The position numbers and the translations under genes are program-made. The notes under the pieces were generated by a model. The model had not been told where the DNA came from. It did not search any database and worked only from the letters and a program-made list of their open reading frames with translations. From Candidatus Woesearchaeota archaeon (lineage in GTDB: Archaea > Nanobdellota > Nanobdellia > Woesearchaeales > UBA9642): a stretch of DNA of 64,000 bases. The first letter of the stretch is position 1. Each line of letters starts with the position of its first letter. Positions 1 through 64,000 of this stretch are shown here, piece after piece. The DNA lies in assembly GCA_003599145.1 (NCBI GenBank), contig QZIT01000005.1, forward strand, positions 191,961-255,960, in the 5' to 3' direction.

Positions 1-262
1 CTTTTGCCTTATCAAGACTGAAAGATTTAGGCACTCCTTTGCGTTTTGCATGAGCGCCTCTAGCTTCAACAAAATAAGTTTTTTCAATGTCTCCAAAAGT
101 ATCAAGATTTGCAGAAGCTTCATGCTGTATTCTATCTAATCTTTCCAAAGCCTTATCAGAATCAGAATACCACTCTTTAAACTTGGCAACAATATCGTCT
201 GTTCTTAATTTAGTATGCTTATCAACAAGTTTATTAGGATTCTTATCCTCTTCTTTTGCCAT
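1..262 (-). CDS. hypothetical protein, 3' end beyond window (partial)
   Basis: Open frame from ATG at 262 (minus) running off the window edge: MAKEEDKNPNKLVDKHTKLRTDDIVAKFKEWYSDSDKALERLDRIQHEASANLDTFGDIEKTYFVEARGAHAKRKGVPKSFSLDKAK. Absent from the ORF track because it is truncated. Confidence 0.7.
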   Translation of the reverse strand, partial: MAKEEDKNPNKLVDKHTKLRTDDIVAKFKEWYSDSDKALERLDRIQHEASANLDTFGDIEKTYFVEARGAHAKRKGVPKSFSLDKAK

Positions 263-314
263 AGCTATACAAATGTTACTACTCTAATATAAAGTTTTCT
301 GTTTTAGCTCATGA

Positions 315-2489
315 TTACTCAAACACAGGTTCTAAAGCAGTTCTATTATTGGTTGAATAAAAGCTTACTTTGTCTATTTGCTCTAAATCTTCCATCTCAG
401 AAATGCCTGTAATGTCTACAGAAACAAGTTTTAAGGTCAAATTTTCTTTGTGCAAATCATCAAGCGTTATGGTAAAATAGCCAGAAGTTGAGTTATCCAG
501 CAAAACACCTCCCAAAAAGAAGCTTGAGTTAAAGTCTAATACCGGTATGGTTGTGCATTCTTCGCCGCCAAAAGGATTCAAAGGCTCTGTATCATAGCAG
601 TACTCTTTTTCAGGTATGGAAAATTTTTCCTGAGAATAGTTTTCTCCGAACTTTCTCATCAGATATGCTTCAATCTTATAGGTTCCTGAAACCAAATCGA
701 CTGAAAAATTATCCATTCTTCCATTTAAATTATAGAATTTTACAAATTCCTCCTGTCCAAACGTAGGATTTCTGGTTAAAATCAACAGCAATTCTTCATC
801 TGCTTCAAGATCCATGGAAGAGTTTTTGAAGGCCCATTGTGTATAGCTGAATCCCAATTCATTGGTAAGCAAGTCTTTTTCAATCATTTTCTTTTCTATT
901 TTAAGATTTTTCTGCCTCACTGGTTCCATAATAACCGTAAGTTCTGCAGATTCATTTTCCCTTAAGCTTAAAGGCTCTGTGCTTGAAAAATAGCCCTGTT
1001 TAAAGCCGTAGACTGTTCCGCCTAAACATAACGGAAGTTGCTTGACTAACTGGGCATTGCCATAAACCAATTGCGTTATGCCCATGAAGATAGATTCATC
1101 ATAGCAATTATAGCTGACAAGAACATCACTGACAGGCTCGTGCAAATGATTTATAGTTATAACCGTAACATTTCCTGTTCTTACCTGCTCTAATGAAGAA
1201 AAGAAAGAATCAGTTGTTGCAATGGTTTCTGTTAAGTTAAAAGGAATATCTGTTAAAGGTGCATTATTGCGAACATTGACTTCAAGGGCATAATGAAAAT
1301 CATATCCCTCTCCATTAAAAGCTTCATTGTCATTTAAAGAAACTGCAACAGGATATGCTGCGCTATAAGAAAAGTCATATCTCTGTATAGCCAACGGAAT
1401 AATAAAGGCGCTGAACGAGGTTTCCGGCATAATCAGTTCTCCATAGCTGGGAGATATTTTTAAATACATAGGCCACCATGAAAAGTAGGAAAAGTCAACT
1501 TTAATTTTGCTGATGTCCTCATAAGGAACATTTTCCAAAGGAACTCTGAAGTTATTGTAAAGAGCATCGTTAAAGTCATTTCCTGTGATGTAAATTCTAT
1601 GCTCTCGCGCATTTTGAATCTGCGCCAAAGGAATAATGCCTGTAAGCAAATTTTGCAGTTCTTCCTTTACATCCCGCAACATCCAGATATCAGGAGCTCC
1701 AAAATCAAATCTTGTCGGACCTGTTGTTGGAGGTAATTTTGGATTGTTGCCAATGCTATAAGCATCTATAGTGTTCATGGTCATTTCTTCAAATAGTTTA
1801 TACTTATCGCTTATTTCCAATTGCTGCGTTATTTCCGTTGCAAGGTCATAAATTCTTTTAAAATTAACATCTAATTTTGTTTGATAGCTGGAAATTTTTG
1901 TTGATTGTCCATCAATCGTTACCTGTAAATCATAATCCAGTTTCAGTGTAACGTCTTTTTCTCCAACAGTCGTCGTAATTTTAGGAGCAGATAATTCGTC
2001 TATTTGATAATTTCTTTCCCTGAATGAACTATAATCAAGGCATTCCTGCAAGTGCTCACTAACATAACTATCAACCTGCGCTTCAACAGAGTATCTTCCA
2101 AAATCTCTTCTTAAAGGAGGCCTTTTGGTGTCAAAAACGCAAGTTTTGCAGTTATTGGGGCTACTTAAGTAAAACCAGTACGGAAGAGTATACTTGCCAT
2201 CTGGAATAAACTCTAAACCTGTTGATAGTGTAGGCGAATTAGGAACTACAACAACACCTGCTTTTTCAGGGTCAATATAACCGCCATGCTGACCTAATAA
2301 AATAAATGCTTCTTTGCCTTTCTGATACAAGCACTGCTCTATCATATTTTTAACAGGCTGCAGAGCCAAAGGAAGATTATCCTGCTGTTCTGGCTCTTTC
2401 TGCTGAGAAGTAATGAAGATAAAAACGCCTACAATAAAAAGTATAATAATTCCTAAAATGACAAACATCGTTACCTGTGCCTTTTTCAT
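315..2489 (-). CDS. large membrane-anchored/exported protein with pilin-like N-terminus
   Basis: N-terminus MKKAQVTMFVILGIIILFIVGVFIFI (charged tip plus long hydrophobic segment); likely start is internal M8 at 2489 instead of 2510. Confidence 0.75.
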   Translation of the reverse strand: MKKAQVTMFVILGIIILFIVGVFIFITSQQKEPEQQDNLPLALQPVKNMIEQCLYQKGKEAFILLGQHGGYIDPEKAGVVVVPNSPTLSTGLEFIPDGKYTLPYWFYLSSPNNCKTCVFDTKRPPLRRDFGRYSVEAQVDSYVSEHLQECLDYSSFRERNYQIDELSAPKITTTVGEKDVTLKLDYDLQVTIDGQSTKISSYQTKLDVNFKRIYDLATEITQQLEISDKYKLFEEMTMNTIDAYSIGNNPKLPPTTGPTRFDFGAPDIWMLRDVKEELQNLLTGIIPLAQIQNAREHRIYITGNDFNDALYNNFRVPLENVPYEDISKIKVDFSYFSWWPMYLKISPSYGELIMPETSFSAFIIPLAIQRYDFSYSAAYPVAVSLNDNEAFNGEGYDFHYALEVNVRNNAPLTDIPFNLTETIATTDSFFSSLEQVRTGNVTVITINHLHEPVSDVLVSYNCYDESIFMGITQLVYGNAQLVKQLPLCLGGTVYGFKQGYFSSTEPLSLRENESAELTVIMEPVRQKNLKIEKKMIEKDLLTNELGFSYTQWAFKNSSMDLEADEELLLILTRNPTFGQEEFVKFYNLNGRMDNFSVDLVSGTYKIEAYLMRKFGENYSQEKFSIPEKEYCYDTEPLNPFGGEECTTIPVLDFNSSFFLGGVLLDNSTSGYFTITLDDLHKENLTLKLVSVDITGISEMEDLEQIDKVSFYSTNNRTALEPVFE

Positions 2490-2496
2490 GTTTCCC

Positions 2497-5400
2497 TTAT
2501 TGCTGAACACTTAACGTGTTACAGATTCTATTATCTTCAGTGTTCACTTCATCGAAATAATCAAGCAAATTGCCGTTCTCAAATTGAATGCATACTTGAT
2601 TATAGAGTGTAGTGCTGCTGTATTTAAGCATTTCTGATTTGGTAAATGAATATGATTGACTTTGATTTAACGTTTTTTCCGTTAAAACTTTATTGCCAGG
2701 CTGTAAAACAATGGTAAATTGCAAGCCATCTTTTTTCGCACTGAAAACAGAGCCTGTGATATAATAATAGTATTGTTCGCCTTCGCCAACATTAATTTTT
2801 TGCGTTCTTTCGCCTTCGACATGCGCAGCGCTCCTGAATCCAAATCTGCCTGAGCTGACAATAGCATAACCCTGCGAGGAACCTGATTTTTCAAACTTCT
2901 GCTCGCAAATTAAATCTTCATAGCTTCCTGTTATGGTTTCGCCAACATCGCTTTCGAACAATTGTCTGTGCAAAGATCTCCATCCTGCAAAGCTATCCTT
3001 AAACAGCATATTGCTAAAGAACGCAGTGCTTCTTCCAAATCGCAATGCAGATGAATACGCAGCCCATCCTGTACCGAAATACTGTTCGTATTTCATTTCT
3101 GTTTCCAAGTCTTTCTTGCTGTCTTCGTATTTATCTTTTGCTTTATTTTTATCTTTTTCCGCGGTTTTTATTTCTTCTTCTTTTTCATTCAATTTTGTTG
3201 TTGCAGTCTGCAATTCTTTTCGCTTATCAGAGAGCTTATCATCAATCTTCTTTATTTCATCATCAACTTTTTCGGGCGTGATTTCTGGATATTCTCCTAA
3301 TCGTATGTTATCTTTTGTTTCTTCCAGATCTGCAATTTGCGAGTCTAAATCAGTCTGTTGGTTTTGAAGTTCAGATTTTTCATCCTTTAAGTCTAAAATT
3401 GCATTTTCTTGATTTTGATAAGTTCTTCTTGTCTGTTCAACTTCTTCCATAGTGTTCCAAACATTTTCAGAAACTTGAGACTTTATTTTATTATGCAAGT
3501 CTTCTTGATACTGCGACGTTATTCTTGCAGCAGAGGATGCAGAACTCTGCAATCTTGCTAATTGATCAGGCGTCCAATGCGTATAGGGATTTTTCAGCTG
3601 TTCAGTTACTTGTTCAGCAGTCAATCCTTCAAAACTGCCGCCTGTTGCATAATCAGTGTCAACAGTTAATTGATAATCCTCAGGAAGATTTGGCAGATTA
3701 TTCTCGCTTATTGGTGTTTTATCTTTTACTTGTGCTGTATCGTACAACTGGCTGTTAACAGTTTCAAAGTTTCCCTGATAGACTTGATCTATGTACAAAT
3801 GATAATTTTCAAGGTTTTTTCTTGCATCCTCAGAACTTTCAGTTTCTCCTGGAGTATACACAACACTCACATGTTCATTATTTGCATACGTACAGCCATT
3901 GGCAACACTGCATCTATAGGATGGAGGTCCCATTTCAGGATATTGCGTGTACAAACTGCCTGAATAATCAGGACCTTGTATTGTTGGACCCCAATAGCCT
4001 GTTTTGGAATCAATATTATTAAGAACGCTATCGCAATAATTTGCGCCTGCTGTTGGACTGAAATATTGGGTATTTGCTATGCCCTGAACATAGGAATAAA
4101 AGTTTCTTACAGAATCAACCGCCATGGCAGTATTGCAAATGCCGTGTGCAGTATGCCCTAAACTTTCTCCAAAGTGAATCTTTGAACAGATTAAATACAT
4201 TCCTGCTGTTCCAAATGCACTGATAGGATTGCTCAATACCTGTTTTGCTGTTTGCCCCACTGCTCTTTGAATTGCCGTATAAGGAATAACCTGAAAGACC
4301 TCTCCATAAATGTATTTGCAGTCAGCGAATGACTTTTCTCTTTGGCATTGGCTAATAGGCAAGCCTGCAGCAACATCTGCGCTTAAACATTGCATGTATC
4401 TGCAATCAATAGTCTGCATTTTTTGATGATTATAAATAATGGCAGGAACACATAAAGTTGCATAGCTCATGATTAAGCTTTCATAGGGATTAACCAAATC
4501 TGAATAATTGCTTGCACCTGCAATTTTTGACATTTCGTTAACGCCAGGCAAATTGCCAAGCTGATCTGTTATCAATCTATTTGCTTTTCCTGAACAGGTA
4601 ATGGCGCCGCAAACGTCCATGATACCAGGAATATCTGCAAGTTTATCTCCAACAGTTCCTGTTAATTTTGCTCCAGAACCTAACGCGGTAGGGATTGCAT
4701 TTGCTATAGGAACATCTCCCAAAGGAGCTGTTGCTGTTTGCCCTGCTCCCAAAGCGCCATTGGCGTTTCTTACGCCTACAATAATATCACAAACAGGTTT
4801 TGAGTAGGCAACAAATCTTTGCAAGCTGTTAAAAAACTCTACCTGCGCTTCTGTTCTTTGTCGAGTCTTATTCAATTCTTCCTGCACTTTGCTTCCCATG
4901 GAATCGCCAGGAATTAAATGTACTTTAACCTGAAAGGTTTCCTGTTCTGGAGTTGTATAAATGAAATTGCCTCTTTTGGTTGTTATCTTCAAGGTGCAGT
5001 TGAATAACAAATCTCCTTCAGATAAATCCTGTCTTTTTGCAAGGGTAAAAACAGCAATAGGATTTTTTCCAGGGTTCATAAATCCAGTCCATGCAACATC
5101 ATTTGCATTGGTTTGTTCGTTTGCAGGAATGCACAAACCTTTTTCCATTCGCACTATCTGCAGATTTGAAATTTTTTCCTGCAATGCCAAAGCGTAAATA
5201 ACTTTTTGATTGGAATATTTTGCAAATTGCAAATTAAGCGTTTGCGGGGAATTTTTTACGGTCGCAATGTTCCAGTTATCTGCAATACTTGCGTTTGCTC
5301 CATACACTTGATGAGAAATTTCAGAAGTTGCTGTATTATTTACTGCATCTAATACTATAATGGACACTTTTCCTGTGTAAGGCCCTGGCATGACGCCAAC

Positions 5401-6591
5401 TGAAGCAGTGCATTCCCATTGATTATTTTTTTGAGCGCAGGTTGCCTCTTCAAGGCTTCCTCCAAATGCAGTAAAATTCATGAACGCTTTGGGCGTGTTT
5501 GCCTCTTGCACCATTGCTTTTACCGTTAACGTATCTCCGCTAATAGTATAATTTCCTCCTGTGGAGTTTGCAGCAACGGTGATAATAACAGGGTTAGTAT
5601 TATCACAGAGCAGCGCAGTATTGACATCATCAGGAATAGTTAACAAATTGCCAGCATCATCCTGCGAAGGAGTGCTGCCTGAATAGGTCAAATACAAAGA
5701 TAATGGACCATCACTGCAGGTTATGGTTGCATAACCAACACATTGCGTGTTTGAACATTGACTTGCAGAAATAGTGTTTCCTCCAAAGGAAAAAAATACC
5801 TGCTTTGAAGCAAAGCCTGCGTTGGTTCCGATAATATCCAGCATGATTTTATTAACTCCATTTTTTACATAGCATTGGTTTTCAATGCAAGAATCTGTTC
5901 TTATAGAAGAAATTTCTGGGTTTCCTTCTGAAACCGTAAAGGTCTTTGATAATGTTTGCAGGGCGTTATTGCCGTTTTCGTCAGTAATGTTAATGAGTAT
6001 AGAAACAGTATCATTGAAAGGCACTAAATATTTATTCTTTATAGTGCAAGTATAGGTTCCATTGGTTAAAACACAGGAATTTAAGGGAATGCTCTTATAT
6101 TCATCCTGAAATTGAGGTTCTGTCATACCCGATAAATCTGCGGTTCCTGAAGCAAGAGCATCCAGTGTAAAAACAACATCAACCAAAAAAGGATTGCCCA
6201 AAGAAACTCTGGTTACTTCTGCATTATTGCGCAAGAATTTCAATCCTGAAGCAGTCGCAGGAGTAGTGTCTTCTTCAAGCGTTTTTACCGCACTTAAAAA
6301 ATAGCCATCAGAAACTCCCTCTGCTGAAACTTTGAGATAGAATGCGTTGGGGGGATTATTTGGAAGCGTGAATGTTCCCTGCTTATTGCACTCTGGCTCA
6401 CTGGACAAATCTTTTTCTGCAACTCTCACATCGTTCTGATAGACATCAAGGTAAAAGCAGAATGCGGTGCCTGAAAGCGTATAGTCAAGAGTTACTATGT
6501 TTCCGGACTCTGTCAGGGTGAAATCTGCTGATTCCGCATGCACAGCAGGAAAAAGAAAAATCAATAACAAGATCACTAACCATCCTCTTTT
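2497..6591 (-). CDS. giant secreted protein with Ig-like N-terminal region and C-terminal coiled coil
   Basis: Signal peptide MKRGWLVILLLIFLFPAVHA; long K/E/Q/D heptad-like region (ENAILDLKDEKSELQNQQTDLDSQIADLEETK...). ORF extends to 6642; the internal Met matches the signal peptide. Confidence 0.7.
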   Translation of the reverse strand, partial: KRGWLVILLLIFLFPAVHAESADFTLTESGNIVTLDYTLSGTAFCFYLDVYQNDVRVAEKDLSSEPECNKQGTFTLPNNPPNAFYLKVSAEGVSDGYFLSAVKTLEEDTTPATASGLKFLRNNAEVTRVSLGNPFLVDVVFTLDALASGTADLSGMTEPQFQDEYKSIPLNSCVLTNGTYTCTIKNKYLVPFNDTVSILINITDENGNNALQTLSKTFTVSEGNPEISSIRTDSCIENQCYVKNGVNKIMLDIIGTNAGFASKQVFFSFGGNTISASQCSNTQCVGYATITCSDGPLSLYLTYSGSTPSQDDAGNLLTIPDDVNTALLCDNTNPVIITVAANSTGGNYTISGDTLTVKAMVQEANTPKAFMNFTAFGGSLEEATCAQKNNQWECTASVGVMPGPYTGKVSIIVLDAVNNTATSEISHQVYGANASIADNWNIATVKNSPQTLNLQFAKYSNQKVIYALALQEKISNLQIVRMEKGLCIPANEQTNANDVAWTGFMNPGKNPIAVFTLAKRQDLSEGDLLFNCTLKITTKRGNFIYTTPEQETFQVKVHLIPGDSMGSKVQEELNKTRQRTEAQVEFFNSLQRFVAYSKPVCDIIVGVRNANGALGAGQTATAPLGDVPIANAIPTALGSGAKLTGTVGDKLADIPGIMDVCGAITCSGKANRLITDQLGNLPGVNEMSKIAGASNYSDLVNPYESLIMSYATLCVPAIIYNHQKMQTIDCRYMQCLSADVAAGLPISQCQREKSFADCKYIYGEVFQVIPYTAIQRAVGQTAKQVLSNPISAFGTAGMYLICSKIHFGESLGHTAHGICNTAMAVDSVRNFYSYVQGIANTQYFSPTAGANYCDSVLNNIDSKTGYWGPTIQGPDYSGSLYTQYPEMGPPSYRCSVANGCTYANNEHVSVVYTPGETESSEDARKNLENYHLYIDQVYQGNFETVNSQLYDTAQVKDKTPISENNLPNLPEDYQLTVDTDYATGGSFEGLTAEQVTEQLKNPYTHWTPDQLARLQSSASSAARITSQYQEDLHNKIKSQVSENVWNTMEEVEQTRRTYQNQENAILDLKDEKSELQNQQTDLDSQIADLEETKDNIRLGEYPEITPEKVDDEIKKIDDKLSDKRKELQTATTKLNEKEEEIKTAEKDKNKAKDKYEDSKKDLETEMKYEQYFGTGWAAYSSALRFGRSTAFFSNMLFKDSFAGWRSLHRQLFESDVGETITGSYEDLICEQKFEKSGSSQGYAIVSSGRFGFRSAAHVEGERTQKINVGEGEQYYYYITGSVFSAKKDGLQFTIVLQPGNKVLTEKTLNQSQSYSFTKSEMLKYSSTTLYNQVCIQFENGNLLDYFDEVNTEDNRICNTLSVQQ

Positions 6592-6625
6592 CATGAGGCT
6601 TTTCTGGCAAGTTTTATTTAAATAC

Positions 6626-7366
6626 TTATTGTTTTTTCGCAAGGTTCCACATCACGTTAAAATACTGCTGAAAGCTTTCAGCAATTTTTTGGTTTTTGAT
6701 CATATACACAAATGGTTTTTCCTCCCATAAAAAGATATAAACGTAATCCTGCATAATATCGATAGCAGCAGGACTCATGTATTCTTGAGGAAGATATCTT
6801 ACTTCATTGTATTTCTCTTTCTCTCTGTCTTTTCCAAACGATGCTTTTGCAGAGCGATCGAAAATAAGTTTTAATTTTTGCTTTTTTTTCGCGCTTTTCA
6901 AATTCATGTTGGTTAAGAAAGTCCTTAGGGATTTTGTTGCATACTGATGTTTAGAAAAACCTATGATATAGATCGTTCCGTTAGCAGGGCAATCGTCAAT
7001 AATTTTCTTAAATGCCGTCTTAAATCCATCAAAGCCTTCATAGACGGCAGACGTTGTAGGCGTTGTTTGCGTGGACTCAAGGTTTTTTAATGAAGGCATC
7101 AACGATGCAATTTTTTTCTTGCGCTCTTCTTCTCTCTCTTCTAAAGCATTGGGACTTGCTGCCTGAAAGTATTTTCCTTCTTTTTGAAGGGTATAGTTGA
7201 CTAATCCTTTGCTGATTAACGAATGAAGGGTTTCATAGACACGAGAGTTTGCAATGCCTGTTTCCTTAATAATAGGTCCTGTTGTCCTTTGGCCATTTTT
7301 AAGAAGAAAAAGGTATATTTTTGCCTCATTTTTAGTTAAGCCCAAAGATTCGAGTTCCGCTTGCAT
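6626..7366 (-). CDS. TrmB-family transcriptional regulator
   Basis: N-terminal wHTH 'LGLTKNEAKIYLFLLKNGQRTTGPIIKETGIANSRVYETLHSLISKGLV', typical of the TrmB family. Confidence 0.85.
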   Translation of the reverse strand: MQAELESLGLTKNEAKIYLFLLKNGQRTTGPIIKETGIANSRVYETLHSLISKGLVNYTLQKEGKYFQAASPNALEEREEERKKKIASLMPSLKNLESTQTTPTTSAVYEGFDGFKTAFKKIIDDCPANGTIYIIGFSKHQYATKSLRTFLTNMNLKSAKKKQKLKLIFDRSAKASFGKDREKEKYNEVRYLPQEYMSPAAIDIMQDYVYIFLWEEKPFVYMIKNQKIAESFQQYFNVMWNLAKKQ

Positions 7367-7406
7367 AACTTGCTTACGTCTGAGAAGTATATAAATATTT
7401 TCATTA

Positions 7407-7424
7407 TTCTCCTTTTCAGGAGAA
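7407..7424. promoter_or_regulatory. perfect 7-bp inverted repeat (TTCTCCT-TTTC-AGGAGAA), candidate operator
   Basis: Read directly; lies between the divergent TrmB-like regulator and methyltransferase genes, next to TATA-like 'tatataaatatt'. Confidence 0.45.
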
Positions 7425-7462
7425 ATAAATATTATATTCTATAACCACTAATTAGTAATAAA

Positions 7463-8143
7463 ATGAAAGGACTTCCGAGGGTAACGCAAGGATTGATGCA
7501 AAAAATGGCAGCAGACGCAAAAAAAGGAACCTATCGCGTAACCATAAGCAACATTCTTATCGATGTCTTTCCTTATGTATTTCCACCAAGATCAGCATTT
7601 TCAGAAAGTTCAAAGACTCTGTATGAAGCAATAGGCGCTGTTGAAGGAAAACTAGTTCTAGATATGGGAACAGGAACAGGCATACAGGCCATTGTTGCCG
7701 CAAAAGCAGGCGCATCGCATGTTGATGCTGCAGATATTTGCCCAGAAGCTGTTGCGTGTGCAAGGCACAATGCACAGTTGAACGGCTTAGAACACAAAAT
7801 TACCGTCTATGAAAGCAATTTATTCTCAAGCATTCCCGCTAAACAATATGATACAATTATTGCCAATCTTCCCATCATGGATTATCCTGAAAAAAATATA
7901 AAAATGCATTCACTTTTCGATCCAGGATTGAGACATCATGAACAGTTATTTCAGGAATCTTCCGCGCATCTTGCAGATCAGGGAGCCATCATGCTCACGC
8001 ATGCAGATTTAGATGGAAAAGACGCATTTGAACGATTAGAGAGCCTAGGATTTAAATATGGCTACAGATTCTCCATACAAAAACAAATCAGTGCTTTAGG
8101 GCATCAATGGAGAACATACGAATTTCGAAGAGGTAAACTATGA
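7463..8143 (+). CDS. SAM-dependent methyltransferase (HemK-like)
   Basis: SAM-binding 'VLDMGTGTGIQAIVAAKAGASHVDAADI' and 'IIANLPIMD'. Confidence 0.8.
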   Translation: MKGLPRVTQGLMQKMAADAKKGTYRVTISNILIDVFPYVFPPRSAFSESSKTLYEAIGAVEGKLVLDMGTGTGIQAIVAAKAGASHVDAADICPEAVACARHNAQLNGLEHKITVYESNLFSSIPAKQYDTIIANLPIMDYPEKNIKMHSLFDPGLRHHEQLFQESSAHLADQGAIMLTHADLDGKDAFERLESLGFKYGYRFSIQKQISALGHQWRTYEFRRGKL

Positions 8144-8829
8144 ACGCACTTATGATACTAGTATGGATTGCAATTATTACCGGATTTTCTTTTTTTGGCT
8201 CATGGTATGCACGAAAATACAACAAACCAGATGCCTTGATTGCCTTATACGTTGCCTTTGTACTCATCAGCAACATTATTGCCTATAAAATAGCCATGTT
8301 TAATTTTGGATTCGCAACGTTTTTTGCAACCTCGGCAACACTTGTTTTTGCAGTAACGTTTTTATTGACAGACATCGTCAACGAAAAATTTGGAAGAAAG
8401 GAAACTCAAAAAATGATTCTGATTGCATTCATAACGCAAATTGCCGTTGCTTTATTTATCTGGCTTTCCATTCAATTAACGCCAGCTCCTTTTTGGAATG
8501 ACCAGGACATCTTTACAAAAATCATCGGCTTTGCTCCAAGAATCATGATTGCCAGCTGGATTGCATTTTTAATCAGCGAAAATGTTGACGCTTATCTGTT
8601 TGCATGGTTCAAAAAAATCACCAAAGGAAAGTATCTATGGATGAGAAATGCATTTTCAAGCCTTCCTTCCATGGCACTTGATACCGCAATTTTTGTCATC
8701 ATAGCCTTTGCAGGAGTTCAGCCGTTGTTGCCTTTAATGATAGGCGTTTTAGTCATAAAGTGGATTGTGGGAATTATCGATATTCCTTTCATGTATTTCA
8801 ACCGCCGGATCATGTATAAAAACAAATAA
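8140..8829 (+). CDS. queuosine precursor transporter family membrane protein (YhhQ / VUT)
   Basis: Multi-TM protein with 'FLLTDIVNEKFGRKETQKMI', typical of the DUF165/YhhQ family. Confidence 0.8.
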   Translation: MNALMILVWIAIITGFSFFGSWYARKYNKPDALIALYVAFVLISNIIAYKIAMFNFGFATFFATSATLVFAVTFLLTDIVNEKFGRKETQKMILIAFITQIAVALFIWLSIQLTPAPFWNDQDIFTKIIGFAPRIMIASWIAFLISENVDAYLFAWFKKITKGKYLWMRNAFSSLPSMALDTAIFVIIAFAGVQPLLPLMIGVLVIKWIVGIIDIPFMYFNRRIMYKNK

Positions 8830-8880
8830 ATTTATAAAGAGGACAGCATATTGCATACCAACTCTATACGGGGTGATGAC

Positions 8881-8964
8881 ATGAAATATTGGTTAAAAGA
8901 CGATGATATGGATGACGGCGATGATGAAGATAGTGATGAAGACAGCGGAGACAACGACTGGTAA
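8881..8964 (+). CDS. 27-aa extremely acidic micropeptide
   Basis: ATG..TAA encoding MKYWLKDDDMDDGDDEDSDEDSGDNDW, preceded by 'ggggtgatg' (SD-like) and 'atttataaag' (TATA-like). Confidence 0.5.
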   Translation: MKYWLKDDDMDDGDDEDSDEDSGDNDW

Positions 8965-8982
8965 TTCATCTTTTTCTTTTTT

Positions 8983-11187
8983 TTAATGCACTAACCCTTC
9001 TACGTTTTTATCAACCGTCACTGGCTTGCCGCCTGCCGTTAAAGCAAGAGTATTCCAGAACGCGCGGCCTTGCTGGGCAATTATTTTTACCTGTAGAAAA
9101 TCTGCATATTTTATCTGTTTTGTTTGGGGAGCTATATTGTTTACCGTAATCTGCATTCCAGACGCTGCATGCTCTGCAAGCAATACACCAACAGTGCCGT
9201 TTTGTTCTGCTGCCAAAAGCATGCCATTACTTGCTTCTCCCCGCAATTTTGCAGGCTCAAGATTGGTTACGACAAGAATATGTTTTCCTGTTAAATCTTC
9301 AGCAGCATAATGCTCACGCAATCCTGCAACAATCTGCCTTTGTTCATTTCCTAGATCAATCTGCAGAACGTAGAGCTTTTCCGCATTGGGATGATCGCTT
9401 ACCGAAAGTACTTTGGCAACTTTAATATCCAATATGGAAAAATCACCAACTCCTGTTTTATCAGCAGTATATGATTTTTCAACAGATGTTGTTTTCTGTA
9501 GAGATGCTGCGTTTTCGCCAGATGCCGCTTTTTTTCCTGCAAATTGCTCCTTGAAACGCTGTATTTGTTTTTCTTCCAGCTTCTTAAACAGCAACGCCGC
9601 AGTATTTATTTTATGGCCAGCAGGCACTGGTTTTTTTAAATCATTCCATGATAACGCCTTAAGATGAAGTTGCTGCTGTATCTGTGCAGAAGTCTGTGGA
9701 AGGTAAGGATGAATCAAAATAGAGAGATCTTTAATCAGATTCACTAAATGAAACAGCGCAGTATCTGCTCGTTTTTTATCGCTAGTTATCGTTTTCCAGG
9801 GTTCATGCTCTTGAAAATACGCATTTGCCTTTTTGGATAGCAACATAATCTCCTTCAATGCTTCCTTTAACTTAATGGCATCAAGCAAGGTTTCTATTTT
9901 CTTTACTTCAGCGTCATAAGAAAGGTTTTTTTCATGCGCGTGGGGAACAACAGAATCATAATACTTATTGATAAAGAAAAGAGTCCTGTTCACGAGATTG
10001 CCTAAATTTGCAACTAATTCATTATTGGTTTTCTCTAAAAATCCATCCCAGGTAAATAACGCGTCGCTTTCTTCTGGTCGATTCATCAAGAGATAATATC
10101 TCCAGACATCTGCAGGGATTCCTGTATTTTTTGCATCATCGCAGAAAACTCCTTGATTCAGCGACTTTGAAAATTTTCCTGATTCATAATTAAGATATTC
10201 GTTCACAGAAAGTTCTCTCACGAGAATATAGCCATCGTCTGCGCCTATTAAAAAAGCAGGGAAGAGAATGGTGTGAAAGGGAATATTGTCCTTGCCCATG
10301 AACTGCACGAGCTTTGTCTCTTTGTTTTTCCACCAGTCTTGCCAGTCTTTTCTGGTTTCCTTGGTTATGGAAATATATCCGATAGGAGCATCAAACCACG
10401 AATAGAAAACTTTTCCAGGATAACCAGGAACAGGAATGCCCCATTTTAGATCTCTTGTAATTGCCCTTTCCTTTAATCCCTGTTTTAACCAGCCATGCGT
10501 TGTTGTTTTTGCATTCTGCGACCATGTTTTCTCCACTGTCTTTATCCAGGATTCAAGTTGCGGTTGCAATTTTGGAAGGTCAATAAAGAGGTGATTGCTT
10601 TTTTTAACGATTGGTTTATTATGGCAGACAATGCATCGTGCATCAAGCAAGTCAGTAGGATTGAGAAGTTTACTGCAGTTATCGCATTGATCTCCTCTGG
10701 CTTTTTCGTACTTGCAGTGAGGACATTTACCCTCAATGAATCTGTCTGCAAGAAACTTATTGCACGCGGTACAAAACAGCTGTTCTATTTCCCTCTCAAT
10801 AATGTAGCCGTTTTTTTGCAGCTTTACGAAAATATCCTTGCTGATTTCATGGTTTTCCTTGCTGGATGTTCTTCCAAAGCAGTCAAAATAACATTCAAAC
10901 CATTCATAGAGCTCTTTATGAATTTTAAAATATCTATCAACGCACTCTTGAGGAGTTATTCCTAGCTCTTGCGCTTTGACTTCTGTTGTTGTTCCATGCT
11001 CGTCTGTTCCCAAAACAGAAATGACGTTTTTATTTCTTAATTTTAAGTATCGTGTATAAACATCTGCGCTTAAGACACAGATTAAGGTGCCTAAATGCGG
11101 AACATTGTTCACGTATGGCAACGCACTGGTAACTACTATTTTCTCGTCATTTTTCTTTGCTGTTTTTTTTGCAGCTTTTTTTGCCAT
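8983..11187 (-). CDS. metG: methionyl-tRNA synthetase with C-terminal tRNA-binding (EMAPII-like) domain
   Basis: 'VTSALPYVNNVPHLGTL', 'GTDEHGT', KFSKS signature, C-terminal 'FSILDIKVAKVLSVSDHPNAEKLYVLQIDLG'. Confidence 0.95.
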   Translation of the reverse strand: MAKKAAKKTAKKNDEKIVVTSALPYVNNVPHLGTLICVLSADVYTRYLKLRNKNVISVLGTDEHGTTTEVKAQELGITPQECVDRYFKIHKELYEWFECYFDCFGRTSSKENHEISKDIFVKLQKNGYIIEREIEQLFCTACNKFLADRFIEGKCPHCKYEKARGDQCDNCSKLLNPTDLLDARCIVCHNKPIVKKSNHLFIDLPKLQPQLESWIKTVEKTWSQNAKTTTHGWLKQGLKERAITRDLKWGIPVPGYPGKVFYSWFDAPIGYISITKETRKDWQDWWKNKETKLVQFMGKDNIPFHTILFPAFLIGADDGYILVRELSVNEYLNYESGKFSKSLNQGVFCDDAKNTGIPADVWRYYLLMNRPEESDALFTWDGFLEKTNNELVANLGNLVNRTLFFINKYYDSVVPHAHEKNLSYDAEVKKIETLLDAIKLKEALKEIMLLSKKANAYFQEHEPWKTITSDKKRADTALFHLVNLIKDLSILIHPYLPQTSAQIQQQLHLKALSWNDLKKPVPAGHKINTAALLFKKLEEKQIQRFKEQFAGKKAASGENAASLQKTTSVEKSYTADKTGVGDFSILDIKVAKVLSVSDHPNAEKLYVLQIDLGNEQRQIVAGLREHYAAEDLTGKHILVVTNLEPAKLRGEASNGMLLAAEQNGTVGVLLAEHAASGMQITVNNIAPQTKQIKYADFLQVKIIAQQGRAFWNTLALTAGGKPVTVDKNVEGLVH

Positions 11188-11274
11188 GGCACATATGAAC
11201 AGGAAATGATTTATAAAGTTAATTATAGCAAACTATTTAAAGACAGGAATAAAAGAAAAGACTGGGGTGGTAGC

Positions 11275-11667
11275 ATGAATATACTTTCGATTATTGTGGT
11301 GGCAGTTGTGTACATGGCTTTAGGCATGTTTTGGTATAACCCAAATGTTTTTGGAAAAAAATGGATGATGTTATTGGGTAAAAAAAGGCAAGACATGAAA
11401 AAGCAGAACATGACTCCCTTACATATCATGGCGTTTATTGCGGCACTGGTCATAACCTTGATTCTTGCTGTTTTTATACGGTTTTCAAATGCATCAAGCA
11501 TTGGAGAAGGCGCCTTGATAGGCTTATTAGTTTGGGCAGGATTTGTTGCTACCTTTGCACTCAATGACGTATTATGGAAAGGCGAGCCCTTTGGATTGTA
11601 TATCTTGAACAACGGTTATTATCTCATAGCGCTCGTCATTATGGGGGCCATTCTGGCAGTCTGGTAA
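11275..11667 (+). CDS. DUF1761-like integral membrane protein
   Basis: MNILSIIVVAVVYMALGMFWYNPNVFGKKWM..., SD 'ggggtggt' before ATG at 11275; ORF track start 11095 is too long. Confidence 0.65.
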   Translation: MNILSIIVVAVVYMALGMFWYNPNVFGKKWMMLLGKKRQDMKKQNMTPLHIMAFIAALVITLILAVFIRFSNASSIGEGALIGLLVWAGFVATFALNDVLWKGEPFGLYILNNGYYLIALVIMGAILAVW

Positions 11668-12057
11668 ATGCAAACCATTAATGAAGTCATTTTATTTAAG
11701 GCAACACCGCACGTAGTTTTTGAACTGTTAATGAACGAAGAAAAGCACGCAAAGCTAACTGATTCAAAATCAAAAATAAGCAAAAAAGTTGACGGAAGCT
11801 TCAGCATCTACAACGGCAGCCTTTTTGGAAAGACGCTTGAATTGAAAAAAGACAAAAAAATTGTCCAGTTATGGCAGTGCAAAATGCAAGGCTGGCCGCA
11901 CGACCATTTTTCTAAAGTCACTTTTGAGTTTGAGAAAACCGCAAAAGGAACAAAAATGATTTTTACGCAGGAAAACATCCCTGATAAATGCTATGAAAGC
12001 ATAAAAGCAGGATGGCATGAATATTATTGGAATCCCATAAAGAACATGCTCAAGTAA
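11668..12057 (+). CDS. SRPBCC / AHSA1-like domain protein
   Basis: 'VILFKATPHVVFELLMNEEKHAKLTDSKSKISKKVDGSFSIYNGSLFGKTLELKKDKKIVQLWQ'. Confidence 0.8.
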   Translation: MQTINEVILFKATPHVVFELLMNEEKHAKLTDSKSKISKKVDGSFSIYNGSLFGKTLELKKDKKIVQLWQCKMQGWPHDHFSKVTFEFEKTAKGTKMIFTQENIPDKCYESIKAGWHEYYWNPIKNMLK

Positions 12058-12471
12058 TTATTCATCCAAAACAACTTGCCCTTTTTTCTTGGGTTGCTTC
12101 ATTTTTTTAGTAACGTCAATCATAGCCTTGCATTTTTCGCAAGCAAACCTGAAGGTTAAAACGCCCTGCACGTTTTTTCTTTTAAAAGGAGTTTCCATTT
12201 CTCCTTTGACCATGCATTTTGGGCAGATATATTCAACGCTAGCAGTCAAGGTATCTTCATACTCCTCTTTGTCTACGGTATATTTACAGCTTGGACAGAC
12301 ATATTCTTTTGCCCTGATTTTAACTGCTCCTTTTTCAACAGGCTTCCCCATGATGGCTTTTTTGCACTTTGGACACTTTTGCTTAAAAACCCATACTTTC
12401 GCATATCCGTTGTCAATAGTTCTTTGAGTAAAGTAAACCAATTCTTCCATAGATTGAGGCTGCTTGAGCAT
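12058..12471 (-). CDS. multi-zinc-ribbon protein
   Basis: CxxC motifs CPKC, CPSC, CPKC, CEKC; likely start MLKQPQSMEEL at 12471. Confidence 0.65.
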   Translation of the reverse strand: MLKQPQSMEELVYFTQRTIDNGYAKVWVFKQKCPKCKKAIMGKPVEKGAVKIRAKEYVCPSCKYTVDKEEYEDTLTASVEYICPKCMVKGEMETPFKRKNVQGVLTFRFACEKCKAMIDVTKKMKQPKKKGQVVLDE

Positions 12472-12555
12472 GCTTGTTTTAATGAACAGGGTATTTATTA
12501 ATGTTTTGATTCTGAAAAAGAAAATCATTATATAATAGCAAATCTTTATGCAGGC

Positions 12556-13092
12556 ATGGATATTTATGAACCTCAGGAAGACTCTTTTTTTATTAAAGAG
12601 TACATCAAAGAATATGCAACAGGCAATGTTTTAGATATGGGAACAGGCTCTGGAATTTTGGCAGAGGAAGCTGCAAAATATGCAAAAAGCGTCATTGCTG
12701 TTGATATCAATCCAAAAGCAATTGAACACTGCAAAAAAAACATCAATAACCCTAAAATTCTTTTTGTGCAAAGCAATCTCTTTCAGGTTTTTGAGCTTGG
12801 CCTTATCCACAGAACGTTTGACCTCATCATATTTAATCCTCCTTATTTGCCCAAAGACAAATATCCTGATGTAGCTTTAGACGGAGGAAAAGAAGGCTAT
12901 GAAGTCATTGAAAAATTTTTAAGAAAGGCAAAAACGTTTTTAAATCCTAAAGGCAAGATACTTATTTTGTTCTCTTCACTTTCTCAAAAGCAGAAAATAG
13001 ACAACATGCTTAAGCACATGCAGTTCAAGTTTGAGCAGATAGCGAGAAAAAAGCTTGCCTTTGAGGAACTCTATCTTTATCTAATAACGTGA
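12556..13092 (+). CDS. HemK/Mtq2-like N5-glutamine methyltransferase
   Basis: 'VLDMGTGSGILAEEAAKYAKSVIAVDINPKAIEHCKKN' and catalytic NPPY in 'IIFNPPYLPKD'. Confidence 0.85.
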   Translation: MDIYEPQEDSFFIKEYIKEYATGNVLDMGTGSGILAEEAAKYAKSVIAVDINPKAIEHCKKNINNPKILFVQSNLFQVFELGLIHRTFDLIIFNPPYLPKDKYPDVALDGGKEGYEVIEKFLRKAKTFLNPKGKILILFSSLSQKQKIDNMLKHMQFKFEQIARKKLAFEELYLYLIT

Positions 13093-13096
13093 TAGC

Positions 13097-13792
13097 ATGA
13101 AAAAATGGTTATGGGCAGCAGCGATAACAGCAATGGCAACCGTGGCTTCTGCAAGAGATATCTATTATACTAAACCGCCTAAACTCGATGAAGCAAAGCA
13201 AGCGTTTCTCCAGGAAAAGTTGCAGGCCATTGAACACGGGAATGTGACACTCACGTATGGCCTAAAAACAACGGTCTGCTGGCTCTATCCTGTTACAGGA
13301 ACCTTCACTATCACGTTAGATTCTCTTGAAAACGGAACGCTTGATTTTGCCTTTCATGATTTTTCTTTTTTCTATGAAAAAAAACCTGAAAAAGTATACG
13401 AACGGGTAAATCAAAAAGACACTCTTTATTATTGGAATACTGAAGGCGTCTACCTTGATACATTGCAGCTGCATCCAAACAATCAAGCAGATCCTGTCAG
13501 CAGGGTCGATTTGCTTTTAAGAGGATGCATAGCGCAAACAGAAACGGCAACTGTTCACTTGCTTATCCAAAATCAGGTAAGGCCTGTAAACGTCTTAAGA
13601 ACCGATATTGATTCTTCCTGGGCAGTCATTTTCACGTCGTTTTATCACCCAAAAAGCGATGAAGATAAAGTGAGAGTAGACAATATTGAAGCGAGATTGT
13701 ATCACACCGACGGCTGCTATATCCCTGATGAATTCAGAATAAAAACAACAGAGGGAAAAACCATCACGGCAAAGCTGAACTATGATCCATAA
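13097..13792 (+). CDS. hypothetical exported protein
   Basis: Signal-like N-terminus MKKWLWAAAITAMATVASARD. Confidence 0.6.
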   Translation: MKKWLWAAAITAMATVASARDIYYTKPPKLDEAKQAFLQEKLQAIEHGNVTLTYGLKTTVCWLYPVTGTFTITLDSLENGTLDFAFHDFSFFYEKKPEKVYERVNQKDTLYYWNTEGVYLDTLQLHPNNQADPVSRVDLLLRGCIAQTETATVHLLIQNQVRPVNVLRTDIDSSWAVIFTSFYHPKSDEDKVRVDNIEARLYHTDGCYIPDEFRIKTTEGKTITAKLNYDP

Positions 13793-14339
13793 GGGAAAAA
13801 GGGGCATTGTGCATATTTCTGGAAAGTATGCCGTCAAAGAGAAAAATCCTGCAAGTGCAGTTAACACGCTTGCTCATGAAGCTGTTTTCTTAAAGGAAGT
13901 AAATAAACACAACATAGGCCCTAAGCTGTATCGCTTTAACAACAACAAAATAACCATGGAATATATCAACGGAGAAAGGATTATAGAATATATGCGAAAG
14001 CAGAATAAAAAAAATATTCTTGCTGTTCTAAAAAAAGTATTTGACCAGCTTCTTATTTTGGATAAAAACGGCATTAACAAAGAAGAGCTGACCAATCCCT
14101 ACAAACACATCATCGTGAGAAATCATCAGCCTATCATGATTGATTTCGAGCGCTGCAGAAAAACAGACAATCCAAAAAATGTCACGCAGTTTTTGCAGTT
14201 TTTGCGTTCGAAAAAAATTGAGAAGCTGCTGCAGGAGAAAAATATTTTTTTTGAAAAAGAAAAAATAGAAGCCATTGCAAAAGAGTACAAAAAGAAAAAA
14301 AATCCTGATGCACTTAAACAGTTATGGCGGGGATGTTGA
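13782..14339 (+). CDS. putative RIO/Bud32-like small protein kinase
   Basis: 'GIVHISGKYAVKEKNP', 'HEAVFLKEVNKHNIGPKLYRF', 'NPYKHIIVRNHQPIMIDFERC': degenerate kinase with an IDFE metal-binding-like motif. Confidence 0.7.
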   Translation: MIHKGKRGIVHISGKYAVKEKNPASAVNTLAHEAVFLKEVNKHNIGPKLYRFNNNKITMEYINGERIIEYMRKQNKKNILAVLKKVFDQLLILDKNGINKEELTNPYKHIIVRNHQPIMIDFERCRKTDNPKNVTQFLQFLRSKKIEKLLQEKNIFFEKEKIEAIAKEYKKKKNPDALKQLWRGC

Positions 14340-15281
14340 AATGTGCCTTTCCCAAAGTGCATAGGTAACCGGAAAATATTGCCTATGCTGAATGAGAAAT
14401 TTTCCTGCAGGCTCGCTAAAATGCGGATTGAGGATTTGTGCTGCGTACTCATCTCCGTACGTTAATATTCGAGATTCATGCAGGGCCTGATTAATAAGTC
14501 TTCGTAAAGGAGTTCTCTTGAAATATTTGTGATAAAATCTGTTTGCCCCTTTTATCAAAAAGCGAATCACTTTATAATCTGCATCGACTGCGACTGCCTG
14601 CAAATGCCTGTCTATGCAATAGATAATATTCATCTCTTTTTCCAGTGCAGGAGAATATTGTTGTTCCTGTGCAAGCAAAATGTTCATATTTTCCAGTTGA
14701 AAGGTTAACAGATAACGAATATCATCGACTGAAAGAGCAAACCCATCCTGCACTATTGCATCTATATTCTTTTTTTCTTTCAAATCCTGAAATTTTGCAA
14801 TTTTTCCTTTAAGTACACTAATTTTTGATGCATCAAGAACCTGTGGTTGTAGATTGTATTCAATAGACCCGATGTGATAGCCATGCATCCAGCGCAAAGG
14901 AACATTAACGATGCTTTCAATACGCTGCTGTGTTCTTACATTAACCTCTAAGGCGCGCAAAAGTCCATGGAGAAATGTATGATTACCGGGAGAAGCATCT
15001 ATCTTTTCCTGAAGAGTTTTTTTTACATCATCGAGATGAAACTGGCGATATTGCTGTTCTCTTATTCTTTCAAACTCTTTTTCTCGTGGATGTTCTTCCA
15101 AGTAAAGAGCATGCTCAAGGTCGCGCATTTGGTAATCAATATATTGGTGTATGTTTCTTCGTACAGCTCGGTCAAACTCAAAATAGGGTGTGGAAACTAT
15201 AAGCATTAACGAATCAAGGGTTTCATTCCATGCTTCTCGGAAACTCATACTGAACAAGAATATTTTTTTGTTAATAAACAT
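14322..15281 (-). CDS. hypothetical protein
   Basis: Long ORF with promoter-like AT-rich upstream region; no family recognised. Confidence 0.6.
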   Translation of the reverse strand: MFINKKIFLFSMSFREAWNETLDSLMLIVSTPYFEFDRAVRRNIHQYIDYQMRDLEHALYLEEHPREKEFERIREQQYRQFHLDDVKKTLQEKIDASPGNHTFLHGLLRALEVNVRTQQRIESIVNVPLRWMHGYHIGSIEYNLQPQVLDASKISVLKGKIAKFQDLKEKKNIDAIVQDGFALSVDDIRYLLTFQLENMNILLAQEQQYSPALEKEMNIIYCIDRHLQAVAVDADYKVIRFLIKGANRFYHKYFKRTPLRRLINQALHESRILTYGDEYAAQILNPHFSEPAGKFLIQHRQYFPVTYALWERHISTSPP

Positions 15282-15325
15282 TTGGGAAAAAAGTTTATAA
15301 ATTGTTATTACTTACTTCCTCGAAA

Positions 15326-15637
15326 ATGACGCCATTTCAGGAAAAAGTTTATTATTATTGCAAGAAAGTTCCCAAGGGAAAAGTAACCTCCTATAAAGAG
15401 ATAGCCAAAGCAATGAAAACAAAAGCGTACAGAGCAGTAGGAACTGCCTTAAACAAGAATCCTTACGCCCCAAAAGTGCCGTGTCATAGAGTTATCAATC
15501 ACGATGGCTCTCTCGGAGGATTTGCAACAGGATTGAAGAATAAAATAAAAATGTTGAAAGATGAACGGGTCATTATTACAAACGGAAAAATTGATAGGAA
15601 ATACTTTTTTAGGTTCAAACAAATCAATACGTTTTAA
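15326..15637 (+). CDS. ogt: methylated-DNA--protein-cysteine methyltransferase
   Basis: Active site 'PCHRVINHDGSLGGFATG' and 'GKVTSYKEIAKA'; start probably MTPFQEK at 15326 (ORF 15302). Confidence 0.92.
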   Translation: MTPFQEKVYYYCKKVPKGKVTSYKEIAKAMKTKAYRAVGTALNKNPYAPKVPCHRVINHDGSLGGFATGLKNKIKMLKDERVIITNGKIDRKYFFRFKQINTF

Positions 15638-15661
15638 AATCCTTCTGCATTCCCACGCTCC

Positions 15662-16159
15662 ATGATAACGTTTACAGACGAGGAAATGCATTATTTCATG
15701 GGTGAATGCGCCTATATCGCCATGCAGAATGCGCAATACTGGCCTAAAGTTGGCGCAGTTGTTGTGAAAAAAGGAAGTGTTGTAGGCAGAGGCTATAGCG
15801 GTCATATTGATGGAACAAGACTGCCTTTGCACGCAGAGCGCATGGCACTGGACGATGCAGGGAGACAGGCAAAAGGCGCTGCACTGTTCACTACGCTCGA
15901 ACCGTGCACAAAAATTTCTCAAAATCAACTGTTAGGATCATGCTGCGATTATATTGCTGAACAGGGCATCGATACCGTTGTTTTTGGCATGCTGGATGAA
16001 CACAGCCATGGTTTTTGTCCAGGAGAAGGCATAGCAAAACTGCAAAGCCATGGCATTTACGTTGTCCAGTATGCAAAACTGAATACGCTGATGGAAGAAA
16101 AGCTTTCTAAACCATTAACGGATAGGACTGTTGTTCGCAAATGGGTAAACAGGCGTTAG
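15662..16159 (+). CDS. cytidine/deoxycytidylate deaminase-like (RibD-type) protein
   Basis: '[10 protein letters not shown]' and '[22 protein letters not shown]' zinc motifs. Confidence 0.8.
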
Positions 16160-16701
16160 TCTAGAATTAAAACAGCTGCGCTTAAAACAGTAGTCCATAA
16201 CCCGTTTTTCTCTCCAAGGGCAGTTTGGGTTACTGATGTTGTTTTGTAAATCTCGTCAGAAATTTTCCACACTTCCTTTTTTTCATCATAGCTTGCATCT
16301 GGATTGAATTCAACTCCCAGCGTAGAAGCCAGCATGGAAGCTGCTAAATCTTCTGCGTAATCAGATGCTTTTTCCTCTGTCATGCCAAAGCCATGATGCT
16401 CGCTCAGATAGCCATACATTTCTTTATCAGAGGGAACTGCACAGCCAATACTTGCTGTTATCAACCTATTAGGCTCATTGGTGCTATTTCTTGCTATGAC
16501 TACAAAAACTATCTGTCCCGGCTTTAAGTACGTCAGCCCTTCATTCTTAGAAACGATTTTGCAATTTGGAGGAAAAATGCTCGATACAGAAACAAGGTTA
16601 TATTTTTCTATGCCTGCGTTTCTCAAGGCTAACTCAAAGGACTGCAACTGCTCTTTATGCTTTCCAACGCCTTTGGTGAAAAACAACTTGGTAGGTATCA
16701 C
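16156..16701 (-). CDS. pdaD: pyruvoyl-dependent arginine decarboxylase
   Basis: '[49 protein letters not shown]...' with the SSIFPP self-cleavage context; GTG start at 16701 fits the family N-terminus better than the ORF start at 16893. Confidence 0.88.
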
Positions 16702-16788
16702 CTTTCTCGTTGCACAGAGGTTATATTTAAATATTATTATTGAACGAGAAAGCGAAAACATTATAAAATTGACAAAGATAAGAAACGC

Positions 16789-17205
16789 ATGAAGAAATGC
16801 GCATTCTGCAACTATCAAGACAAAGAAGTTATCATCTATAAAGATGCTGTCTGTTACGCAGTTATCAGCCATGACCCTATCAACAAGCACCACGTGTTAG
16901 TCATTCCAAAAAAGCATTACATGCAGTTTACTGATTTGCCAGATGCTGTTGTTGCTCGCTTGTTTGTTGTTGCAAAAAAACTGTCTTTAGCAGTAAGAAA
17001 AGCCTGCAATCCTATTGCTGTAGAGCATATTTCTGATGATGACCTCAAGAAAACAGGCATCAATTTGGTTGAGCATTACAAACTGCATATTATTCCAAGA
17101 TTTAAAAATGATAAAATAACCCATTTCTGGAACAGGAAGGGAGATAAAGGCATAAAAGTCAGAGCATCTTATGCAAAAGACATCAAGAAATGTTTAAAAA
17201 AATAA
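16789..17205 (+). CDS. HIT family protein
   Basis: '[41 protein letters not shown]' and 'HYKLHIIPR'. Confidence 0.85.
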
Positions 17206-17211
17206 AAAAAA

Positions 17212-18135
17212 TTAACTGGCAATCTTTTTCTTGCTTTTCTTGATTTCCTTTTCAAGTCCAAGCTCATCAAGCAATTCTTTGTATCTGTTTCTAATGGTAA
17301 CTTCTGTTACGCCAGCAACATCGGCAACTTCTCTCTGCGTTCTTTTTTCGCCGTTGATTAACGCCGCAACATATAATCCTGCTGCTGCAATGCCTGTTGG
17401 GCCTCTTCCAGAAGTCAATTCGACTTTTTGGGCTCTTTCAATAATTTCAACAGACTTGCTTTGCGTTTCAGGGCTTAATTTTAATGCAGATGCGAATCTT
17501 GCAATGTAATCTGCTGGATTGCTTGGCAAAATAGTAATGCCTAATTCTCTGGTAATGAATCTATAGGTTCTGCCAATTTCCTTTTTTTCGATATTAGAAG
17601 CTTCGCTCAATTCATCCAGTGTTCTAGGAACATCATGGCGTCTGCAAGCAGCGTATAAAGTGCCTGCAACAACACTTTCCATAGATCTTCCTCTTACTAA
17701 ACCTTTTTGCACAGCCAAGGTGTATATTCTTGATGCTTCTTCTTCAACGCTTGCTGGCAATTTTAAATAACTGGATACTCTTTTAAGCTCTGCTAAAGCT
17801 AATTTTAAGTTTCTTTCAATGGCTGTGCTGATTCTCTGCTGCCATTTTCTCAACCTGAAGAATTTATTCTTTCCCTTGCTTCCCAAGGCATATAAATCGG
17901 ATTTTTTTCCTACATCTGTTCCTAAACCCTGATCAAACTGGGTATAGGTCATAGGAGCTCCTGTACGCCTTTTACGGGCTGCTGCCTCAGAGTCAAACTC
18001 TCTCCATTCCTGGTCAAAATCAACCATTTTTTCTTCAATAACTAAACCGCAATCTTTACAAACAATTTCTCCTTTCTCTTTATTCCAGAATAAGTTAATA
18101 CTAGCACATTCAGGACATTTTTTAACGTAGTGCAT
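17212..18135 (-). CDS. tfb: transcription initiation factor TFB (TFIIB)
   Basis: Zn ribbon 'CPECASINLFWNKEKGEIVCKDCG' and two cyclin-like repeats. Confidence 0.97.
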   Translation of the reverse strand: MHYVKKCPECASINLFWNKEKGEIVCKDCGLVIEEKMVDFDQEWREFDSEAAARKRRTGAPMTYTQFDQGLGTDVGKKSDLYALGSKGKNKFFRLRKWQQRISTAIERNLKLALAELKRVSSYLKLPASVEEEASRIYTLAVQKGLVRGRSMESVVAGTLYAACRRHDVPRTLDELSEASNIEKKEIGRTYRFITRELGITILPSNPADYIARFASALKLSPETQSKSVEIIERAQKVELTSGRGPTGIAAAGLYVAALINGEKRTQREVADVAGVTEVTIRNRYKELLDELGLEKEIKKSKKKIAS

Positions 18136-18305
18136 ACATCTCCCCCCAAATAAGCGATATATTTATAAAGGAAATGCGCATGTTATATATAAACTTTCTC
18201 TTTTTTCGATAGGTTTTTAAAGTTTTTCATTGATTTTTTATTGTTTTCTATATGGAAAATAATAAATGAGCACTTTTTTATAAGCAAAAAAAGAATCCTG
18301 CAAGC

Positions 18306-18671
18306 ATGAGTTTACATGAATGTATTGTGGGAACGGACATCCTGTTGCTGGGTAAAGTGTATGTTGACCCTCAACAATTGAACACTATAGACTGCATTTT
18401 AGGAGATGCTATGGAAATAGAAAACCCAAACGGAACAGCAAGGAGCTATACGTTTGAGTTTAGCAGCGCACAAGGGAAGCATGAAGTAACCGTGCAATTT
18501 TCAGAAAACGGAGGAAGGGAATACCTGCTTAAGGTAAGCTCTTTATCAGGTCCTGCATTCATGAGAGCAGCCATTCCTGCAATCCAAGATATTATACCGT
18601 TTATTGTTGCAGAAAGTTCGAAGGATGATTTGACACATTATGCAAAAGAAATAAAAGGTTATCTGGTTTGA
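18306..18671 (+). CDS. hypothetical protein
   Basis: ORF with upstream TATA-like sequence; no family recognised. Confidence 0.55.
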   Translation: MSLHECIVGTDILLLGKVYVDPQQLNTIDCILGDAMEIENPNGTARSYTFEFSSAQGKHEVTVQFSENGGREYLLKVSSLSGPAFMRAAIPAIQDIIPFIVAESSKDDLTHYAKEIKGYLV

Positions 18672-18705
18672 CAAACTTTATAAACAATCCTTTTCTATTT
18701 TCAGT

Positions 18706-19089
18706 ATGAAAAAAGCCCAAGGGTGGTCCATTGATTTGGTTTTGGCAACCATGGTATTTATTCTGATTATCACTATTTTTTATTCTCTTTTAGGAAAGCC
18801 TAATGAAAATAAAGTACAGGATTTGCAGGATGAAGCAGAGCAGATTGCAGGGCAATTGGATGAAGCGAATGTTGCTATTCTCATTGATGGAAGCATTGAC
18901 CAGACAAAATTAAGTGAACTGTCTTTAAAAGATTATGAAGAATTGAGAAGAATTTTAGGAACAGACAAGGAATTCTGCATTTATTTGGAAGATGAACAGG
19001 GAAAAATAATCCCCATCAACAATAAGATAGGCATTGGCAGTGGTGAAGTCTCTGTCAGCGGAGCATCCTGCAATGCAGCAGTATCATAA
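18706..19089 (+). CDS. pilin-like / class III signal-type membrane protein
   Basis: N-terminus MKKAQGWSIDLVLATMVFILIITIFYSLL. Confidence 0.65.
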   Translation: MKKAQGWSIDLVLATMVFILIITIFYSLLGKPNENKVQDLQDEAEQIAGQLDEANVAILIDGSIDQTKLSELSLKDYEELRRILGTDKEFCIYLEDEQGKIIPINNKIGIGSGEVSVSGASCNAAVS

Positions 19090-19121
19090 ACTATATAAAG
19101 CAAACAAGTGATTGTTTCTTC

Positions 19122-19613
19122 ATGATGCTTTCGGAGATTACTTTTTTGAGCTATCTGCTTCTGGGAGTGATGGGCTTTTTAGGATTGCTGGTAGGGCTGA
19201 TCCTTGCAAAAGTCGCTGAAGAAGAATTAAACGACGGAAAAAAGTATTTTTTCTGGCTGCAAAGAATTATTTTCACCGCTGCCGTTTTGGTTGTAATTAT
19301 TTTTTTAAAGTTGTATGAGTTCTGGGGAGTGCTTGTTGCCTTGGGAGTTATCCTCGTGCTGTTTATCTATTTCAGAAAGAAAAATGCTGATGTGTTTTAT
19401 TACGCAATTTGCGCTCTGCTTTTTTATCTGAGCGCCTTTAAAACACCTCTGCTGGAAATCACCACCGTATTGGTTTTTTTCTTAGGCTATCCGACTGCTG
19501 CTTTGATCTATCAGAAGAGCAAAAATAAAAATTTGATTTATTTAGCAAAAAAAACAGCAATAAAATTTTCTTTCTTTTTAGTGTTGATTGTTTTATTTTG
19601 GTTTGTTTTTTAA
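19122..19613 (+). CDS. multi-pass membrane protein
   Basis: Several hydrophobic segments; follows 18706 closely. Confidence 0.6.
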   Translation: MMLSEITFLSYLLLGVMGFLGLLVGLILAKVAEEELNDGKKYFFWLQRIIFTAAVLVVIIFLKLYEFWGVLVALGVILVLFIYFRKKNADVFYYAICALLFYLSAFKTPLLEITTVLVFFLGYPTAALIYQKSKNKNLIYLAKKTAIKFSFFLVLIVLFWFVF

Positions 19614-19649
19614 CAACATTTAAATGCAGAAACTTTTTTCAATAAGCGT

Positions 19650-19735
19650 GCCCTTGTGGTGTAGCCTGGACAGCACGTAGGCTTGCGGTAGCTTGCAAAC
19701 AGCCTGAAACCCGAGTTCGAATCTCGGCAGGGGCG
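19650..19735 (+). tRNA. tRNA-Arg(GCG) containing a 12-nt intron (19689-19700)
   Basis: Acceptor GCCCTTG/CAGGGGC, T-arm CCGAG-TTCGAAT-CTCGG, anticodon stem TAGGC/GCCTG. BHB: TTGC(19683-19686)/GCAA(19695-19698) with 3-nt bulges GG^T and AC^A gives spliced loop TTGCGGA. Confidence 0.85.
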
Positions 19736-19745
19736 TTAATTGATT

Positions 19746-20126
19746 ATGGTGAACTACAAAAGTGAAGGGGAAAGAGTAATAGCAAGCATTTTAACAAAGT
19801 ACAATATAGACTTTGTATATGAACATCCTTTATTAATTAAAGAAACTAAAGACAATGATACTGAAAAGCTCAGAATTTGGTATCCTGATTTCTGGTTACC
19901 TAAATATAACATCATCATAGAGTATTGGGGAAGAAGAGGAGACCCACACTATGATAAGGGCAAAGCTTCTAAATTAGAAGCATACAAAAAACTAAATATT
20001 GACTGCATAAGCGTTTATCCGGAAACAATCACAAAAAACTTAAAAAGCTACCTTCTTATAAAAATAAAGACGAAACTAAATGAAAAAGTACGACACTTTG
20101 AGAATAGAAATAAAAAAGAAGAATAA
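19746..20126 (+). CDS. putative PD-(D/E)XK-type endonuclease-like protein
   Basis: 'GERVIASILTKYNIDFVYEHPL...IWYPDFWLPKYNIIIEYWGRRGD', typical PD..IIEYWG arrangement; ATG at 19746 (track start is TTG at 19740). Confidence 0.7.
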   Translation: MVNYKSEGERVIASILTKYNIDFVYEHPLLIKETKDNDTEKLRIWYPDFWLPKYNIIIEYWGRRGDPHYDKGKASKLEAYKKLNIDCISVYPETITKNLKSYLLIKIKTKLNEKVRHFENRNKKEE

Positions 20127-20129
20127 CTA

Positions 20130-20555
20130 TCAATTCACTTCTACAACCTTTAACTTAAAATGCAATCGTTTTCCTGCCAACGGATGATTTAAATCAATGA
20201 CTACTGAATCTGCTTCTACTTTGGTTATTCTTGCAGGCATCTGCTGTCCTTGAGGCAGACTAATCATCAATACCATGCCTTCTGCTGGTTCAGGTTCTTT
20301 TGGCAATTGTGTTTTTGGGAGTTTTCCTGTCAATTGAGGATTGTAATCGCCATAGGCATCTTTTGCTTCGATAACAATATCTTTTTCATCTCCTTGTTTC
20401 ATACCTATTAAACCATCTTCAAATCCCGGAATGACTTGTCCTTCTCCTATGGTTACCGTTAATGGTTCATCATGCTCTTCAGAGCTGTCAAAAACAGTTC
20501 CATCATCCAAACTTCCTGTGTAATGCACGGTTACCGTATTTCCTTTTTGTATCAT
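20130..20555 (-). CDS. FKBP-type peptidyl-prolyl cis-trans isomerase (SlyD-like)
   Basis: 'VTVHYTGSLDDGTVFDSS...GEGQVIPGFEDGLIGMKQGDEKDI'. Confidence 0.92.
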   Translation of the reverse strand: MIQKGNTVTVHYTGSLDDGTVFDSSEEHDEPLTVTIGEGQVIPGFEDGLIGMKQGDEKDIVIEAKDAYGDYNPQLTGKLPKTQLPKEPEPAEGMVLMISLPQGQQMPARITKVEADSVVIDLNHPLAGKRLHFKLKVVEVN

Positions 20556-20762
20556 GGTTACCTCCAAAAAAGAACGGGATAATCTTGCTTATTTAATGGT
20601 TGTGTTTTTCAAAACAAAAACTATTTAAATAAAACATTCTTATTGATAAGTACGTCTTCTCAAAAACCGAAAAGTATATAAATATAACTATAGGTCACAA
20701 CATATACGATAAAAACGATACATTTATAAAGAAGCTTTATTTATTGATTTTGGGGAGGATGC

Positions 20763-21032
20763 ATGAAAAATAAAAAAATATTTTCCGTTTTTTTCAGAGA
20801 AAAACCTGCAATGATGCTGGTGAATCTCTTAAATGCAAATTCTGAAATGTATGCATCTACTCTGGCAAAAAGCGTTGACTGCACGTATAGCCATATTGTA
20901 AAAATTCTGCAGGAAATGCAAAAAGCAGGCATCGTCAGCTTTCAAAAGCAGGGAAGGTTGAAAATTTTAACGCTTACTCCAAAAGGAAGAGACCTTGCAA
21001 AGCAGATTGACAATGCAGTAAATATGCTGTAG
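20763..21032 (+). CDS. small winged-helix transcriptional regulator (MarR-like)
   Basis: 'YASTLAKSVDCTYSHIVKILQEMQKAGIVSFQKQGRLKILTLTPKGRDLA'; SD 'ggggagg'. Confidence 0.75.
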   Translation: MKNKKIFSVFFREKPAMMLVNLLNANSEMYASTLAKSVDCTYSHIVKILQEMQKAGIVSFQKQGRLKILTLTPKGRDLAKQIDNAVNML

Positions 21033-21070
21033 TTCTAAAAATTTATAAAAAACAAAAGAATTCTCTTGAT

Positions 21071-21373
21071 ATGCCCATTTACACATACCATTGCAAAAAA
21101 TGCGATACAACGCAAGACTATTTAATGCCTTATATAAATCAAGCTCCCTCTGCATGCAGCAGCTGTCATGAAGAAGGAGGATTGGAAAGAGCAGTAAATC
21201 ATCAAACATTCAGCACGCCAAAAGGCAAACCTGCAACCGTTGTAAGCGTTTCTCGAGAATATGATAGCAGGGGATTAAGAAAAGCAATTATAGGAAAGCC
21301 TATAACGGAAAACATAACCAAAATAACCAGGATTATCAGAACAGACATTTTCTTTGAGCCAAGCATGAATTAA
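21071..21373 (+). CDS. FmdB-like zinc-ribbon protein
   Basis: 'MPIYTYHCKKCDTTQDYLMPYINQAPSACSSC'. Confidence 0.7.
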   Translation: MPIYTYHCKKCDTTQDYLMPYINQAPSACSSCHEEGGLERAVNHQTFSTPKGKPATVVSVSREYDSRGLRKAIIGKPITENITKITRIIRTDIFFEPSMN

Positions 21374-22836
21374 CTTTTTGGCTTCATAGTCGGAAATAAA
21401 ATGACATCCCGAATGCTTGCAGCATCTGTAAACAACATCACCATTCTGTCAATGCCAATGCCCAAACCGCCTGTAGGAGGCATGCCGTATTCCATTGCTT
21501 CAACAAAATCATCATCCAACGGATTAGCCTCTTCATCGCCTTTCTTTAATAATTTAGCCTGTTCTGTCAAGAATTGCTTTTGCAGAATAGGGTCGTTTAA
21601 TTCAGAATAAGCATTGCCTATTTCAAATCCTGCACAGAATGGCTCGAATCGTTCAATCAATTCAGGATTTTTCCTGTGCAATTTGCATAACGGAGTAGTT
21701 TCTTTTGGATGATCAATAATAAAGATAGGCTGAATCAAATGCTCTTCGCATAATTCACCGAATAAAGCTTCAATGAGATAGCCTCGGGAATCTCCATGCT
21801 TCAATTCTATTTTATGCTTTTTTATTTCCTTTAACAAATCATCATCTGACAAATCATCAACATTTATTTTTGCAAACTCCCTCAAGGCATCATTCATGGT
21901 CATTCTTTTCCATGGCTTTTTGAAATCAATAGTTTTTTCCTGATAGGTAACTTTAGTTGTTCCCAAAACTTTTTCTGCAATAAACACATAAAGGTCTTCA
22001 ACCAATTCCATGACATCGTTGTAATCTGCATACGCCCAGTAGCATTCCATCATGGTAAATTCTGGATTATGGGTTGTGTCTATGCTTTCATTTCGGAAGT
22101 CCTTGTCTATTTCATACACTTTTTCAAATCCGCCTATGATTAATCTTTTTAAGTATAATTCATCGCTGATTTTCAGATACATTTTCATTTTCAGCTCATT
22201 GTGCATTGTTGTAAAGGGTTTTGCAGCTGCTCCTCCGTAAATAGGCTGCAACGTTGGCGTTTCCACTTCTAAAAAGCCTTTTTTATCCAAAAACTCTCGC
22301 ATTGCAGAAACAATTTTGCTTCTGGTAATGAAAACTTCCTTGCTTTTTTCATTGGTGATTAAATCAAGATATCTCTGCCTGTAACGCAATTCTAACTCCT
22401 GTAGACCATGCCATTTTTCAGGTAGCGGTCTTAAACTTTTGGTTAAAAGAGTGAAGGTGTGGACTTCAACCGTAATTTCTCCTGTTCTTGTTTTGAAAAT
22501 AATGCCCTCAACGCCGATAAAATCTCCCATGTCAAACTTTTTTAATAATTCATAATTTTTTGCAGTGTCTTCCTGCAAGTATAACTGTATTTTTCCATAG
22601 CCATCCTGAATGTGCATAAACGTCACTTTGCCCATTCTTCTCATGGTCATGATTCTTCCTGCTATTTTTACATGATGCGTTGTTTTTTCCTCTTTTTCTA
22701 AATGAGAAAATTTTTCCTGTAACTGTTTGCTATCGCTGTTTTTTTCAAATCGGTAAGGATAAGGGTCTATTCCCTGCGCCTTTAATTCTTCAAGCTTTTT
22801 TATCCTGTCCTGCATCAACCGGTGAGTTTCATCCAT
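21370..22836 (-). CDS. lysS: lysyl-tRNA synthetase, class II
   Basis: 'RYRQRYLDLI', 'FLEVETPTLQPIYGGAAAKPFTT', 'GLGIGIDRMVMLFTDAASIRDVILFPTMKP'. Confidence 0.96.
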   Translation of the reverse strand: MDETHRLMQDRIKKLEELKAQGIDPYPYRFEKNSDSKQLQEKFSHLEKEEKTTHHVKIAGRIMTMRRMGKVTFMHIQDGYGKIQLYLQEDTAKNYELLKKFDMGDFIGVEGIIFKTRTGEITVEVHTFTLLTKSLRPLPEKWHGLQELELRYRQRYLDLITNEKSKEVFITRSKIVSAMREFLDKKGFLEVETPTLQPIYGGAAAKPFTTMHNELKMKMYLKISDELYLKRLIIGGFEKVYEIDKDFRNESIDTTHNPEFTMMECYWAYADYNDVMELVEDLYVFIAEKVLGTTKVTYQEKTIDFKKPWKRMTMNDALREFAKINVDDLSDDDLLKEIKKHKIELKHGDSRGYLIEALFGELCEEHLIQPIFIIDHPKETTPLCKLHRKNPELIERFEPFCAGFEIGNAYSELNDPILQKQFLTEQAKLLKKGDEEANPLDDDFVEAMEYGMPPTGGLGIGIDRMVMLFTDAASIRDVILFPTMKPKS

Positions 22837-22906
22837 GATACTACAAACAACAGGATATTTATAAAAGTTGCGAGTAATTTAAAAACAACAACATATTCCT
22901 GCAAGC

Positions 22907-23392
22907 ATGAACGATGTAAGAAAACTCCTCGCACACATAACGCGCAGCAATTCATCAGAGAAAGCTCTGACGAGGCTTGACCTTCTTTTAGAAGATGCAG
23001 CATCATTCAGCAGGCAGGTTGTGCGAGAGGACATTGCAAGATTTGCAAGAGCTGCATACACGCATTTTTTTAGTGAAAGCGCAAAAGTCTTCACTGTTTT
23101 TTCTAGATATCATGACCACATCTTTATGGGAATAACACCCAGCATAGATCTTTACACATCTTTAGTCAAAGGCGAGTTTCCTGATGAAAGCTTTCACGTG
23201 TTTATCAGCCAGCCAAACCCAATAGTGGGAATTAACGGAGCGGTATACAGAGAAAATCCGCAAGGAGTTCTTTATCATGGTGTCAGGATAGACAAGATGC
23301 CCATAGGCTTAATACGCTCAAGATTCATTCACTCTCCCTATAATTATCAATATCTTACAGAATCTTCAAGTGCTGAGTTATTGCATCAATAG
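22907..23392 (+). CDS. hypothetical protein
   Basis: ORF with upstream TATA-like motif; no family recognised; 3' end overlaps convergent pth2. Confidence 0.5.
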   Translation: MNDVRKLLAHITRSNSSEKALTRLDLLLEDAASFSRQVVREDIARFARAAYTHFFSESAKVFTVFSRYHDHIFMGITPSIDLYTSLVKGEFPDESFHVFISQPNPIVGINGAVYRENPQGVLYHGVRIDKMPIGLIRSRFIHSPYNYQYLTESSSAELLHQ

Positions 23393-23693
23393 CATCTTCT
23401 TTATCAGGCCCAATCGCCAGGCAGGTAATTGTTCCAGGCTCTACGGTTGTTTTTCCTGCATCGCTGATTAATGCAGTGGTAAAGTCATGAGCCATGTTTT
23501 GAAATTTTAATAATTCTTTCAAATCTGCAACTTTCAAAACAACTTTTTTCATGCCCTGGTTTCTCCATTTTGCAACGTTGTCTTTATTGCTTCTTAAAAC
23601 AGCATCAACACTGGCATGAGCTGCCTGCACTGCCAATTTTCCTTTGGGAAGTTTCAAATCCATTCTTACCAAAATAACCTGTTTGTAATCCAT
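23355..23693 (-). CDS. pth2: peptidyl-tRNA hydrolase, Pth2 family
   Basis: 'QVILVRMDLKLPKGKLAVQAAHASVDAVL...ISDAGKTTVEPGTITCLAIGP'. Confidence 0.95.
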   Translation of the reverse strand: MDYKQVILVRMDLKLPKGKLAVQAAHASVDAVLRSNKDNVAKWRNQGMKKVVLKVADLKELLKFQNMAHDFTTALISDAGKTTVEPGTITCLAIGPDKEDAIDAITQHLKIL

Positions 23694-23723
23694 GCTCAGA
23701 AAGAACCATCTTTATTTAAATAG

Positions 23724-23945
23724 TTATTGATGATGCTCTACTTTAATAAGCTCATGCAAAGACTTTATCATGCCCAAAACGCTTAAAATAATAATCAGGT
23801 AGTTTTCAACCATATACGGAATGCCCATGCCTATCAGAGGAATGCCTCTGTTTAAATCAATGATAGAAAACAGGAAAAAAAGGGCAAAAACCACAAGCAA
23901 AACCATCAATCCTATCAACAGTCTTTTTCTATACACCTTAAGCAT
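23724..23945 (-). CDS. small membrane protein
   Basis: Two hydrophobic segments. Confidence 0.5.
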   Translation of the reverse strand: MLKVYRKRLLIGLMVLLVVFALFFLFSIIDLNRGIPLIGMGIPYMVENYLIIILSVLGMIKSLHELIKVEHHQ

Positions 23946-23977
23946 GGACTGCAGAAAGCTTTTGCAGTTTTTAAAGC

Positions 23978-24475
23978 TTATGGCATTCTTCTTAACTGCT
24001 TTAAAAGGTAATTTTCTTGGTTATACTCAAGAACTGTTTTTTTCTCTTCCTGCTGAATTATTTTAGATTTTTCCTTTTGAATGATAATCTGATTAGTGAA
24101 TTCTTCAAGCCTTAAAAAAATAGTGTTTAAATCATCTTCTGACAGTTTCAGAGGATTCCATTGAAAATTCAAGCCGTCATTTTCCCTTCTAGGGATAATA
24201 TGCATGGAAAACCTTGAAGAAGTTTGTCCCGCGGGAATGCCGTTTTCTATGATGATATTAGTTCCCTGGCAATTGAGATGGTCGAATAAAACCGTTGAAA
24301 GTTTATTTGCTGTTATTGCCATAGTTTCTATTACTGCATTGGGCACTTGTTCAAGAATAGTGAATGGCTGTGCTGAAAAAAGCTGAATATGCCCAGGTGT
24401 TGCAGGCTTTAAAGGCAATACCGCTATCTGGTTTTCATCCTTGAATAACAATCCTGGCTCTGTTTCAGGGTTCAT
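23978..24475 (-). CDS. HIT-like family protein (degenerate)
   Basis: 'NIIIENGIPAGQTSSRFSMHIIPRREND'; overlaps upstream HIT gene by 4 nt. Confidence 0.75.
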   Translation of the reverse strand: MNPETEPGLLFKDENQIAVLPLKPATPGHIQLFSAQPFTILEQVPNAVIETMAITANKLSTVLFDHLNCQGTNIIIENGIPAGQTSSRFSMHIIPRRENDGLNFQWNPLKLSEDDLNTIFLRLEEFTNQIIIQKEKSKIIQQEEKKTVLEYNQENYLLKQLRRMP

Positions 24476-25257
24476 GCAAACAGGTCTCCGATTTTATCCA
24501 AATCAAGGGCTATTGTTTTTTCTTCTTTTTCTATTTCTTCTTCTTCATCATCCATTTCTTTTTCCTTTTTATCGAACTTGTCAAAATCATCTTCTATTTT
24601 TTGTTTTCTTTTTTTCTTTTTTTCGGATTTTTTTTCTTTTTTTAACTGCACCACTTGTTTTGTCTCTTCTTTTTTCTCTTCTTTTTCTTCTTGTATCTCT
24701 GCATCAAGCTCTTTTTTATCCTCTATGAATTGTTGTGCATCTTTTTTCTCATCTAATACTTGTTGTTTTTCTCCGCCGACAAAAGGCAGGAGGTGATTTT
24801 TTAAAGTCATCAGGTCTTTTTCTGAAATAGGCTTTGCAGGAATAGTTAAAATGCCATCATCCTGCTTGCGCTGGAAAACATGAATCATGAAATGAGGAGC
24901 TCTTTGTCCTGCAATGGCGCCATTGGCAACAAAAATATTGGTTCCTTTTGCATTAAATGCCTTTAAAATCGCATGAGAAAGCTCCTTTGCAACAACAAAC
25001 ATTCTTGCGATAACCTCTTCAGGCATTTGCGGAAGTATCTGATAATGGTCTTTGGGCAATAATAAAACATGGCCTTCGCTTGCAGGGTTGATATCAAGAA
25101 CAGCAACGCAATGTTCATCCTGATAGAGCTTTTTTGAGGGTATTTCTCCTGCAATAATCTTGCAGAAAATGCAGTTTTGCTTTTGCAGTTCCAGCAACTG
25201 CTCAGGCGACATCTTCTTCAATTCCTCCTCAGTTGGTTGCATAGTCTTTTTAGGCAT
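24472..25257 (-). CDS. HIT family protein with highly charged C-terminal extension
   Basis: 'CIFCKIIAGEIPSKKLYQDEHCVAVLDINPASEGHVLLLPKDHY', 'AGQRAPHFMIHVFQR', then K/E-rich tail. Confidence 0.88.
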   Translation of the reverse strand: MPKKTMQPTEEELKKMSPEQLLELQKQNCIFCKIIAGEIPSKKLYQDEHCVAVLDINPASEGHVLLLPKDHYQILPQMPEEVIARMFVVAKELSHAILKAFNAKGTNIFVANGAIAGQRAPHFMIHVFQRKQDDGILTIPAKPISEKDLMTLKNHLLPFVGGEKQQVLDEKKDAQQFIEDKKELDAEIQEEKEEKKEETKQVVQLKKEKKSEKKKKRKQKIEDDFDKFDKKEKEMDDEEEEIEKEEKTIALDLDKIGDLFA

Positions 25258-25352
25258 ATGTCTTTTATATAGATTGCTGTTTATAAAGGCATAAAATAGA
25301 AAGATTTATAAGATAATCCTTCTATATTTTATTAGCTTTTAAAAAAAGAGGT

Positions 25353-25832
25353 GTGATTATGGCTAAAAAAAAGAGTTCTGTTCCTAAGAAAAAACCAGTA
25401 AAAACTAAAAAAGCTGTGAAAAAAACTGTAAAAAAAGCTGTTTCTAAACCTGTTCAAGCAGCAACACAGAGCTACATGGAAAAGAATGAAATGAGCACTG
25501 AAAAGCCAAAATCCATGTCTGAATTTGATAAAGAATTAGAAGAAACCGCAAAATTGCTGACTAAACCTGAAATAACAGCACAGCAGCCTGCTCAGACAAC
25601 ACCGACAAATACGCAGACAACGGAAATAGCGCCTCATGACAAAACAGCCATTCATTCAACAGTATTTGGGATTTTAGGCATTATCCTGTTTCCCTTTTCA
25701 ATCGTGGGAATCATTTTAGGAGCAAAAGCAGTAAAACAAGGCTCTCATACAGGAAAAGGAGCAATACTGCTCAGCATTTTAACGCTGATTTTGAACCTGA
25801 TATTAATCTACATTTTTTTAACAGCAGTATAA
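25353..25832 (+). CDS. DUF4190-like membrane protein with Lys-rich N-terminus
   Basis: KKKSSVPKKKPVKTKKAVKKTVKK... then 'ILGIILFPFSIVGIILGAKAVKQGSHTGKGAILLSILTLILNLI'. Confidence 0.65.
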   Translation: MIMAKKKSSVPKKKPVKTKKAVKKTVKKAVSKPVQAATQSYMEKNEMSTEKPKSMSEFDKELEETAKLLTKPEITAQQPAQTTPTNTQTTEIAPHDKTAIHSTVFGILGIILFPFSIVGIILGAKAVKQGSHTGKGAILLSILTLILNLILIYIFLTAV

Positions 25833-26164
25833 TTTTTTATTTCCTTTTTTACTAATTCTAGAAGAAATGCAAATGTGACATATCCTGATTCTTTGTTTAA
25901 ATGCCCTCCGTTTTCGATGACTAAGAGCGGAGTGTTCAGATTTTTTGCAAGGTCTTTTCCTTTTTCTAAGGACACATAAGGGTCATTGTCTGCATTCATG
26001 ACATAAAATTTTTTGCAGTTTTTTTTAATAAGAGAAAAATCAACTTTTTTTGTCGTAAATGTTTTGTTCAATGCATCATTTTGGTTTTTATCGAGATCTA
26101 TACTCTGCGATAACTCTGGTCCAGGTATTTTTATTGAAAGGAACTTCAGGATGCAAAGAAACAT
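25808..26164 (-). pseudogene. C-terminal remnant of an RBBP9/YdeN-like alpha/beta hydrolase
   Basis: 'DFSLIKKNCKKFYVMNADNDPYVSLEKGKDLAKNLNTPLLVIENGGHLNKESGY' resembles only the C-terminal half (Asp and His region); no GxSxG upstream. Confidence 0.6.
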
Positions 26165-26786
26165 CTAATCCTATTAATGGAATGCCTCTTTCAATGCATG
26201 CTCTTTCAAGTGCAGAACCGGTTTCATCATACACATTTGCATTGAAATAGACTGTTTTTATTGCCGTAGGTTGAATCTGTACATGAGAGCCCAATTGAGC
26301 TACTTCATGAACATTATATACACCAGTTCGGTGGCCAATGGAATTGACTGGAAAAAAATCAATCTGTTCAGCATGCAATTCAATAACTGCCTGATCAAGT
26401 TTTTCTCTTGCATAACCGCAAATGCAAGCACCATGTGATGGGCTTTTTGCCATAAAAACTGTAGGAATTGCAGGTTGATCAGGGATGTCAGATTTATCGC
26501 ATACTTTCGGTTGTAATCCATTTTCAAGAATTCCTTGGATGTTGCTTAAACGGGTAACATGATAGATGTTTTCTCCGATATTTGCAAGAATGTCATAGAT
26601 TCTACCCTCAACAAAAGCAAGTCCAGAATGTTCATGCAAAGCATCAAGCACTTCAGACTGGGTAATCCCTAAACGCATGCAATCATTTAAAGCAAACATC
26701 GTTCTGCTCAATCCTTCTTCATATTTTGGCAAAATAACAGACCATACGTTATCAAGAACCTGTTTTGATCTTTCAGTTACTACCAC
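26088..26786 (-). CDS. hypothetical protein with possible ADP-ribosyltransferase-like segment
   Basis: 'YHVTRLSNIQGILENGLQPKV...VFMAKSPSHGACICGYA...AVIELHAEQIDFFP', reminiscent of the ART/DarT/KptA fold opening. Confidence 0.45.
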   Translation of the reverse strand: MVVTERSKQVLDNVWSVILPKYEEGLSRTMFALNDCMRLGITQSEVLDALHEHSGLAFVEGRIYDILANIGENIYHVTRLSNIQGILENGLQPKVCDKSDIPDQPAIPTVFMAKSPSHGACICGYAREKLDQAVIELHAEQIDFFPVNSIGHRTGVYNVHEVAQLGSHVQIQPTAIKTVYFNANVYDETGSALERACIERGIPLIGLDVSLHPEVPFNKNTWTRVIAEYRSR

Positions 26787-26821
26787 ATAATAAGGAAATG
26801 TAATCGTATTTTTAAATGTAT

Positions 26822-27658
26822 TTACAGAAACACCAAATACCAGTTTCCAATAAGCAGCGTTAAGATAAATGCTATTAAAAAGCTTGGAACAAAGGGCATG
26901 CCGTATTTTACTTTTACGGTTTTTACGTTTAATTTTATTAGCTGCGCAAGTTGTTGCTTGGTAATGCCTAAATCCTTAGGCCCGGTAATTCTTTTTCCCC
27001 TTACCATAACGTCTTCAACAATCCAGTCTCCTTCTGTAATTTTCTTGACAGGAACATTTTGAATCATGCAGGATTCTTCAACAACTTTAATGAATATCCA
27101 AAGATAAAACATTAAAAAGATAGCTGCCAAAAGGCCTAATAAAGGAAGCCTGACATAAGCAGGAAGCGAAAAAACAACAGCAAGACCTAGCACTAAAAAT
27201 CCAAGCATGACAAATCTCCATCGCACAATATGCTTTTGAATCACAAATGCTTTTAATCTAACCATGAACTCTTTTCTATGCTGAAAAGCAACAACAACAC
27301 TCCATACTATACCGTAAACAGCCCCTGCTAAAAGCGTGTTAACCAAGAAGGTTATTAAAAACAAATTAGGGCTTAATCCTATTAAACTGCCTATACCCAT
27401 TAAAATTTTCGTATCTCCACCGCCCCATTGGCCTAATTTATACATGCCCCAGCCTAAAACAAACGCTAAGATAAACCCTAAAACACTGTACAGCAGATAA
27501 AACCATTCTTTATAGACAATGGTGAGCACAATATTAACTGCAAAACCCAGGTAGATTAAGCCATGGCTTATCCAATCAGGCACTTCTCTTGTTCTTAAAT
27601 CAGTATAAGAACCCACAATAAGGCCTAAAAGCGCAAAAAGATGAATAAAAGTAACCAT
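26822..27658 (-). CDS. A24 family prepilin/preflagellin peptidase
   Basis: 'SYTDLRTREVPDWIS' and 'GQWGGGDTKILMGIGSL' (GxGD aspartyl protease); start likely M at 27658. Confidence 0.9.
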   Translation of the reverse strand: MVTFIHLFALLGLIVGSYTDLRTREVPDWISHGLIYLGFAVNIVLTIVYKEWFYLLYSVLGFILAFVLGWGMYKLGQWGGGDTKILMGIGSLIGLSPNLFLITFLVNTLLAGAVYGIVWSVVVAFQHRKEFMVRLKAFVIQKHIVRWRFVMLGFLVLGLAVVFSLPAYVRLPLLGLLAAIFLMFYLWIFIKVVEESCMIQNVPVKKITEGDWIVEDVMVRGKRITGPKDLGITKQQLAQLIKLNVKTVKVKYGMPFVPSFLIAFILTLLIGNWYLVFL

Positions 27659-27710
27659 GTTAAAGCTGTTAAAGGGAAAGTTTATAAATTTTTTCAACAT
27701 TCAACCATTT

Positions 27711-28397
27711 ATGGGGATTATTGATTTTAAGGAAATCTTAAGCAAAAAGCTGTTAAACAAGGAAATGCCCAATCATTTAGCTCTTGCAACCATGAACTTT
27801 TCTGGTTACGATGAAAAAAAGGCCATTGAAAAGCACATTGCTTTATTGAATGAACTTATAGAATTCCAGATTAAAACAGCGATTCCTATTTTTACTATTC
27901 ACTTAAGACAGACTCCTGAAGAATACAAGAAATATCTTGCCAGCTATATCAAAAGCCTTGAGCATGATGAAACAATAAGCAAAAATCAAGTGAGGATTTT
28001 TATTATAGGAAAATGGTATGACTTAGAGCAGGATGCTGTTGAAGCCATCAAAAGCATCATGGAAGCAACCAAAGACTATGATAAGCATTTTTTGAACTTA
28101 TGCGTTAATTATGACGGACAAGAAGAAATTTTGGGCTCATTGAAATTAATGGCCAGAAAAATACAAATGGAAAAAATGAACTTTGAAGAGCTTTCAAAAG
28201 AAGTCATCAAAGACAACCTTTACACGTCTTATTTCATACCTCCTGATTTGATGATAGAAACAGGCTATCAATTTTCAGGCTTGTTATTATGGGACAGCCA
28301 GGGAGCAGTACTGCACTTTACCAGAAAGCACTGGCTGGAATTTGACAAGAAAGATTTAGAGCAGGCTTTGGAAAGATTTGTAAAATCAAAAAGTTAA
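27711..28397 (+). CDS. divergent undecaprenyl-diphosphate synthase (cis-prenyltransferase) family protein lacking catalytic motifs
   Basis: 'MPNHLALATMNFSGY' at the HVAIIMDGNGR position, 'NLCVNYDGQEEILGS', 'PPDLMIETGYQFSGLLLWDSQGAVLHFTRKHWLEFDKKDLEQAL'. Confidence 0.75.
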   Translation: MGIIDFKEILSKKLLNKEMPNHLALATMNFSGYDEKKAIEKHIALLNELIEFQIKTAIPIFTIHLRQTPEEYKKYLASYIKSLEHDETISKNQVRIFIIGKWYDLEQDAVEAIKSIMEATKDYDKHFLNLCVNYDGQEEILGSLKLMARKIQMEKMNFEELSKEVIKDNLYTSYFIPPDLMIETGYQFSGLLLWDSQGAVLHFTRKHWLEFDKKDLEQALERFVKSKS

Positions 28398-29174
28398 TTT
28401 TTTCACTTCTATGCTTATGGCATTTTCCATAACTCTGATATTTCTAGGGCAGACCGTAAAGGGAAAATTGTGCTGATTGCAATACTCTGTTATTTTATTC
28501 TTTTGCTCTTCAGTTTCAAACAAAACAATCACGTTGATGCCATTGCCTTCGAGAATTTCAAAATCATGCAATTCTTTTTTTATTTTGTCTTTTCTTAACT
28601 GAAAAAAAATCAATTTTTCCTTTAACCTGTCTAATTCTTTTTTTAAGAGCGCAGGGTCAATATAATACTGCTCTAATGTTTGCAGGAATGCAAAAAGCTG
28701 TTCATCACTGGTTGCAATGAACCCTCCTTCACGCAGTTCAATGGGCTTTGCATTGCCAAAGCTTCCCAGACAAATGTCGCCGTATTCTGCTTCCTTTAAT
28801 CCTATAGAGCCTGAAATGTCATTGATGAGAAAAACGTTTTGATCTTTGCATATTTTTGAAATGCTATACATATCCTGCAATGCATAATAGCCTGTCATGG
28901 AATTCACCATGATGGCAAGTTCAGGAATGTGCGAAAACATTCGTATGGAATCAGGATTGATTACTCCTTTATGTGTTTTTATCATTTGATAGTCTATGTT
29001 CAGTTTTTTTAAATACTGTTCATAGGTTATCCATCCGCCTTGATCCTGAATTAAAACAGTTTTATTGAGCGTTTTGAGATATTTGAGAACGTAAAGAATA
29101 GCATGGTCTCCTGACTTGGTAAAAAAAATATGTTTCTTTTTCGTGAGATATTGCAGGTGTTCTATTGCTTCCAT
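28386..29174 (-). CDS. PLP-dependent aminotransferase-fold protein (DegT/DnrJ-like)
   Basis: 'IFFTKSGDHAILYVLKYLK...VFLINDISGSIGLKEAEYGDICLGSFGNAKPIELREGGFIATSD'. Confidence 0.75.
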   Translation of the reverse strand: MEAIEHLQYLTKKKHIFFTKSGDHAILYVLKYLKTLNKTVLIQDQGGWITYEQYLKKLNIDYQMIKTHKGVINPDSIRMFSHIPELAIMVNSMTGYYALQDMYSISKICKDQNVFLINDISGSIGLKEAEYGDICLGSFGNAKPIELREGGFIATSDEQLFAFLQTLEQYYIDPALLKKELDRLKEKLIFFQLRKDKIKKELHDFEILEGNGINVIVLFETEEQKNKITEYCNQHNFPFTVCPRNIRVMENAISIEVKKLTF

Positions 29175-29206
29175 GACTCTGAGAAGCTCTTGCGCATTAT
29201 AAAGTT

Positions 29207-29920
29207 TTATTTTTTCAGGCGTTTTTGCACAGCATTACTTTCCAATTCTTTCAATGCATCCTTGGCTATCCACTGTGCTGTTTTGTTGTTTATTTTCAGA
29301 ATTTCCTTTGCTGTTTGTATTGCCTGTTTGTTTAAAGCAGGGCTGCTTTTTCCTATTTGCCGTAATGCCCAGTTGACTGCTTTTTTTACAAAATTTCTCT
29401 CATCGGTTGCCGATGCTTTAATAACAGGAAAAAATGCAATAATCTTTTTTTCAGGTATATTTTTATGCCACGCAAAGCACGCCATCAATGCAAACGCTGT
29501 TCTTTTTTCAAAGTCTCTTATTTTTTTTGCATAGACAAAAACTTTTTCATAGGCATAAGACGTTTTATGAAATAAATTTAAACAACTTTGATCAACCAAA
29601 TCCCAGCTCGTAAATTCCTTTATCCATGCATCCATCATTTTTGAAGTAAATTTTTCAGGATCTGCAATCATGCCTGCTAACAGCCTTGCTTCGTGAATTC
29701 CCGTATGCCATAATTGCATGGCTAATGCATGATTTTTTCCTATCTGCTTTGCAACTTTTCTCGTATCAGTAACAGAAACACCCAGTGCATTGGTAACGTC
29801 AATGCCAAATCGTTGCATGCCATCTTTATTCTTTTTTGATGCATGCTGTTGCAAAAGCGCAAGGGCTTGGTTAACGTCCATAAACGCGTAATGATCATTA
29901 AATTTATAAATGTACCTCAA
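29207..29920 (-). CDS. DNA alkylation repair protein, AlkD-like HEAT-repeat family
   Basis: 'HALAMQLWHTGIHEARLLAGMIADPEKFTSKMMDAWIKEFTSWDLVDQSC...WALRQIGK'. Confidence 0.85.
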   Translation of the reverse strand: MRYIYKFNDHYAFMDVNQALALLQQHASKKNKDGMQRFGIDVTNALGVSVTDTRKVAKQIGKNHALAMQLWHTGIHEARLLAGMIADPEKFTSKMMDAWIKEFTSWDLVDQSCLNLFHKTSYAYEKVFVYAKKIRDFEKRTAFALMACFAWHKNIPEKKIIAFFPVIKASATDERNFVKKAVNWALRQIGKSSPALNKQAIQTAKEILKINNKTAQWIAKDALKELESNAVQKRLKK

Positions 29921-29962
29921 AAATAATCATATTTATAAAACCTTTATAAGTTCTTTAAGTGT

Positions 29963-30034
29963 GCCTCTGTGGCTCAGTGGTAGAGCGTGTCCTTGGTAAG
30001 GACAAGGTCGCGAGTTCGATTCTCGCCAGAGGCT
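29963..30034 (+). tRNA. tRNA-Thr(GGT)
   Basis: GCCTCTG...CAGAGGC acceptor, GCTC/GAGC D stem, TGTCC-TTGGTAA-GGACA anticodon arm, GCGAG-TTCGATT-CTCGC T arm. Confidence 0.95.
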
Positions 30035-30041
30035 GTTCTTA

Positions 30042-30575
30042 TTATTTCTTTCGCAACATCAATTCAGGCTTTCCCACGTTTAATTCTTTTGCTTTAATGC
30101 CTAGATTGCTTATGAATGCTCTTATTTCTTTTTTTATCTTTTCTACGTTGCCCTTAGCGTGCAATTTCTCCACTTCTAAAAAAGTTCCTAAGCCTTTCAC
30201 TTCTTCAAAAACAATTTCATACTCTTTCGTTAGATACGTATGTTTTTTATTGTTGAGTATTATCAGTTTTTTAAATCCCATGTGCTTCAGTATGTTCTCC
30301 ATCGCAGAAACATCAGATATTGCTATTTCATATTCATCAGAGTATATCCATTTTTTCCCTCGACAAACATCTTTTTTATAGGCAAGAAAATGTTTTTTTT
30401 CTTTTGTTCTTAACCTAAGCCAAGCTGTTGGAGAAGGCAAGTTCATGTCTTTGCTCAAAGGGTCATAGAAATACACATCCTTGGTTTTTTTTATGCCTAG
30501 AAATTTAAATTGCTTTAAACTGGCAAGGACTTTCTTTTTATCAAAAACCTGCACGAGTATTTCTACTTCTTTCAT
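30042..30575 (-). CDS. CYTH domain protein (CyaB-like / triphosphatase)
   Basis: 'MKEVEILVQVFDKKKVLASLKQF', 'AWLRLRTKEKKHFLAYKK', 'FEEVKGLGTFLEVEK'; start at internal Met 30575. Confidence 0.85.
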   Translation of the reverse strand: MKEVEILVQVFDKKKVLASLKQFKFLGIKKTKDVYFYDPLSKDMNLPSPTAWLRLRTKEKKHFLAYKKDVCRGKKWIYSDEYEIAISDVSAMENILKHMGFKKLIILNNKKHTYLTKEYEIVFEEVKGLGTFLEVEKLHAKGNVEKIKKEIRAFISNLGIKAKELNVGKPELMLRKK

Positions 30576-30609
30576 ACGCTTGCAAGGCCATGATGATTTA
30601 TTAATGTTT

Positions 30610-32013
30610 CTACGTTGATAGGGAAAAGTCTTTTCTGAGTGCATCCAGCGTTGACAAGCTTGGAGGTCCTCTGCTATCGCCTGCAAGGTTGATTACAGAC
30701 AGAGCAGGCAATTTATCTGCAAGGTCACTGACAACAGCCATTCCTGGAAAATAACTTGGTCCATAATAGCAGAATGGTTTGAGCATGCTTTTTGACTGTG
30801 TCATGTGCTCAACTCTGCTTTTTGCTCTGTGAGGGTCAACGCCCAAAGCAATATATTCCTGTTCCATTTGTTCTGCAGTAATATCTCTTGCATGAAAGTA
30901 TCTAGCAGCCATATAGCCGAGAGCCATCATGGATAAATATTCTAAATTTGCACTGATGTAAAGATTTGTTTCAAGCTCTTTATCAGACATTTTTTCTAAA
31001 CCGCCAACACGCATATTTTTAAAAATATGAGTCAAGTCATCTCTGAAAAGTTTTCTGGCAGTGTTTGCATAGCCCTCGTTAACAACAGCCTGATTGCAGG
31101 CCATTGCTCCTACAGCGCCATATAAATCTCCCGTATTACGTGCATACTTATGCCATAACGCGTGCAATAAATAATGGCCGCCAACTTCATGCAATGCGGT
31201 ATTGATAACGTCAAAAACACATTTGGTATCTGACTCTACCATGCAGGTTTCTCCATAAACTTCTCCTTCTTTATTTCCATAGGCAAAAAATCCCATGAAA
31301 GGAGCATGATGAAGAATGTCAACGTTTAATTCTGCACTCTGAGGAAGCAGCTTATGTTTTTTCAAAATTTCCAAAACCAATTGAGATGCATCTCTATAAG
31401 CAATTCCCATTTCAGATTTGGATAAAAAACCGACTTCTTCTCTCCAGCGTCTTGCAGCTTCTGCTAATGAATCTGTATCAGAACCAGTAACACCCATTTG
31501 CTGAAAGGTTTGCAGTCTATATTGATTCACATGTACATCGGTAGGAATAAGCAATGGCTCTACGCCAGTAATTGCAAATAATGCCTCTTTATAGTTAAGT
31601 TTATGGCGAGTAACTCCTAAATCATTAGTTGCAATCATGGCAACTATTCTTAATGAGCGTGCCTGATCAAGGCGAACATCTCGCTGATATCCTGCAGGAA
31701 GTTCTGCTGCAATGTTGACCAAATCAGAAACCATAACCAACGGATCTTCCTCTGTATCAAGCGCAAGTTTTCTTCTTAACTCTGTTGTATCAAGGCCTGA
31801 ATCTGCCCTTTTTCTTATTTCAATCAATCGCGGGTCAGTATAAAGAGGAGAATTTTCAATTAAATACTCCTCGCCAAAAGCAAAACAGTCTGCAAGTTGT
31901 CGTTTTGTTGGCTTGCCGTAAAAACCACTACCACCAACCAATGCATCTAATAATAAAACAGTTTCAAGATGCTGCCTTCCAAATTCAATAACAGGATTCA
32001 TCATACCACCCAA
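30610..32013 (-). CDS. putative HExxxH metallopeptidase (DUF1704/MATCAP-like candidate)
   Basis: 'NTALHEVGGHYLLHALWHKY' followed ~50 aa later by 'VVNEGYANTARKLF'. Confidence 0.55.
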   Translation of the reverse strand: MGGMMNPVIEFGRQHLETVLLLDALVGGSGFYGKPTKRQLADCFAFGEEYLIENSPLYTDPRLIEIRKRADSGLDTTELRRKLALDTEEDPLVMVSDLVNIAAELPAGYQRDVRLDQARSLRIVAMIATNDLGVTRHKLNYKEALFAITGVEPLLIPTDVHVNQYRLQTFQQMGVTGSDTDSLAEAARRWREEVGFLSKSEMGIAYRDASQLVLEILKKHKLLPQSAELNVDILHHAPFMGFFAYGNKEGEVYGETCMVESDTKCVFDVINTALHEVGGHYLLHALWHKYARNTGDLYGAVGAMACNQAVVNEGYANTARKLFRDDLTHIFKNMRVGGLEKMSDKELETNLYISANLEYLSMMALGYMAARYFHARDITAEQMEQEYIALGVDPHRAKSRVEHMTQSKSMLKPFCYYGPSYFPGMAVVSDLADKLPALSVINLAGDSRGPPSLSTLDALRKDFSLST

Positions 32014-32121
32014 TTACAGAACCATTTTTTGCAATATAAATCTTTGCTTTTATGCTCTGATACGGGCTATTTCAAAACATTAATAAATCCCTGTTCTTCT
32101 TATATGCAAAAGAGGTGTGCT

Positions 32122-32700
32122 ATGTGGGAAATCATACAGGGCATTATTGCGCTATTCATCATTATTGACCCTTTCCTAAGCATGGCTATGTTTCTTGCGC
32201 TAACCAAAGGACAGACACGCGCAGAAATGAAAAAGCAGGCGCTGACTGCAGTGGGAGTTGCCAGCGTCATGTTATTGCTGTTTCTCGTAGGCGGGTTATT
32301 CTTACTAAATCTCATGAGCATCAGCTTTGAAAGCTTTAAGATAGGTGGAGGAGTTATTTTGCTGATGCTGGGCATCAGAACCTGCTTGGGGAAAGGTTTT
32401 GCAACACCCGCAAAATACAAAGTAAGCATTGTGGTTATTGGCACGCCTATGCTTTCTGGTCCAGGAGCATTGACAACTATCATTATTTTATCCCAACAAT
32501 CAGGCATTGCGGTTGCAGCAATTGCATCAGTTGTTGTTTTAGTCCTTACTTTTTTCATACTCTACTATGCAAGCTATTTCCAGAAATGGATTAGCGAAAA
32601 AATGATGGAAGTGTTTTCAAGAGTGATGGGATTATTATTAACAGCCTTGGCAGTGCAGTACATTGTTGAAGGCATTACGATGATTATCAGGGGAGGTTGA
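32122..32700 (+). CDS. MarC family integral membrane protein
   Basis: 'IIQGIIALFIIIDPFLSMAMFLALTKG', 'KIGGGVILLMLGIR', 'GTPMLSGPGALTTIIIL'; start at ATG 32122. Confidence 0.9.
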   Translation: MWEIIQGIIALFIIIDPFLSMAMFLALTKGQTRAEMKKQALTAVGVASVMLLLFLVGGLFLLNLMSISFESFKIGGGVILLMLGIRTCLGKGFATPAKYKVSIVVIGTPMLSGPGALTTIIILSQQSGIAVAAIASVVVLVLTFFILYYASYFQKWISEKMMEVFSRVMGLLLTALAVQYIVEGITMIIRGG

Positions 32701-32703
32701 ATT

Positions 32704-33102
32704 ATGGCAAAAAAAGTTTCTGTCAGGGAGTTTATGTCTGCGCCTGTCATTACAGGAAAAAAAGAGGAATCCATACAGAGCGTTGCAAACAAGATGAAAG
32801 ACCATCACGTCGGCATTATCGTTGTTGTCAATGCAAAAGGAAGTATTGATGGAGTTATTTCTGAGAGGGATATTTTAAACAAAGTGGTTGCCTTAGGAAG
32901 AGATGTAAAAACAACTTCTGTAAGGGAAATCATGCAGACCAAAGTCATTACCGGAACACCAAGCATGACTGATGTTGAGGCTGCTGCAATGTTCATGAAG
33001 CACAAAGTGAAAAAACTGCCTATCGTAGAAAGAAACAAGCTTGTGGGCATTATCACCCAAACAGATATTTTAAAGCTGTATGCACTCAAGTGGGCGCTGT
33101 AA
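32704..33102 (+). CDS. CBS-domain pair protein
   Basis: 'VREFMSAPVITGKKEESIQSVANKMKDHHVGIIVV...VISERDI' and second copy 'VREIMQTKVITGTPSMTDVEAAAMFMKHKVKKLPIVERNKLVGIITQTDI'. Confidence 0.93.
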   Translation: MAKKVSVREFMSAPVITGKKEESIQSVANKMKDHHVGIIVVVNAKGSIDGVISERDILNKVVALGRDVKTTSVREIMQTKVITGTPSMTDVEAAAMFMKHKVKKLPIVERNKLVGIITQTDILKLYALKWAL

Positions 33103-34083
33103 ATGGAAGATTTGCATTACTATCTTATTGAATTTATGCAGGAGGATTTCGGAGATTTAGGTCCTGTTTTTTTAGCTCGCGAATTAAAATCACTGGGATT
33201 TGAAAATGTCGTTTCCTTAAGCCCTGAAGAGAGAAATGTGTTTATGGAGCACATCTTAACTCATGTTTTTTCCCAAGTCATGTCTCCTCAGAAAGTAGCG
33301 ATAAAAAAAAGCAGACTGCAATCGTTATTGGAAAAGTTCCCTCCTCAATGTTTTTTGTCATCGAGGGAAAAAACAACCATCTTATTGAGAGGGATTCCTG
33401 CAAATGAGCCAGGCATTTCCAGAACTGATTTTCCATCCATCAGCAGGATTTTTTCAGTAATTTTAGGAGGAGGACTGCTGATTTTAGTTTTGGTTATTGC
33501 GCTGATGTTCAAAAGCGAGGAAAAAGTTAGTGTGAATATAACGAATAATTCCTTGATAAACTGGACGCATGATTTTCCTTCTGAAAATTTTTCACAGGAG
33601 ACCATGCCTGATTTGCAAAATACTTCTTTGAATATGACAGAAAATAGTTCAAATAATCAAAATGCGACGGCGAATAATAATATTCCTAATGCGACAAATC
33701 AAAATTCACAGAATCTTTCAAGTCAGAATAATACCATGCAAAATCTGTCTCAGCAAAACAATACTCTGCAGAATAATTCTTTAAATAATAACACGTTACA
33801 GAATAACACGCAGAGTAATCAAAATACCACAATCCCTCAGAATAATACGCAACAAAATAATAATCAAAATATAACGGATAATAATCAAACTTCCATTGAT
33901 AATACATCAGATTATCCTCCGGGAAATGACACCATACAAAATAACACTTCTGATAATTATGCAAATAATACCTATCAAAATACAACCTGCAATTCTGCAA
34001 AGAAAGGAACCATACAATTTGATGAAACTAACGGACATTTCTATGGATGCGATGGAACGGTTTGGAAGCAATTGGACAATTAA
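33103..34083 (+). CDS. single-TM protein with long Asn/Gln/Thr/Ser-rich (sequon-dense) extracellular stalk
   Basis: TM 'VILGGGLLILVLVIALMF' followed by ~150 aa of NNT/NNS/QN low complexity and a short terminal 'GHFYGCDGTVWKQLDN' cap. Confidence 0.75.
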   Translation: MEDLHYYLIEFMQEDFGDLGPVFLARELKSLGFENVVSLSPEERNVFMEHILTHVFSQVMSPQKVAIKKSRLQSLLEKFPPQCFLSSREKTTILLRGIPANEPGISRTDFPSISRIFSVILGGGLLILVLVIALMFKSEEKVSVNITNNSLINWTHDFPSENFSQETMPDLQNTSLNMTENSSNNQNATANNNIPNATNQNSQNLSSQNNTMQNLSQQNNTLQNNSLNNNTLQNNTQSNQNTTIPQNNTQQNNNQNITDNNQTSIDNTSDYPPGNDTIQNNTSDNYANNTYQNTTCNSAKKGTIQFDETNGHFYGCDGTVWKQLDN

Positions 34084-34116
34084 CTTTTTAAAGCACGCAT
34101 TTTTCATGCAGTATAC

Positions 34117-34232
34117 GCGGGGGTAGCAAAGCCTGGTCAAATGCGCAGGACTTAAGAGGGATAGCTGCAAGTTGCAGTATTAAGTCATCCTGTCCCTTAG
34201 TGGGTTCGAGGGTTCGAATCCCTTCCCCCGCA
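34117..34232 (+). tRNA. tRNA-Leu(TAA) containing a 30-nt intron (34157-34186)
   Basis: GCGGGGG/CCCCCGC acceptor, anticodon stem CAGGA/TCCTG, class II variable arm CCC..GGG, central BHB helix CTTA/TAAG with bulges AG^A and TC^A; spliced loop CTTAAGA. Confidence 0.92.
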
Positions 34233-34242
34233 TTTTCTAGAA

Positions 34243-34686
34243 TTACACATCTGGAAACGGTTTCTCTGGGTTGATTTCTTCTCCTGTCTGCACGCTCAGC
34301 GCTATTGCCTTATACGTATCTCTGAACGCCAGTGCTATTTCGTAAAAGCGAAGCCTTTCAGGAGAAAGATGCCTGAACCAATCATGTTGCGTCCTGACAT
34401 TTTTCTCTTTGATAATGCGCGCTCTTTCCTGAGCATCGGGAACAGCTCCTAAGGCATAGGTTACTAATTCTCCATACGCCTGAATGCTTTGCTTGCCGAA
34501 AAAATCTCGGTAATCAGCAGGATTTTCCGCATAGAAGAATTTCATGGCTGGCTGCGCATTATGCGTATAGACTCTGGCAAAATCTGCTTCTGGGCCTTCC
34601 GCAGTAAACCCTCTTTCTTGCATGAAATCATCCAAACTGTTTAAGTCTGGCTTTACCACAAATCCGATATCATAAGATAATGACAT
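34243..34686 (-). CDS. hypothetical protein
   Basis: ORF only; no family recognised. Confidence 0.55.
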   Translation of the reverse strand: MSLSYDIGFVVKPDLNSLDDFMQERGFTAEGPEADFARVYTHNAQPAMKFFYAENPADYRDFFGKQSIQAYGELVTYALGAVPDAQERARIIKEKNVRTQHDWFRHLSPERLRFYEIALAFRDTYKAIALSVQTGEEINPEKPFPDV

Positions 34687-34791
34687 AGGTTGATGATTTC
34701 AAAGTGCAATATAAATTTTTTGGTTGGAAATGCAACCTTTAGAGTAAAACTTTATAAACTCTGAATATATTAGAAAAGCGAGGTGGTACAT

Positions 34792-35013
34792 ATGTTGTGC
34801 TGGTGTAAAAGTGTATTGGCCGTTTTGATTATTATATTTGTCTGGCTTCCAGGAACAGTTTTTAATGTGTTAATAACCATAGCAGCTGCGTTGATATTGA
34901 TATTAAGCTTGACTGTTGGATGCTGCTGTAAGGGAAGCTGTTGCAATGGCAAATGCGACCATAAAGAAATGAAGACAATGCCTGAAAAAGTGACCAAGAA
35001 AAAGAAAAGATAA
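34792..35013 (+). CDS. small membrane protein with Cys-cluster tail
   Basis: MLCWCKSVLAVLIIIFVW...LSLTVGCCCKGSCCNGKCDHKEMK; ATG at 34792 preceded by 'gcgaggtgg'. Confidence 0.65.
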   Translation: MLCWCKSVLAVLIIIFVWLPGTVFNVLITIAAALILILSLTVGCCCKGSCCNGKCDHKEMKTMPEKVTKKKKR

Positions 35014-35018
35014 TTTTT

Positions 35019-35402
35019 TTATTCTATTTTTTTTCCTATTTCTATTGCATAGATGCCGAACTTTTGTATTCTTTCAAGATACCCTGGAAATGCATGATAG
35101 ACGGCTACACCATCTGCGATTGAAGGCACCCCAGGAAGCACATTTTGCAGGCCTTCACATTCAAGCATTGCCTCAACAGTCCCATAATGCCGTATAGCAT
35201 CTATAGAGAATCTTAGTGCAGACATATTTAATAGCTTATAATGCTCGTCTACAGCCCTAAAAACTCCTATGTCTCCAATACTCATAGTTTTATAGTTTTT
35301 AGAGGGCTTTTCAGGGTCAGAAACTCTTCCCTCAATAGTCTTTTCACCAGAAGAAATAGCATCATACCACTGCAAGGCAACCCATAATTCCCATTCATTC
35401 AT
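35019..35402 (-). CDS. ASCH-domain protein
   Basis: 'WYDAISSGEKTIEGRVSD...SIGDIGVFR...HYGTVEAMLECEGLQNVLPGVPSIADGVAVYHAFPGY'. Confidence 0.8.
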   Translation of the reverse strand: MNEWELWVALQWYDAISSGEKTIEGRVSDPEKPSKNYKTMSIGDIGVFRAVDEHYKLLNMSALRFSIDAIRHYGTVEAMLECEGLQNVLPGVPSIADGVAVYHAFPGYLERIQKFGIYAIEIGKKIE

Positions 35403-35432
35403 GGTGACAGGACTTTTCCTGAGTTTATAAAG

Positions 35433-36107
35433 CTATCCAAAGGTAAAAGTGTATGCTTTTAAGCCTTCAGGAACAGCTATTTCCAGAGTATGGGTTCCAT
35501 ATGCAGGCTCTGTAATGATAGGATAAAGGCCTTCTTCATGTACGGTTATTGTCTTTTTCATGGCGCCATCAAGGTAAATGCTGATGTTTGCAGGCTGTTC
35601 TGAACCGGCAACCAAATTGACATTTTTTGCAGTGTATTTTAAGGCTATTTTTCCCTCTCCTGAAGATTCCATGAAGTCATGGCTGTTCTTCCATGCTCCC
35701 TGCAAATAGAACAGATTATTTTGCATGGCTAAAGGAAATGCATACTCAACCGTTTGTTCAGGCTTCCATCCTTCTTTATTTCCCATTTGATTTCTTGAAA
35801 ATCCGTACCCAAAATAAATTTCAGGAGTCGCTATTTTTGAAAAATCTGTTTGCGACGTGTTGGGATTGATTAAGCCTTTTGAAATTTCCGTGTTTTCCTT
35901 TAAGACAGCATTCCTTTCCTTTAACAGCTCTTGTATCTTGCTTTCTGTTTCTCCATAATTGCCCTCGCCTATATGGTCATACACAATAAATCCATCAATG
36001 TCTATCAAATACTTTCTTGGCCAATACCTGTTCTGATAGGCTCTCCATGTTTGATAATCGTTATCAAGAACAACAGGGTAATCTATATGGTACTTTTGCA
36101 CTGCCAT
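35433..36107 (-). CDS. DipZ/TlpA-like thioredoxin-fold C-terminal part, N-terminally truncated
   Basis: 'VQKYHIDYPVVLDNDYQTWRAYQNRYWPRKYLIDIDGFIVYDHIGEGNYGETESKIQELL' present, but no upstream CxxC half. Confidence 0.6.
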   Translation of the reverse strand: MAVQKYHIDYPVVLDNDYQTWRAYQNRYWPRKYLIDIDGFIVYDHIGEGNYGETESKIQELLKERNAVLKENTEISKGLINPNTSQTDFSKIATPEIYFGYGFSRNQMGNKEGWKPEQTVEYAFPLAMQNNLFYLQGAWKNSHDFMESSGEGKIALKYTAKNVNLVAGSEQPANISIYLDGAMKKTITVHEEGLYPIITEPAYGTHTLEIAVPEGLKAYTFTFG

Positions 36108-36447
36108 CTGCCATGGCTAAAACTAATCCTCCTTTATAAGCAGGCATTACACCTCCAATCTCTCCCATAATAAGAGGTCCATCAGCATCGACAGTTAAAA
36201 GATAATTCAGCGCTATCCAGTTGGTTAATAAGTCATCATCAAGAAATTCCGGGGCTTCAACCGTTGTTATCAGCTGTTTACCTTCCTGCATTCTCATAGA
36301 CTGCAATTTTTCAAAAGCTTCCTGCAAAAAATTTCCTGCATATAATTCTGTGAGGTTCATAGCTGCAGGATAAAAAAGACATTTATAAAGATTATGCACC
36401 GTTGCTCTTTCGTTATTGCCCGTAAAAAACACTGGACAGCTCTGCAA
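36064..36447 (-). CDS. hypothetical ORF, possible gene fragment overlapping the truncated thioredoxin gene
   Basis: ORF ends 44 nt inside 35433-36107 in a different frame; likely internal start MNLTELYAG. Confidence 0.35.
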   Translation of the reverse strand: MQSCPVFFTGNNERATVHNLYKCLFYPAAMNLTELYAGNFLQEAFEKLQSMRMQEGKQLITTVEAPEFLDDDLLTNWIALNYLLTVDADGPLIMGEIGGVMPAYKGGLVLAMADGSAKVPYRLPCCS

Positions 36448-36499
36448 AACCTATTTAAAAACCACAAACTTAAAAAAGACCATGACCTTAGTATCAATT

Positions 36500-36778
36500 A
36501 TGAACAGAAAGAAACTGTTGCAAATAGTAGTTATGAATCTTAAAAAAGAAGGCGCAAAAAAGATTTCCCTTTTCGGCTCTTATGCAAGAAAGGAGAAACA
36601 TAAGGATATTGACCTCATTGTTGCGTTTAAACAGCAAAAAAGCCTTCTTGAGTTGATTAGAATAGAGAGAGAACTGTCTGAATCTACAGGCGTTAAAATA
36701 GACATGCTTACCGAAAACTCCATCAGCCCGTTTCTCAAAGAATCTATAGGCAAAGATATTGAGGTCCTTTACGGATGA
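36500..36778 (+). CDS. MNT-type nucleotidyltransferase (MntA-like antitoxin)
   Basis: 'KISLFGSYARKEKHKDIDLIVAF' (GSx9DxD). Confidence 0.85.
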   Translation: MNRKKLLQIVVMNLKKEGAKKISLFGSYARKEKHKDIDLIVAFKQQKSLLELIRIERELSESTGVKIDMLTENSISPFLKESIGKDIEVLYG

Positions 36779-37107
36779 AAGAGGATAGTTTCTACATTAA
36801 ACACATAGCTGAAGCAATTAAGAAAATAGAGGAATATGCCAAAAACAAGACTCAATTCCAACAAAACACCATGATACAGGATGCAACCATACGCCAGATT
36901 GAAATTATTGGAGAAGCAACAAAAAAGATTTCCCAAAAAACCAAACAAAAATATAATTTGCCTTGGAAGGACATTGCAGGCATGAGAGATAAGTTGATTC
37001 ATGAATATTTCGGAGTAGATATCGCTGCTGTATGGAAAACAGTAGAAAATGACCTGCCCATCTTAAAAAAAGAAATTGAAAAAATGGTGAAAAATGATAA
37101 ACTTTGA
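36775..37107 (+). CDS. HEPN domain DUF86 protein (HepT-like toxin)
   Basis: 'QNTMIQDATIRQIEIIGEATKKI' and 'MRDKLIHEYFGVD' (Rx4H); overlaps the MNT gene by 4 nt. Confidence 0.88.
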   Translation: MKEDSFYIKHIAEAIKKIEEYAKNKTQFQQNTMIQDATIRQIEIIGEATKKISQKTKQKYNLPWKDIAGMRDKLIHEYFGVDIAAVWKTVENDLPILKKEIEKMVKNDKL

Positions 37108-37177
37108 CGAAAGCCAAAAGCGAAAGATGAAAGAGCTTTGGGATAATCAAGAAGATGAATTCTGGGATAGTGTATAA
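37094..37177 (+). CDS. 27-aa micro-ORF overlapping the HEPN gene end
   Basis: ATG at 37094 overlaps the HepT stop by 14 nt; MINFDESQKRKMKELWDNQEDEFWDSV. Confidence 0.45.
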   Translation: MINFDESQKRKMKELWDNQEDEFWDSV

Positions 37178-37209
37178 ACCTTTTTAAACCCCTCTCTTTT
37201 CCTAACCAC

Positions 37210-38901
37210 ATGGAAAAAGCAGAGTTAGTTGCAAAGCAAATCGTTGAAATAGCCAATACGCTAGACGATTTAGACGAACAGAAATTAAACACCATAAAAA
37301 AGAAAGTTGCAAAAGAGCATCACTTTAAAGATATTTTAACCAATATCCAGATTCTTACGCATATTGACAATAAAGACATGCAAAAATACAAGTTTCTGAT
37401 AACCAAGCCAACAAGAACTATTTCAGGAGTTGCAGTCATAGCAATCATGGCCATGCCCTTAAACTGTCCTCATGGCAGATGTACGTATTGCCCTGGCGGT
37501 TTAAACAGCTACTTTGGCAGTGTCCCTCAATCCTATACAGGAAAGGAACCTGCAACCATGAGAGCCATACGAAACAGTTATGACCCTTATCTGCAAATCA
37601 TGAACAGGCTTGAGCAGTATGTCATTATCGGACAAGTACCTGAAAAAGTTGAATTGATTTTAATGGGAGGTACGTTTCCTGCATATCCAAAAAAATACAG
37701 GGATGAGTTTATTTACCAGTGCTTTAAGGCAATGAATGACTTCAGCAGATTATTTTATCAGGACACTTTAAACATCACTGCGTTCAAGGAATTTTTTGAA
37801 TTGCCTGGCAATGTTGACAATAAAGAAAGAACAGAAAAAATAAATAAAAAATTGCTGGAAATAAAAAATGAAAATAGCAAAACCCTGCAGGAAGAGCAAA
37901 CTATCAACGAAACGTCAAAAATAAAATGCATCGGCTTAACTATAGAAACCAAGCCTGATTGGGGAAAAGACAAAATAGGCAGTGAATTATTAGAGTATGG
38001 CTGTACAAGAATTGAATTAGGCATACAAACTGTTTATGATGAAGTGCTAGAGCAAATACATCGAGGCCATACCATACAGGACACTATTGACTCTGTAAGA
38101 ATGTTAAAAGATTTGGGGTTTAAACTAAACTTTCACATGATGCCAGGGCTTCCCGGAATTTCAAAGGAAAAAGATATTGCAGGATTAAAGGAAATTTTTA
38201 ACAACCCTAACTACCGTCCAGATATGTTAAAAGTCTACCCAACCATGGTATTTCCGGGTACACCGCTACAAAAAGATTTTGAAGATGGCAAGTTCATTCC
38301 ATTAACAACAGAGCAGGCAGCAGACATCATTACTGAGTTTAAACAGATAGTTCCCCGCTACTGCAGAATCATGAGAGTGCAGAGAGACATTCCTACTATT
38401 TTAGGAAAAGGCGTAACCAGAAACAACTTAAGGCAATACATAGAGCAGTTGATGAAAGAAAAAGGCTACACCTGTAATTGCATCAGATGCAGGGAAATAA
38501 AGCAAAATAAAATTCAAGGAAATCCAGAATTTGAAATTATTGAATACAATGCATCTGAGGGAAAAGAGTTCTTTATCAGTTTAAAAGATGACAATGACAA
38601 ATTATTAGGATTTTGCAGGCTCAGATTTCCTTCAGAACTGTTAAGAAAAGAAATAACCAACGATAGCGCGTTAATCAGAGAATTGCACGTGTATGGTTCA
38701 GCAGTTTCTGTAGGCAAAAAAGAAAGCGAAAAAGCCCAGCATAAAGGCTTTGGGACACAGTTAATGGAAAAAGCAGAGGAAATTGCAAAGCAGCATAAAA
38801 AAAATAAAATGATTGTTATTTCAGGCGTTGGCGTCAGAGGCTATTACAGAAAATTAGGCTATGCACTAGAAGGACCCTATATGGTTAAAGCATTAAATTA
38901 A
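37210..38901 (+). CDS. elp3: Elp3 (radical SAM + GNAT) tRNA uridine-34 modification enzyme
   Basis: 'CPHGRCTYCPGG', 'GLTIETKPDW', 'KLNFHMMPGLPG', C-terminal GNAT 'GFGTQLMEKAEEIAKQH...GVGVRGYYRKLGY'. Confidence 0.96.
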   Translation: MEKAELVAKQIVEIANTLDDLDEQKLNTIKKKVAKEHHFKDILTNIQILTHIDNKDMQKYKFLITKPTRTISGVAVIAIMAMPLNCPHGRCTYCPGGLNSYFGSVPQSYTGKEPATMRAIRNSYDPYLQIMNRLEQYVIIGQVPEKVELILMGGTFPAYPKKYRDEFIYQCFKAMNDFSRLFYQDTLNITAFKEFFELPGNVDNKERTEKINKKLLEIKNENSKTLQEEQTINETSKIKCIGLTIETKPDWGKDKIGSELLEYGCTRIELGIQTVYDEVLEQIHRGHTIQDTIDSVRMLKDLGFKLNFHMMPGLPGISKEKDIAGLKEIFNNPNYRPDMLKVYPTMVFPGTPLQKDFEDGKFIPLTTEQAADIITEFKQIVPRYCRIMRVQRDIPTILGKGVTRNNLRQYIEQLMKEKGYTCNCIRCREIKQNKIQGNPEFEIIEYNASEGKEFFISLKDDNDKLLGFCRLRFPSELLRKEITNDSALIRELHVYGSAVSVGKKESEKAQHKGFGTQLMEKAEEIAKQHKKNKMIVISGVGVRGYYRKLGYALEGPYMVKALN

Positions 38902-39399
38902 TTGTCGTTCTACTGTCTTAACTCCTGTTCTATCTTCAAGGGCGATGAAGCGCTGCGATTGAACTTTATAGCCGAAATTATTATTTTGAAAATGCTCACT
39001 TAAGTCAGAAAAGGGATTTCCATAGACGAGAACTCCTGTCAGCACTGCATTAAATGCATTTCTTGCATCTTCAGGGCTTTTTTTCAGCTGCGCATAGGGA
39101 ATAAAGTACATATCCAAGACGGGTTTTTCTCCATTCAATTGCAATGGAGGAACTTCATTGGTATGCAACAGCAAGGGAATTTTATAATCAACATACGGAA
39201 TGCAGATGTCAGAACCTTCAAAAACAAGACCTTTAGGCGTTTCTGCCATGACAGGATGCAAACCCAAAACAACCAAATCTATTGAACCTTTTGGCTTTAC
39301 AACGACGCGTGTTCTTGGATGAATTCTCCGTGCATGATGCTCTAATTGATGCAAAAAGAAATCAGTATCTGCAGTGTCAATGAAGAGTATGGTTTTCAT
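38893..39399 (-). CDS. hypothetical protein
   Basis: ORF only; no secure family. Confidence 0.55.
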   Translation of the reverse strand: MKTILFIDTADTDFFLHQLEHHARRIHPRTRVVVKPKGSIDLVVLGLHPVMAETPKGLVFEGSDICIPYVDYKIPLLLHTNEVPPLQLNGEKPVLDMYFIPYAQLKKSPEDARNAFNAVLTGVLVYGNPFSDLSEHFQNNNFGYKVQSQRFIALEDRTGVKTVERQLI

Positions 39400-39466
39400 A
39401 AAGGAGGGAAACGCGAGCGGTTTATAAATCCATCACTTTTTTATACTCCCTCTTATTCATGAAATC

Positions 39467-40408
39467 ATGCTTGAAAAAATACCGCAGAAAATAGACATCA
39501 AGGAAAAGTTTGAAAAGCATTACAAAAACATGCTCGGCAATGATTACGACGAGTTCATGGAATATTCTTTATCCTACATCAGAAAAGCCATCAGAGTCAA
39601 CACCTTAAAAGTTTCTGTAGAGGAACTAAAAAAACGTCTGGAAAAAAACTGGAAATTGACTCCCATTCCTTGGTGCAAGGAAGGTTTTTGGATAGAGTAC
39701 AGAAATGAAAAAAGATTTGACATAGGAAATTTATTAGAGCACCATTTAGGATATATCTACATTCAGGAAGCTGCATCGATGATACCTCCTGTTGTTTTGC
39801 AGCCAGAAAAAAATGAAACCATCCTTGATATGTGCAGCGCTCCAGGGAGCAAAGCTACCCAGATAAGTGCCCTGATGGAAAATACAGGACTATTGGTATG
39901 CAATGATGTTAAAGGAGACAGATTAAAGGCACTGGGCATAAATCTGCAGAAAGCAGGCTGCACGAATACAGTAATAACGTTAATGCCTGGAGAAAGAATC
40001 AACATGGAGTTTGACAGGATTCTTGTCGATGCACCATGCAGCGGCATGGGAACCATCAGAAAAAGCTTAAAAACATTAAAAATGTGGAACATGAATTTAG
40101 TTGAACGATTAACGAGAACGCAAAAATATTTAATTGACAGTGCGTTTAGAAATCTCAAAAAAGATGGAGTTCTCGTCTATAGCACGTGTACGTTAGAACC
40201 TTTGGAAAACGAAGGCATTGTCAGCTTCTTATTGGAAAAATATGACAATGCAAAACTTGAAGAAATAAAACTGCCTATCAAAAGACAAATCCCCATCAGT
40301 TCATTCAAGGAAAAGCAATTTCACCCCGACGTGAAAAAATGTTTGAGAATTCATCCGAATGACAATGACACGGAAGGGTTTTTTGTTGCAAGGATAAGAA
40401 AAGATTAG
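39467..40408 (+). CDS. NOL1/NOP2/Sun family RNA cytosine-C5 methyltransferase
   Basis: 'YIQEAASMIPPVVLQPEKNETILDMCSAPGSKATQ', 'DAPCSGMGT', 'YSTCTLEPLENEG'. Confidence 0.95.
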   Translation: MLEKIPQKIDIKEKFEKHYKNMLGNDYDEFMEYSLSYIRKAIRVNTLKVSVEELKKRLEKNWKLTPIPWCKEGFWIEYRNEKRFDIGNLLEHHLGYIYIQEAASMIPPVVLQPEKNETILDMCSAPGSKATQISALMENTGLLVCNDVKGDRLKALGINLQKAGCTNTVITLMPGERINMEFDRILVDAPCSGMGTIRKSLKTLKMWNMNLVERLTRTQKYLIDSAFRNLKKDGVLVYSTCTLEPLENEGIVSFLLEKYDNAKLEEIKLPIKRQIPISSFKEKQFHPDVKKCLRIHPNDNDTEGFFVARIRKD

Positions 40409-40677
40409 TAAGCGTCATCGTGATGGTTGATATCTAAAAAGCAAATAAGGTTTTCTTCTTTGTTAACTTTAAACGTGAGAACAAAGTGCTTATCAATATG
40501 AACGTGCTTGAAGTGGCTTAAACCATGGCGAAGATTTTTATAATGCTCAATGGTTTCTGCATCATTATTGATAATTTGTTTTATTTTTTTATTGATAATA
40601 CATGCAAGTTTAGGATATTTTTTCGAAAGCTTTCTTAATTTTATTTTCAATTCGTCGCTTAATTGAACAGCAAACAT
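40405..40677 (-). CDS. RelE/YafQ-like toxin
   Basis: 'FAVQLSDELKIKLRKLSKKYPKLACIINKKIKQIINNDAETIEHYKNLRHGLSHFKHVHIDKHFVLTFKV'; directly downstream of antitoxin. Confidence 0.75.
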   Translation of the reverse strand: MFAVQLSDELKIKLRKLSKKYPKLACIINKKIKQIINNDAETIEHYKNLRHGLSHFKHVHIDKHFVLTFKVNKEENLICFLDINHHDDAY

Positions 40678-40678
40678 G

Positions 40679-40951
40679 TTACAAACCACACAGCTTATCC
40701 AGTTCTTCCAAAGTCATGGTTTTATTGCCATACTTTTTCATATGCTTAGCGTCTATTGCAAGTATTTTCTTAACATAAGCATCCGTTGGCTCAGTGTCGA
40801 TAAAGTCATCTGCAGCAAGCTCTATCAGCTTATTAATGGCTTCTGATTTGTCTTTTAAGCCATATTGTGCCTTGACCACATTCAGCACTTTATTAGAAGG
40901 TTCTGTCAGCTGTATTCTCGCGGATATGATTTTACGTTTTGTGTATTTCAT
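40679..40951 (-). CDS. DUF2683-like antitoxin
   Basis: 'ARIQLTEPSNKVLNVVKAQYGLKDKSEAINKLIELAADDFI'. Confidence 0.7.
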   Translation of the reverse strand: MKYTKRKIISARIQLTEPSNKVLNVVKAQYGLKDKSEAINKLIELAADDFIDTEPTDAYVKKILAIDAKHMKKYGNKTMTLEELDKLCGL

Positions 40952-41074
40952 ATGCACATAAAATGCACATGTTTATTTAAATGTTTTGATTGAGTATAGA
41001 CGAGCTTATTAATAAAAGTATCTGCAATATATCCGCAAATATTACGTCAAGAATAGTACATGCATACGCTTACA

Positions 41075-41578
41075 TCAACCTAATGCCTTAACAATCGTTT
41101 CTCCAAACTTCGTTGCAGCTTTTGGGCCATCTGCAGTGATGAATTTTCCGTCGACAACGACGTCCTGCTCAAGCACTTTTGCGCCGTTTGCCTTCAAATT
41201 TTCCTTTTGGTCAGGCGTACAGGTTGCTTTTTTTCCTTTCAACAAGCCAGCATTTGCAAGAATGGAAGGGGCAGCACAAATAGCGCCAACAATTTTTTTT
41301 TGCTGCACAAATGAATTTGCAACAGCGTGGGCAACAGGGTCGTCAAAATAAACATGAGCTCCTCTTCCACCCACAAAAACAACAGCGTCGTATTGGGAAA
41401 CAACAACGTCATGCAATGAATTATCGACGTTAACTTTGACTCCTAACTTGCTCACGGCAACGCCTTTTTTTTGAGAAGCAACGGTAATCAGAAAGTTTTT
41501 CTTTTCAAATATTTGTTTGGGCTCAAAGAATTCCTCGTCTCTAAATCGTTCCTGTGCTATGACCATCAGCAGTTTCAT
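41075..41578 (-). CDS. DJ-1/PfpI family protein
   Basis: 'MKLLMVIAQERFRDEEFFEPKQIFE...YDAVVFVGGRGAHVYFDDP...KIVGAICAAPSILANAGLLKGKKATCTPD'. Confidence 0.92.
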   Translation of the reverse strand: MKLLMVIAQERFRDEEFFEPKQIFEKKNFLITVASQKKGVAVSKLGVKVNVDNSLHDVVVSQYDAVVFVGGRGAHVYFDDPVAHAVANSFVQQKKIVGAICAAPSILANAGLLKGKKATCTPDQKENLKANGAKVLEQDVVVDGKFITADGPKAATKFGETIVKALG

Positions 41579-44500
41579 GACTCCCCCCTTCCAGCTTATT
41601 CGCATCAATGGTTTCCTGCACCACTCTATCGACGATATCCTCATGCCATCCTACGCTACAAAGTGATTTTTTAATATCATCTTTAGGCACGCCTTTATCC
41701 AGTTCAACTTCGACGTATTGCCTTAATTCACCCAGCTTCTCGTCAATCATGCCTGTTTTTTCCTTTGCAATCACGTGCTTTGCCCTGTAGTAGAAAAACC
41801 CTCCCATGCCTATCAGCAAGAGCATAATAATGCCGACATAGATGAACAAATTGAACCCATTATTTCCTTTTTCCAAAACATCTTCAAGAGATTCATCAGT
41901 AAATTCATCAGGAGAATCTGGAATAACCACATCAGGCTGCTGCTCTTCAAGAACAATCTGCTCTTTTAAGGCAGTAACTGCAAACGTTCCCAGTTGCGTT
42001 ACCGGCACAGAGTAATAGACGTAGGAAGAATCTTCTTTCGTTTTTGTTAAAGGAAGTATTTTCCAGTTAGTGAGTTTTTGTTTTATGGCTAAAGAATCAG
42101 CATCTGCGTTTTGCTCGCTCAGCCAGTCTTTGCTTATTTTAAAGTCGATAGTGCCTAAAGAAATATTGAGCGTTCCATTCAGGAAAAACCCTCCATAAAT
42201 TAATTCAGCGTCAATTTCTGGCTGTACTTTTCTTAAGGTTACATTTATATTCTTCGTCGCATTATACGTTACCGTTGCCTTGTATAAATATTCATTAAAC
42301 TCAAAAATGCTTGTTCTTATTGTTGCTTTTGGTGGTGCTCCAGCACCGCCACCGCCTCCTCCTCCACCACCGCCTTCATTTTGTTCACACTGACCACAAT
42401 CAGCAGAACAGCTATTGCAGTCTTCTCCATTATTGCAGGATAAATCCCCGCAAAAAGGCGCAGGAGGTTCTATGATAGTTATATTGTTGCTTGCTCCCCA
42501 ACCAGAGTAATCTACTCCGTCATATACATTCAGCGCGCAAGTCCACGTATCATTTGCAGTAAGGTTTATTTTATCCAGCGTTGTGCTGAAAAGCGTTCCA
42601 GAAGAGTAGTTGTTCCAAGCAAAGGCAACATACTGCACCACAACTCCGTTTACCCAATTAATATTAACATTCAGCAAGTCTCCATCAGCATCGGTCAAAA
42701 CAGCGCTGCAGTTTAAATCGCTTGCCGTAGTGTTGCTTCCATCTAGAGAAACCATCGTAATAACAGGAACATCAGGAGGCGAATTTCCAGGGTTTGGAAT
42801 AAGGGTTATGGTAGCAACGGAATTATTCGTAAAGTTAAAGGAAACAGATGCAGGAATATATCCTGATTTAGAAACATTAAAAGTATAATTGGTTTTATAC
42901 TGCCTTCCTGATGAAGTTATTGCATACTCAGTTACATTTTGCCTTGCTATAAACCCTGTTGGCTGTGTTAAAGCCGAAAATGCAAGTCCATCAGTAACAT
43001 CATATCCTGTAACCGTTGCCTGATCAATATCTGCTGTTGCATTTTGCACATGGACATCAACATACCATTGTACATTAAGTGTTCCATCAGTAACTGCAGC
43101 AGAGCCATAGGTTGTATTTAATAAAGTATTTATCAAGTTAGAACCGTGACTCACCCCTGATGTTAAAACAGAATCAATAACTTTATTATCATTTGCAGGA
43201 GACTGGAAATCAAACGCATAGGTTCCTGAAGTTACGGAAATATTGTTAAATGTGTTATTAACGCCAAAAACAGCAAAGCCGATGCCTGAAGGCGAAAGTG
43301 TATTATGCCTTATCACGTTTCGAGTGGCAATATCATAGAGAATAACCGTGCCAAAAGGATCTCCAGAGGTAAATGCATTATACTGCACAATATTTCCAGA
43401 AGCTGGACTTATCGTTCCTATATGCAAAGCAGTATTGATGCCTGCATTGAATGTATTAAATTGCACAAGGTTATTGTTTGCTTCAAGTTCCAAAGAACCA
43501 TTGACAAAGGTATTATAAGAAATAGTATTATCAGCTCTTTCAACAGTAATCGTATCGAGGAAGATGTAATTTGAACTAACCGTATTATTTGCAGAAAACA
43601 GTCTGATTGCCCTATTTCCGATGCTATCATTAAAGGTGTTGTTTGCAATAAGATTATTGACAGCACCCGCTGAAAAAGTCTCTATTCCTGTATCATCAGA
43701 GAAAAAAATCTGGTTTCCAGTAACGGTATTATTTACTGATGCCAAGGTTATTGCCTTATTGTTGCCTGTAAATATATTGTTTTTTATAAGAGAATTTGAG
43801 GCATAAACAATCAATCCATAATATGTAGGTGAAATAATGCTCCATCCTGCTCCTGTTAACGCTGAGCCTTCCATAGAAAATGTGCTTCCTGCATCAGCCG
43901 TAAAAAAGAACCTATTTCCATTAGTTGAGTTAATAACCGATGCAGAAACATTCAACGCTCCTCCTGAAAAAACACGAATGCCTGCATTGCCGTTTGCAGT
44001 TCCATTAATCAAAAGGGTAATATTAGAAAAAATCAAACTTCCTCCTGAAACAACATTCAAATCCTGGTCAGGATTGAGCGTTATAGTCATATCAGAGCAC
44101 GTAACTACAGAAGAAATATTCCAATCTCCTGCAGATGGCAAACAAGGATTTGAAGAAGCGTTTTCATCAAGCGTAATGACAAGCGTCGTTGGAGCAGTCA
44201 GATTTATAGTTGTAGTATAATTCGCATAACCTGTTTTAGATGCATTGACGGTGATAAGCGTTTTATAATATTTGGCGGTAACATTTTGCATATATTCAGT
44301 AACATTTTGTTGAACAATAAATCCTGTTGGCTGAGTAAGCTGGGAAAAAATAAGATTGTTTTGATTATCATAAACATTAACCGTTGCCTGATCAATATCA
44401 GAGCCAGTGCTGTTGCGCACATAGACATCAAGATACCACTGAACTAGCAAATGTTCATTTCCATCTTGAAAAGTAACTTCTGATTGACTGAAGCTGACAT

Positions 44501-45677
44501 TGATAAAAGTAGTATTTCCTCCTGGACCATAAAAATGCGCGTCGTTTTGGCTGTTATTTTCTAAACGGGTATCGATAATTTTATTGTTAAAAGAATTAGT
44601 AGTAACAATGCTCTCGTTATTATTAAAAAGAACATTGTTTTTAACAAGAGTATCATTGACGTTCGTAGTCAAGAGAATACCCATCTGCAGATTGTCATAG
44701 ACAGTATTTTTCTCAATGCGATTGCCAACAGAATCCTCATAGACATTAAACCCGTCCCTATAATTTCCATAAGCAACATTATCTATAAACACATTATAAT
44801 CACTGCCTGTTCTCACATAAAATCCGTCTAACGCGTTATTAAAAACAGTATTGTTGAAAAAAGAGTTTCTATCAGAGCCTGATGAAGTACCAGAGAGTGC
44901 AATGCCGTGCTGGCCATTTTGAAAAACAAGATTTCCCCAAATGCTATTGTTTTCGTTCGGACTTCCTGAAAAATAGATGCCTGAATAGGTATTATTATAG
45001 ACGGTGTTGTTAATAATGGAATTATTATGCGCATTTCCTGCAAAGTATATGCCGTGAAATGTTCCTGTTTTTCCCGCATTATACACCGTATTGCCAAAAA
45101 ACCTGCTGTTGTCTGTTCCCGCTGCATTAATGCCCATCTGCTGAATCTCTCTAAAGGTATTATTAAAGAGATAATTATTATCTCCATTAAGGACTATTCC
45201 TGTGTAGGCATTACTCACGGTATTTCCGCTTAAAAACACAGGAGAATTAACAACTAATCCGTGATTTGCCGCACTCCATCCTGTATTGTTCAGAAAACTA
45301 TCTGTCATGGAAAGGCTTCCTGTAACTAAAAAGAAAATTTTTGTAGAAACCGTATCTATACTGCTTTGGGATATATTCAGTATTCCTCCACTGGCAACCG
45401 TGATTCCTGAAGCTCCATCAACTGTGCCGTTAAGCCATAGGGTAGTATTCATTAAGCGCAAATAACCGCCATTATTAACAACAACATCTGCATCAGTTGG
45501 CAGGTAAATAACTTCATCAGTTACATTGCATTCTGCGGTGATAATCCAGTCTCCTGAACCAGGAGCAGCACAGCTTATGGGATCATAGGATTTACCGACT
45601 AAATCTTCCTGAGAACAGCCATACATAAACAACACTAAGAAAACCAGTAAAAAAGGAATATTCCTCAAACCCACCAT
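41541..45677 (-). CDS. giant surface protein: lipobox, duplicated beta-helix (NosD-like) domain, poly-Gly hinge, PGF-pre-PGF domain, TM, cytoplasmic tail
   Basis: 'VFLVLFMYGC' lipobox-like; many N-rich right-handed beta-helix repeats; CGDLSCNNGEDCNSCSADCGQC-GGGGGGGGGG; TM 'LFIYVGIIMLLLIGMGGFFYYRA'. Confidence 0.85.
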   Translation of the reverse strand: MVGLRNIPFLLVFLVLFMYGCSQEDLVGKSYDPISCAAPGSGDWIITAECNVTDEVIYLPTDADVVVNNGGYLRLMNTTLWLNGTVDGASGITVASGGILNISQSSIDTVSTKIFFLVTGSLSMTDSFLNNTGWSAANHGLVVNSPVFLSGNTVSNAYTGIVLNGDNNYLFNNTFREIQQMGINAAGTDNSRFFGNTVYNAGKTGTFHGIYFAGNAHNNSIINNTVYNNTYSGIYFSGSPNENNSIWGNLVFQNGQHGIALSGTSSGSDRNSFFNNTVFNNALDGFYVRTGSDYNVFIDNVAYGNYRDGFNVYEDSVGNRIEKNTVYDNLQMGILLTTNVNDTLVKNNVLFNNNESIVTTNSFNNKIIDTRLENNSQNDAHFYGPGGNTTFINVSFSQSEVTFQDGNEHLLVQWYLDVYVRNSTGSDIDQATVNVYDNQNNLIFSQLTQPTGFIVQQNVTEYMQNVTAKYYKTLITVNASKTGYANYTTTINLTAPTTLVITLDENASSNPCLPSAGDWNISSVVTCSDMTITLNPDQDLNVVSGGSLIFSNITLLINGTANGNAGIRVFSGGALNVSASVINSTNGNRFFFTADAGSTFSMEGSALTGAGWSIISPTYYGLIVYASNSLIKNNIFTGNNKAITLASVNNTVTGNQIFFSDDTGIETFSAGAVNNLIANNTFNDSIGNRAIRLFSANNTVSSNYIFLDTITVERADNTISYNTFVNGSLELEANNNLVQFNTFNAGINTALHIGTISPASGNIVQYNAFTSGDPFGTVILYDIATRNVIRHNTLSPSGIGFAVFGVNNTFNNISVTSGTYAFDFQSPANDNKVIDSVLTSGVSHGSNLINTLLNTTYGSAAVTDGTLNVQWYVDVHVQNATADIDQATVTGYDVTDGLAFSALTQPTGFIARQNVTEYAITSSGRQYKTNYTFNVSKSGYIPASVSFNFTNNSVATITLIPNPGNSPPDVPVITMVSLDGSNTTASDLNCSAVLTDADGDLLNVNINWVNGVVVQYVAFAWNNYSSGTLFSTTLDKINLTANDTWTCALNVYDGVDYSGWGASNNITIIEPPAPFCGDLSCNNGEDCNSCSADCGQCEQNEGGGGGGGGGGAGAPPKATIRTSIFEFNEYLYKATVTYNATKNINVTLRKVQPEIDAELIYGGFFLNGTLNISLGTIDFKISKDWLSEQNADADSLAIKQKLTNWKILPLTKTKEDSSYVYYSVPVTQLGTFAVTALKEQIVLEEQQPDVVIPDSPDEFTDESLEDVLEKGNNGFNLFIYVGIIMLLLIGMGGFFYYRAKHVIAKEKTGMIDEKLGELRQYVEVELDKGVPKDDIKKSLCSVGWHEDIVDRVVQETIDANKLEGGSHETADGHSTGTI
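42321..42419. repeat. 99-bp perfect direct repeat, copy 1 (poly-Gly/Cys hinge coding region)
   Basis: Identical base for base to 46439-46537. Confidence 0.95.
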
Positions 45678-45712
45678 GCAGATTTAAGTACATTAATCAT
45701 TTATAAATCTTT

Positions 45713-48700
45713 CTAGGATGCCGGCTTTTGGGCATCATTCATAGCCTTATCAACTACTTCCTGCTTCCACCCTGCTTCAATAAGCGTTTTTCGTATTTCA
45801 TCCGGAGAAACGTTTCTTTTCAGCTCTTTTTCAACATATTCCCGCAGCTCGTTTTGTTTCTCAACCAATCTGTCTTTATGCTCCAGATGCAGAGTGTGCA
45901 ATGCCCTATAATAGAAATACCCTCCCAACGCAATAACCATAAAAATGATAATAATGACATATACAAACAGGTTAAACCCGTTATTTCCTCTTTCAACAAC
46001 ATCTTCAAGAGACTCATTGGTAAAGCCATCAGGAGTTTCATTTTGCACTGTCCCCGGTGTTTGTTGTTGAGGAGCTTGCTGATTTTCCAATGCAGTAATG
46101 GCAAACGTGCCTAACTGGGTAATTTCAGAACTGTAATACGTATAAACCGTATCTTGCTTCACCTGCTCTGTTGGCAGTTTCTTCCAGTTTGTTGATTTCT
46201 GCTTTAAGGATATAGATGAAGTGTTTGCGTTGTTGTCCGCTGTCCACTTTTTGCTTATTTTGAAGTCAATAGTTCCTTCAGTAATATTAAACGTGCTGTT
46301 TAGCCTAAACCCTGCATAGACAAGCTCTGCATCGATATCTGGCTCTATTTGTATCATAGTAACATTAATGTTTTTAGTTCCATTATAGGTAACTGTAACA
46401 TCATATTCATTGAAAAAGTCAAACGCGCTTGTTCTTTCTGTTGCTTTTGGTGGTGCTCCAGCACCGCCACCGCCTCCTCCTCCACCACCGCCTTCATTTT
46501 GTTCACACTGACCACAATCAGCAGAACAGCTATTGCAATCCTCTGCTCCATTGCATGAAGAATCGCCACAAACAGGAGGTTCGCTCACGCTAAAGGAAAT
46601 AGTCTGATAGTTATTGGAAGGAATAATATCTGTTTGGTTGCCTGTATAATTTCTGGATATATTCCACATTCCTGACGCGTTAAAAGCATAGGTATCAACA
46701 ACAGAATATGTTGCATTGGCATTGATCAAGACATCGGGAGACGCTCCTGTTCCAGTGCAATTTCCTGAAGGATTGCACACGGTTGTAAGCACCGATGATA
46801 TTTTACCATTTACCGTTCCATCGTTTCTTACTGTTGAATTTATAGTTATGTTATTGTTAGTATAAGGAGTTGATGTTGAAGGAGTCATTGAAACAAAATT
46901 CAAGTCAAAGTAAGACTGATTAAGATTAACGCAAACACCGTTCAAGCAGCTGTTATATCCGTATGCAGAACAGTTCAACGTTGTACTGTTTGCATAATTG
47001 CCTGTACAATAACGTTCTGTCAATGAAGTGTTGGTTAAACAGGCATCTACATAAGAAGTGCCATTGGATAAGGTAATGGAACCATAGGTATTTACGATCA
47101 TTCCTCCATCACTGTCAGAACAGGTGATATTAACGCAGGCGCCATTAGAGCACATCATGTTAGCAGAACAGGCAATATTTGAAGTTACTCCTGTTGTGTT
47201 GCTGCAATAATATTCTGTAACTATCCCTGTACTAACACAAACATCTGTTCCTGAACTTCCAGAACTTGCATTGACAGTGCCTCTAACATAAATAGTATTG
47301 CCATTGTCGCTGTCTGTACAGTAAGAGCAAGCACCACAATCTGCAGAGCACGAAGAGCAAGTTTCATTGCCATTGCAAACTGCATCCCCGCATGAAGCTG
47401 CCGCGCATATTTCTCCTGCATCATCTCCGCAGCAAACACCATTGGCAACATTACCATCATAATCATCAGTAACAGTATAGCCTGCGCCGTTGCTTAGCCA
47501 AGTATTGCCTGGATACTGGCAATACTGCTGCAGCATATCCTGCTCTCTCCACCCTGCACTCGTGCATAATTCCAAATCACTGCTAGTATCCAACGTATCA
47601 ACGCAACTGCTTCCAGCTGCACCAGTGCAGTTGGCATAGCCAAAATCCCTATAGCAAACGCCGTTCAAAACACAGTCTTGGTTTATGCCTGCTCGTGTAG
47701 GGCAGCAGGCATAATCATTTGCATTGCACGTTGAACCTGCTGCATTGGTTGTGCAGTTTCTTAAAGTTTCATTAGCATTGCAGGAAGAAGTTTGGCCAAT
47801 ACAGACACCATTGCTGCAGGTCATATTGGAAGAGCAAGCTATAATAGAATAAGTGCCTGTGATATTGCTGCAGGCATACTCAAAAACGCTTGTAGTATTA
47901 AAACAAAAATCAGTTCCCACATTTCCAGAACTCGCGTTCACTGTTCCTTGTGATGAAGTGTTTAACCCGTTATCTGAATCAGTGCAGAAAGGAGCCATGC
48001 TTGAATTGAGAGAAAAAGCAGCTTGCTTATTCGTTGTTAGATTGATTGATTTTGATGAAGACAAGTTTCCAAAGCTTGCGTTAACAGTATAATTAGAATA
48101 ATACCTAAAGCCTGTTCTGTTTTCCCTGTAAGAAACCAAAGGAAGCCTTGCGCTTCCTGAAGCATCAGTATAGACTGTTGTTAGGGTGCCATATTTGTCA
48201 GTCACGTCAATGCGCACGTTATTCATAGCGCCTGTTTCGTTCGTAACGCTAACATCCAAATACCAGCCAACATACAAATTAGTATTGTCAAAGCTGGCAA
48301 AATCTGTTGCACCTATGGTAGTATTATAAACATAATTAAATGCTGCAAAGTATGTTTCGAATTGAAATTCAGGATTCGTTGAGTCATAAATACTTATGCC
48401 TGTTGCATTGGTAAATGCGAGGATATCATTGTTAAATTGCGTATTGGTAACGTTGATGTTAGAGCTGTTCACAAAAAGAACTCCCAAGACATTATTGGAG
48501 AATGTTCCCTGAACTGCAGCAGTATTGCTATCAAAAAAAGCAATTCCTATCGTATTGTACGTTGCCGTTAATCCAGTTACAGCATCATTGCTGCTGTCAT
48601 CAAACAGCAATCCGAAGGTATTATTCTGAGCGCTGATTGTTGAAAGTCTATTATTTGAAGAAACCATTTTTAAACCGCTTGCCGTATTGTATTTTACAGC

Positions 48701-49216
48701 GGCATTTGAAAAATTGCTTCCTGCTGTGATAGCATTTTCATAATTGCCGTAAAAAACTGCATTTAGGTAATCTACAGGCACTTTTATCGCAACATCAGAA
48801 GCTCCTTCAATTCCAGAATCTGCCATAGAGAAAGTTCCTGCATCGACAACAAAAAAGTAAGGCTGGTTTGAAGTATTGATACTGGCATTTTTCAGTATTA
48901 AACTTCCAGAGTACATGCGCAACCCTGAATTATTGGAAAGCGCCCCATTAAAAAATACCGTTGTGTTGTTCAGGCTTAAACTTCCAGGGCTTACAATGCT
49001 GATATTTGCATTAGGCTGAAGGCTAATAGCATCATTATCAACAAAACAATTGCCATTGATAACTATGTTTGTTGATGCAAAGCTTGGACAGCCTGCACTG
49101 TACGTTTTTCCCACAAGATTATTGGAACAGGAAGCTATAAAAAGTGATAAAACTAGGAATACCAAAAGAAATCCTTTCTTTGAAACCACCATTAATCTAT
49201 TCATGAGCAGACTCAT
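45713..49216 (-). CDS. giant surface protein paralog with Cys-rich repeats, poly-Gly hinge, PGF-pre-PGF domain, TM, cytoplasmic tail
   Basis: 'LVLSLFIASCSNNLVGKTY' lipobox-like; CxDSDxG repeats; same C-terminal organisation as 41541-45677. Confidence 0.85.
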   Translation of the reverse strand: MSLLMNRLMVVSKKGFLLVFLVLSLFIASCSNNLVGKTYSAGCPSFASTNIVINGNCFVDNDAISLQPNANISIVSPGSLSLNNTTVFFNGALSNNSGLRMYSGSLILKNASINTSNQPYFFVVDAGTFSMADSGIEGASDVAIKVPVDYLNAVFYGNYENAITAGSNFSNAAVKYNTASGLKMVSSNNRLSTISAQNNTFGLLFDDSSNDAVTGLTATYNTIGIAFFDSNTAAVQGTFSNNVLGVLFVNSSNINVTNTQFNNDILAFTNATGISIYDSTNPEFQFETYFAAFNYVYNTTIGATDFASFDNTNLYVGWYLDVSVTNETGAMNNVRIDVTDKYGTLTTVYTDASGSARLPLVSYRENRTGFRYYSNYTVNASFGNLSSSKSINLTTNKQAAFSLNSSMAPFCTDSDNGLNTSSQGTVNASSGNVGTDFCFNTTSVFEYACSNITGTYSIIACSSNMTCSNGVCIGQTSSCNANETLRNCTTNAAGSTCNANDYACCPTRAGINQDCVLNGVCYRDFGYANCTGAAGSSCVDTLDTSSDLELCTSAGWREQDMLQQYCQYPGNTWLSNGAGYTVTDDYDGNVANGVCCGDDAGEICAAASCGDAVCNGNETCSSCSADCGACSYCTDSDNGNTIYVRGTVNASSGSSGTDVCVSTGIVTEYYCSNTTGVTSNIACSANMMCSNGACVNITCSDSDGGMIVNTYGSITLSNGTSYVDACLTNTSLTERYCTGNYANSTTLNCSAYGYNSCLNGVCVNLNQSYFDLNFVSMTPSTSTPYTNNNITINSTVRNDGTVNGKISSVLTTVCNPSGNCTGTGASPDVLINANATYSVVDTYAFNASGMWNISRNYTGNQTDIIPSNNYQTISFSVSEPPVCGDSSCNGAEDCNSCSADCGQCEQNEGGGGGGGGGGAGAPPKATERTSAFDFFNEYDVTVTYNGTKNINVTMIQIEPDIDAELVYAGFRLNSTFNITEGTIDFKISKKWTADNNANTSSISLKQKSTNWKKLPTEQVKQDTVYTYYSSEITQLGTFAITALENQQAPQQQTPGTVQNETPDGFTNESLEDVVERGNNGFNLFVYVIIIIFMVIALGGYFYYRALHTLHLEHKDRLVEKQNELREYVEKELKRNVSPDEIRKTLIEAGWKQEVVDKAMNDAQKPAS
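46439..46537. repeat. 99-bp perfect direct repeat, copy 2
   Basis: Identical base for base to 42321-42419. Confidence 0.95.
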
Positions 49217-49272
49217 TTATATAATTTACTAAAATAGGTAAATTTAAATAGAAGAAAAGCAAGAAGTCAACT

Positions 49273-50808
49273 ATGAAACCAATTGGTTTTTTCCTGATTT
49301 TTCTTTTTTGCGTCCCTTTAGCTATGGCAATGCCTCCTTATCCTGGTCTATTGGAAGACCAACAAGGAACGCTTGAGATTGCGCAAATACCAACGCATAA
49401 TAGAGAAACTGAAGGGCCTCAATTTAACATGGAAAGCTACCTGCAGCAAAAGCAAAAAACACTTGATGCAGAAGCAACGCCCTTCAAAGTGCTTGTATTG
49501 CTGGTAAATTTCACAGATAAACCTGCGCAGGTGAATCCAACTGCCTTTGATTCGCTTATTTTTAATGATACTGTTTCTTCTGTGCGTGTGTTTTACAGGG
49601 AAAATTCATACCAGCAATTAGACATGGTAACGGTAAACTATCCTTCTTCTGTTGGATGGCTTACCTTAAATCAAACATATGCCTATTATGTTGATAGCGC
49701 ATATGGACTAGGCGGATATCCTCAAAATACGCAAAAATTAACTGAAGATTTGGTTGATATGGTTGACCCTATTATTGATTTTTCACAGTATGACAATGAT
49801 GGCAATGGCTTTGTTGATGGCATTGTTATTGTACATCCAGGAAGAGGCGCAGAATTTTCAGGAAACACCTCAGATATCTGGAGCCATAAGTGGGGAATTT
49901 CTTATAGATTACGAGATGGTGTCAATATCCACACCTATTCTATACAGCCTGAATATTGGAATAGCCCTGGAGATATCACGATAGGAGTTTACTGCCATGA
50001 AATAGGCCATTTATTCGGGTTGCCTGATTTATATGACACTGATAACAGTGCACAGGGAGTAGGAAAATGGAGCCTTATGGCAAAAGGCTCATGGGGAGGT
50101 ACATTAGGTAATTCTCCTTCACATTTTGATGCATGGTCAAAAATACGATTGGGTTTTGTAAGTCCTACTATTATTAATGGAACGCAATCAGTGCAAATAC
50201 CCAATGCGGAAAATACATCAACCGTATTTCTCTTGCGCTCAAATCTTACCAACAGCACAGAGTATTTTTTAGTTGAAAACAGGCAGAAAGTTGGCTATGA
50301 TACGTCTTTACCTGGAGCAGGATTGTTGATATGGCATATTGATGACACGAAAACCAGCAACACAAAAGAATGGTATCCTGGATACACTACCTTTGGGCAT
50401 TTATGGGTCGCCTTAGAACAGGCAGATGGCGGATGGGATTTGGAAAGAGACATAGACCAAGGAGACAATGGAGATCCCTTCCCAGGTTCAACGTTAAAAA
50501 CAAGTTTTGATGGATTTACCACGCCTAATTCAGACAGCTATGCAGACATAAAAACAGGAATTTCTGTAAGTTCAATTTCGAGTTCAGCAATGACCATGAC
50601 TGCCATTTTAAGCAATGACGCTGCAACTGCATTATGCGGAGATGTCAATGGAGATAACACAGTAAATACGTTTGATTTAAGCAATCTGGTCCAGTTTCTT
50701 TTGCTGAATGGAAATGCTGGAAATACCGATGTAAACAACGATGCAGTAACTGATATTAATGATATAAAATACTTGACTAATCACTTATTTTTGCAGACAA
50801 CGTGTTAA
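49273..50808 (+). CDS. secreted M6-family metalloprotease with C-terminal dockerin-like domain
   Basis: Signal peptide MKPIGFFLIFLFCVPLAMA; 'CHEIGHLFGLPDLYDTD'; C-terminal 'CGDVNGDNTVNTFDLSNLVQFLL..GNTDVNNDAVTDINDIKYLTNHL'. Confidence 0.88.
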   Translation: MKPIGFFLIFLFCVPLAMAMPPYPGLLEDQQGTLEIAQIPTHNRETEGPQFNMESYLQQKQKTLDAEATPFKVLVLLVNFTDKPAQVNPTAFDSLIFNDTVSSVRVFYRENSYQQLDMVTVNYPSSVGWLTLNQTYAYYVDSAYGLGGYPQNTQKLTEDLVDMVDPIIDFSQYDNDGNGFVDGIVIVHPGRGAEFSGNTSDIWSHKWGISYRLRDGVNIHTYSIQPEYWNSPGDITIGVYCHEIGHLFGLPDLYDTDNSAQGVGKWSLMAKGSWGGTLGNSPSHFDAWSKIRLGFVSPTIINGTQSVQIPNAENTSTVFLLRSNLTNSTEYFLVENRQKVGYDTSLPGAGLLIWHIDDTKTSNTKEWYPGYTTFGHLWVALEQADGGWDLERDIDQGDNGDPFPGSTLKTSFDGFTTPNSDSYADIKTGISVSSISSSAMTMTAILSNDAATALCGDVNGDNTVNTFDLSNLVQFLLLNGNAGNTDVNNDAVTDINDIKYLTNHLFLQTTC

Positions 50809-53800
50809 CTCTTTTTAACTTGAGCAATCACGATATCTACAGCATGTTCTTTCCATCCTGCAGTGATGAGCGCATGCTTAATCTCTTCTAAAGAAACACC
50901 TTTATCTAACTCTTTATTCACATATTCTTTTAACTTTTCAAACTGGTCATCAGTCTTTTCCCTGGCGATAGTGTGCTGTGCCCTGTAAAAGAAAAATCCA
51001 ACAATACCTCCAAGCATGCAAATAAGGACAATAACATAGATAAACAAATTGAACCCGCTATTGTTTTTATTCAAAACATCATCTAAACCTTCATCAGTAA
51101 ATCCATCAGGAGAATCATTCTGAATGGTTTCAGGAGTTTGTTGTTCGGGAGCTTGCGTATTTTGCAATGCAGTTATTGCAAAACTTCCTAATTGGGTTAT
51201 TTGAGCTTTATAATAAACATAAACAGCATCTTCTTTTGTTTTGGTTAGAGGTATAGTTTTCCAGTTTACTGTTTTTTGCTTTAAGGAAATGGAATTACCA
51301 TCTGCGTTATTCTGGTTTATCCACTGTTTGCTTACTTTGAAATCCAATGATGCTGTAGTGATGTTCATAGTTCCATTGATGAAAAAAGTATCGTAGACTA
51401 AATCAGCTTCAGGAACAACAGTGGTGTCATTAACGCTGATATTGATATTTTTAGTTCCATTATAGGTTAAGGTCAATTTGTACAAAGTATCCCCATAATC
51501 AAACGTTGATGTTCTTACGGTTGCTCTTGCAGGACCTCCGCCGCCACCGCCTCCTCCACCGCCACCTTGCTGGCACTGTCCGCAATCAGCGCTGCAAGAG
51601 GAGCATGATTCACCATTATTACAGACATTATCACCACAGTAGGCATCTGATAATTGAATAATCCATCTTCCATCAGTGTGTTCTGAAACATTCAACAGGA
51701 ACGATTTATTGGTTGAATCATTAAAGAAAAGCGTCACATTGTAAGGAGAAAAATACATTCTTGAACCGTTAACTTCAAAAAATTCCGGCATAATGCTGAA
51801 GTAAAGATAGTTCCCATAAAAACTCCACCAATAATCATCAGTGCAACCATCCCACGAGCAATAATATGTATCAGCTGGAGACGTTTTGCCAAATCTATCG
51901 ATAATAGTGACATCAGCGATCATTATTTCATGGTCTAACAGCTCTTGTCCAGAATATAGAGATGCATAAAGGTCATACCAAGAGGATAATGAAGCATAGT
52001 TAGCTAAAACAGTATTGCGTGCATAAGCGTTTTCAAACAAAAATGCAAAATTCTGATGAAGATAAGACCCTCCAATAAACTGATTATTATCCGAAGGTAG
52101 TTCATGATTGATTTCTTCATAGTCGCTATAAACATATACTGATGACGCAGAGTCAAAAGATTCGTTAATAAACTGATTGTTGCTTGAACCAAACATACTT
52201 AGGCCGGTAGAGTTATAGCTATTATTAACAAAAAGATTGTTATCATTTCCGTTTGAAAGATAAACATACGATGATAAAAATCTGTTATTTTCAAACAAAG
52301 AATTAGTGGTGTACATAAGAATCGATCGACCAACATTAAAGTAATTATTCCGCACCATATTTTCTTCGCTGTGTGTTAAGATGAGCGCTTCATAGGAAAT
52401 ATTCACAAAGGAATTATTCTCTATAAGATTTCGTCGAGATGACGACGCTATTCCATCTGCATTATTGACAAAAGAATTATTGAAAATCTTATTATTATCA
52501 GACCCAAAACTCACGCCTAAAAAGTTATTCCTAAAGGAATTGCCATAAAATGAAGTGACTGTTGTGTGTATAGTAAGACCCGGATTGCCTCCTGGATCAG
52601 GAGTTGTCCATCCAAAACCTGAACCTTCTAGCTTGCTGTTCGTCATGGAAAAAGAGGTATTGCTTTCAACAAAAAAGGTAAATCTTCTTGAGTTATTGGT
52701 TGAATTGATAAGTGACCCTGAAATATTCATGGCACCGCCTGGAAATACCTGAATCCTTGCATTGCCATTTGCTGTTCCATTCAACCATAGTTGAGCATTC
52801 TTTAGCGTCAATGACCCGCCTGAAAGAATATTCAAATCTCCATTAGTCGGAAGAACAACAACAGAATTATTTATGCTGCAGATTTGACTGATAAACCAGT
52901 CTCCAGATAATGGTGCAGTGCAACTTGTTATAAGTTTTGTGCAAGCGCCATCAAAACACACATCCCCTGCAGGGCACGCTAAGGGAGTATATCTGCCAAT
53001 CGTTGCACTTTCGCAGTAATATTCTGAAACAGTAGTGAGATTTACACAATTGTCAGCGCCTATATTCCATCTTTGTGCAATAAGAGTTCCTTTTATAGAA
53101 ATATTTAATCCTTTATCTGAATCCACACAACAAACATCTGAAGTATCATCGCCGCAGCAAACCCCATTAGTAAGGTTATTATCATAATCATCAAGCAAGG
53201 TATATACAGTACCATTGCTATAGCCTGAACCATTGCTTAGCCAAACGTTTCCAGCATACGAACAATATGATCCCTGCATATCCTGCTCTTTCCATCCTGC
53301 ACTAGTGCATAATTCAAAATCAGCACTGCTGTCTGCAGTGTCTACACAACCGCTTCCTGCTGCACCCGTACAATTAGCATAACCAAAATCTCTATAACAA
53401 ACACCGTTAGAAACACAATCTTGATAGTCAGAGCGTATAGGACAGCAAGCAGCATCATTTGCATTGCACGTTGAACCTGGCTGATTAGTTAAACAAGTTG
53501 TTAATGTTTGATTTACACTACACGAACTATTCTGATTCACACATGCACCATTGCTACAGCCAGAGTAACCATATGATGTACAATTCAATGCAGTCTCGTT
53601 AGCCACATTCCCAGAGCAAAACCTCTCTAACAAACCAGAACCACCATAACAAAGATCAGCTGTTCCTCCAGATTCGTTCGATAGACTAACTTCACCATAC
53701 ACAGGCGGATTAACTCCTCCGTCAGTGTCACTACAAACTCCTGGAGCTGATTGATTAACACAAGCGCCATCAAAACAGGAAGTATAACCCAAAGTATTGC

Positions 53801-55355
53801 AATTCATAAGTGTGGAATTCAGCGTTGTGCCATTGCAGAACGCCTCCAGCACGCTAGTCCCAGAGCAAGTATCCAATCTGTAGGATCCTGGATTGCTGCT
53901 GATATGCACCCATCCAACGACAGAAGCATTCATTCCACCATCAGAATCCACACAAGCTGTGGTGATATTGCCAATACAGGCTCCAGCATGACATCCGGCA
54001 TAACCTTGATCATTACAGCCCTTGTAGGTTTTCATAGTGTGATTATTGACGCAGATCTGTTCATACATGGAGCCAGGGGAAACACAATAGTCATCATAGT
54101 GAACATTAGTTTCGTTGCTGAGGCTTGTATAACCAAATACAGGGAGATTCATGCCTCCATCCGTATCAGAACATATCACATTAGACGGTTGCGTTTGATT
54201 CACGCAAGCACCATCGATACATGAATTGTAGCCCAAGTGAGTGACGCAGTCTATTTGTTCGTTTAACATAAGATTATTCATACAGTACTTCTCATACAGC
54301 AGATCACCCACGCATTCGTCTGGATAAGTATTGACCGATGTGTAATTATACGCTGTCGTAACATTTCCTTTGATAGCGTACATCTTGCCGCCATCAGAAT
54401 CAGAACAACTTCGAACGATTCCACCAACCTTCACAGGTAAATAATCTGTGTTATACGCATTGATCACATAAGGACTGTCGCAGATGGTATCATTATTTTC
54501 ATCAGCACAAGTCTGCGAAAAGCCAGTGCCATCAGGGAGAAGCCACGTGTTTCCTTGAACAGAAGAATTCCAACTATTATCATACTCTGTACCGGTGAAA
54601 CCAAAAGCAGGATCAACAAAAACATTTCCAAAAATAAGATTATTGCCTGCTCCATTAAAAAACAGCGTGTTCTGAATGTTTGTAAAATTATTATTGCTCA
54701 CTGTATTAAAATGCGCATTTACGAACGTAATCCCATCGTGAACATAGATATCTTCAAAAACGTTTCCATCAATAATATTATAGTCGCTGCCATGAAGAAC
54801 AATGCCGTAGTTATTGCTATCAAAAATATTTCTCTCAACCCTGTTATTATCAGAATAAAAAGTAACAGGAATCCAACTATCAGTAAACCTATTTCCAGAA
54901 AATTTCGTAACTGTCGTATACACTTCAATGCCTCTCTTGCCGATATCATCATTAAAGCCGACATCCTCAACAGTGCTATCAACCATGGAAAAAGAACTGC
55001 CAGTATCAATTCTCATCAAAAAGCCATTTCCCCTCATTACTGAATGAGTAACATTCAAACTGCCGCCAGAAAGAACATAAATGCCTGCACTGCCCGGTGC
55101 TAGATTATTCATCGTCAACTCGCTATTCACCAAGGTTAAACTGCCACCAGAAACAATGCTTATATTTGTATCCTGAGGAAGAACAATAAGCTCACCAGTA
55201 ACAACACAATTGCCTGCTATAATGGTATTTTGAGAAGTAAAAGAAGGACAAACACCGCCAAAAGACCTGCCTGCAATATTCTTTTCGCAGGAAGCAATGA
55301 AAAAAGATAACAGTATCAGAAAAACTATGAAAAAATACCTCTTCTCAACCACCAT
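50805..55355 (-). CDS. giant surface protein paralog: beta-helix plus five Cys-rich repeats, poly-Gly hinge, PGF-pre-PGF domain, TM, cytoplasmic tail
   Basis: 'LLSFFIASCEKNIAGRSF' lipobox-like; tandem CSDSDGG repeats; 'GGGGGGGGGGG'; TM 'LFIYVIVLICMLGGIVGFFFYRA'. Confidence 0.85.
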   Translation of the reverse strand: MVVEKRYFFIVFLILLSFFIASCEKNIAGRSFGGVCPSFTSQNTIIAGNCVVTGELIVLPQDTNISIVSGGSLTLVNSELTMNNLAPGSAGIYVLSGGSLNVTHSVMRGNGFLMRIDTGSSFSMVDSTVEDVGFNDDIGKRGIEVYTTVTKFSGNRFTDSWIPVTFYSDNNRVERNIFDSNNYGIVLHGSDYNIIDGNVFEDIYVHDGITFVNAHFNTVSNNNFTNIQNTLFFNGAGNNLIFGNVFVDPAFGFTGTEYDNSWNSSVQGNTWLLPDGTGFSQTCADENNDTICDSPYVINAYNTDYLPVKVGGIVRSCSDSDGGKMYAIKGNVTTAYNYTSVNTYPDECVGDLLYEKYCMNNLMLNEQIDCVTHLGYNSCIDGACVNQTQPSNVICSDTDGGMNLPVFGYTSLSNETNVHYDDYCVSPGSMYEQICVNNHTMKTYKGCNDQGYAGCHAGACIGNITTACVDSDGGMNASVVGWVHISSNPGSYRLDTCSGTSVLEAFCNGTTLNSTLMNCNTLGYTSCFDGACVNQSAPGVCSDTDGGVNPPVYGEVSLSNESGGTADLCYGGSGLLERFCSGNVANETALNCTSYGYSGCSNGACVNQNSSCSVNQTLTTCLTNQPGSTCNANDAACCPIRSDYQDCVSNGVCYRDFGYANCTGAAGSGCVDTADSSADFELCTSAGWKEQDMQGSYCSYAGNVWLSNGSGYSNGTVYTLLDDYDNNLTNGVCCGDDTSDVCCVDSDKGLNISIKGTLIAQRWNIGADNCVNLTTVSEYYCESATIGRYTPLACPAGDVCFDGACTKLITSCTAPLSGDWFISQICSINNSVVVLPTNGDLNILSGGSLTLKNAQLWLNGTANGNARIQVFPGGAMNISGSLINSTNNSRRFTFFVESNTSFSMTNSKLEGSGFGWTTPDPGGNPGLTIHTTVTSFYGNSFRNNFLGVSFGSDNNKIFNNSFVNNADGIASSSRRNLIENNSFVNISYEALILTHSEENMVRNNYFNVGRSILMYTTNSLFENNRFLSSYVYLSNGNDNNLFVNNSYNSTGLSMFGSSNNQFINESFDSASSVYVYSDYEEINHELPSDNNQFIGGSYLHQNFAFLFENAYARNTVLANYASLSSWYDLYASLYSGQELLDHEIMIADVTIIDRFGKTSPADTYYCSWDGCTDDYWWSFYGNYLYFSIMPEFFEVNGSRMYFSPYNVTLFFNDSTNKSFLLNVSEHTDGRWIIQLSDAYCGDNVCNNGESCSSCSADCGQCQQGGGGGGGGGGGPARATVRTSTFDYGDTLYKLTLTYNGTKNINISVNDTTVVPEADLVYDTFFINGTMNITTASLDFKVSKQWINQNNADGNSISLKQKTVNWKTIPLTKTKEDAVYVYYKAQITQLGSFAITALQNTQAPEQQTPETIQNDSPDGFTDEGLDDVLNKNNSGFNLFIYVIVLICMLGGIVGFFFYRAQHTIAREKTDDQFEKLKEYVNKELDKGVSLEEIKHALITAGWKEHAVDIVIAQVKKS

Positions 55356-55388
55356 AACCTAAAAATGAATAAAGAAATATATAAAGCT

Positions 55389-55826
55389 TTACTTTCTTGC
55401 TTTTTCAATCTTGCCGTGCAATAAGGCGTGCAATGACTGGTCATTTACCTTAATAACCTGCCATCTGACTCCAGGAATATCTCCTTTAGCTCTTCCCATT
55501 TTACCGCCAATTCTTTCAATGAGGACTTCATCGTGTTCATTAACCATCTTCTGGGCGCCATCTCCTGGCAAAAAAACAGTTACTTGCTTTCCATTTTTAA
55601 TCAACTGCACTCTTGCACATTTTCTCATTGCAGAGTTTGGCTGTTTAGCTTCTCTTTGCACTTTTTCAAGAACAATTGCCTTTGCCTGAGAGCTTCCTTC
55701 CAAAGGATCAAATCGCTCAAGAATATTCATGGCCTTTTTGTACTTCACTTTATCGTACCATCTATAGAGCATTCTTCTTTTGCGAAGTTTTGCGCCGGCA
55801 TTGATTCCTGTTGCTTTTTTAGCCAT
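55389..55826 (-). CDS. rps12: 30S ribosomal protein S12
   Basis: '[67 protein letters not shown]'; start at internal Met 55826. Confidence 0.96.
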
Positions 55827-55860
55827 ACTCAAAGGATTTAGAGGGGATTTATAAATGTTT

Positions 55861-56439
55861 TCATAATCCTCTTCTGTCCAATTCATGGTTCACAATCGTT
55901 ACTGATTGACTTGCAAAATAGGTCACATTGCCTAAAGAAACAGGAATAGCTGCTTTTTTTAATCGTTTAAATTCCTTGGGAGGAAACCCTTCATGGTCTC
56001 CAAGAATAAAAACAGGATTTTCTCCGATATCCATGGTTCGTATGTCTTCGCCTTTTCTATCAAGCAGATAAACATTTCGCTCTTCTAGTTCATCCATATA
56101 TTCAAGCAGTCCTTTTTTTTCAACAAAGCAGGCAGGCAGGGCTTCAAATTTCATTCCTTTTTTATACTTGTACAGCATTCTTTTGATTAACCCTGCGACG
56201 TCTTTTTTGCTGATAGGGCTTTCTGTTCCTTCATGCTGGGAATAAATCTCTAAATGTTTTGGAGGATCTGGATGGCCATAGAAAAACAAATCAACCTTGA
56301 CATCGTCTCTTCGTTTATTGGAAACAAAAAACGCCATAATAATAATGTGAATAGCAATATCCATTCTTCCAGCGCTCATTAAATCCTTAAAATTGCCTGT
56401 GGTTACTGCCCGTTTTGAAAAATAGATGAATTGCCTCAT
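55861..56439 (-). CDS. trmY: TrmY-like tRNA pseudouridine-54 N1-methyltransferase
   Basis: '[55 protein letters not shown]...[13 protein letters not shown]'. Confidence 0.88.
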
Positions 56440-56499
56440 GAAGAAAGAAAAGGACAGTGCATTTATAAAATTATTTAATAGCACTAGAGTGTAGGAAAA

Positions 56500-56907
56500 C
56501 TAAACAACTTTAATCTCATCAATAGGAAAATAATGCTTCACAATGGCTTCTGTATTTCTCAAATTGCTGGCGTTTCTTCCTATTAAATAGCCTCGTGTTT
56601 TCATGTCGTTGCCTGTTAAAATAATAATCTTGTCTTCCTGTTTGATATCCGTCACTTTCAAGGGCGCAATAACATTCAGGACAAACTGCAAAACGCTGTC
56701 AGAAAATTCCACAACCTTCACTCTTTTTTTCAGCATATTCTCCAATCTGAACAAATTCATCTTATTTTTTCCAAGCGCTTTTCCCAATTCTCCTGGGGCA
56801 ACAACAAAAATAGGCTGCTGCTGGAGGAATAAATCCTTTACCTGCGCGTGGGTAATCTTTTCAAACAGAGAAATCAGTTTGATATCGTCATTGGTATAGG
56901 TAACCAT
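56500..56907 (-). CDS. nusA: NusA-like KH-domain transcription factor
   Basis: 'FVVAPGELGKALGKNKMNLFRLENMLKKRVKVVEFSD', 'RGYLIGRNASNLRNTEAIVKHYF'; position in rpo operon. Confidence 0.92.
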   Translation of the reverse strand: MVTYTNDDIKLISLFEKITHAQVKDLFLQQQPIFVVAPGELGKALGKNKMNLFRLENMLKKRVKVVEFSDSVLQFVLNVIAPLKVTDIKQEDKIIILTGNDMKTRGYLIGRNASNLRNTEAIVKHYFPIDEIKVV

Positions 56908-57170
56908 TATTGCTTGACACCGACAACACTTACAAAAAAAGGCTTTTTGCACAATGTTCCCAAATCTTCGTTAGGCATGTCTAAAACAAGCAATTCAACC
57001 TGCAGCATTTTAGCATACTTTTCGAAATCTTTTTTTGTATCAGGAGCGCAGTTGTTTGCAAGATAAATCTTTTTCAGATGCTTTGCACGCAATGCTCGCA
57101 TAACTGTATTTGTTCCGATGATTAATTTTTTTGCTGTCAGCAATTTTTTCAGTTCAACAGTTTCATTCAT
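56907..57170 (-). CDS. rpl30e: 50S ribosomal protein L30e
   Basis: 'KKLLTAKKLIIGTNTVMRALRAKHLKKIYLANNCAPDTKKDFEKYAKMLQV'; between rpoA2 and nusA. Confidence 0.92.
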   Translation of the reverse strand: MNETVELKKLLTAKKLIIGTNTVMRALRAKHLKKIYLANNCAPDTKKDFEKYAKMLQVELLVLDMPNEDLGTLCKKPFFVSVVGVKQ

Positions 57171-57174
57171 AGTA

Positions 57175-58314
57175 TCACGCTTTCTTAATCTTTGTTATCA
57201 AACCAGGCAACCCTGTTCCAATAGGAACATACTGGTTTAACATGACATTTTCAATGACGCTTTTTAAATCGTCTTTTTCTCCTGTAATGCTTGCCTGAAT
57301 GATGTGCTTAATAGGAGTTTCGAAGCTTGCCCTTGCCAATACAGAAGGCTTTTCCTTGACAATGCCATATCTATTTATTCCCAAAACAGTTCCACTCATC
57401 GTCATGGTATCTGCAACCAGCATAATGTGCCTCATGTCTACGTTTAAGCCTTGGGCATCAATAACTTTAAAGACCTCTTTAATCACTGCCTGTCGTGCAG
57501 CTTCTATGCCCAAAACTTCCTGGATTTCAAAAATATCATTGGACATGACTCTGTTTTGGTCAACAAAATCCAGCTGCAAAATTTCCTTTAAATTGGTTCC
57601 TGCAGTGATGATAATCAATTCATCTCCTCTTTTCACAGGAAGCACTTGCTTAATGCCCTTGACACCGCCAATGTAAACGCTTTTTGCCTTTTGCTTTAAT
57701 TTGTAAATTCCGCTGATGTCTTCTTCTTTTGATTTTGATTTGATAATCAATGAAGCTTCATCGACTTTGAGGGCATAGCCTTTGAAGTTTTTTTCCAATA
57801 CTTTGGCAATCTGCACTGGCTTCACGTTAATATCCGTTAATTTTTTTTCATCGAGCTCGATAACTAATTTTGTTTCTGCAAGATTAATAGACATGCTTGT
57901 CGTGATATCTTTAAGCAAGGTCTCCTTCAATGATTCTGCAAGCTTTTTAACCTGTTCAGGCTGCTGATTGTAAGGTTTTTTTAAGTATATTTCCATCATT
58001 TTTGTACTGATTTCTGCCCTGCCATCAAGAATTTCAATTAATCTCGGCAATCCTGTAGTAACGTTCATTTCAGAAACGCCTGCAAAGTGGAACGTGTTCA
58101 GGGTCATCTGCGTTCCTGGTTCTCCGATGCTTTCAGCGCCAACTAAGCCAACGCATTCACCAGGCTCTGCAATGCCTGTGATGTATTCTAAGTATACTTT
58201 TTCCAAAATGGCCTTTAATTTTGTTTTGGAAATTTTGGAAGGAACATGCGTTTTTATTTCTTCAATTAATTTCTGAGGAAGTTTTTCTTCGTATTCTGCA
58301 TAAAGGTCTTCCAT
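57175..58314 (-). CDS. rpoA2: DNA-directed RNA polymerase subunit A''
   Basis: 'AEPGECVGLVGAESIGEPGTQMTLNTFHFAGVSEMNVTTGLPRL'. Confidence 0.97.
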   Translation of the reverse strand: MEDLYAEYEEKLPQKLIEEIKTHVPSKISKTKLKAILEKVYLEYITGIAEPGECVGLVGAESIGEPGTQMTLNTFHFAGVSEMNVTTGLPRLIEILDGRAEISTKMMEIYLKKPYNQQPEQVKKLAESLKETLLKDITTSMSINLAETKLVIELDEKKLTDINVKPVQIAKVLEKNFKGYALKVDEASLIIKSKSKEEDISGIYKLKQKAKSVYIGGVKGIKQVLPVKRGDELIIITAGTNLKEILQLDFVDQNRVMSNDIFEIQEVLGIEAARQAVIKEVFKVIDAQGLNVDMRHIMLVADTMTMSGTVLGINRYGIVKEKPSVLARASFETPIKHIIQASITGEKDDLKSVIENVMLNQYVPIGTGLPGLITKIKKA

Positions 58315-60912
58315 TTAGTCACCTTCCATAGTATCAATAATGTATTTGACGTTGATAGTGCCACCTTCTGTTTTGCTGACATCAAGACCATCTTCTCCGT
58401 AGTTGAACTGCACTATTTTCTTGCTTGCATCCCTGACCGTAAAGTCATACTCGACTTTCAAGTCCTGCAATGCATTTGCTAATCTTCTGTAAAGATAGCC
58501 CGATTTAGGCGTTCTCAATGCAGTGTCCATCATGCTGTCTCTTCCTGTCATGCTCATGAAGAATAATTCGTAAGGCCTTAAGCCGTGCTTGAATCCTCTG
58601 TTGATAAAGCCATGGGCGGCATAGCCCAAATCTCCTTTTTTGAAAACAGACAATGTTCTGTCCGTGTAACCTTTGTTAATTCTTCCTCCTCTCAATGCCT
58701 GCTGTCCAACGCATGCAGACATCTGGGCGATATTCAGCAAGTTACCTCTTGCTCCTGATTTTATCATCCTCATAATATCAGTATCCTTATTTGCTGTATC
58801 TGAAACTAATTTTCCTGTCTTGTTTCTTGCCTTGTTCAACACTTCAAGAATTCTCAACTCGAGCGTTTCAAGTGCAGTCCTTCCAGGAAGGATTTCCAAT
58901 TTTCCTTCTCTGTAGGTTTTAATCAGGTACTCAACATCCTCTTCTGCCTGGGTAAGATTTTTGGTAATTTCTGCTTCTCCTTTTTCACTGATATCTACAT
59001 CTGCAATGCCTACTGAAAACCCATGCCTCAATAAAACTTCATTGCCAAGGTTAAAGATTTTTCCCAATAAGTCAAGTGCAAATTCTGAACCGTAATATTT
59101 GTGCAGGTTTCTTAACAATAATCCCTGCCCTTCTCCTAAATTTGCTTTGTCCATGCATCCTGAAATTAGTTTTCCGCTTTTGATATGCACAACAGCATCA
59201 GCATCATCAATGCCTGGCTTATATGCCTTAGTGTATCCTGTAAAGTTAAAGTCTTCAGGAAGCAATGTTGAAAATAATTCCCTTCCGGTAATCTGCTTTT
59301 TGTTTGGCAATGCTGAAAAATCCTCAACACCAATGGCCGTTAAAATATCAATAGCTTCTTCTCTAGGAACAACAAAATTTTTCTGTGTCAGCACATACAT
59401 GCCCGAAAGCGAATCGTTCGTTGCTCCAATAATGCTTAATCCATATCTTGGACTGATTAACTGGGTCTGAACATCCATCAAAATTTCTGCTTCTGCCCTT
59501 GCCTCTTCTGTTTGGGGAATGTGCAGGTTCATTTCATCTCCGTCAAAGTCTGCATTGTAAGGCGTGCATACTGCAGGATGGAGTCTCAACGTCAAAGCAG
59601 GAAGCACTCTCACTCTGTGGCACATCATGCTCATTCTGTGCAACGATGGCTGTCTGTTAAAGATGGCAATATCACCATCCATCAAATGCCTTTCAACGAT
59701 AAATCCAGGCTGCAATTCTTCAAGAATCTGCTCTTTTGTTTCATCAGTAATTCTTTTTCTTTTGCCGTCAGGCCTGATTAAATAGTTTGAGCCAGGATAG
59801 CTATTAGGGCCTTTTTCAACGAATTTTTTCAAATACTCTTTATTCCATTCAGTGATTCTTTCCGGAACCGTAATCTTCATGGCAACGATTTTAGGCACGC
59901 CCACTTCGTTGATTTTTAATTTTGGATCTGGGCTGATAACGGTTCTTGCGCTGAAGTTGGTTCTTTTTCCTACAAGGTTGTTTCTGATTCTTCCTTCCTT
60001 GCTGTTGATCCTTGCCGTAAGCGTTTTCAATGGCTGACCGCTTCTATGCCTTGCAGGAGGCAATTGCGCAACTTCATTGTCAAAAAAGGTTGTAATGTGA
60101 TACTGCAATAAATCCCACAAATCTTCAACAATAATTTCAGGAGCCCCTGCATTGATGTTTTCAAATAATCGCTGATTAATCCTGACAATGTCTCCAAGTT
60201 TGTGAGTCAAATCGTCTTCGCTTCGTTCACCGCTTTCCAAGGTGATGGAAGGCCTCATCGTAACTGGAGGAATTGGCATGACCGTTAACACAGACCATTC
60301 CGGCCTCATTGCCTTAGGATTAATGCCAAAGACAACAACATCCTCGTCTGGAATTTTTTCAAGTCTGGTTCTTATTTCAATAGGAGAAAGTCTTTTTTCC
60401 TCTTCTAAAAAGGTTGATGGCTTTTCAATAAGAATTGCTTTTTGCTTTGCCTTGCAGTAAGGGCATTGCTTAATTGCTTTGGTTGTTGAAATAATCTCTT
60501 TTATTTTGTCTCTTCGTGCAACCAGTCCTGCTTCTTTTTCAACTCTATCCAGCTCTTCCATAACAGTATCAATTCTCTGTTTAGGAATTAACAGTCTGCC
60601 ACAATCTCTGCAGGTGCTTTTTAACATATCAGCTATAAGAGAAACAAACTTAATATGAAGAATAGGTCTTGCCAGTTCAATATATCCAAAATGGCCTATG
60701 CACTCTTTTAATTTTCCACCGCAGGTTTTGCATCGCAATCCAGGATCAATAACTCCCAAACGGATATCCATTAAACCACCGTCTACAGGATAGCCTTCTT
60801 TATCATACAATTCAGGCGTAACGATTTTTACCGTGGCCATTGTTTTGATGAACTGAGGGCTCATGAAGCCAAATTCGATGCTGCTTACTTTTTTATTGAG
60901 GTATTCTTCCAT
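58315..60912 (-). CDS. rpoA1: DNA-directed RNA polymerase subunit A'
   Basis: 'NADFDGDEMNLHIPQTEEARAEA' catalytic motif, Zn-binding 'CKTCGGKLKECIGHFGYIEL'. Confidence 0.98.
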   Translation of the reverse strand: MEEYLNKKVSSIEFGFMSPQFIKTMATVKIVTPELYDKEGYPVDGGLMDIRLGVIDPGLRCKTCGGKLKECIGHFGYIELARPILHIKFVSLIADMLKSTCRDCGRLLIPKQRIDTVMEELDRVEKEAGLVARRDKIKEIISTTKAIKQCPYCKAKQKAILIEKPSTFLEEEKRLSPIEIRTRLEKIPDEDVVVFGINPKAMRPEWSVLTVMPIPPVTMRPSITLESGERSEDDLTHKLGDIVRINQRLFENINAGAPEIIVEDLWDLLQYHITTFFDNEVAQLPPARHRSGQPLKTLTARINSKEGRIRNNLVGKRTNFSARTVISPDPKLKINEVGVPKIVAMKITVPERITEWNKEYLKKFVEKGPNSYPGSNYLIRPDGKRKRITDETKEQILEELQPGFIVERHLMDGDIAIFNRQPSLHRMSMMCHRVRVLPALTLRLHPAVCTPYNADFDGDEMNLHIPQTEEARAEAEILMDVQTQLISPRYGLSIIGATNDSLSGMYVLTQKNFVVPREEAIDILTAIGVEDFSALPNKKQITGRELFSTLLPEDFNFTGYTKAYKPGIDDADAVVHIKSGKLISGCMDKANLGEGQGLLLRNLHKYYGSEFALDLLGKIFNLGNEVLLRHGFSVGIADVDISEKGEAEITKNLTQAEEDVEYLIKTYREGKLEILPGRTALETLELRILEVLNKARNKTGKLVSDTANKDTDIMRMIKSGARGNLLNIAQMSACVGQQALRGGRINKGYTDRTLSVFKKGDLGYAAHGFINRGFKHGLRPYELFFMSMTGRDSMMDTALRTPKSGYLYRRLANALQDLKVEYDFTVRDASKKIVQFNYGEDGLDVSKTEGGTINVKYIIDTMEGD

Positions 60913-60933
60913 AGTTTCGCTCTCTTTTTATCG

Positions 60934-62736
60934 TTAGTATTTCCCTTTTAATTTTAACTTTGGATAAACCCCGAAACTTTTGAACTCGTCGAGGATTAAT
61001 TTGAATGCGTAGCTCATTTCAACCGTGTTGATTTCGACATTTTCACCGCAGACGTTGCAGTAATATTTATTTTTTCTTGCGTCATGAATAGCTACCATGC
61101 CGCAGTTTTCACAAACAGGAACCATCAATTTGTCTGAATCGAATCTCTCTTTCAACAACAGCGATGCGCCATGAGCAACAAAGGTATCTTTTTCCATTTC
61201 TCCCAATCTCAATCCGCCTTCTTTTGCTCTTCCTTCTGTCGGCTGCCTTGTCAATAACTGTATTGGGCCTCTTGCTCGGGAGTGCATCTTGTTGCTTACT
61301 AAATGCTTTAATCTTAAGTAATACATATTCCCGATAAAAATTCTTGCCTTGTACTGCTTTCCTGTTGTTCCGCTGTACATGACTTCAGTTCCATCTTCCC
61401 TGAATCCTAAAGACAACAATTCTTTTCGCAAATCGGCTTCTTTTTCGCTTGCGAAAATAGTGCCGTCGATAAACCTTCCTGACATTGCTCCAACTTTTCC
61501 TGCCAACGCCTCTAAAACATGCGCAACCGTCATTCTCGTTGGTATACCGTGAGGACTGAAAATAATATCTGGCTTCATGCCTGATGCAGAAAAGGGAACA
61601 TCTTCCTCAGGAACAATCATGCCTATAACCCCTTTCTGGCCGTGCCTGCTGGTAAATTTATCGCCTATTTCGGGTATTTTTAAATCCCTTAATCTTACCT
61701 GCACCAATTTATTTCCTTCTTCATTTTCTGTCAATAGAATCATGTCAACAATGCCCTCTTCACCGTGCTTGAGTGCAGTTGATGCCTCTCTTTTCTGGTT
61801 AGAGGTTAAGTTGTATTCATCAAGAGAGCTTAAAAATCTTGGTGGGCTGGCTTTTCCAATAATGACATCGCCTTCTGCAACTTTTGCCTCTGGGAAAACA
61901 ATGCCGTCTTCCTCTAAAAACCTATAGTCTCTTTCTGACCTGTACCCTTTAACATCTTTATCAGGAATGCCTATCTCATCAATCAATCCTCCTGAATAAC
62001 GCAGTTCTTCTGAACTCACCGGTCTGTAATACGAGCTTCTTCCAAGGCCTCTGTCAACAGAGCCTCTGTTTAAAATAATAGCATCTTCCATATTATATCC
62101 GTCATAGGACATAACGGCAACAACAACATTCTGCCCTGCAGGGTGTTTTTCAAAATTAGAAATTTCATGCGTCAGCGTATGGACTAAGGGAACCTGAGGG
62201 TAATGCATCAAATTGACATCCATATCCATTCTGACAAAATAATTAGTAACGTAAAATCCGATAGCATGCTTTTGGTTTTTTGAGCCCTGCATCAGTCTGA
62301 CGCTGTGATTGTAGTTTCCCAAAGGAACTAAGCTGGTACATAAGCCAACAATGTCCATAGGGCTGATTTCCAAATGCGTATGCTCCGACGTTAATTCTCC
62401 TTCATAAAATGCAACTAATGCATTTTCTTCTTCAGTAGCATCAAGATATTCAATGACTCCCTGCTTTACTAAATCGCTCCAGGTTATTTCGTTCTTTTCC
62501 AACTGCTGAATATGCCTTTCTGTGAGCAAAGGTTTTCCATCCTTAACAACAAGCAACGGCCTTACTGCCCTTCCTTTTGACATCTCAATAAAAACCTGGT
62601 TCAAAGCCTCATTGTAGATAACGTTCAAAGTTGAGGCTATTTTTCCCATTCTTCGTTGGGAAATCAATCTGTCCACAAAACTCTTGGGGTCTTGAACGGT
62701 TCCGATAAAGCTGTTGTCTAAAAACACTTCAGTCAT
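60934..62736 (-). CDS. rpoB1: DNA-directed RNA polymerase subunit B'
   Basis: 'GDKFTSRHGQKGVIGMIVPEEDVPF', 'RARGPIQLLTRQPTEGRAKEGGLRLGEMEKD'. Confidence 0.98.
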   Translation of the reverse strand: MTEVFLDNSFIGTVQDPKSFVDRLISQRRMGKIASTLNVIYNEALNQVFIEMSKGRAVRPLLVVKDGKPLLTERHIQQLEKNEITWSDLVKQGVIEYLDATEEENALVAFYEGELTSEHTHLEISPMDIVGLCTSLVPLGNYNHSVRLMQGSKNQKHAIGFYVTNYFVRMDMDVNLMHYPQVPLVHTLTHEISNFEKHPAGQNVVVAVMSYDGYNMEDAIILNRGSVDRGLGRSSYYRPVSSEELRYSGGLIDEIGIPDKDVKGYRSERDYRFLEEDGIVFPEAKVAEGDVIIGKASPPRFLSSLDEYNLTSNQKREASTALKHGEEGIVDMILLTENEEGNKLVQVRLRDLKIPEIGDKFTSRHGQKGVIGMIVPEEDVPFSASGMKPDIIFSPHGIPTRMTVAHVLEALAGKVGAMSGRFIDGTIFASEKEADLRKELLSLGFREDGTEVMYSGTTGKQYKARIFIGNMYYLRLKHLVSNKMHSRARGPIQLLTRQPTEGRAKEGGLRLGEMEKDTFVAHGASLLLKERFDSDKLMVPVCENCGMVAIHDARKNKYYCNVCGENVEINTVEMSYAFKLILDEFKSFGVYPKLKLKGKY

Positions 62737-64000
62737 TTGATTACCTCTAATCCTGATTCTTTTAATTGCTTGATAACCAAAGCTTCATCAAGCTCGTCAG
62801 TAATGTTTGCTAATAGCGCAAGGTTTTTTCTCAATCCAATATTGGTTCCTTCTGGAGTTTCGCTTGGGCACAATCTTCCTAAATGAGTACTGTGCAATGC
62901 CCTTGCTTCAAAATTTTCCTGGCTGGCGCTTAATGGGCTCACCACTCTTTGTAAATGAGAAAGCGTTTGCAAAAAGTTCAATCGCTCGATTCTCTGCGAA
63001 ATACCTTTTCTTCCTCCCACCCATGTTCCGGTAGCCATGCTGCTGTAAATTCTCTGTGTTAAAAGCTTGTCTCTGATAATGACTTTGATGCTTGGGAATT
63101 TTCCTCTTTTGACAATTCTCTGGAAGTTGTACAGCAAATCTCCAATTAACACTTTTAAGTTTACTCTGAACAAATCTGCAAGCAAATCACCGCTCAACTT
63201 TAACCGCTTGTTCATGTAGTGATCTTTATCATCAACCGCATATTGCTCTGTTGAAACGAGAATGAATTTTTTTAAGATTTTACAGAGATTATACGCCTTA
63301 TAGACTCTGTCTTTTTCATCTATGCCCAAGTGGGGAAGCAAATATTTATCAAGAATCTCCTGCATTCTCTGCACCCTGATTTCCTTTGACTGCGTTATGC
63401 CTACTTTTTTAGCGACATAATCAATGGCATCATCGACTGTTTTAATATCGACAAATTCGTAAAGATTAATAAACACTTCAGAGCTTTCAGGCAAATCAAT
63501 AAAACGCATGATTTCCTCGTCTTTTAACAATCCCAATGCCTTGATGATGGCAAGAACGGGAATTCTTTTTACTCTGGTAAAGCTGATATAGAAAATTTCA
63601 TCTTTTAATTTTTCAAAACTGTGCGGAATTTTATAAGAACCTCGTTCTGAAAATAATCTTCCCGTATACTCGCTGGTTCCTCCAACATCCCTTTCAATCA
63701 GTAACTTATTTGCTGCAAGATCCTCTACTTTCACAAGCGCTTTTTCAGTGCCGTTGATAATAAAATATCCGCCAGGATCATCCGGATCTTCGCCTTTATC
63801 TATTAATTCCTGTCTCTTCATGCCATGCAAATGGCAGTATTTTGACTTGAGCATGATAGGAAGGCTGCCTATCTGTGTTTTGAATGATTCTCTCTGAACG
63901 CCGTTAATATGCGCTGAAACTTCGATAAACAAGGGAGCAGCATAAGAAATTTTTCTCAATCGCGCTTCAACAGGATAAATGACTCTTTTTGAGCCGTCTG
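62733..64000 (-). CDS. rpoB2: DNA-directed RNA polymerase subunit B'' (5' end beyond window)
   Basis: 'CPSETPEGTNIGLRKNLAL'; frame stays open to 64000 (DGSKRVIYPVEARLRKISYAAPLF), so the true start lies outside. Confidence 0.96.
   Translation of the reverse strand, partial: DGSKRVIYPVEARLRKISYAAPLFIEVSAHINGVQRESFKTQIGSLPIMLKSKYCHLHGMKRQELIDKGEDPDDPGGYFIINGTEKALVKVEDLAANKLLIERDVGGTSEYTGRLFSERGSYKIPHSFEKLKDEIFYISFTRVKRIPVLAIIKALGLLKDEEIMRFIDLPESSEVFINLYEFVDIKTVDDAIDYVAKKVGITQSKEIRVQRMQEILDKYLLPHLGIDEKDRVYKAYNLCKILKKFILVSTEQYAVDDKDHYMNKRLKLSGDLLADLFRVNLKVLIGDLLYNFQRIVKRGKFPSIKVIIRDKLLTQRIYSSMATGTWVGGRKGISQRIERLNFLQTLSHLQRVVSPLSASQENFEARALHSTHLGRLCPSETPEGTNIGLRKNLALLANITDELDEALVIKQLKESGLEVIK

What the first reader, a model, noticed from the sequence alone, without database searches (positions are those of the whole stretch)
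27711..28397. Cis-prenyltransferase (UppS) homolog that has lost its catalytic motif
Seen: the protein aligns by eye with UppS throughout, including 'NLCVNYDGQEEI' and 'LLLWDSQGAVLHFTRKHWLEFDKKDLEQAL'. The canonical MDGNGRW is 'ATMNFSGYD' and the RTGGExRxSN motif is 'ETGYQFSG'. Established: eukaryotic NgBR/Nus1 are inactive cis-PT subunits. Inference: an archaeal non-catalytic partner or regulator of a heteromeric dolichol/undecaprenol synthase, relevant in a genome with sequon-rich surface proteins.
Basis: partly seen in the sequence, partly recalled or inferred. Interest (0 to 1): 0.6.

Follow-up and report, generated by a model that had tools for sequence, protein, structure and literature searches.

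The report
Dead prenyltransferase conserved across Woesearchaeota
An order of tiny archaea (Woesearchaeales) carries a relative of the enzyme that builds sugar-carrying lipids; it has lost its active site and also the tail that dead partner subunits such as human NgBR lend to their enzyme, yet it is strongly conserved and nearly always sits back-to-back with a pilin-processing protease, so it probably has a non-enzymatic job.

Summary
Window 27711-28397 (+), "B", is an intact cis-prenyltransferase homolog (Pfam 95 bits; AlphaFold pLDDT 91.8, UppS/DHDDS folds as best matches) without a catalytic site. The genome holds one other cis-PT, "A", fully intact, about 31 kb away. B belongs to a family found only in Woesearchaeales in the genomes searched: one clade (100/100), in 74 of 182 genomes, under purifying selection. 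Of 11 active-site residues kept by 62/62 intact relatives, 90 distinct B proteins keep 0-3.

The NgBR-like reading is only partly supported. B keeps, more strongly than active enzymes do, the segments that form the dimer face. But no B has the aligned glycine of the C-terminal RxG that NgBR donates to its partner's active site; A keeps its own RxG in genomes with B; and eleven genomes, including two congeneric pairs, have B without A. B and a type IV prepilin (A24) peptidase are divergent neighbours in 73 of 75 informative named loci. B therefore looks like a dimerising pseudoenzyme, perhaps tied to surface-protein maturation, rather than an obligate activating subunit. Function and partner are unproven.

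The parts
27711..28397 (+). B: catalytically dead cis-prenyltransferase homolog, 228 aa from the ATG at 27711 (ORF opens at ATG 27657)
   Evidence: PF01255 95 bits; AlphaFold pLDDT 91.8, pTM 0.87; Foldseek UppS/DHDDS; intact ORF; start at 27711 fits the 45-70 base gap usual in relatives
27846..27878 (+). start of B where DGNxR, H, S-x-x-N and R (diphosphate and Mg site) of active enzymes have no counterpart; the lost stretch spans roughly 27770-27980
   Evidence: column counts
28005..28247 (+). conserved half of B: GKWYDL, TKDYDxxFLNxCxNYDGQEEI, helix a5, KDNLYTSYFxPPD; corresponds to the dimer face of cis-PTs
   Evidence: invariant columns of alignments A1/A2; more conserved in B than in active relatives; interface elements from PMC7573591
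28251..28300 (+). degenerate RTGGExRxSN (here ETGYQFSG) followed by the B-specific invariant LLLWDS
28356..28397 (+). C-terminus ERFVKSKS: ends after the last helix, no RxG tail
27659..27710 (.). short divergent intergenic region with palindromic TATA box TTTATAAA at 27681-27688, about 26 bases from both start codons (27658 - and 27711 +)
   Evidence: palindromic TATA boxes are also common in other divergent pairs of this genome, so it is not a special feature
26822..27658 (-). A24 (type IV prepilin / preflagellin) peptidase, GxGD motif GGGDTK, divergent partner gene of B (ORF extends to 27700)
   Evidence: PF01478 55.6 bits; divergent neighbour of B in 73 of 75 informative named loci
24472..25257 (-). 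HIT-domain protein, part of the ancestral neighbourhood of the peptidase/B locus
   Evidence: PF01230; recurrent beside the peptidase

Best explanation
B is a true pseudoenzyme: an archaeal-type cis-prenyltransferase that lost its active site once, in or before the ancestor of Woesearchaeales, and was then kept at a fixed locus, back-to-back with a prepilin peptidase, by selection for a non-catalytic role. Shown by sequence: dead active site, intact fold (predicted), conservation shifted to the dimer face, one origin, purifying selection, fixed divergent neighbour, presence in genomes without any active cis-PT. Inferred: B dimerises through the canonical cis-PT face (with itself where A is absent; with itself or with A elsewhere) and acts as a binding or regulatory protein in surface-protein maturation, expressed alongside the prepilin peptidase. 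It cannot work as NgBR does, because it has no RxG tail to lend, and A keeps its own tail.
For: Active site: 62/62 intact relatives keep 11/11 residues, 90 B keep 0-3. Dimer-face segments carry more information in B than in active enzymes (strand C 3.20 vs 2.79 bits, a4 2.62 vs 2.17, strand D 3.45 vs 2.75, a5 3.03 vs 2.64, linker 2.80 vs 2.14), while active-site segments carry less (1.87 vs 3.27; 1.84 vs 3.35). Confident cis-PT fold. One clade, support 100/100. dN/dS 0.03-0.29 between close pairs, similar to the neighbouring peptidase. Divergent peptidase next to B in 73/75 named loci. B without A in 11 of 74 genomes, replicated in genera g14 (G016, G149) and g147 (G178, G179), confirmed with PF01255 at E<=1.
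Against: A and B co-occur more than expected (63 both, 66 A only, 11 B only, 41 neither; odds ratio 3.6, Fisher p 7e-4; not corrected for phylogeny), which fits a link between B and A. The peptidase is in 176 of 182 genomes with or without B, and in some B-less genomes its other neighbours remain, so the peptidase does not need B and the neighbourhood may partly be inherited gene order. MAG incompleteness explains some B-only cases (G057 lacks A, its congener G144 has it). No binding or expression data.
Confidence: 0.45

Rival explanations
1. Modulatory heterodimer. B pairs with A through the canonical face, but because B has no RxG tail the A site in an A-B dimer is left incomplete; B thus lowers or retunes A's output (activity or chain length), acting as a brake rather than as an activator.
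For: Conserved dimer face in B; A-B co-occurrence; the trans role of the RxG tail in cis-PT dimers (PMC7573591; C-terminus of one MM_0014 subunit covers the other's cavity, PMC8131916); A keeps its own RxG, so A-A dimers must also matter.
Against: B persists under selection in lineages without A; A and B are not neighbours; no sign tested of A being altered in B-bearing genomes.
Confidence: 0.3
2. NgBR/Nus1-like obligate activating subunit.
For: Dead homolog plus one intact paralog in the same genome; heteromeric cis-PTs are known in an archaeon, MM_0618/MM_1083 of Methanosarcina mazei (cited in PMC8131916); yeast Nus1 has Asn instead of the Arg of RxG and still works (PMC7573591).
Against: No aligned RxG Gly in 90 of 90 B; A has its own RxG in genomes with B, which an obligate A-B dimer would not need; roughly half of A-bearing genomes do without B, and 11 B-bearing genomes lack A.
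Confidence: 0.12
3. B has a changed or residual enzymatic activity at the old site.
For: Strong conservation of a new signature (KWY, SYFxPPD, LLLWDS).
Against: The former diphosphate- and Mg-binding positions are not only replaced but variable between B proteins; the new invariant residues lie mostly in dimer-face segments.
Confidence: 0.08
4. Decaying pseudogene or chance resemblance.
For: Loss of catalytic residues.
Against: Open frame in nearly all relatives, dN/dS well below 1, 14 invariant columns in 20 diverse members, fold confidence 91.8.
Confidence: 0.01

Closest known systems
UppS / cis-prenyltransferases, Pfam PF01255 (catalytic homodimers; UPPS, MM_0014, DHDDS)
   Same: Same fold and full-length homology; dimer-face segments shared; B is nearest to the archaeal type with PPPDLIIRTG and FLLWDS (for example G241, G015 A)
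   Different: Active-site residues lost (0-3 of 11 kept), C-terminal RxG lost, below the NCBIfam cut-off for uppS (94 against 109.55 bits)
NgBR (NUS1) / yeast Nus1, the non-catalytic subunit of eukaryotic dolichol synthase
   Same: Non-catalytic cis-PT fold with conserved dimer face, in a genome with an intact paralog
   Different: No RxG/NxG tail; partner A keeps its own RxG; not close in sequence to NUS1 (E 0.01-0.3); occurs without A in some genomes; no N-terminal transmembrane segment evident
Archaeal heteromeric cis-PT MM_0618/MM_1083 of Methanosarcina mazei (cited in PMC8131916)
   Same: Two cis-PT paralogs in one archaeon, a precedent for a heteromer
   Different: Orthology not tested here (the sequences could not be obtained). 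No B outside Woesearchaeales was seen among the Nanobdellota genomes searched; Methanosarcina was not searched with the B profile

Membership tests
cis-prenyltransferase superfamily (PF01255) | profile score above the curated cut-off | tested here: met
   94.9 bits against 27
cis-prenyltransferase superfamily (PF01255) | cis-PT fold | tested here: met
   model pLDDT 91.8; the listed PDB matches are cis-PTs, apart from rank 1, an integrative model titled ISPT-SYA that was not looked into
catalytic UppS | DGNxR, NxxR, RTGGExRxS and Mg/diphosphate residues | tested here: not met
   window keeps 1 of 11, family 0-3 of 11
catalytic UppS | NCBIfam equivalog cut-off TIGR00055 | tested here: not met
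   94 bits against 109.55
NgBR/Nus1 non-catalytic subunit | cis-PT fold without catalytic residues, dimer face retained | tested here: met
NgBR/Nus1 non-catalytic subunit | C-terminal RxG (NxG in yeast) donated to the partner's active site | tested here: not met
   0 of 90 B have the aligned Gly; all C-termini end at or soon after the last helix
NgBR/Nus1 non-catalytic subunit | catalytic partner lacks its own RxG | tested here: not met
   A ends RRFGK or a close variant in genomes with and without B
NgBR/Nus1 non-catalytic subunit | sequence kinship with NUS1 | tested here: not met
   profile A2 against PDB: NUS1 E 0.0096-0.27, DHDDS 6.5e-37
NgBR/Nus1 non-catalytic subunit | always found with a catalytic partner | tested here: not met
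   11 of 74 B genomes lack A; replicated in two genera
NgBR/Nus1 non-catalytic subunit | physical complex with, and activation of, the catalytic subunit | not testable with these tools
   no complex prediction or assay available
archaeal heteromeric cis-PT (MM_0618/MM_1083) | orthology to one of the two subunits | not tested

The most novel reading that the evidence does not exclude
B is the first non-catalytic cis-PT whose role does not depend on an active cis-PT: a self-dimerising pseudoenzyme that senses or holds a polyprenyl carrier and couples it to pilin or other surface-protein maturation, expressed from a divergent promoter shared with the prepilin peptidase.
Probability: 0.2. Interest if true: 0.75.

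Novelty: new variant of a known kind. Interest (0 to 1): 0.5.

Why it matters
Dead cis-PT subunits were known mainly from eukaryotes, where they are essential and disease-linked, with heteromeric cis-PTs also reported in Methanosarcina. Here a whole order of DPANN archaea has independently made and kept a dead cis-PT that lacks the one element by which NgBR is known to work. That makes a clean natural test of what a dead cis-PT subunit can do without its tail, and it marks an uncharacterised, widely conserved gene of an uncultured symbiont lineage whose lipid-carrier and surface-protein biology is largely unknown.

Tried and rejected
Pseudogene or sequencing artefact: rejected by dN/dS and conservation. 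B as a duplicate of the A type: B forms its own clade, and its PPPDLII / FLLWDS features resemble the other archaeal cis-PT type (G241, G015), not the WQ-type A. A special bidirectional promoter: a palindromic TATA is enriched in the B/peptidase gap (33/61 against 2.8 expected), but other divergent pairs have it too (16/59 in the same loci, 6 of 11 divergent pairs in the window including this one), so it is not taken as evidence. B needed by the peptidase: rejected, since the peptidase is in 176/182 genomes. B tied to N-glycosylation: not discriminating, because STT3 is near-universal in the order with or without B. Literature searches found no report on these genes in the held library.

Full report
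What is there. The window is G000:C1:191961-255960 of a 1.31 Mb, 97% complete genome. The named contigs carrying the closest relatives of the gene are nearly all Woesearchaeota/Nanoarchaeota (DPANN) assemblies, so the organism is taken to be a member of Woesearchaeales. It is called B here. Pfam gives only PF01255 at 94.9 bits, starting at profile position 52, because the N-terminal catalytic part is too altered to align; NCBIfam's uppS model is reached at 94 bits, below its cut-off of 109.55.

A second, intact enzyme. PF01255 has exactly two matches in the genome: B, and an intact UppS at C1:188226-188891, just outside the window's left edge, with 258 bits. This protein, A, has ILDGNRRF, RTGGEQRISN and the C-terminal RRFGH. 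The genome also has one STT3/AglB-type oligosaccharyltransferase.

B is a family. In 60 relatives many genomes carried the same pattern of one strong and one weak cis-PT. The weak copies form one family with its own signature: GKWYDLP, TKDYDxFFLNFCxNYDGQEEIVDA, KENLYSSYFxPPDLIIKTG, LLLWDS. In a tree of 108 sequences all 46 B rows form one side of a branch with support 100/100. A B profile scores B and intact enzymes well apart, apart from one intact enzyme at 212 bits (G015): in 182 order genomes of at least 90% completeness, 63 have both, 66 only the intact enzyme, 11 only B, and about 41 neither (the counts rest on bit-score separation, with two weak cases left out of the intact-only class). 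In the wider phylum search the non-order genomes had a single match each; the 16 of those read here are intact enzymes, in which DGN and an RxG-type tail were seen, including the one exceptional 204-bit match, G241. B was therefore seen only within the order, in the genomes searched.

The active site is gone, the dimer face is kept. Across 62 intact relatives all 11 chosen active-site residues are invariant; 90 distinct B proteins keep 0 to 3 (the window protein 1), and none has the aligned Gly of the C-terminal RxG (a loose text pattern found an unaligned R-x-G near the end of two B proteins). Information content falls in the catalytic loop (1.87 against 3.27 bits) and in GGExRxSN (1.84 against 3.35), but rises in strand C, helix 4, strand D, helix 5 and the linker before the PDLII strand. 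In the human complex the dimer interface is made by helices 4-6 and the neighbouring linkers (PMC7573591), so the part of B under strongest constraint is the part that dimerises in its relatives. That mapping is by alignment and published element names; interface contacts were not computed. AlphaFold gives a confident monomer (pLDDT 91.8, pTM 0.87), and Foldseek returns UppS and DHDDS structures.

Selection. Between close pairs dN/dS of B is 0.03-0.29, in the range of the neighbouring peptidase. B is therefore not decaying.

Neighbourhood. No other neighbour is nearly as constant. The peptidase occurs in 176 of 182 order genomes. In several B-less genomes the HIT genes on one side, or L7Ae and S28e on the other, are still near it, with other genes in B's place (G004, G018, G110). 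The locus thus looks ancestral, with B inherited vertically and lost in places. Whether the pair reflects joint function or merely old gene order is open. The palindromic TATA box in the 52-base gap of the window is not special, since similar boxes occur in other divergent pairs.

Why not simply an archaeal NgBR. NgBR crosses the dimer with its C-terminal RxG and completes the active site of DHDDS (PMC7573591). B has no such tail. A has one in genomes with and without B. If A worked only as an A-B dimer, A's tail would point into B's dead site and need not be kept; its conservation implies that A-A dimers are functional. B also occurs without A in 11 genomes; two such cases are replicated within a genus (G016/G149, G178/G179), and a PF01255 search at E<=1 found no A in them. 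One B-only case, G057, is probably an assembly gap, since its congener G144 has A. The B profile finds NUS1 chains only at E 0.01-0.3, but catalytic DHDDS at 7e-37, so B and NgBR lost catalysis independently.

What it most likely does. I favour a dimerising pseudoenzyme with a role that does not strictly need A, perhaps in surface-protein maturation beside the prepilin peptidase (confidence 0.45, mostly for the negative and structural parts). The main rival is a modulatory A-B dimer, supported by the positive but phylogenetically uncorrected co-occurrence (odds ratio 3.6, p 7e-4). An NgBR-like activator is less likely but not excluded, since yeast Nus1 also departs from RxG and Methanosarcina mazei is reported to have a heteromeric cis-PT (PMC8131916). 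Steps shown: dead site, fold, family, selection, locus, distribution. Steps inferred: dimerisation, partner, pathway, any ligand.

Noticed in passing
order-wide survey: Many Woesearchaeales genomes have an STT3/AglB-type oligosaccharyltransferase but no detectable cis-PT (16 of the 20 listed genomes without a cis-PT match). Where their lipid carrier comes from is unclear.
   Followed up: no
window 27681-27688 and relatives: Palindromic TATA box (TTTATAAA) midway between divergent start codons; common in other divergent gene pairs of this genome too (6 of 11 in the window, this one included), suggesting shared, perhaps leaderless, divergent promoters.
   Followed up: partly
L206 (G241) and L070 (G015 A): Intact cis-PTs with B-like features (YDGREEI, PAPDLIIRTG, FLLWDS) that may be closest to the active ancestor of B.
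   Followed up: partly
window 26088-26786 (-): 232-aa ORF without a Pfam match, next to the peptidase.
   Followed up: no
window 25808-26164 (-): 118-aa ORF matching only the C-terminal third of a serine hydrolase family (PF06821); possibly truncated.
   Followed up: no
L152 and L153: B genes on contigs labelled Aminicenantes and Methanosarcinales; probably mis-binned or mislabelled Woesearchaeota contigs.
   Followed up: no
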